Positions 1-22,924 of a DNA stretch of 22,924 nt are shown here, in pieces (the stretch's first letter is position 1; the number at the start of each line of letters is the position of its first letter). The translations under genes and the position numbers were made by a program. This DNA is from a virus. The notes beneath the pieces are model-generated. The model was not told the origin of the DNA, made no database searches, and saw only the letters and a program-made list of their open reading frames with translations. The DNA is taken from positions 1-22,924 of IMG/VR virus record IMGVR_UViG_3300017739_000123. The stretch is one strand, 5' to 3'.

Positions 1-2
1 AT

Positions 3-125
3 GGACCAAGTGAATTAGTGTATAGTCCTGAAAAGCCTTTATCATGTGGAGCCCATGTATGGATCGAAACAAACTCTACCGTAGAATTAGTGGAAGAGAA
101 GTCATACGCAGACTTAAAGCGGTAA
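3..125 (+). CDS. C-terminal end of a gene cut by the window start
   Basis: Open from the first base in reading phase 3 to TAA at 123-125, giving 40 residues that begin GPSELVYSPEK and end SYADLKR. The start lies outside the window. It is the only long open phase on the + strand here and it is followed by a well-placed ribosome site for the next gene, so I read it as the tail of a real gene. No motif is recognisable and I assign no function. Confidence 0.5.
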   Translation, partial: GPSELVYSPEKPLSCGAHVWIETNSTVELVEEKSYADLKR

Positions 126-190
126 GTAAAGAATATGAAAGCGACTTTGGTTTCGATTTACAGTCGCAGCGAAAAGGAGGTGTTGACGTT

Positions 191-400
191 TTGAAATTTG
201 AAAATACTTTTGTAATGGGAAAAATTGAACAGTCGGACAAGATAGTTCGTATTCTGTCGTTCTCTGAGAATGTTCGTTTCTCGGAAGAGAAGAATTGGTT
301 TTTGTTAAATATGGAACCACATAAAAGAATGGGCGACCTAAGGTGGGTTTCTACAAATATGAGATTTACTTGGATAAGAGAGTTTTTATGGATGATATGA
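191..400 (+). CDS. Small protein of unknown function, probable TTG start
   Basis: A 69-residue product. The phase is open from position 44, but the upstream part overlaps the preceding gene. A strong AAAGGAGG at 173-180 sits 10 bases before TTG at 191, which I take as the start; ATG at 218 is the fallback. The product is basic and aromatic-rich, ending near DLRWVSTNMRFTWIREF. The stop overlaps the start region of the next gene (ATG 388). The function is not recognised. The opposite strand is also open here, but it has no ribosome site and runs against all neighbours. Confidence 0.5.
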   Translation: MKFENTFVMGKIEQSDKIVRILSFSENVRFSEEKNWFLLNMEPHKRMGDLRWVSTNMRFTWIREFLWMI

Positions 401-882
401 GCTGGGTCAATGATGACGAATTTTGGAGGAAAGTATATGAAATCGCAGAAGCACAAAACTATGTCGTTAAGAACAAGGAGAATACCGTGCGTATAGAGGG
501 CCTTACAAGGCGCCAGGCGGCTCTCTGTAAGATTATATGGTCTTGTGAAACGGCTGAAGATATTGCAAGTTTTATTATAACACTACCTGAAAGTGATCAA
601 AAGATCTGTGATGGTTTATTACAATTACTTAATTATGAGTTTCTTGAAGAAGATGCAAAGCTAGAAACCTTTGAAGAATTTCCAGAGGTTGAAAATATAC
701 TTAAAAATATAAAGGAAAAATATGTTAATGGACACAGTAACAATGTTTATGGGAGTACCAAAAATGGAAAAAGACAACGCAAAATACGACCAGCATCTTC
801 AAGATTTGAAAGACCAACACGAAACGCTCAACGAAAAAATAGATCAGCTCGAAAGAAACCCGAACCTCCATGTGAGACCTGA
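388..882 (+). CDS. Conserved-looking acidic phage protein with an overlapping basic tail
   Basis: I choose ATG 388, after GAGAG at 379-383, over the earlier in-phase ATG at 343; it overlaps the previous stop by 13 bases. The first ~110 residues look like a genuine helical acidic protein (TRRQAALCKIIWSCETAEDI, then an E/D-rich stretch). From about residue 113 the protein turns abruptly into an Arg/Lys/Pro/Asn-rich tail, exactly where the next gene begins in another phase (722 or 764). The tail therefore looks like the translation of a neighbour in the wrong phase. The true protein may end near 728: a -1 slip in the A-run at 716-720 would meet TAA at 726-728. Function unknown. Confidence 0.6.
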   Translation: MDDMSWVNDDEFWRKVYEIAEAQNYVVKNKENTVRIEGLTRRQAALCKIIWSCETAEDIASFIITLPESDQKICDGLLQLLNYEFLEEDAKLETFEEFPEVENILKNIKEKYVNGHSNNVYGSTKNGKRQRKIRPASSRFERPTRNAQRKNRSARKKPEPPCET

Positions 883-943
883 AGAGATGAATGAAATGAA
901 AAAAACACGATTGATTCTAAAAGATAAACTGGAGAACCTATGA
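722..943 (+). CDS. Small coiled-coil protein resembling YdcH/DUF465
   Basis: 73 residues from ATG 722, which follows AAAGGA at 711-716. A second good start is ATG 764 with GGAG at 752-755, giving 59 residues. The C-terminal two thirds (YDQHLQDLKDQHETLNEKI, then LERNP, then a LKDKLENL end) has the charged helical-hairpin pattern of YdcH/DUF465 proteins, whose biochemical role is poorly known. It overlaps the tail of the preceding ORF by up to 161 bases and the next gene by 4 bases (ATGA). The family call is by pattern only. Confidence 0.65.
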   Translation: MLMDTVTMFMGVPKMEKDNAKYDQHLQDLKDQHETLNEKIDQLERNPNLHVRPEEMNEMKKTRLILKDKLENL

Positions 944-1221
944 GCGTATTCTTTCCAACACCATTACTGGACTATACTCAAAAATTCAATCGTCAATATG
1001 ATATAGAACAGAAGCGTATTCAGGAGATGCAGAAAGAAAGAGCTGAATACAATCAGAATAAAAACAATGAATACTATGAACGTAAGCGTGTTCGTGAAGC
1101 ACAAGAAAAACAGGCTGAATTTGAACGTCTAGGTCGTAACGAAGCATTTGAGCAGCAAGAAAGAAACCGTGTGAGTAAGTATCAATATTATTTGGGAACT
1201 AAAATTGACCGATACATTTGA
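940..1221 (+). CDS. Coiled-coil phage protein of unknown function
   Basis: 93 residues starting at ATG 940, in a 4-base ATGA overlap with the preceding gene, so probably translationally coupled. Residues ~15-75 are a long, almost uninterrupted charged helix rich in E, R, K, Q and N (KRIQEMQKERAEYNQNK and similar), typical of a coiled coil. There is no signal peptide, membrane segment or catalytic motif. A structural or scaffolding role would be a guess. Confidence 0.65.
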   Translation: MSVFFPTPLLDYTQKFNRQYDIEQKRIQEMQKERAEYNQNKNNEYYERKRVREAQEKQAEFERLGRNEAFEQQERNRVSKYQYYLGTKIDRYI

Positions 1222-1732
1222 TAATTTTTTAAAACAACAAGACTTTAATAAAATACAATCTACTCTTACAAGTGATTGGATGCCATGGTATTATAATAAT
1301 ATGGTTACAGAGCATAATGATAAAGAACATTCTGATGCACATGAGTACCAGTTTACGCATATGTTTTATAATGATAATGAACCATATTCAGACCATTTTC
1401 CACTTGCAAAACTTGTATGCGATCAGATAGAGAAAAAGCTTGGTAGAAAAATTACTTTAATTAGAATTAAGGCAAACTTTAGGCCAGTTACTTTATTATC
1501 TAAAACATCTGATAAACACCGTGATTGTGTTTTCTTGGCAGACCAAGATAGATTAAGACATACTACGGCAATTCTGTATGTTACAACAAATAATGGGTTG
1601 ACTATTTTATCAAATGGTGATAAGATAGAGAATGTGGCGAATCGTTTATTAGTGTTTGATGCGAATGAAAAGCATCGTGGTAGCACAGCAACTGATAATC
1701 ACAAAATAGTGATTAATTTTAATTACTATTAG
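1205..1732 (+). CDS. 2OG-Fe(II) oxygenase-like protein
   Basis: A 175-residue product that looks like the small 2-oxoglutarate/Fe(II)-dependent dioxygenases common in marine T4-like phages, which hydroxylate protein or small-molecule substrates. The likely iron ligands are the HxD in KHRDCVF and the distal His in NEKHRGSTATDNHK, followed by the C-terminal beta strand IVINFNYY that usually holds the 2-oxoglutarate-binding region. The segment TNNGLTIL...VANRLLVFDA is also typical of the fold. The start is TTG at 1205, overlapping the previous gene by 17 bases; the next in-phase ATG (1280) would remove the N-terminal 25 residues. The substrate is unknown; a role modifying a virion or host protein is inference. 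Confidence 0.72.
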   Translation: MTDTFDNFLKQQDFNKIQSTLTSDWMPWYYNNMVTEHNDKEHSDAHEYQFTHMFYNDNEPYSDHFPLAKLVCDQIEKKLGRKITLIRIKANFRPVTLLSKTSDKHRDCVFLADQDRLRHTTAILYVTTNNGLTILSNGDKIENVANRLLVFDANEKHRGSTATDNHKIVINFNYY

Positions 1733-1765
1733 TTTTGCCCCACTTTTTATATGGTTATGTTAGTT

Positions 1766-1795
1766 TAATTTATTATGAATTAATTTATTATGAAT
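1766..1795 (+). repeat. 15-bp perfect tandem duplication over a start codon
   Basis: TAATTTATTATGAAT occurs twice in direct succession, at 1766-1780 and 1781-1795. Each copy contains an ATG. The first ATG (1775) meets TAA after one further codon; the second (1790) opens the restriction-like gene. The duplication lies at the left border of the restriction-modification pair. Confidence 0.9.
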
Positions 1796-2353
1796 TTATA
1801 TCTTGATGAGAATTTGAAACCATTAATAGAATCAATCAAACCAAAATATTCAGAAAGTTATATTTTGGAGGCATTTGAGTTAAAACGTATATCCTCTCAG
1901 TCATTTTTGATTTCAGTTGGTAATCAATTAGAGAATTTTTGGAATAAAGTAATTAGTGATAGTGAGAGAAATAATAATTTAATTGAAGAAGATAACATGG
2001 TTGATGTAGAAGGTAAATTAAGGCAAGTTGATCATTTTTTTGATATTGATGGAGAAATTAAACAATATCTTGAGAGTAAATGTAATTTAAACTTTGATAG
2101 TGAAAAGATTAAAGAATCAAATAGAAAAGTAGGACAAGTTAAAGATGCTTTAGGTGCAGATCATGGTGCATATTTTGTTCCTATAGTTAGAGATATTGAC
2201 CAAAAAGATTTAACCAAGTATAATAATAAAGGATTAGATGTTTATGGTGTTAGATGGTTACTTAGTAAAGTTGATGCACAATTTACAGAAGATGATTACT
2301 TTAATTATTTGAAAGATGTTATTGCACCTATTCTTGAAGAAAAAGGTTTATGA
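1790..2353 (+). CDS. Probable type II restriction endonuclease (PD-(D/E)XK fold)
   Basis: 187 residues. The central segment has the layout of a PD-(D/E)XK nuclease: VEGKLRQVDHFF with candidate metal ligand D81, then YLESKCNLNFDSEK with E95-S-K97 as the (D/E)XK element, and a helix beginning NRKVGQV. That E-x-K-x-N-x-N-x-D pattern is one I associate with type II restriction enzymes. The strongest support is context: the stop overlaps the start of a D12-class adenine methyltransferase by 4 bases, the classic arrangement of a restriction-modification pair. No clear Shine-Dalgarno precedes ATG 1790. The recognition site cannot be read from sequence. Alternative: another phage PD-(D/E)XK nuclease protected by the methyltransferase. 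Confidence 0.65.
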   Translation: MNLYLDENLKPLIESIKPKYSESYILEAFELKRISSQSFLISVGNQLENFWNKVISDSERNNNLIEEDNMVDVEGKLRQVDHFFDIDGEIKQYLESKCNLNFDSEKIKESNRKVGQVKDALGADHGAYFVPIVRDIDQKDLTKYNNKGLDVYGVRWLLSKVDAQFTEDDYFNYLKDVIAPILEEKGL

Positions 2354-3138
2354 AACCAGTTATTAAGTATCAAGGAGGGAAGACAAAAGAACTTCCTATT
2401 ATTAAACAATTAGCACCACAATACAAGAGGATTGTTGAACCCTTTTGTGGTGGTTCTGCTGTATCATTAGACTATGAGAATTATTGTGTATTAAATGATG
2501 TAAATGATGCTGTAATTAATTTGTATAAAGTTATAGGTAGTGAGGATTATTCTACTTTACAAAATAGAATTAATGAAATCAAGTGTTATGAGCATGATGA
2601 ATTATCAGAAATATATTATTCATCAAGAAATATTATTAACTCACCAGATGATTATACACAATTAGAGTGGGCAATAGCATATATTGTTGTTAGACAGTTG
2701 TGTTTCTCAGGAATGGAAAGATATAATAAGAATGGACAATTTAATGTTCCTTATGGTCATTATAAGAAAATGTCTTGTAGTTTATCCCCTAAACATCATC
2801 AATTCTTTAAAGAAAAAGTAACATTATCTAATAATGATGCTATCTCTATTATTACACAATGCAATGAAGATGATTGGATATTCTTAGATCCACCATATTT
2901 GGGTAGATTAGGTTATACTCAAGGAGATGGTGGATTGGATTTACATAACAGATTAATTGAAGCAATGAAAGTAACAAAATCTAAATGGTTATTTGTTCAT
3001 TCTGATTGTGAATTTTATCGTGAAAATTTATCTGAATTTAATATAATAACCAAAAACTTTAAATATATGCAAAACTTTGGTAAAGGAAAAGATCATTCTG
3101 GTTCTGAAGTTAAGCATCTTTACATTATGAATTACTAA
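2350..3138 (+). CDS. D12/Dam-type DNA N6-adenine methyltransferase
   Basis: 262 residues, about the usual length for the Dam (alpha) class that transfers a methyl group from S-adenosylmethionine to N6 of adenine. Motifs appear in class order: KYQGGKTKELP at 6-16, the SAM-binding PFCGGSAVSL at 31-40, NGQFNVPYG at 128-136 (as in Dam and its relatives), and the catalytic DPPY at 180-183. The product ends at a natural point. It overlaps the nuclease gene by 4 bases (ATGA) and is followed by an intrinsic terminator, so the two form a closed cassette. It probably protects DNA from the neighbouring nuclease. Target specificity cannot be told from sequence; GATC is plausible but unproven. Confidence 0.9.
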   Translation: MKPVIKYQGGKTKELPIIKQLAPQYKRIVEPFCGGSAVSLDYENYCVLNDVNDAVINLYKVIGSEDYSTLQNRINEIKCYEHDELSEIYYSSRNIINSPDDYTQLEWAIAYIVVRQLCFSGMERYNKNGQFNVPYGHYKKMSCSLSPKHHQFFKEKVTLSNNDAISIITQCNEDDWIFLDPPYLGRLGYTQGDGGLDLHNRLIEAMKVTKSKWLFVHSDCEFYRENLSEFNIITKNFKYMQNFGKGKDHSGSEVKHLYIMNY

Positions 3139-3150
3139 TTTTTAGTGTTG

Positions 3151-3159
3151 CATAAATAC
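3151..3159 (+). promoter_or_regulatory. Possible T4-type late promoter (CATAAATAC)
   Basis: CATAAATAC differs by one base from the T4 late-promoter box TATAAATA, and the identical 9-mer occurs in the other main intergenic control region on the - strand (10755-10763). It lies 64 bases before the membrane-protein and lysis-type genes, which would be expected to be late. A chance match in AT-rich DNA is possible. Confidence 0.3.
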
Positions 3160-3171
3160 AACACACTACCG

Positions 3172-3205
3172 AAAGGGGCTTGACTATTCAGCCCCTTTCC
3201 TTTAT
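3172..3205 (+). terminator. Rho-independent terminator after the restriction-modification pair
   Basis: A perfect 9-bp stem, AAAGGGGCT (3172-3180) with AGCCCCTTT (3190-3198), with a 9-base loop, followed by a pyrimidine-rich tail CCTTTAT. It lies 34 bases after the methyltransferase stop and should end the transcript of the cassette. Confidence 0.75.
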
Positions 3206-3208
3206 CAT
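3180..3208 (+). promoter_or_regulatory. Sigma70-like promoter nested in the terminator
   Basis: TTGACT at 3180-3185, a 17-base spacer, and TATCAT at 3203-3208. The -35 box occupies the loop of the terminator hairpin and the spacer holds its right arm. A start near 3215 would coincide with the ATG of the next gene, so the first gene might be leaderless or begin at a later start; the second gene (3432) would be well served. The element shares GCTTGACTATT with the promoter at 16267. Confidence 0.5.
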
Positions 3209-3214
3209 AGTAAT

Positions 3215-3430
3215 ATGATAAATAATATACTTAAATGGTCTGGCGTCTTTTTTATTTGTGCAGGCGCCACTCTGGTCACATTAGATATACAACCGTATAA
3301 CGTGATTTGTTTGAATATGGGCACACTCTTTTACACAATATATGCAATTCGTGTTAGAGATGCGGCTCTTTTAGTTTTGAATTTATTTTTGTTCAGTATT
3401 TACGGTGCTGGCGTTTTAATGAGGATCTAA
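3215..3430 (+). CDS. Small inner-membrane protein
   Basis: 71 residues with three likely membrane segments (about 7-24, 31-45 and 49-68) and short charged turns (RVRD). Pattern NILKWSG...LDIQPYN...LNMGTLFYTIYAIRVRDAALLVLN resembles small PnuC/YgjV-like membrane proteins found in marine phages, but it is far too short to be a full transporter. It stands one base before the cell-wall hydrolase gene, which makes a lysis accessory or holin-like role possible. That is context inference only. Confidence 0.6.
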   Translation: MINNILKWSGVFFICAGATLVTLDIQPYNVICLNMGTLFYTIYAIRVRDAALLVLNLFLFSIYGAGVLMRI

Positions 3431-3431
3431 A

Positions 3432-4058
3432 ATGAATAAAAGAGAGTATCACACAACCCTAGGTGCATTAGTTAGTTTTTGTTTTGTTAGTTTTTTCTTC
3501 TTTTTTGTTTACACATTTGGTAATCACAAAAAAGGTAAAGAGCTATCAGATGAATTAGCAATTGAAAAAGCAAGAATCGTTGATTTAACTGAGGTCTTAG
3601 TTGAACAACAGGAAGAAATAGACGAACTCAAAGAGCAGTTTGAGCTAATTTCTAATCCAGAACCAATAACTTATAAACCTGTTGATGTTTTTTGCCTTGC
3701 AAAGAACATTTATCACGAAGCCGGTGTTGAAAGTGAACTCGGAAAGATAGCAGTTGCACAAGTTACACTCAACCGAGTAAGAACAAAGCGTTGGGGTACC
3801 ACAATTTGTGATGTTGTCATGGCGAGACACCAATTTTCATGGGCGAACAAGCGTTCAATACGTTGGGAAAGACCAACAGGACCCCTCTGGAAGAAGTCCT
3901 ATGAGATAGCTCATCGCATTTTGAAGCGTGGACTTGAATTAAAGAACTTTGAGCACGCTTTATACTACCATGCAGACTATATTAGACCTAACTGGGCGTC
4001 TAATGAGTACTACATTCAAAAAATTGGCACACACATATTCTATTACAAAACACTCTAA
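3432..4058 (+). CDS. Membrane-anchored SleB-type cell-wall hydrolase
   Basis: 208 residues: an N-terminal signal anchor (about 9-30, with five consecutive Phe), a charged coiled-coil stalk (~35-72), then a SleB/Hydrolase_2 domain (~86-208). Domain signatures are NIYHEAGVES with the likely catalytic Glu96, RHQFSWAN at 132-139, and a conserved YHADYIRPNWA block at 179-189. The family cleaves peptidoglycan as a lytic transglycosylase/amidase. The anchor places the enzyme on the periplasmic face, so it is a good candidate for the phage endolysin or a spanin-like partner. It immediately follows a small membrane protein. Its mode of release (holin or signal-anchor release) is not clear. Confidence 0.85.
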   Translation: MNKREYHTTLGALVSFCFVSFFFFFVYTFGNHKKGKELSDELAIEKARIVDLTEVLVEQQEEIDELKEQFELISNPEPITYKPVDVFCLAKNIYHEAGVESELGKIAVAQVTLNRVRTKRWGTTICDVVMARHQFSWANKRSIRWERPTGPLWKKSYEIAHRILKRGLELKNFEHALYYHADYIRPNWASNEYYIQKIGTHIFYYKTL

Positions 4059-4068
4059 GAGGCATTTG

Positions 4069-4485
4069 ATGAACTTTCCAAAGAAATTTGATGGATTTTA
4101 CTTCACGCCAATTATTGACCCTGATGATGAGGGCTTTAATTTTAAATTTTTCAACCTTACAGAGAAAAATCACTCAAAAAAACCAATTGAAACTTCACCA
4201 ATAGGTGATGTATTTCATATTTGTTTTGTCAAAGAGAGTAAAACTGGCTCGCCAGAGTATGATTGCGACTTTGAAGCAATATTAGGCGACCCAACTGGCT
4301 ATGTTATGAACTTAGCTGGTCACGGAGTTTATGGTTGCATACTCCGTAAGACAAAAACATCAGGCAAATGGTTTGAGGACTACTTGACAAACATAAAGAT
4401 GAAGTTGTATAATAAGAAAATAACAAAAATGTTAAAAAGTATCTTAGAACACAAGCGAAATGGAGATTATAATGCAGAGAAATGA
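4069..4485 (+). CDS. Phage protein of unknown function
   Basis: 138 residues. I start it at ATG 4069, where AAGAGG (4057-4062) stands six bases upstream; the phase is open further left but only inside the hydrolase gene. The N-terminus is rich in F, P and D (MNFPKKFDGFYFTPIIDPDD) and the C-terminus is a basic helix. A mid segment DPTGYVMNLAGHGVYGCILRK looks like beta structure. No family is recognised. It overlaps the next gene by 14 bases. Confidence 0.65.
   Translation: MNFPKKFDGFYFTPIIDPDDEGFNFKFFNLTEKNHSKKPIETSPIGDVFHICFVKESKTGSPEYDCDFEAILGDPTGYVMNLAGHGVYGCILRKTKTSGKWFEDYLTNIKMKLYNKKITKMLKSILEHKRNGDYNAEK
4384..4413 (+). promoter_or_regulatory. Possible internal promoter
   Basis: TTGACA at 4384-4389, an 18-base spacer and TATAAT at 4408-4413, both consensus, inside the coding region and 59 bases before the start at 4472. 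It lacks the TTTCG spacer element of the promoters to the right. Two perfect boxes are suggestive, but in AT-rich coding DNA this can occur by chance. Confidence 0.4.
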
Positions 4486-4750
4486 AAAAGCTGAACTGTT
4501 TAATGACTTACACATGGGTAAATGCGAGGTCATCTTTCAAAAAGTCAATGGAGAGCGCCGGAAAATGATTTGTACACTTGCTCCACAAGCACTTACAGAG
4601 CAATTTGGTCAAAAATACACAGGAAAAATTGAATTTGATGCAAAAGCAACCTCTCAAGCAGTTTTAGACTTAGAAAACAAAGAATGGCGCTCATTCAAAT
4701 ACAATAAAGTGCTAAAATATGAAAAAATGTCGCTTGAGGAGCAAGTTTGA
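4472..4750 (+). CDS. Small DUF2693-like phage protein
   Basis: 92 residues. ATG 4472 is chosen because GGAG (4462-4465) lies six bases ahead; the in-phase ATG at 4460 has no such site. The stretch KCEVIFQKVNGERRKMICTL...ENKEWRSFKYNKVLKYEKM matches my memory of the DUF2693 pattern in T4-like phages (nucleic-acid or protein-binding beta barrel, function unsettled). Its stop TGA is shared with the next start as TGATG, indicating coupling. Confidence 0.6.
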   Translation: MQRNEKAELFNDLHMGKCEVIFQKVNGERRKMICTLAPQALTEQFGQKYTGKIEFDAKATSQAVLDLENKEWRSFKYNKVLKYEKMSLEEQV

Positions 4751-5091
4751 TGAAAAGATACATTGTTGAAACGCTAGAAATGACTCAAAACTTCTATGTT
4801 ATCGAAGCCGAGAGTGATCAAATCGCTAGAGAGATTTCTCAATACGCTTCCGACAACTGGCACAACACTTTACAGACAACTCATGTAAGTTGTAACGAAT
4901 TAGACGAAGATTATCTTAAATATTTGCAAAAAAAACAATATTGGAATGATATTACGACTTCATATAATGAAGTTCGCACAAACTATTATGAAGATTATGG
5001 CATACAATCAAATTCATACAAAATGTCAAGTGTAAATCATGCCTATTCGTATCAGAATGACTATTTTTCAACTCTAAATAAAGTTTTGTGA
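4750..5091 (+). CDS. Small Tyr/Asn-rich phage protein, unknown function
   Basis: 113 residues from ATG 4750, preceded by GAGGAG at 4735-4740. It starts with a beta-alpha-beta-like segment (MKRYIVETLEMTQNFYVIEA, then ARE(I)SQYASDNW) and then becomes tyrosine- and asparagine-rich with low complexity. Marine phages often carry short proteins with this N-terminal pattern, but I cannot name a family. It overlaps the next gene by 4 bases. Confidence 0.6.
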   Translation: MKRYIVETLEMTQNFYVIEAESDQIAREISQYASDNWHNTLQTTHVSCNELDEDYLKYLQKKQYWNDITTSYNEVRTNYYEDYGIQSNSYKMSSVNHAYSYQNDYFSTLNKVL

Positions 5092-5624
5092 ATCTACCCA
5101 ATAAAAAGTATCAAATTATCTATGCCGACCCGCCTTGGTCATATCGAGACAAAGCATCCGCAGGAAAAAGAGGCGCTAGTTTTAAATATGATGTACAAGA
5201 TAAAGATTGGATTTCTAATTTACCCGTTCGGGATATTGCTGATGATAATTGCGTTTTGTTTATGTGGGTTACCATGCCACAATTACCAATTGTATTTGAA
5301 ATAATAGAAAAATGGGGTTTTGTATATAAGACTTGTGCCTTTACATGGGTGAAACGAAATAAAATAAAGCCTACATGGTTTATGGGCATGGGAAACTGGA
5401 CAAGATCTAATTCTGAATTATGCTTACTAGCAACAAAAGGTAAACCTAAGAGAGTAGATGCAAGTATATTAAGTGTGATTGATACCCCAATAGAAAGACA
5501 CAGCAAAAAACCCGATATTGTACGGGATCATATTGTTGCCTTGTGTGGGGATTTACCTAGAATAGAACTGTTTGCTCGACAAACGGCTCACGGTTGGGAT
5601 TCTTGGGGAAATGAAGTTCCATAG
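5088..5624 (+). CDS. MT-A70-family DNA adenine methyltransferase
   Basis: 178 residues beginning at GTG 5088, in a GTGA overlap with the previous stop. IIYADPPWSYRDK carries the family's catalytic DPPW at 14-17; LFMWVTMPQLP, KTCAFTWVKRNK, GMGNWTRSNSELCLLATKGKP and the C-terminal HSKKPD...IELFARQTAHGWDSWGNE follow in the order seen in phage and bacterial MT-A70 enzymes. They methylate N6 of adenine, in bacteria and phages usually in DNA. No nuclease gene is next to it, so it is an orphan enzyme, likely protecting phage DNA from host restriction or marking it. Confidence 0.88.
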   Translation: MNLPNKKYQIIYADPPWSYRDKASAGKRGASFKYDVQDKDWISNLPVRDIADDNCVLFMWVTMPQLPIVFEIIEKWGFVYKTCAFTWVKRNKIKPTWFMGMGNWTRSNSELCLLATKGKPKRVDASILSVIDTPIERHSKKPDIVRDHIVALCGDLPRIELFARQTAHGWDSWGNEVP

Positions 5625-5629
5625 ACTTT

Positions 5630-5818
5630 ATGCACACACCGAAAACGCCAATAGCTGATTCGATTCTTAAAATTATGTCTGTACTTTTATGGGTGATGAT
5701 ACTATCATCTATAGGTATAATTTGTTTGACGTTATTGTGTGGTTTTGTAGCCGTATCGTTTGTTACTCTTGATATAAATTATGATTGGTCTTGGATGTTA
5801 TCCATAAGCAAAACTTGA
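5630..5818 (+). CDS. Small hydrophobic membrane protein
   Basis: 62 residues with two closely spaced hydrophobic stretches (about 12-28 and 30-47). ATG 5630 has no convincing ribosome site; ATG 5675 is an alternative that would leave a single short hydrophobic protein. The 3' end overlaps the 3' end of the opposing Fe-S gene by 21 bases, and the terminator for this strand lies just beyond, inside that gene. Function unknown. Confidence 0.45.
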   Translation: MHTPKTPIADSILKIMSVLLWVMILSSIGIICLTLLCGFVAVSFVTLDINYDWSWMLSISKT

Positions 5819-6220
5819 ACCACACCCACAAGTAGATGTTGCTTGTGGGTTTCTTATTACAAATGATGAACCATTTAAAGGATCATCTTTATAATCAATC
5901 TCTGCACCCATCACATACTGATAACTCATAGCGTCAACAACCACACTTGCACCATGAGCCTGAACATTAGTATCATCATCATCTAATTCTTCAGCAAACG
6001 CAAAACCATATTGAAATCCAGAACAACCACCACCTTGAACAAATATTCTGAGCCCTGTGGCATTTTTCTCATCACTCACTAAAGATTTAATTTGTTTTGC
6101 AGCCGATTCTGTTACATGAAATGGGTCTGGTGCTTTATCAGCCGTGTCTGTATTAGCAAAGTCTAATAAAGCATCAGCATCAGACTTTTCTTCTTTTTTT
6201 CTAAACAGTTGAGTAAACAT
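5798..6220 (-). CDS. A-type Fe-S cluster carrier (HesB/IscA/ErpA family)
   Basis: 140 residues. The family core (about 34-140) is complete, with all three cluster-binding cysteines: C66 in VQGGGCSGFQYGF, and C131 and C133 in STCGCGSSF at the C-terminus. Such proteins carry [2Fe-2S] or [4Fe-4S] clusters to target apoproteins. A ~33-residue charged N-terminal extension (RKKEEKSDAD...) is unlike bacterial IscA and may be a docking segment. It is one base from the cytochrome c gene and presumably co-transcribed with it. A-type carriers occur in many marine T4-like phages; their virion or host role is not established. Confidence 0.92.
   Translation of the reverse strand: MFTQLFRKKEEKSDADALLDFANTDTADKAPDPFHVTESAAKQIKSLVSDEKNATGLRIFVQGGGCSGFQYGFAFAEELDDDDTNVQAHGASVVVDAMSYQYVMGAEIDYKDDPLNGSSFVIRNPQATSTCGCGSSFAYG
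5824..5859 (+). terminator. Intrinsic terminator inside the Fe-S gene
   Basis: Perfect 9-bp stem ACCCACAAG (5824-5832) with CTTGTGGGT (5842-5850), 9-base loop, followed by TTCTTATT on the + strand. It lies just after the last + strand gene of the left block and should stop rightward transcription there. The same bases encode part of the C-terminal Cys region of the opposing Fe-S gene. Confidence 0.7.
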
Positions 6221-6541
6221 TTATCTTTTTGCCTTCTCTAAATATGCAGCTAGATTTTCTATATCTTTATCTGATAAAGACTTTGCTATCATTATCATCA
6301 ATGCAGAGTTTGGTCCTATCTCTTCACCTGCTCTATATTTTTTTAATCTATCTTTTGTATATTCTACATCTTTACCTGATACTTTCGGAAAACTTGCCAT
6401 GCCCATACCAGCAGGCCCATGGCATTGCTTACAATTCATCTTAAATTTCATCTCGCCGATTTTTGCATTACCTCCAAAAGCTGGTAAACAAAAAGCAACA
6501 AACAAAACAATTAAAAAGTTAATTAAATATACTCTTTGCAT
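6221..6541 (-). CDS. Secreted class I cytochrome c
   Basis: 106 residues. An N-terminal signal peptide (1-~23, MQRVYLINFLIVLFVAF) is followed by a single haem attachment site CKQCH at 37-41, the HGPAGMGM loop, and a C-terminal helix DKDIENLAAYLEKAKR. Met82 or Met84 in SALMIMIAKSLS is the likely sixth haem ligand. This is the layout of small periplasmic cytochromes c (c553/c5-like) that shuttle electrons between complexes. A strong AAGGAG lies six bases before the start. Haem attachment would rely on host Ccm machinery. A c-type cytochrome in a phage genome is uncommon; it may support host respiration during infection (inference). Confidence 0.88.
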   Translation of the reverse strand: MQRVYLINFLIVLFVAFCLPAFGGNAKIGEMKFKMNCKQCHGPAGMGMASFPKVSGKDVEYTKDRLKKYRAGEEIGPNSALMIMIAKSLSDKDIENLAAYLEKAKR

Positions 6542-6542
6542 T

Positions 6543-6857
6543 TTATCTCCTTAGCACGTTCATTACTGATGGACAACCAAAACCAGGTCCAACATTATTA
6601 TTTTCAACTCTATACTCTCTTTTACGAGTCTTTTTGTTGAACTTCAATGGACACCTATATATACAGTTAAAACCACCATCATCTCTTTTTTTTCTCTCTG
6701 TTATATAACAGTTGATAGAATCTCTACGAGCCCTCTCTCTTTCTATTTTTTGTTTACGTTCTCTCTTCTTTGCTTCTACTGGATCTATACCTCTTGGTGG
6801 TGGCACAGCATCAACAGAAAAACTAAACATGAGTAAAAGTAAAAAAATTATTTTCAT
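6543..6857 (-). CDS. Secreted basic cysteine-containing protein
   Basis: 104 residues with a clear signal peptide (about 1-17, cleavage after SVDA), a strongly basic helix (EAKKRERKQKIERERARRD), and a C-terminal part with four cysteines (50, 65, 69, 95) that could form two disulphides in the periplasm. The start overlaps the stop of the glycine-rich gene (TAATG). I do not recognise the family. Its place between the adhesin-like gene and the cytochrome suggests an exported phage factor. Confidence 0.65.
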   Translation of the reverse strand: MKIIFLLLLMFSFSVDAVPPPRGIDPVEAKKRERKQKIERERARRDSINCYITERKKRDDGGFNCIYRCPLKFNKKTRKREYRVENNNVGPGFGCPSVMNVLRR

Positions 6858-9652
6858 TAATTAATGAAGTACCCTTCTGCGCCCGAGCCAAATTCAAATT
6901 TATCATAAGAAATAATTACAATACCAGATCCCCCAGAACCTCCTACGTCTGCTTGAGATCCACCTGGACCATCTCTATCTGTACCTCCGCCGCCACCGCC
7001 AGTATTTGCAGTACCAGCACCACCTAAACCAGGACCGGCTGGATTTCCTGTAAATCCGGGAGCTGCTGGTGGTGAACCGCCTTTTCCTCCGCCACCGATT
7101 CCGCCAAGACCAGCATTTTTTCCTAAAGCAGGTCCTCCGCTACCACCAACTCCTGGTGAGCCAGAACAACCACCACCACCAGCGTATGCTTTATAAGAAC
7201 CTGATATAGAGAATGACATACCATCACCACCTTTACCTTGATTATCATTAGGTTGTGTAGGTGCGAGTGAAGAGGGAACATCTTGCGAACCATAACCCGC
7301 CCCCGCTTGAGATGCACCACCACCCCCACCACCAGATCCATAATCAACTGCTTGACTATTACCTCCAGGATTTCCCTGACCATAACCTTGTTGAGAGTTT
7401 TGTAAACCAAGACCACCATTTGTGCTAGTGCCCGGTCCTCCTGATGCACCACCTCCGTTTCCGCCACTAAACCCGTGACCATCATTGTAAGATGCACCGC
7501 CACCGCCTCCCATACCTACAAAAGTAAATGCGGAAGAGTTTGTGCCGTTACCACCTCTAGTACCAGCATTTCCTGATCCACCTGCACCTACTGTGATTGT
7601 ATATGGTGATCCAGCTGTAACAGGGTGACCAGAGATAAAGACTAATCCTCCTGCACCACCACCAGCACCGTGGTCACTACCACCACCGGCGCCACCGCCA
7701 GCAACAATTAGAAAGTCTACATTCATGTTTCTATTTGGTGTGAAAGTACCAGAACCAGATGGGTTTGCAAATGTGTGAACTACTTTTTCTTCGGAGAAAG
7801 TTATGATACCACCAGTAGCTGCATCAGTAGCAGCTGTGTTTATTTTTGAAGCGCTGCCCAAAGCATATTGTTCTTTTGAATACTTGACAATGACAATTCC
7901 TGGCCCGCCAGCGCCACCGACTTGAGAATTACCGCCACCACCTCCGCCACCGCCGGTATTAGTACCGGCAGCTACGCCTGCCCCTGATGGAGCTCCACCT
8001 GCACCGCCACCACCAATACCACCACCTCCAGGAGGCCCTGATACACCACCTCCGCCGCCACCGCCACCAGCGTATGCAGTTACCGTTCCTTCAAAACTAA
8101 AATAAACTCCATCGCCACCTTCACCAGGTTTACCAGAAGCTCCATCAGCACCACGACTACCCGCTCCACCACCACCGGCAGGTCTACCACTCGCTGGCGC
8201 ATTACCACCAGGAAATCCTTGACCATCTGTGCCAGCTCCAGCATTTAGAGGGCCATTATAACCGCCACCTCCTCCTGAGCCGCCTTCTTCACCATTACCA
8301 TGAGCGCCTAAGTTGTAACCACCACCCCCACCACCTCCTCTTTCAGCATAAAAGGTGTGAGCAAAACCTGAATTTGACCCATTTGCACCGGTAGCTGATG
8401 CAGTACCAGGACTAGCGCCAGCACCACCTACACCAATTGAGACATTTGAACCATCAGATGGAGCAGTTAAACCTTTGATGTAACGAACACCGCCAGCTCC
8501 ACCCCCACCTCCATGACCGTTTCCTCCACCGCCTCCACCTGCAACAATTAAAACTTCACACTCAATATCTTGAGGTGGTGTAAATGTGCCATGACTTGTA
8601 AAGACGTGGAAACCATAACTATTTGATGTTGTTTTTGTACCGCCAGTAGCACTTGTAAATACGTTTGTTTTAGCCACATCTGATTGAAGTGTAACATATC
8701 TTAATATTACAATACCGGAACCTCCAGCACCACCTGCAGCCTGTGGCGGACCTGAATCAGTACCACCACCGCCGCCGCCACCTCGATTAACCGAAGCAGC
8801 TGAACCTGTGTTAGTTCCTGGAAAATTAGGGCCGCCTCCGTTACCACCCCCACCAGCGCCACCTAAACTTCCTGGTCTTGCAGCTGGGGCTTGTGAACCT
8901 CCGCCACCTCCTCCGCCAGCGTAAGAGGTATCTGCACCTGAAATTGTACTATTAGACCCTACCCCACCATCACCAGCTCTGTAAGGCGTGCCATTTCGTC
9001 CTGGTCCTCCAGCACCTCCGCCGCCACCAGCCATAGTATAAGTCGAATTATCAGAAACACCATCACCGCCAGCGTGACCTTCGGATTGAGCGTATCGACC
9101 TTTATTTCCAGGACCACCAGAGAGCCAAGGTGTTGGGTTTGAAGTCCCATCTCCTCCACCAGAACCACCACCAGAACCGCCAGAATGTCCTACTGCTCTG
9201 TATCTACCTCCGCCACCGCCCGATGACATAATTGTTGCGAAACTTGAATTAGTACCGTTTGCACCAACGCCTGTGCCAGCTGACCCACCTGCACCTCCGC
9301 CACCAACTGTTACATTATAAGTTGAACTAGAGTCAACTTCAATAAAACCTTCACGAAATCCTCCAGCACCTCCGCCACCACCAGCAGATCCACCGCCAGC
9401 GCCACCACCAATTACAAGATATTCTACTGTGCCAGTAAAACTTGGATCAAACGTGCCAGATGATGTATATGTATGAACTGTAAAATTATTTGTAGAGTCT
9501 ACAGTTTTAGCACCACCAGATGTGCTTGTAGCTGCATTAGTAGATGGTACACCACCACTACCAATTATACCAAAAGATAAACCTGTAGGGTATTGATAAC
9601 CTTCTGGCCTCCCAATTGTCTGTTCAGTAAATAATTTAAATTGATCACCCAT
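6857..9652 (-). CDS. Giant glycine-rich adhesin/tail-fibre-like protein with three modules
   Basis: 931 residues, extremely rich in Gly, Ala and Ser. After a ~45-residue head the protein is three similar modules, about 47-320, 337-591 and 612-917. Each opens with a GTF-(D/T)P turn and a strand ending EYLVIGGG, EVLIVAGG or DFLIVAGG, carries long polyglycine runs, and closes with GSGIVILRY, GPGIVIVKY or GSGIVIISY. This is the pattern of phage glycine-rich domain proteins; polyglycine-II sandwiches form the receptor-binding tip of T-even gp38 adhesins. Virion adhesion or tail-fibre tip is thus the best inference. The base composition is much more GC-rich than its neighbours because of glycine codons. 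Confidence 0.85.
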   Translation of the reverse strand: MGDQFKLFTEQTIGRPEGYQYPTGLSFGIIGSGGVPSTNAATSTSGGAKTVDSTNNFTVHTYTSSGTFDPSFTGTVEYLVIGGGAGGGSAGGGGGAGGFREGFIEVDSSSTYNVTVGGGGAGGSAGTGVGANGTNSSFATIMSSGGGGGRYRAVGHSGGSGGGSGGGDGTSNPTPWLSGGPGNKGRYAQSEGHAGGDGVSDNSTYTMAGGGGGAGGPGRNGTPYRAGDGGVGSNSTISGADTSYAGGGGGGGSQAPAARPGSLGGAGGGGNGGGPNFPGTNTGSAASVNRGGGGGGGTDSGPPQAAGGAGGSGIVILRYVTLQSDVAKTNVFTSATGGTKTTSNSYGFHVFTSHGTFTPPQDIECEVLIVAGGGGGGNGHGGGGGAGGVRYIKGLTAPSDGSNVSIGVGGAGASPGTASATGANGSNSGFAHTFYAERGGGGGGGYNLGAHGNGEEGGSGGGGGYNGPLNAGAGTDGQGFPGGNAPASGRPAGGGGAGSRGADGASGKPGEGGDGVYFSFEGTVTAYAGGGGGGGGVSGPPGGGGIGGGGAGGAPSGAGVAAGTNTGGGGGGGGNSQVGGAGGPGIVIVKYSKEQYALGSASKINTAATDAATGGIITFSEEKVVHTFANPSGSGTFTPNRNMNVDFLIVAGGGAGGGSDHGAGGGAGGLVFISGHPVTAGSPYTITVGAGGSGNAGTRGGNGTNSSAFTFVGMGGGGGASYNDGHGFSGGNGGGASGGPGTSTNGGLGLQNSQQGYGQGNPGGNSQAVDYGSGGGGGGASQAGAGYGSQDVPSSLAPTQPNDNQGKGGDGMSFSISGSYKAYAGGGGCSGSPGVGGSGGPALGKNAGLGGIGGGGKGGSPPAAPGFTGNPAGPGLGGAGTANTGGGGGGTDRDGPGGSQADVGGSGGSGIVIISYDKFEFGSGAEGYFIN

Positions 9653-9794
9653 TCATTCGTCCTTTATGCTTCTGATAACCTTGTTTCATTTTTCTTTTTT
9701 GATCAGAGTGTTTACCTGCACCAGACTTAGGAGCATTTAAATGTACCAGATTTTTTGGTTTTAATTCTTTTCTTAAATCTTTTAACTTTTTCAT
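9645..9794 (-). CDS. 49-residue basic phage protein
   Basis: Starts MKKLKDLRKELKPKN at the ATG whose complement is 9792-9794, and ends HKGRMNG at TGA (9645-9647). It fits exactly between its neighbours: the start overlaps the stop of the EF-hand gene (ATGA) and the stop overlaps the glycine-rich start by 8 bases. The product is very basic (about one third Lys/Arg). Tight coupling on both sides supports it as a real gene. Function unknown; a minor virion or chaperone protein is possible. Confidence 0.7.
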   Translation of the reverse strand: MKKLKDLRKELKPKNLVHLNAPKSGAGKHSDQKRKMKQGYQKHKGRMNG

Positions 9795-10135
9795 TTCTTA
9801 CTCATCCATGCTGTAACACCCATAAATGCACCTGCTACACCAGCAGCCGCTATAAAATAAGTTGGTGCCATAGTTGCCAAAAGATCAGCTGACTTATGTA
9901 AACCAACAAACTCACAAAACATGATACAAGCTGGATAACTTATCATACCAACTAAAGAATACCATGCCATCATTCTTTGATGTTTCTGCCTTCTATTTAA
10001 CCTTTCTATTTCCTCTATCTCACGAATATCTTGAATTTCATTATCTGTAATCTCACCATTATTATCTACATCATATTTTTCTAGTATTGACCCTGGTTGT
10101 AATTTCTTGCCTACTTTGGTTTGTGATTTGACCAT
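9791..10135 (-). CDS. EF-hand protein with two membrane segments
   Basis: 114 residues. YDVDNNGEITDNEIQ contains a canonical 12-residue EF-hand loop, D22-x-D24-x-N26-G-x-I-x-x-x-E33, followed by a charged helix (to ~54) and two membrane segments (~58-77 and ~86-109, the second Ala/Gly-rich). A single EF-hand fused to a membrane hairpin suggests calcium-dependent behaviour at a membrane. The start lies inside the 3' end of the upstream gene (65-base overlap in another phase). It could be a holin-like or tail/membrane-interaction protein; neither is proven. Confidence 0.75.
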   Translation of the reverse strand: MVKSQTKVGKKLQPGSILEKYDVDNNGEITDNEIQDIREIEEIERLNRRQKHQRMMAWYSLVGMISYPACIMFCEFVGLHKSADLLATMAPTYFIAAAGVAGAFMGVTAWMSKK

Positions 10136-10655
10136 TCTCTTTTCCTTTAAATCTTGGTGCGTTCATTATCATGTCTATCATGTACCAAATGATCCATACT
10201 GAAAATGCTATGACCGTTCCTCCAATCGCAAATTGTTTAATTAACCAAAAAAATCTTTTTCTTCTCCGCATCTGTTCATATATTTGCTTCTCTCGTTCTT
10301 CTTTTATTTTTCTACGTCTTTGTATAAATTCCCTATATCCATCAAGCCCTAAATGATGGAGTTCACCCCATGTAAACATATGTCGGATTTGATCCTCCAT
10401 ATCTTTAATTTTCTTTTTAGCTATTATATGGTCAAACGCCTCCTGTGTCGTTGACTTACTGAAACCTATCTTATCAAATAAACCCGGTTTCTTTGGCTTA
10501 TTCTCGTTCATATGCTCTGTTACATCTGAAATGTGTCCTGCCCATTTGCTCAAGGCACCGTACACTTCTTCAACATCTTTTCCCAGTTTAACTGCTTTTT
10601 TAATTCCAGTAAAGGCAGCTGAAGCTAGGGACAAAGCCGTGATTGGATCTATCAT
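10071..10655 (-). CDS. Phage membrane protein, probably virion-associated
   Basis: 194 residues. The N-terminus MIDPITALSLASAAFTGIKKAV, followed by GKDVEEVYGALSKWAG, resembles proteins I know from marine T4-like phage structural regions. A basic coiled segment (~110-136, with four and three consecutive Arg/Lys) leads into one membrane segment (~143-164) and a polar tail. It is the first gene of the leftward block. No strong ribosome site precedes ATG (complement 10653-10655). The tail overlaps the EF-hand gene by 65 bases. Confidence 0.7.
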   Translation of the reverse strand: MIDPITALSLASAAFTGIKKAVKLGKDVEEVYGALSKWAGHISDVTEHMNENKPKKPGLFDKIGFSKSTTQEAFDHIIAKKKIKDMEDQIRHMFTWGELHHLGLDGYREFIQRRRKIKEEREKQIYEQMRRRKRFFWLIKQFAIGGTVIAFSVWIIWYMIDMIMNAPRFKGKENGQITNQSRQEITTRVNTRKI

Positions 10656-10676
10656 GCTATCTTTACCCTATTTTCG

Positions 10677-10705
10677 TTGACAATTTATAACAAATTAATT
10701 ATAAT
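10677..10705 (+). promoter_or_regulatory. Consensus sigma70-type promoter facing right
   Basis: TTGACA at 10677-10682, a 17-base spacer, and TATAAT at 10700-10705: both boxes perfect. Transcription would begin near 10712 and read into the gene at 10805 and the RNase H group. It stands in the only divergent intergenic region of the window. Confidence 0.75.
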
Positions 10706-10754
10706 GTCATAATAATAGCATGACAGATACATCAAATCTGCCTACATCAGGTAA

Positions 10755-10763
10755 GTATTTATG
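10755..10763 (-). promoter_or_regulatory. Possible late promoter for the leftward block
   Basis: The - strand reads CATAAATAC here, one base from the T4 late box TATAAATA and identical to 3151-3159. It faces the leftward gene block starting at 10655, which has no other evident promoter; the leader would be about 85-90 bases. Confidence 0.35.
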
Positions 10764-10804
10764 TTATAGTGTTCTATATACCTTGGTAAACAAGAGAAAT
10801 AATT

Positions 10805-11458
10805 ATGGCAAAATTAACTGACGAGAAAAGAATTAAGAACCTTTTGCAAATGTATGAATTGGATTTAACTACAAAAGGGTCATATGCTAAGATTCGTAAA
10901 CATATAAAAAGAAAGTACAAAGCAAATGCTTCTGAGCAGGCCTCAACCATGCCTAAAAAATTTGGTATGGTTTGTGCTTTAATTGATGAACACAAGGCTG
11001 TATTACCAGAGGATTTACAAATCTATTATGATAAGATGGTGTCTGAGATACTACAAAAAATCAAAGACAATCCACCAGTTGAAAATGAAAAACCTAGGGT
11101 AAACATTCAAGATAGGCTTCGTGAGAAGGCAGACTTAGCTATAGTTGAATTAGAAGAGCAAGTTGATGAAATTATGCTATCAGACTTCCAAGAAAAACCA
11201 TCACCTATGGCATCTTTAGTAAAGTATCAACTAAAACCAATGCACCTAAGATTTGTCGTAAAATGGGCAGATGAGTCCATGGAAGAATGGGTAGAATCAC
11301 TAGAGTCGGATGACCCACAACTCAAAGAAGGTTATTCTCACACAACTAGAACAAAAAGAAAAAGAATGATTGCCTATTTCAACTCGGTAAAAGAGTGTTG
11401 TGAAAAGATTAAAAGCTTGACTAAAAAGAAATCCTCTGTTAGGATAAAAATAAGATGA
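10805..11458 (+). CDS. Conserved-looking phage protein upstream of RNase H
   Basis: 217 residues, mostly helical and highly charged, no signal or membrane segment. It begins with a basic region (MAKLTDEKRIKNLLQMYELD, then IRKHIKRKYK) and carries a central KYQLKPMHLRFVVKWADESMEEW segment, ending with a run of Lys/Arg that suggests nucleic-acid contact. ATG 10805 follows AAGAGAAA. It is the first gene after the divergent promoter and overlaps RNase H by 4 bases (ATGA), so a replication-linked role is likely, but I cannot name it. Confidence 0.7.
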   Translation: MAKLTDEKRIKNLLQMYELDLTTKGSYAKIRKHIKRKYKANASEQASTMPKKFGMVCALIDEHKAVLPEDLQIYYDKMVSEILQKIKDNPPVENEKPRVNIQDRLREKADLAIVELEEQVDEIMLSDFQEKPSPMASLVKYQLKPMHLRFVVKWADESMEEWVESLESDDPQLKEGYSHTTRTKRKRMIAYFNSVKECCEKIKSLTKKKSSVRIKIR

Positions 11459-12303
11459 TAATATTTGATTACAACCAGGTCGCAATATCTAATTTGATGG
11501 AACAAATCGGGTACTCTAAAACAGAAGTACAAGAAGATTTAGTTCGTCATATGATATTAAATACAATTAGAACTTACGTTAAAAAGTTTAAGAAAACACA
11601 TGGCCCAGAAGTTATACTTGCCTGTGATAATAGAAACTACTGGCGTAAAGAATTATTCCCTAACTACAAAGCATCTCGTAAAAAGGTCAGGGAGACTTCA
11701 GGACACGACTGGAATGTAATCTTTGAGTGTCTGAATAAGATTCGTGATGAATTGAAACATCACTCTCCTTACAAGGTCATAGAGATTAACACTTGTGAAG
11801 CAGATGATATTATTGCTACGATAGCCACAAAGTATTCGGCGAATGAAAAGATAATGATACTTTCAAGTGATAAAGACTTTGCACAACTACAAAAGTTTAA
11901 GAATGTAGAACAGTATTCACCGATATTAAAAAAATATGTAAAAGAAGATCTACCTGCACTACAATTAAAACAACTGATTATTCGTGGTGATAAAAGTGAT
12001 GGTGTACCAAATATTATGTCACCTGATGATGTGTTCGTTACAGGTGGTCGCCAAAAGCCAATTACAAATAAAAACATAATTAAATGGCTAAATGAGAAGC
12101 CAGAGGATTTTTGTAACGAAGAAATGTTCCGTAATTACAAGCGTAATGAAATCTTGATTGATCTATCAAAAGTACCTGATAGTCTCAAGGAAGAGATACT
12201 ACATACTTATGATACAGTAAAAGGAAAGACCAAACAGGTCTTTATGAATTATATGATTAACAAACGACTCAAGAACCTACTTGAAGTCATAGACGAGTTT
12301 TAA
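11455..12303 (+). CDS. rnh: T4 RNase H-type 5'-3' exonuclease (FEN family)
   Basis: 282 residues. Acidic metal-binding residues occur in FEN/PIN order: D5 in MIIFDYN, D58 in ILACDNR, E115/D117/D118 in CEADDII, D139 and D141 in SSDKDF, and D179/D182 in GDKSDGVPN. KELFPNYKASRK after the second Asp is typical of the phage branch. T4 RNase H removes RNA primers and adjacent DNA from lagging-strand fragments. The length fits the family (T4 protein ~305). It overlaps its upstream neighbour and is one base before the next gene, within a replication-type operon. Confidence 0.92.
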   Translation: MIIFDYNQVAISNLMEQIGYSKTEVQEDLVRHMILNTIRTYVKKFKKTHGPEVILACDNRNYWRKELFPNYKASRKKVRETSGHDWNVIFECLNKIRDELKHHSPYKVIEINTCEADDIIATIATKYSANEKIMILSSDKDFAQLQKFKNVEQYSPILKKYVKEDLPALQLKQLIIRGDKSDGVPNIMSPDDVFVTGGRQKPITNKNIIKWLNEKPEDFCNEEMFRNYKRNEILIDLSKVPDSLKEEILHTYDTVKGKTKQVFMNYMINKRLKNLLEVIDEF

Positions 12304-12304
12304 T

Positions 12305-12739
12305 ATGCCACAAGAAAAATTATATTCCGAAATATTTGATGAGTTTGAACAACTACCATCAAGAAAAGAACGTGTTGAATTTTTAAGTAAACATGGTGAT
12401 AAAGCCTTTACTACATTTTTAGAAATGGCTTTCAACAAAGACATTCAATTTGATGTAGGATCTCTACCAGACACTTATCGACCGGCACTTGAACCTGCTG
12501 GTCTAAATTACACTTATCTAAATTTAGAAGTGCCAAAGCTTTGGCGATTCATTGTTGGTAATCCTAAAAAACCAGAAGGTCTCACAGAAGAAAAACAAAG
12601 AAAGTTATTGGTTGTAATACTTGAGGCTTTACACGCTGATGAAGCCAAACTCTTTGTAAATATGTTCGCAAAAGATTTAAAAGTTAGATACCTTACACCA
12701 AAATTAGTGAAAGAGGTTTTCCCTCATTTGAATATATGA
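12305..12739 (+). CDS. Conserved T4-like phage protein (DUF6433-like)
   Basis: 144 residues. The pattern LYSEIFDEFEQLPSRKERVEFL, then helical repeats, KLLVVILEALHADEAKLFVNMF and a C-terminal LTPKLVKEVFPHL is shared by a protein of T4-like marine phages that usually sits next to RNase H or core replication genes; I recall it as DUF6433. The function is unknown. It is all-helical with no membrane segment. Spacing to RNase H is one base, and the stop overlaps the next start by 4 bases. Confidence 0.7.
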   Translation: MPQEKLYSEIFDEFEQLPSRKERVEFLSKHGDKAFTTFLEMAFNKDIQFDVGSLPDTYRPALEPAGLNYTYLNLEVPKLWRFIVGNPKKPEGLTEEKQRKLLVVILEALHADEAKLFVNMFAKDLKVRYLTPKLVKEVFPHLNI

Positions 12740-13155
12740 AAATAGTTGTAGTGTCTGGTGGTTTTGACCCTATACATTCTGGTCATTTAGCATACTTTAG
12801 AGAAGCCAAAGAGTTAGGTATGTATCTAATTGTTGGTGTCAATTCTGATGAATGGTTGATGAGAAAGAAAGGTTATGTTTTCATGCCGATAGAAGAGCGT
12901 GAAGAGATTATTAAAAGTATCAAATATGTAAATGGTGTTAATCGTTTTAATGATGATGACGATTCCTCAATTGACTTACTAAACAAAGTAAAATACTGGT
13001 ACCCTAGTGATGAAATAATATTTGCAAATGGTGGTGACCGTAACGAGTCAAACTGTAGGGAGTTATCTGTAGAGGGTGTTGAATTTGTTTATGGTGTCGG
13101 TGGCACCGATAAGAAAAATTCTTCATCAGAAATCGTAAAGAAAGTGAGAGCATGA
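12736..13155 (+). CDS. Cytidylyltransferase-like nucleotidyltransferase
   Basis: 139 residues with the class signature VVSGGFDPIHSGHLAYF (HxGH at 14-17), a central MPIEEREEIIKSI segment typical of the fold, a GGDR element, and NSSSEIV near the end in the position of the ISSTxI motif. Relatives are HldE C-terminal domain, TagD and phosphoethanolamine/glycerol-phosphate cytidylyltransferases, which activate a sugar- or alcohol-phosphate with CTP or ATP. The substrate cannot be deduced. It starts a five-gene coupled run of sugar-nucleotide and glycosyl enzymes. Confidence 0.88.
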   Translation: MKIVVVSGGFDPIHSGHLAYFREAKELGMYLIVGVNSDEWLMRKKGYVFMPIEEREEIIKSIKYVNGVNRFNDDDDSSIDLLNKVKYWYPSDEIIFANGGDRNESNCRELSVEGVEFVYGVGGTDKKNSSSEIVKKVRA

Positions 13156-13958
13156 AAGTAGCTATAGTTACACCATCAATAGGTCAAGAAACTCTAACAC
13201 AATGTTTACTCTCTGTGCAAAAACAAGAATATGAAGATATAGTACATTATGTTTTTATTGATGGTTATGAGCATAAAGAGAGTGTTATAAATCAAATGGC
13301 CTTAAAAACTGGATCAGGCACTTTAAAACCTTTTGAAGATAAGAAAGTGCCTATCAAAACAGTTACACTAGAAGAGAATGTTGGTAAAGGTTGGTATGGG
13401 CATAGAGTATATTCTGCCTGTTCTTTTCTTGTAAATGCTGATGCAATATGTTATCTTGATGAAGATAACTGGCTTGAGCCAGATCACGTTAAAAAATTAG
13501 TGGAGAAATTGAACAATGGAAATCAATGGGCTTATTCATTACGCAAAATCTATGATCAAGAGGGTAATTATGTATGCGAGGACAACTGTGAGTCGCTTGG
13601 TAAATGGCCTGTATACTTTGATGATAAGGTACATCACATTGATACCTCATCTTATATTATTAGGCGTGATATTGCTATTGGTATCGGTCATGCTTGGTAT
13701 GGCCAATGGGGTGCAGATAGACAATTCTTCCACAACCTGAGACAAAACTTTCCTAATTTCGATTGCACAAATAAACATACCGTATGTTATCGTTTAGATA
13801 ATAATACAGGTAAAGGCGAATCAAATCCAAATTCAGTTAATAAAGACTTTTTCATAGAAGGTAATAAAGCACAAAAGGAAAAGTATGATACGATACATTT
13901 TCCATGGAAAGAAACAACTTTAGCCAAAGTCGCACCAGGAATATCAATTATAGAATGA
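13152..13958 (+). CDS. Family 2 glycosyltransferase-like protein
   Basis: 268 residues with a GT-A fold outline: MKVAIVTPSIGQETLTQCLLS at the nucleotide-binding start, VFIDGYEH, ENVGKGWYGHRVYSAC, and CYLDEDNW (D103-E-D105) as the metal-binding DxD. A later GQWGADRQFF block is a plausible acceptor/catalytic region. It would transfer a sugar from a nucleotide-sugar donor. It overlaps both neighbours by 4 bases, so it is made with the nucleotidyltransferase and epimerases. Targets could be virion proteins, DNA modifications or host surface glycans. Confidence 0.82.
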   Translation: MKVAIVTPSIGQETLTQCLLSVQKQEYEDIVHYVFIDGYEHKESVINQMALKTGSGTLKPFEDKKVPIKTVTLEENVGKGWYGHRVYSACSFLVNADAICYLDEDNWLEPDHVKKLVEKLNNGNQWAYSLRKIYDQEGNYVCEDNCESLGKWPVYFDDKVHHIDTSSYIIRRDIAIGIGHAWYGQWGADRQFFHNLRQNFPNFDCTNKHTVCYRLDNNTGKGESNPNSVNKDFFIEGNKAQKEKYDTIHFPWKETTLAKVAPGISIIE

Positions 13959-14458
13959 ACTTAAAACTTACAGAATTAGCCGGTGTTTTGCTCATAACAC
14001 CACCAGTTACATTTGAAGATTTCAGGGGTACGAATACTGAAAACTGGAATAAGAAAAAATATCGAGAGTATGGTATTGAAAATGACTGGGTATTAGATAG
14101 TATAAGCACATCAAGAAAACACGTTTTGCGTGGCATACATGGTGATGATCATACAACAAAACTCATATCTTGTTTACACGGTGATATTTACTTTGTTGTG
14201 ATCAATAATGACCCAGAGTCAAATCAATATAAGCAATGGCAATCTTTTCATCTATCAGGTGCAAATAGACAACAAGTATTAGTACCACCTAAATTTGGTA
14301 ATGCTCACCTTGTTATGTCTAAGTATGCTGTATTCAGTTATAAATTAGATGCTTACTATAATGTAAGAAGCCAATTCACAATAAAATGGAATGATGAAGA
14401 GGCACACAACATTTGGTGGCCAGTTAAAAATCCAATTACATCTTTAAGAGATTCGTGA
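13955..14458 (+). CDS. RmlC-like sugar 3,5-epimerase (cupin)
   Basis: 167 residues from ATG 13955 (ATGA overlap with the glycosyltransferase); an earlier in-phase ATG lies inside that gene and is not needed. The cupin core carries the family pattern: EDFRG at 21-25, KHVLRGIHGDDHTTKL with the likely catalytic His62 and Lys69, the HGDIYFVVIN strand, QVLVPPKFGNAHLV with His118, and FSYKLDAYY. RmlC enzymes epimerise dTDP-4-keto sugars at C3 and C5. At 167 residues it is a little shorter than classic RmlC (~180). It could act on a related deoxysugar. Confidence 0.82.
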   Translation: MNLKLTELAGVLLITPPVTFEDFRGTNTENWNKKKYREYGIENDWVLDSISTSRKHVLRGIHGDDHTTKLISCLHGDIYFVVINNDPESNQYKQWQSFHLSGANRQQVLVPPKFGNAHLVMSKYAVFSYKLDAYYNVRSQFTIKWNDEEAHNIWWPVKNPITSLRDS

Positions 14459-15390
14459 AAAAAGTTTTAATTACAGGTGGTGCAGGTTATCTTGGTAAAC
14501 ATCTTGCTAAATCTTTACATAAAGCAGGCCATGAAGTTTACTGTATTGACCGAGTAGAAGCAAATTGTAAATACTATCATCAAGAACTACAAGCTGACTT
14601 CTGTGAAAATCCGTTATCACTCTATCAGTTTTTTATGCTAGATATAGATACAGTATTTCATTTAGCTGGTCGCATAGAAGTGGGTATGTCTTGGGATTAT
14701 CCAATACATTTTTGGAAAGATAATGTTTTAGCTACAGTACATTTAATTGATATGATGAAAGAATATAATGTGCCTAATCTAATATACTCTTCAAGTGCTG
14801 GTGTTTATAAACCAAAAGAAGAATTATTGGTTGAAACTGATTCAATCGCATATAATAATCCATATGCAAACTCCAAGATAGCAGCTGAAAATGCCATTCG
14901 TGATTCTGGTATCAATCACACAATCTTCCGATTCTTCAATTTAGCTGGTGCAGATCCAGATGGTGAGATGGGTGAAGATCATCAACCAGAAACTCATATG
15001 ATACCACTACTTTTTGAAAATCTAAATAACTTCGTGATAAACGGTAATGATTATCAAACAAAAGATGGCACCTGTGTTCGTGATTATGTTCATGTATCTG
15101 ATGTTGCCGATGCTCACCTATTGGCGATGGAATATTTAAATACCTGGAAAACAGGCCAATCTGCCACAATCAACTTAGGAACTGGTGTAGGATATACTAA
15201 CTTAGAGATTGTTAATCTTGCAAAAGACATACTAGGGTTAGATATAAAACATGAATTTGGCCCTGAAAGAAAAGGCGACCCATCAAAGTTAGTCGCAAGT
15301 ATTGAATCAGCAAAAAGTTTATTAGGTTACAAACCGAAATATGACATCTCTGATATATTAAAAACTGCTTACTCATGGTACAGTAAATGA
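14455..15390 (+). CDS. NAD-dependent sugar epimerase/dehydratase (GalE-like)
   Basis: 311 residues beginning at GTG 14455 in a GTGA overlap. It is an extended short-chain dehydrogenase: NAD-binding GGAGYLG at 8-14, VFHLAGRIEVG, the SSSAGVY active-site strand (~112-118), and catalytic YANSK at 137-141. RFFNLAGADPDGEMGEDH and DGTCVRDYVHVSDVADAH are hallmarks of UDP-glucose 4-epimerase relatives. It interconverts or dehydrates a nucleotide-activated sugar for the neighbouring glycosyltransferase. Exact substrate unknown; alternatives are UDP-GlcNAc 4-epimerase or a dehydratase. Confidence 0.9.
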   Translation: MKKVLITGGAGYLGKHLAKSLHKAGHEVYCIDRVEANCKYYHQELQADFCENPLSLYQFFMLDIDTVFHLAGRIEVGMSWDYPIHFWKDNVLATVHLIDMMKEYNVPNLIYSSSAGVYKPKEELLVETDSIAYNNPYANSKIAAENAIRDSGINHTIFRFFNLAGADPDGEMGEDHQPETHMIPLLFENLNNFVINGNDYQTKDGTCVRDYVHVSDVADAHLLAMEYLNTWKTGQSATINLGTGVGYTNLEIVNLAKDILGLDIKHEFGPERKGDPSKLVASIESAKSLLGYKPKYDISDILKTAYSWYSK

Positions 15391-15923
15391 ACATAGATGA
15401 AAAAATTGATAATAAGTTTTTTGATAAGAACATACACTTTCTATCAGGTGATGTAACAACCGATTCAGTAGAAAAAATCATAAGATGGATTCTATATCAT
15501 AATCTTGATACAACAAAAAAAGAACTCACACTTTATATCAATTCTGATGGAGGCACTTTAGTTGATGCCTTTGGTGTTATTGACTTGATGCAAGCTTCAA
15601 TACATGATTTCAAAACTGTATCTGTGGGCTCATCAATATCAGCTGCCTTTTATATTCTTATATCTGGTACAAAAGGTAAAAGATATGCAGGTAAGTATTC
15701 ATCTCTTATGTGCCATCAGTTTTCAGCTGAGTGCTCTATGACTAAACACCATGACACAAGAGCTTGGGTAAAAGAAAATGATAATTTAAGTGAGAAAACA
15801 CAAAAGATATTAGAGTCTGCTGGATTACCTAAGTCATACTTCAAAAAGTTCATAGGCCCAACAGATTTTTATATGTCAACCAAAGAGGCTTTAGATTATG
15901 GTGTCATTGATAATATTTTATAG
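15387..15923 (+). CDS. clpP: ClpP-like serine protease
   Basis: 178 residues. The Clp protease catalytic triad can be placed: Ser85 in VGSSISAAFYIL (equivalent to GMAASMGAF), His110 in MCHQFS, and Asp160 in GPTDFYMSTKEALDYGVID, which is the family's C-terminal signature. LYINSDGGTLVDAFGVID is the usual substrate-groove strand. It lacks a long N-terminal propeptide. ClpP-like proteins in T4-like marine phages may act with host Clp ATPases or as a prohead-type protease. It follows the sugar genes with a 4-base overlap and ends just before a GGAG for the next gene. Confidence 0.88.
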   Translation: MNIDEKIDNKFFDKNIHFLSGDVTTDSVEKIIRWILYHNLDTTKKELTLYINSDGGTLVDAFGVIDLMQASIHDFKTVSVGSSISAAFYILISGTKGKRYAGKYSSLMCHQFSAECSMTKHHDTRAWVKENDNLSEKTQKILESAGLPKSYFKKFIGPTDFYMSTKEALDYGVIDNIL

Positions 15924-15931
15924 GAGTAGAA

Positions 15932-16075
15932 ATGCAAAGCCAGAAAGTTTTAAAATCAAAACATACTAAATTTAAAAAAACCAATAAATCACCAAAACAT
16001 GACAAAGTGAAACACCACGATAAATCAACATACAGACTAGAAAAAGAGGAGAAAAACGATTATGGTTTCCAATAA
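15932..16075 (+). CDS. 47-residue Lys/His-rich protein
   Basis: ATG 15932 follows GGAG at 15923-15926 with ideal spacing. The product is dominated by Lys, His, Ser and Thr (KSKHTKFKKTNKSPKHDK) with an acidic end (LEKEEKNDYGFQ). It overlaps the next start by 14 bases and shares the direction of the operon. The composition suggests a disordered nucleic-acid-binding peptide; that is inference. Confidence 0.6.
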   Translation: MQSQKVLKSKHTKFKKTNKSPKHDKVKHHDKSTYRLEKEEKNDYGFQ

Positions 16076-16238
16076 AACACAGGCAGCTGCAAGAATACAG
16101 GAGATTTATAGTCAAATTGCAACATCTAGGTCTGGCGTACAATCATTAGAGTCTGAGCTGCAAAGGCTTCAGAGTATGAAATTTGACGAGAACGGGCAGG
16201 TTATCCGAGAGTCGAATCAAACCCTCCTCAAAGGGTAA
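16062..16238 (+). CDS. 58-residue helical phage protein
   Basis: ATG 16062 is preceded by AGAGGAG at about 16045-16051. The product MVSNKTQAAARIQEIYSQIA continues as an amphipathic helix (SGVQSLESELQRLQSMKF) followed by DENGQVIRESNQTLLKG. It looks like a short coiled coil. It ends at TAA 16236-16238 just ahead of the RNA region. Function unknown. Confidence 0.6.
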   Translation: MVSNKTQAAARIQEIYSQIATSRSGVQSLESELQRLQSMKFDENGQVIRESNQTLLKG

Positions 16239-16266
16239 TGTTGTAAAAATACAACAAAAATAGTGC

Positions 16267-16295
16267 TTGACTATTAGGTCTACCCATAGTATACT
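16267..16295 (+). promoter_or_regulatory. Sigma70-like promoter of the RNA region
   Basis: TTGACT at 16267-16272, a 17-base spacer, and TATACT at 16290-16295. Transcription would start near 16302, immediately before the structured RNA candidate and the tRNA. It shares GCTTGACTATT with the promoter at 3180. Confidence 0.65.
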
Positions 16296-16301
16296 AGTAT
16301 T

Positions 16302-16413
16302 AACAGTTGAGGTAACTAAGTGATAAATCATAGCAGTAACGGCTGTTTGAGATAAAAAGTTGTCGGCGTCGGACGAGCACTCTCCGGGAGAACCAAGGCA
16401 ATACTTAGTTATC
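16302..16413 (+). ncRNA. Candidate structured RNA closed by a 10-bp stem
   Basis: There is no convincing ORF between 16239 and 16426. GGTAACTAAG (16311-16320) can pair with CTTAGTTATC (16404-16413) as 10 continuous base pairs with a single G-U. Inside are smaller helices: AGCAG/CTGTT (16332-16336 with 16343-16347) and TCTC/GAGA around 16381-16391, or alternatively TCGGA/TCCGG (16369-16373 with 16383-16387). A promoter lies just upstream and a tRNA just downstream. I cannot match it to a known RNA family. It may be a free-standing small RNA, a leader, or a processing element of the tRNA precursor. Confidence 0.5.
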
Positions 16414-16426
16414 GAAATCAAATTTT

Positions 16427-16502
16427 TGCGGTGTGGAGAAGTGGTCATCTCACTTGGCTCATAACCAAGAGATCGCAGGTTCAAATCCTGCCACCGCCAC
16501 CA
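16427..16502 (+). tRNA. tRNA-Met(CAT), initiator-type
   Basis: A full 76-base cloverleaf with encoded CCA. Acceptor pairs 2-71 to 7-66 are intact while positions 1 and 72 are T and C, unpaired. D stem GAGA/TCTC, anticodon stem CTTGG/CCAAG with loop CTCATAA, and T arm GCAGG-TTCAAAT-CCTGC are all complete. The unpaired 1:72 position, the A11-T24 pair in the D stem and the overall similarity to bacterial tRNA-fMet (GTGGAG, GGCTCATAACC, GGTTCAAATCC) mark it as an initiator type. One deviation: the three G-C pairs next to the anticodon are reduced to two (pair 29-41 is T-A). Confidence 0.88.
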
Positions 16503-16506
16503 ACGC

Positions 16507-16535
16507 TTGACATTTCGGCAGTATTCATGTATAAT
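16507..16535 (+). promoter_or_regulatory. TTTCGG-type early promoter, copy 1
   Basis: TTGACA at 16507-16512, then TTTCGGCA, 17-base spacer in all, TATAAT at 16530-16535. It begins four bases after the tRNA CCA end and serves the gene at 16565. A second TTTCGG (16552-16557) lies in the leader, overlapping the CGGAG ribosome site. Confidence 0.85.
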
Positions 16536-16564
16536 ATAATTATAGTGAAAATTTCGGAGATATT

Positions 16565-16891
16565 ATGGGTACAATAAACACAGGTTACAGATGGTCAAAA
16601 TCTACAAGAAAGAAAATGCTGAGAAACAAAGGTAGTGTTGATGTAGCACTCAAAAGAACTAAAAAATCAACAAAAGATTATGTAGTAGAAATTCAAATGA
16701 CAACTGTTTGCCCTCCTCGGCAGACTTATCGACCACCTTCTTTAGATTCTGGAGATGCCGTGGCTGTTAAAAAAGACAATCAAGTTTATACTGGCAATAG
16801 CATGAAAGGTATTGGCACCTTACATAAAAGTAATGCTGTGCCCATTTTCACAGACGAAGAGGCCAAAGATCAGGCAAATATGAGAAGGTAA
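16565..16891 (+). CDS. Small basic phage protein, unknown function
   Basis: 108 residues from ATG 16565 with CGGAG upstream (16555-16559). The N-terminus is Lys/Arg/Ser/Thr-rich (RWSKSTRKKMLRNKGSVDVALKRTKKSTK), and the middle has a Pro/Tyr segment (CPPRQTYRPPSLDSGDAVAV) before a central KGIGTLHKSNAVPIFT. The order of features resembles small early proteins of T4-like phages, but no family is recognised. It has its own promoter upstream and the next gene's promoter directly after its stop. Confidence 0.65.
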   Translation: MGTINTGYRWSKSTRKKMLRNKGSVDVALKRTKKSTKDYVVEIQMTTVCPPRQTYRPPSLDSGDAVAVKKDNQVYTGNSMKGIGTLHKSNAVPIFTDEEAKDQANMRR

Positions 16892-16894
16892 TGC

Positions 16895-16923
16895 TTGACA
16901 TTTCGGCACTCTACCTTTATAAT
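16895..16923 (+). promoter_or_regulatory. TTTCGG-type early promoter, copy 2
   Basis: TTGACA at 16895-16900, TTTCGGCA, 17-base spacer, TATAAT at 16918-16923, starting three bases after the TAA of the previous gene. The first 14 bases of the -35 and spacer are identical to copy 1. Confidence 0.85.
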
Positions 16924-16955
16924 GGTTGTATAAATTAAAATTTATGGAGAATTAC

Positions 16956-17429
16956 ATGAAGAAAATCAGACTTAAACCTTATCAAAAGCTTCTTGTTCTA
17001 TTTGAACAAAAAGCAAGTCAAAGAACAGCGACGCCATTTGAAAAAGTTGTGCTAACTGTTGAAGAGATAGAAGCAACTCTTGCTAACGAAATTCATATGT
17101 ATAGATTATCAACATACATTTGGCACATTAAAACTATGGTCGGCGGTATTGTGTCCAGCGTTCGTGGTGATACGCCAGAAACGAAACGTAAAGTTGTTGC
17201 ATATCGCATACACAATTGGGATAATAACAATGGTGTACGAGAGACTCTTGTTAGACAAGGTCTAATGCTTCGTGGTACAGGTAACTCCAACTGGAAATTT
17301 GTTGACAATATTGTTGACAACCCTAAGAAGTTTAGACCAAAGGTGTCTAACAATGTAAAGACTCTCAATGATTTAAAAGCTCAACCTGTTGAGAGTAAAA
17401 CCGAAGATAAAACTACCGAGGTTGCCTAA
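16956..17429 (+). CDS. Phage protein of unknown function
   Basis: 157 residues from ATG 16956, preceded by GGAG (16946-16949); the in-phase ATG at 16926 lies within the promoter start region and is unlikely. The body RKVVAYRIHNWDNNNGVRETLVRQGLM, with a preceding helix around EEIEATLANEI, could be a winged-helix-like domain, while the last 30 residues are polar and disordered. No signal or membrane segment. Its stop overlaps the next start by one base. Confidence 0.65.
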   Translation: MKKIRLKPYQKLLVLFEQKASQRTATPFEKVVLTVEEIEATLANEIHMYRLSTYIWHIKTMVGGIVSSVRGDTPETKRKVVAYRIHNWDNNNGVRETLVRQGLMLRGTGNSNWKFVDNIVDNPKKFRPKVSNNVKTLNDLKAQPVESKTEDKTTEVA

Positions 17430-18151
17430 TGAAAAAAACTCTATTAGCACTTTCTCTTTTTGCTACAACAGCATTTGCTGAACCAACTGTTGGTGTGGGT
17501 GAATACAATTTTGGTCCTAACACACCAGAAAGTTTAGCTTGCTCGATAGCAGAAGAGAAAGCTAAAGAGGCCGCCATCTTGAACAAAGTTGGTGAGGTGA
17601 TTGAACTTATGGAATATCAAACTTGTAATTCTACAAATTGTGACCATAAACGAGATTTTTTGAACAATATAACTGGTGTAATAAGAAGTATTATTGATTC
17701 AAAGATAGACACTATTATGCGAGAGGGTATGAGAACCTGTATCGTTACTATTAAAGCAGATGTTCACCCTGTAAAAAATGATATATCTTTTTATATACAT
17801 AATGATGATTTTAAATTCAAACATGACGAAGAGATTATCTTTACAGGTGTATCAAGCCACGTGGGTAAAGTAATATTATTCAACCAAGAACATGGTAAAT
17901 ATATGAAAGTTTACGAAACGGTTGTTGAACATCCAGGTTATGAATTTCAAATACCAGATGATAACCACAGAATCATGGCAAAGTTACCTGATCACAAACA
18001 AATTTCACAAGAAAGATTATTATTTCTTTTCTTAGAGGTTGACATTTCGGTAAAAGAAGTGTATAATCATAAAGAGTTTCAAAAATTATTAGAAAGCGTG
18101 CCCGTTTTAAAAAGGCGGACAATTTATCAATTAACACAAATCGTGAGGTGA
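17429..18151 (+). CDS. Exported protein, probable envelope factor
   Basis: 240 residues with a clear signal peptide (MKKTLLALSLFATTAFA, cleavage before EP). The mature N-terminus GEYNFGPNTPESLACSIAEEKAKEAAI is the pattern of LPP20/FlgT-type periplasmic domains, and the C-terminal part (MKVYETVVEHPGYEFQIPDD...RLLFLFLEVDI) resembles DUF4384-like beta domains. It is probably periplasmic in the host. It precedes two lipoprotein genes and contains their probable promoter (18039-18067). The role in infection is unknown; surface modification or superinfection exclusion is possible. Confidence 0.7.
   Translation: MKKTLLALSLFATTAFAEPTVGVGEYNFGPNTPESLACSIAEEKAKEAAILNKVGEVIELMEYQTCNSTNCDHKRDFLNNITGVIRSIIDSKIDTIMREGMRTCIVTIKADVHPVKNDISFYIHNDDFKFKHDEEIIFTGVSSHVGKVILFNQEHGKYMKVYETVVEHPGYEFQIPDDNHRIMAKLPDHKQISQERLLFLFLEVDISVKEVYNHKEFQKLLESVPVLKRRTIYQLTQIVR
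18039..18067 (+). promoter_or_regulatory. TTTCGG-type early promoter, copy 3, inside a gene
   Basis: TTGACA at 18039-18044, TTTCGG, 17-base spacer, TATAAT at 18062-18067. It lies within the last 115 bases of the preceding coding region and would give a transcript for the lipoprotein genes at 18154 and 18329. The 12 bases TTGACATTTCGG equal copies 1 and 2. Confidence 0.8.
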
Positions 18152-18153
18152 TT

Positions 18154-18336
18154 ATGAAAAATGTTTATTACACATTAGTTGGCATTACTGCTATGTTTTC
18201 AGTATTATTCCTAGTAACAGGATGTGGCACAATAGGTGGTGCCATAGATGGTGCGGGTGATGATTTAAACAGAGCTGGTAAATATATTGAAAGAATTGGT
18301 ACTGGTACTGATAGGAGGTTTATTGATTATGAATAA
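18154..18336 (+). CDS. Entericidin-like small lipoprotein
   Basis: 60 residues from ATG 18154, chosen because GAGG (18144-18147) is well spaced. It has a hydrophobic leader and a lipobox LVTGC with Cys24, then GTIGGAIDGAGDDLNRAGKYI, which resembles the entericidin A/B pattern (GCNT..G.G.D...G..I). Entericidins are tiny outer-membrane lipoproteins linked to cell lysis in stationary phase. The similarity is short and could be coincidental, but a lipoprotein is firmly indicated. It overlaps the upstream stop context and the next gene's start. Confidence 0.7.
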   Translation: MKNVYYTLVGITAMFSVLFLVTGCGTIGGAIDGAGDDLNRAGKYIERIGTGTDRRFIDYE

Positions 18337-18928
18337 AAATTTATTACTTATTCCTTTAGTCTTTGCAATCGCTAGCGGTTGCAGTAGCATGAAGTATGAC
18401 ACAGGCTTTGAGTTTAAGGCACCCGAATTTGGTGGTGGCGACCAAGGCGATGAGGTAAATTATCCAGATTGGTATAATGAACTTGAGGATGATGATAACG
18501 ATAATTTGTATTCAGTAGCAACTGAATTTTCAAATGATTTCCAGTTTGCTGTTGACAAGGCTATGTTGTCAGCTAAACGAGAGTTAGCATCAAACTTTTC
18601 CTCTCATGTTGAGGCAATGATGAAAGATTTTACATCTGAACTTGGTGATGTAAATGTTTCAACAGCTAATGACATTAATAGAACAACAAAGTTACTTGTA
18701 TCAAGAGTCAACCTTGTTGGTGTTCAAAGAACCGATTTCAAAGTTGTTCACGAAAAAGCAGGTTATCGTGCCTTTGTAAAATTAAAGTATTCGTCTAATT
18801 TGTCGAATAAGCTTATACTTGAGCAAATCAATAGAAATGCAAAACTCAAGAACAAGCTTGAAAGCACCGAAAAGTTCAAAGAACTTGAGGATTCCATTAA
18901 CTTAATTGAACAAGGAGATAATGTATGA
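18329..18928 (+). CDS. LPP20-family lipoprotein
   Basis: 199 residues from ATG 18329, preceded by AGGAGG at 18313-18318. The signal ends in the lipobox IASGC with Cys18. The mature part opens with an acidic linker (GGGDQGDE, then DWYNELEDDDNDN), then an LPP20-type domain: LYSVATEFSNDFQFAVDKAMLSAKRELA, a variable helix, TKLLVSRVNLVGV and AGYRAFVKLKY. LPP20 proteins are surface or periplasmic lipoproteins of poorly known role. It shares a promoter with the entericidin-like gene. Phage lipoproteins sometimes block superinfection. Confidence 0.78.
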   Translation: MNKNLLLIPLVFAIASGCSSMKYDTGFEFKAPEFGGGDQGDEVNYPDWYNELEDDDNDNLYSVATEFSNDFQFAVDKAMLSAKRELASNFSSHVEAMMKDFTSELGDVNVSTANDINRTTKLLVSRVNLVGVQRTDFKVVHEKAGYRAFVKLKYSSNLSNKLILEQINRNAKLKNKLESTEKFKELEDSINLIEQGDNV

Positions 18929-19050
18929 CGAAGGTCAAAACTGCCGCTTGGTTAATCGGCACTTTTATCGTTGTCTATTCAGCATTTTGCACAGCACTTG
19001 TGTCTTATGTTGGTATAGATCCTATCATATCAATCCATTTAGTGGAGTAA
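18925..19050 (+). CDS. 41-residue membrane peptide
   Basis: ATG 18925 overlaps the lipoprotein stop (ATGA) and follows GGAG at 18914-18917. MTKVKTAAWLIGTFIVVYSA continues as one membrane helix (about 8-27), with a short polar end DPIISIHLVE. It is probably an inner-membrane small protein of the same operon. Function unknown. Confidence 0.6.
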   Translation: MTKVKTAAWLIGTFIVVYSAFCTALVSYVGIDPIISIHLVE

Positions 19051-19053
19051 ATT

Positions 19054-19626
19054 ATGAACATATTTTATTTGAATCGTGACCCTATCGAGTGTGCTCTACA
19101 ACATTGTGATAAGCACGTGGTAAAAATGATTATAGAATATGCTCAGTTGATGTCAACAGCTCACCGTGTATTAGATGGTGAGCTGTATTTTGACAAAGCA
19201 AAAAATGGTCGTAAATTAAGAAGATTTAGATTACCTGATGATAGAGATTCAATACTCATGTTATCAGTACATGAAAACCACCCATCTAATATATGGTTGA
19301 GAAAAACAGATGATAATTACAAATGGCTATGGAAAATGTGGTTTCACTTGAACAAAGAATATACATACAGATATGGTAAAACCCATGCCTGTTACAGATT
19401 AGTGAATGATTTAAAACAAACACCAAATAAGATACCAGATGGTGAGTTTACACCACCAACACCAGCCATGCCTGAAGAGTGTAAAATTACCGGTGATTCT
19501 CTAGGTTCATATCATAAGTATTACATAGAGAAGAAAAATTATTTCGCCAAGTGGACTGATAGACAAACTCCAACTTGGTATGTGGAAGGACTAAATAACT
19601 ACAATGCCAACATTTCAATTTCTTAA
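19054..19626 (+). CDS. Conserved marine-phage protein, unknown function
   Basis: 190 residues from ATG 19054. The start MNIFYLNRDPIECALQHCDKH, followed by VVKMIIEYAQLMSTAHR, then HPSNIWLRKTDDNYKWLW and the end KWTDRQTPTWY, is a pattern I recognise as a recurring but uncharacterised protein of marine T4-like phages. The His- and Asp-containing N-terminus and a C-terminal PTWY recall pyrimidine-dimer glycosylase-type proteins, but I cannot confirm that relation. It has no membrane segment. The stop overlaps the next gene by 23 bases. Confidence 0.7.
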   Translation: MNIFYLNRDPIECALQHCDKHVVKMIIEYAQLMSTAHRVLDGELYFDKAKNGRKLRRFRLPDDRDSILMLSVHENHPSNIWLRKTDDNYKWLWKMWFHLNKEYTYRYGKTHACYRLVNDLKQTPNKIPDGEFTPPTPAMPEECKITGDSLGSYHKYYIEKKNYFAKWTDRQTPTWYVEGLNNYNANISIS

Positions 19627-19900
19627 CAATGATACTGGTGAGTTTTTTGAAGATTTTTTGACAAACTCCAAAAGAGAGGACTTACTCGCTAAGAATCCTC
19701 ACATACAGCAAATCCCAGCTCCATTCTCAATCACTTCTATGGAAGGTAGTTATCAAGGAAAAACTGATGACACCTGGAAAGAGGTGCTATCAAAGGTTGC
19801 TGAAGCACACCCTGAGTCAACGGTCGGCCAAAGATATGGTCGAAAAAATATAAAACAATCAAAAACATCAAATATTCTCAAAAAATGGAGAAACTCTTGA
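19604..19900 (+). CDS. FmdB-like phage protein lacking the zinc cysteines
   Basis: 98 residues. MPTFQFLNNDTGEFFEDFL has the layout of FmdB/CxxC regulatory-protein zinc ribbons (MPTYEF..., then CG...FE) but the positions normally held by Cys carry N, D and T. It continues with REDLLAKNPHI, WKEVLSKVAEAHPESTVGQRYG and a Lys-rich end, as in related T4-like marine phage proteins. Probably a small nucleic-acid or protein-binding factor that lost zinc. It overlaps both neighbours in the run. Confidence 0.6.
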   Translation: MPTFQFLNNDTGEFFEDFLTNSKREDLLAKNPHIQQIPAPFSITSMEGSYQGKTDDTWKEVLSKVAEAHPESTVGQRYGRKNIKQSKTSNILKKWRNS

Positions 19901-19938
19901 ATTTCTATATTATGCAAACACCAACTAAAGGAGAGTTC

Positions 19939-20199
19939 ATGTATAGACGTTCAATGCAGATAGAAATGAAAAACGAGAAGATTCATAATAAGCCTAAGAA
20001 AACAAATGAGGTGGTAGATATAAAAGAGTCTCCTTGGAGTGTAGAAAATATCGCAAAGAACCGAGAAGTGTATATGCAAGAATGGTGCCCTTGGGAAGCT
20101 GAAGGTAAAACAAAAAGAGAATGGCGTTCAGAGGGTTGGAAAAAACAATATAAAGATGGGTGTGGTTTAAAGAATCCATGGGAAGAAGAGGCAGCTTAA
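19939..20199 (+). CDS. Small Trp-rich phage protein
   Basis: 86 residues from ATG 19939, selected over earlier in-phase ATGs (19885, 19912) because AAAGGAGAG (19927-19934) precedes it. The N-terminus is basic (RRSMQIEMKNEKIHNKPKK), and the C-terminus has repeated Trp in an SPWSVENI, EWCPWEAEGKTKREW and NPWEEE context. The family is unknown. It lies five bases before the exonuclease gene. Confidence 0.6.
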   Translation: MYRRSMQIEMKNEKIHNKPKKTNEVVDIKESPWSVENIAKNREVYMQEWCPWEAEGKTKREWRSEGWKKQYKDGCGLKNPWEEEAA

Positions 20200-20204
20200 T
20201 ATAA

Positions 20205-20876
20205 ATGGGATTTTATAATTGTAATTTGTGGCAACTTGATTTTGATTTAAAAACAAAAACAACAGAAGAAGGTAGGCGTTATATCACACCAGATGATAAT
20301 GCCTATCCATCTGTAACCACCGTTTTATCTGATTATAACAAATCAGCCATATTAGAGTGGCGTAAAAGAGTTGGTAATGAAGAGGCAAACAAAATATCAA
20401 GACTTGCGTCAAGCAGAGGCACAAGAGTTCATTCGTTATGTGAAAATTATCTCAAGAATGATTTACCAGATATGAAAATAAAGGCTTTGATGCCTGATGT
20501 AAAACAAATGTTTAACAGCATCAAACCAATAATGGATGAAAAAATTAGTGTAGTATATGCTTTAGAGCAAGCATTATATTCTGATACCATGAAACTGGCA
20601 GGCAGAGTAGATTGTATTGCAAAATGGGAGGGTGCAACGTCTATTATAGATTTCAAAACATCCAGTAAACCAAAAAAAGAAGAATGGATACAAAACTATT
20701 TTATGCAATGCACAGCTTACGCATTAATGGTTGAAGAGTTGACTCATGTACGCATAAATGAAATTGTGGTTTTAATCGCTGTTGCTGATAACGAACCACA
20801 GGTGTTCGTAAAAGAAAAAGCTGAGTATGTCGAGCCTTTATGGCAATATATCAACGAATATAGATCTAAGCATTGA
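20205..20876 (+). CDS. PD-(D/E)XK exonuclease (MGME1/RecB-like)
   Basis: 223 residues. Motifs of the RecB/MGME1-type nuclease occur in order: YPSVTTVLSDY at 34-44, ASSRGTRVHSLCENYL with H76 and E80, LAGRVDCIAKW with D136, IIDFKTS with D149 and K151, and QCTAYAL with Q168 and Y172. Such enzymes are Mg2+-dependent single-strand DNA exonucleases used in replication, recombination or phage DNA processing. ATG 20205 starts five bases after the upstream gene. The TGA stop (20874-20876) lies inside the -35 box of the next promoter. Confidence 0.88.
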   Translation: MGFYNCNLWQLDFDLKTKTTEEGRRYITPDDNAYPSVTTVLSDYNKSAILEWRKRVGNEEANKISRLASSRGTRVHSLCENYLKNDLPDMKIKALMPDVKQMFNSIKPIMDEKISVVYALEQALYSDTMKLAGRVDCIAKWEGATSIIDFKTSSKPKKEEWIQNYFMQCTAYALMVEELTHVRINEIVVLIAVADNEPQVFVKEKAEYVEPLWQYINEYRSKH

Positions 20877-20901
20877 CTTTTCGTCAAACTGGGTGTATAA
20901 T
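20873..20901 (+). promoter_or_regulatory. TTTCG-type early promoter, copy 4
   Basis: TTGACT at 20873-20878, then TTTCGTC, 17-base spacer in all, TATAAT at 20896-20901. It is a variant of copies 1-3 (A to T at the last -35 base, G to T after TTTCG). Its -35 box overlaps the exonuclease stop codon. It serves the genes from 20930. Confidence 0.8.
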
Positions 20902-20929
20902 AGTATTATGATAACAAGTGAGATGATTT

Positions 20930-21163
20930 ATGCCAATTATTGTAGAAGAAATTAAACAACAGGTTGAAGAAGTTATTGTGCAAGCAGGTGAAGTTGCCAC
21001 AACAGCTCAATCTTATCTAAGCTGGAGTGATAAATCTGAAATTATGGTCGTGATGGCTATAGTTGGTGGTTTATGGCTCTTTTCCAAAATAACCGCCTAT
21101 GCACTAAAAATATTCGCAGGTCTATTTTTACTTGCTGGCACATTTGCAATTATATTTAATTAG
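20930..21163 (+). CDS. Small protein with two membrane segments
   Basis: 77 residues from ATG 20930, with GTGAGATG upstream as a weak ribosome site. An amphipathic N-terminal helix (IVEEIKQQVEEVIVQAGEV) is followed by two membrane segments (~38-54 and ~58-76). This layout is found in small phage membrane proteins such as holins or membrane anchors, but it is made in an early-type operon, so lysis is less likely. It leads the operon with gp33 and gp59. Confidence 0.6.
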   Translation: MPIIVEEIKQQVEEVIVQAGEVATTAQSYLSWSDKSEIMVVMAIVGGLWLFSKITAYALKIFAGLFLLAGTFAIIFN

Positions 21164-21171
21164 GAGATATT

Positions 21172-21573
21172 ATGCCAAACATACGAGTAGAATACACCAA
21201 CGAAGGTGAAGAGGTTATCATTGACCGTGATGTAATAAATTTAGATGGTGTCGAAAAAGCTTTTGATGATGTAGGTCAATTGATTGGTTTACCATCTAAG
21301 TCAATGAGACAAGAAATGGATAGCATCTATGAAGGTGTGGATAACAACGATCAATTTACTTTTCAGTTTGATGAAGAGGGTGGTGGTCAAACATCATCAC
21401 CATTTGAGGCTGTTGTTGATGATCAGGTCAAGATGAATGAAAAATATCCAAATGCTCTATATTCAACTTTTCCTTTTGAATATGAATTAATTGATAAGAG
21501 TGATTTACCATCCCAACCTACACTAAGGGTTGATTCTGATGAAAGTGATAAATTTTATTATAATGGAACTTAA
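21172..21573 (+). CDS. Acidic phage protein, unknown function
   Basis: 133 residues, strongly acidic, from ATG 21172 with GGAG at 21163-21166. It begins MPNIRVEYTNEGEEVIIDRD and contains a GQLIGLPSKSMRQEMDSIYEG segment, a glycine/acidic stretch and an acidic C-terminus. No membrane segment or catalytic motif. A DNA-mimic or protein-binding role would be speculation. Two bases separate it from gp33. Confidence 0.6.
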   Translation: MPNIRVEYTNEGEEVIIDRDVINLDGVEKAFDDVGQLIGLPSKSMRQEMDSIYEGVDNNDQFTFQFDEEGGGQTSSPFEAVVDDQVKMNEKYPNALYSTFPFEYELIDKSDLPSQPTLRVDSDESDKFYYNGT

Positions 21574-21575
21574 TC

Positions 21576-21800
21576 ATGGCTACAAAAGATGAGATGAAAA
21601 AATTTGCTATTGCAATTGAAGGTCTCGTTGCAAATACTGATTACACATATCTTGAAGCGATTGTTGAATATTGTAAAAAGACTGAATTAGAAGTTGAGGT
21701 TGCAGCTTCATTAATTAATGCTAATCTAAAATCAAAGATTGAATTACAGGCTAGCGATCTCAATTTACTTAAAGTTAAAAACTCTAAATTACCAATATGA
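21576..21800 (+). CDS. 33: gp33-like late-transcription coactivator
   Basis: 74 residues. MATKDEMKKFAIAIEGLV, then YLEAIVEYCKKTELEVEVAASLINANLKSKIELQA and a C-terminal LNLLKVKNSKLPI match the short phage late-transcription coactivator family (T4 gp33). In T4, gp33 binds the RNA polymerase beta flap with gp55 and couples late promoters to the sliding clamp gp45. The acidic/aliphatic helix pattern and hydrophobic C-terminal end, the clamp-binding part in T4, fit. It overlaps the gp59 gene by 4 bases, which strengthens the T4-type call. Confidence 0.82.
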   Translation: MATKDEMKKFAIAIEGLVANTDYTYLEAIVEYCKKTELEVEVAASLINANLKSKIELQASDLNLLKVKNSKLPI

Positions 21801-22417
21801 CCGGATATGATACTTTTGCATTATATAACTCACTCAAGTTGCATTTTACAAAAGATAGCTTTGACTTTTTTAAGTATGGTGGTAAATCTAGGATATCAGT
21901 AAATGCTTTTGAAAATAGAAAAGACAAATGGCACTTTTACAAGATTTCAAGGAAATATATAAAGAGAGAAGAGTTAATTTCTTTTCTGGTAGCCAACTTC
22001 TTAGAAAACGACAATATCTGGGCAGGTGAGTTATTAGAGGATAAATGTCATAAAGTATATTTGAGCAGACAAAAGGTCATTCAATCTCTATCTTACACTT
22101 TTAAAAATGATTGTTTAAGTTTATTTGAGGGTGCAGAAAATCCGAATGATGTTATCAAAACATCTGGTGACTACCCAATACTATTAAAAAGGGCATTACA
22201 AAAGGAGGTAGAGATTGAGACTTTATGTATATTAAATAATATACTCAAGTTTTTTGGTATGTGGAACCGTAAAATATCTGATACAATACGTTGGCCAGAC
22301 TATTATAGAAAAATATGCAAGTATGCCCCTTTTTTGAGGTATAATGTGTTACCTTATAGATTGGTATTAAAAGAGGTTATAAATAAACAACATGAAAACA
22401 TTAAAGACACTATATAA
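21797..22417 (+). CDS. 59: gp59-like DNA helicase loader
   Basis: 206 residues, close to T4 gp59 (217). The opening TGYDTFALYNSLKLHFTKDSFDFFKYGGKSRIS and KDKWHFYKISRKYIKREELISFLVANFLENDNIWAGELLED matches the T4 pattern (KLYLMIKQHMNGKYDVIKYN, then ISNLVANQDAWIGDIS). The C-terminal all-helical half is conserved in outline. gp59 loads the gp41 replicative helicase onto ssDNA covered by gp32. ATG 21797 overlaps the gp33 stop (ATGA). The next gene starts inside its 3' end. Confidence 0.85.
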   Translation: MTGYDTFALYNSLKLHFTKDSFDFFKYGGKSRISVNAFENRKDKWHFYKISRKYIKREELISFLVANFLENDNIWAGELLEDKCHKVYLSRQKVIQSLSYTFKNDCLSLFEGAENPNDVIKTSGDYPILLKRALQKEVEIETLCILNNILKFFGMWNRKISDTIRWPDYYRKICKYAPFLRYNVLPYRLVLKEVINKQHENIKDTI

Positions 22418-22924
22418 CGAATCTAGCTTAAGTAGGGTACATTCACATACTCAAGGTAGAAATGTCGGCATGATTACTGCCCATCGTGGTGAGTTTGACG
22501 CTTCTGAAAATAAGAAGAGAAACAAATCACTAGAGAAAGATATTCGTAAAGCCGGTCATGGTTTCATACGAGTAAAGGGTCGTTATATAGAGAATCATGG
22601 TACACCACAGGCAAGACCAGTTGATGAACATTCTTATCTAGTTGTTGGTAAGAAAGGTAAAGATGGTGGTGCATTGAAAGGCTTTCTCAAGAAGCATGGT
22701 GAAAAATACGGACAAGATTCTGTATTACATAAATCTCACGATTCTAATGAGGCACACTTACACGGCACCAAAGAAGGTGGTTATCCAGGTAAAGGTAAGA
22801 AAGAAAGTGTAGGAACTTTTCATCCAAACCGTGCAGGTGAGTTTCACACGGCTATGAAAGGTAAAAGAACATTTGCATTTGAAGAGGTAAGTTTTACAAC
22901 ACCTGTAACATTTTCTTCAAGGCA
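22392..22924 (+). CDS. DUF3293-like protein, cut by the window end
   Basis: At least 177 residues from ATG 22392, open to the end of the window, so the C-terminus is missing. It overlaps gp59 by 26 bases in another phase. MITAHRGEFDASENKKRNKSL, EKDIRKAGHGFIRVKGRY, DEHSYLVVG and KYGQDSVLHK follow the order of DUF3293 proteins (ITAxNP..N...L...L...G...EpSflv...fgQ). The His/Gly/Lys-rich segment after that is unusual for the bacterial family. Function unknown; similar proteins are frequent in marine phages. Confidence 0.7.
   Translation, partial: MKTLKTLYNESSLSRVHSHTQGRNVGMITAHRGEFDASENKKRNKSLEKDIRKAGHGFIRVKGRYIENHGTPQARPVDEHSYLVVGKKGKDGGALKGFLKKHGEKYGQDSVLHKSHDSNEAHLHGTKEGGYPGKGKKESVGTFHPNRAGEFHTAMKGKRTFAFEEVSFTTPVTFSSR

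Follow-up and report, generated by a model that had tools for sequence, protein, structure and literature searches.

The common picture of restriction-modification is of a defence that bacteria raise against phages. Among the chloroviruses, about a quarter of the methyltransferases have companion restriction enzymes, which have been proposed to break down host DNA at an early stage of infection, and the exclusion of rival viruses was found to be independent of the restriction enzymes (PMC7019647). The viral record IMGVR_UViG_3300017739_000123, a 22.9 kb fragment analysed over its full 22,924 bases (the window), carries a gene for a putative restriction endonuclease (R) that overlaps one for a Dam-family methyltransferase (M). 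We put the probability at about 0.78 that R and M form a virus-borne type II-like restriction-modification pair, in which both would act on the same site, M methylating it and R cutting unmarked DNA. This reading had been proposed in an initial annotation, and the predicted fold of R, its conserved catalytic residues and its linkage to M support it. No description of the R-M pair was found in the openly licensed literature searched.

Gene layout

The cassette comprises the following features:

1790..2353, + strand: R, putative restriction endonuclease, 187 aa (AlphaFold2, Foldseek, invariant residues, phrog_26553)
2350..3138, + strand: M, Dam-family (D12 class) N6-adenine DNA methyltransferase, 262 aa, T4Dam-like (TIGR00571, PF02086, PDB matches, T4Dam alignment)
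2350..2353, + strand: ATGA shared by the stop of R and the start of M (read from the sequence)
3171..3199, + strand: hairpin 3' of M, which may terminate transcription although its T tail is poor (RNA fold)

The open reading frames lie exactly where the initial annotation had placed two overlapping genes, at 1790-2353 and 2350-3138, with 4 shared bases. The ATGA overlap suggests that R and M are translationally coupled, and an overlap of 4-5 bases is also seen in loci L017, L018, L020, L021, L046, L047, L051, L055, L060, L063, L066, L074 and L076. Downstream of M, the segment 3139-3215 (77 nt) folds at -24.7 kcal/mol with a z of -5.6. A terminator had been said to close the cassette; a strong hairpin does follow M, but with the tail CTTTATC, and no terminator is listed by the consensus scan, whose limit the hairpin loop may exceed. 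The T4-type late promoter motif occurs in the window at a frequency below chance.

The GC content of the cassette is 27-28%, against 36% window-wide. This is nearly the lowest stretch of the window, suggesting that the cassette is acquired cargo in this lineage. The same contrast is absent in the Synechococcus phages S-CAM8 and S-WAM2.

The window also encodes an RNase H that is about 50% identical to those of Methylophilales phage Melnitz and cyanophages, a gp59-type helicase loader and a phrog_298 exonuclease, which together indicate a T4-like phage. The earlier description of this phage as lytic is consistent with the T4-like neighbouring genes, among them those for RNase H and the gp59-type loader, but a lytic lifestyle is unproven from a 22.9 kb fragment. 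The gene directly upstream of R (1205-1732, + strand) matches the Pfam 2OG-Fe(II) oxygenase family at 27.4 bits (cut-off 27) and also phrog_274, whose label 'DNA endonuclease V' is probably wrong. Positions 5798-6541 (- strand) code for a cytochrome c and an IscA-like iron-sulphur assembly protein; such genes are unusual in phages and may be a clue to the metabolism of the host. A glycine-rich protein of 931 residues, which contains repeated blocks and weakly resembles a tail fibre, is encoded at 6857-9652 (- strand). At 12736-15923 (+ strand), a run of sugar and nucleotide genes, for a cytidylyltransferase-like protein, a glycosyltransferase 2, a dTDP sugar 3,5-epimerase and an NAD epimerase, precedes one for a ClpP-like protease.

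The putative endonuclease

R has a PD-(D/E)XK core in an AlphaFold2 model built with 50 homologues (pLDDT 94.1). The order of elements is a helix (36-57), four strands (70-73, 76-79, 82-86 and 90-96), a second helix (104-121) and a further strand (125-129). D81 starts one strand, E95-S-K97 closes the next and E48 lies in the preceding helix, which is the PD-(D/E)XK layout. D81 and E95-S-K97 had been picked out from the sequence by the initial annotation; the helix residue E48 is additional. Residues E48, Q79, D81, H82, E95 and K97, among others, are invariant across the 50 R sequences. In a set of 11 diverse homologues (18-50% identity, including relatives at 18-26%) the invariant positions are S23, G44, E48, Q79, D81, E95, K97, N99, D103, K106, F129, P131 and G153. 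We infer from conservation and model that E48, D81, E95 and K97, with Q79, form the active site, and R is very probably a nuclease.

The leading Foldseek matches of R in the PDB all have the PD-(D/E)XK fold: Card1/Can2, EcoO109I, NucS/EndoMS, XisH and McrC. The best of these are not restriction enzymes but ancillary nucleases of CRISPR systems, and the TM-scores are modest (about 0.3-0.5), so that the fold of R is fixed but its family is not. A second model, from the divergent subfamily of L176 (pLDDT 80), has bunya- and arenavirus cap-snatching endonucleases, XisH, Card1 and McrC as its top matches. McrC, among the lower-ranked matches, would fit a methylation-directed R that cuts host-type methylated DNA like type IIM or type IV enzymes, with M unrelated or antagonistic. 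This is extremely unlikely, since such an R, encoded together with an adenine methyltransferase, would harm the phage itself if the two had the same specificity, and no methyl-reader domain is visible in the 187 aa of R.

Sequence searches match R to a single family, phrog_26553, over residues 1-187 of 187 (E 1.1e-78), which makes it a full-length member; the family is without annotation and its function is unassigned. No named restriction enzyme family scores above the cut-off in Pfam, NCBIfam, PADLOC or the PDB sequences, and none of the searches yields a meaningful score that would place R among non-nucleases. The best hints, PDDEXK_15, NERD and RE_TdeIII, are weak, inconsistent and confined to one or two members. 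Plasmids yielded no relatives of R, and neither did a pattern-based scan of representative genomes of bacteria and archaea, a scan that may miss distant relatives; within the searches made here, the family is seen only in phages. The dN/dS of R is mostly 0.05-0.3, with values below 1 in both R and M, and R is under purifying selection.

The methyltransferase

M is a full-length member of the Dam family TIGR00571 (E 7.8e-48; 163.5 bits against a curated cut-off of 114.85) and also matches PF02086 over its full length (E 2e-38). Among solved structures its nearest relatives are the DpnII, E. coli and T4-type Dam enzymes, with PDB matches to the DpnII methyltransferase 2dpm (E 1.5e-18) and to Dam 1q0s (E 2e-15). 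The DPPY and EPFCGG motifs are present in an alignment with T4Dam, and the initial assignment to the D12 class of adenine methyltransferases with its class motifs stands. The segment FSGMERYN of M aligns to FSNMIRIN of T4Dam, so that the FSxMxRxN residues, whose contact roles we take to be those of the T4Dam and EcoDam structures, are kept. This makes GATC or a related GAT-containing site the probable target of M. The window has 46 GATC sites, 0.58 of expectation, which is not decisive for the specificity of M.

Separately from M, the window encodes a second adenine methyltransferase at 5088-5624 (+ strand). It belongs to the MT-A70 family (PF05063 E 5.2e-29; phrog_359) and has no recognised nuclease adjoining.

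Conservation of the pairing

A scan of IMG/VR for R gave 72 viral loci. M lies within 1.3 kb of R in 56 of these and within 35 bases in 51; after clustering at 95% identity, 34 of 42 R loci have M. Both gene orders occur, with M upstream of R in seven loci (L049, L050, L053, L056 and L069-L071). The divergence of R is correlated with that of M (Mantel r 0.61, p 0.0002). The pairing is not due to chance, and the conserved catalytic quartet together with the tight, order-independent linkage supports a cognate nuclease and methyltransferase. The initial annotation held that an intact pair is not common in phages, which is too strong for marine T4-like phages, where dozens of loci are found.

M is missing from the fetched stretch in 16 of the 72 loci. 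In two of those contigs M lies 8-10 kb upstream, which in one case requires that the ends of the contig join. The occurrence of R without M is mostly explained in this way, the remaining loci being fragments that end within 8-10 kb or are cut at M. One 6.4 kb contig without M (L013) has two different R genes in tandem, at 1361-1915 and 2198-2752, and another small nuclease (L044, 1407-1895; PDDEXK_11, E 1.5e-8) lies near a solitary R gene.

The cultured Synechococcus phages S-CAM8 and S-WAM2 have true homologues of R in phrog_26553 (47-64% identity). They are annotated merely as 'hypothetical protein', and each is followed by a gene annotated as 'DNA adenine methylase'.

The M family has other neighbours as well. 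Scanning with M recovers R relatives adjoining it (e.g., L168, L171, L172 and L176), and in L178 and L181 a more divergent protein with the same conserved residues as R lies beside the M relative. An HNH endonuclease directly upstream of the M relative in L182/L183 (3497-4786) makes another candidate nuclease/methyltransferase pair. In two T4-like enterobacterial phages, Salmonella phage STML-198 (L084, 1887-3346) and Klebsiella phage KP179 (L085, 1885-3337), the gene that overlaps an M relative (41-42% identity) encodes another protein, which matches Hjc resolvase weakly; this Hjc-like candidate nuclease and the Dam-family methyltransferase may be a separate restriction-modification pair. The methyltransferases closest to M of the window (70-73% identity; L154-L164, L166 and L167) are mostly without a recognisable adjoining nuclease. 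In these comparisons of gene neighbourhoods M is the stable partner and the nuclease is variable. That one M clade occurs with different nucleases, or with no nuclease, suggests gain and loss of R genes next to a Dam-like methyltransferase of phages. Restriction-modification modules tend to swap nucleases while keeping the methyltransferase.

These neighbourhoods also bear on whether R could be a phage DNA-processing nuclease for repair, recombination, or junction or nick cleavage, with M an independent anti-restriction methyltransferase and the two adjacent only through a shared operon. M is often found with no R, the putative nucleases next to M in KP179 and STML-198 are similar to Hjc resolvase, and the top folds of R include the repair and mismatch enzyme NucS/EndoMS and CRISPR nucleases besides restriction enzymes. 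However, R and M stay linked in over 50 loci, in either gene order and at identities as low as about 40%, and unrelated nuclease types also fill the slot beside M. S-CAM8, S-WAM2 and G012, the complete or longest R-bearing phage records examined, all have M. A DNA-processing role apart from M is therefore unlikely.

A real pair might also be mainly selfish, kept by addiction, since loss of M with R persisting would be harmful, and have no role against hosts or rivals. The AT-rich, insert-like composition in the window, the patchy distribution and the tandem R copies of L013 are consistent with this. Yet loss of R seems possible, given the orphan relatives of M, and a strictly lytic phage, a lifestyle unproven here, would gain little from addiction, making this explanation very unlikely.

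Proposed role

The R-M locus has several features of a type II restriction-modification system: linked but separate R and M genes, a predicted nuclease fold with conserved catalytic residues, and intact M motifs. R would be a small PD-(D/E)XK endonuclease and would probably cut as a dimer. M would methylate the adenine in the short site of R, probably GATC or a GAT-containing sequence judging from its T4Dam-type residues. During infection, M may mark newly made phage DNA, leaving unmarked DNA, that of the host chromosome and/or of competing phages, to be cut by R. By analogy with the chloroviruses, breakdown of host DNA may be given somewhat more weight than the exclusion of rivals.

A broader and more tentative proposal, for which we would give slightly less than even odds, is that R is the founding member of a restriction endonuclease family specific to phages. 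Marine T4-like phages would use it with a Dam-like methyltransferase against host DNA and/or rivals, in place of the T4 strategy of modified cytosine and denA/denB. Here it is phages that carry the putative pair, widely among marine T4-like phages and including cultured cyanophages in which it can be tested, and whether lytic phages use self/non-self DNA marking as a weapon becomes testable. R also represents a compact candidate enzyme family, unnamed in the databases searched, and many 'hypothetical protein' annotations would be corrected.

Relation to described systems

EcoO109I and other PD-(D/E)XK type II enzymes share with R the predicted core fold and the D...E-x-K catalytic layout, but have no detectable sequence homology to it (TM-score 0.37-0.48 on the query).

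M is close to the T4 Dam and DpnII-type Dam family, as a full-length member with the recognition-loop residues of T4Dam. The T4 dam gene adjoins gp56 and primase genes and has no annotated restriction enzyme partner, whereas M of the window is paired with R.

The chlorovirus pairs of the PBCV-1 group, such as CviAII, likewise consist of a virus-encoded methyltransferase and an adjacent restriction endonuclease. No chlorovirus nuclease related to R by sequence was identified. Chloroviruses have eukaryotic algal hosts and package their endonucleases in virions, while the R-M pair belongs to a T4-like bacterial virus. A virus-borne restriction-modification pair would be of a known kind, and what is new is the R family, which is without named relatives and recurs in marine T4-like phages.
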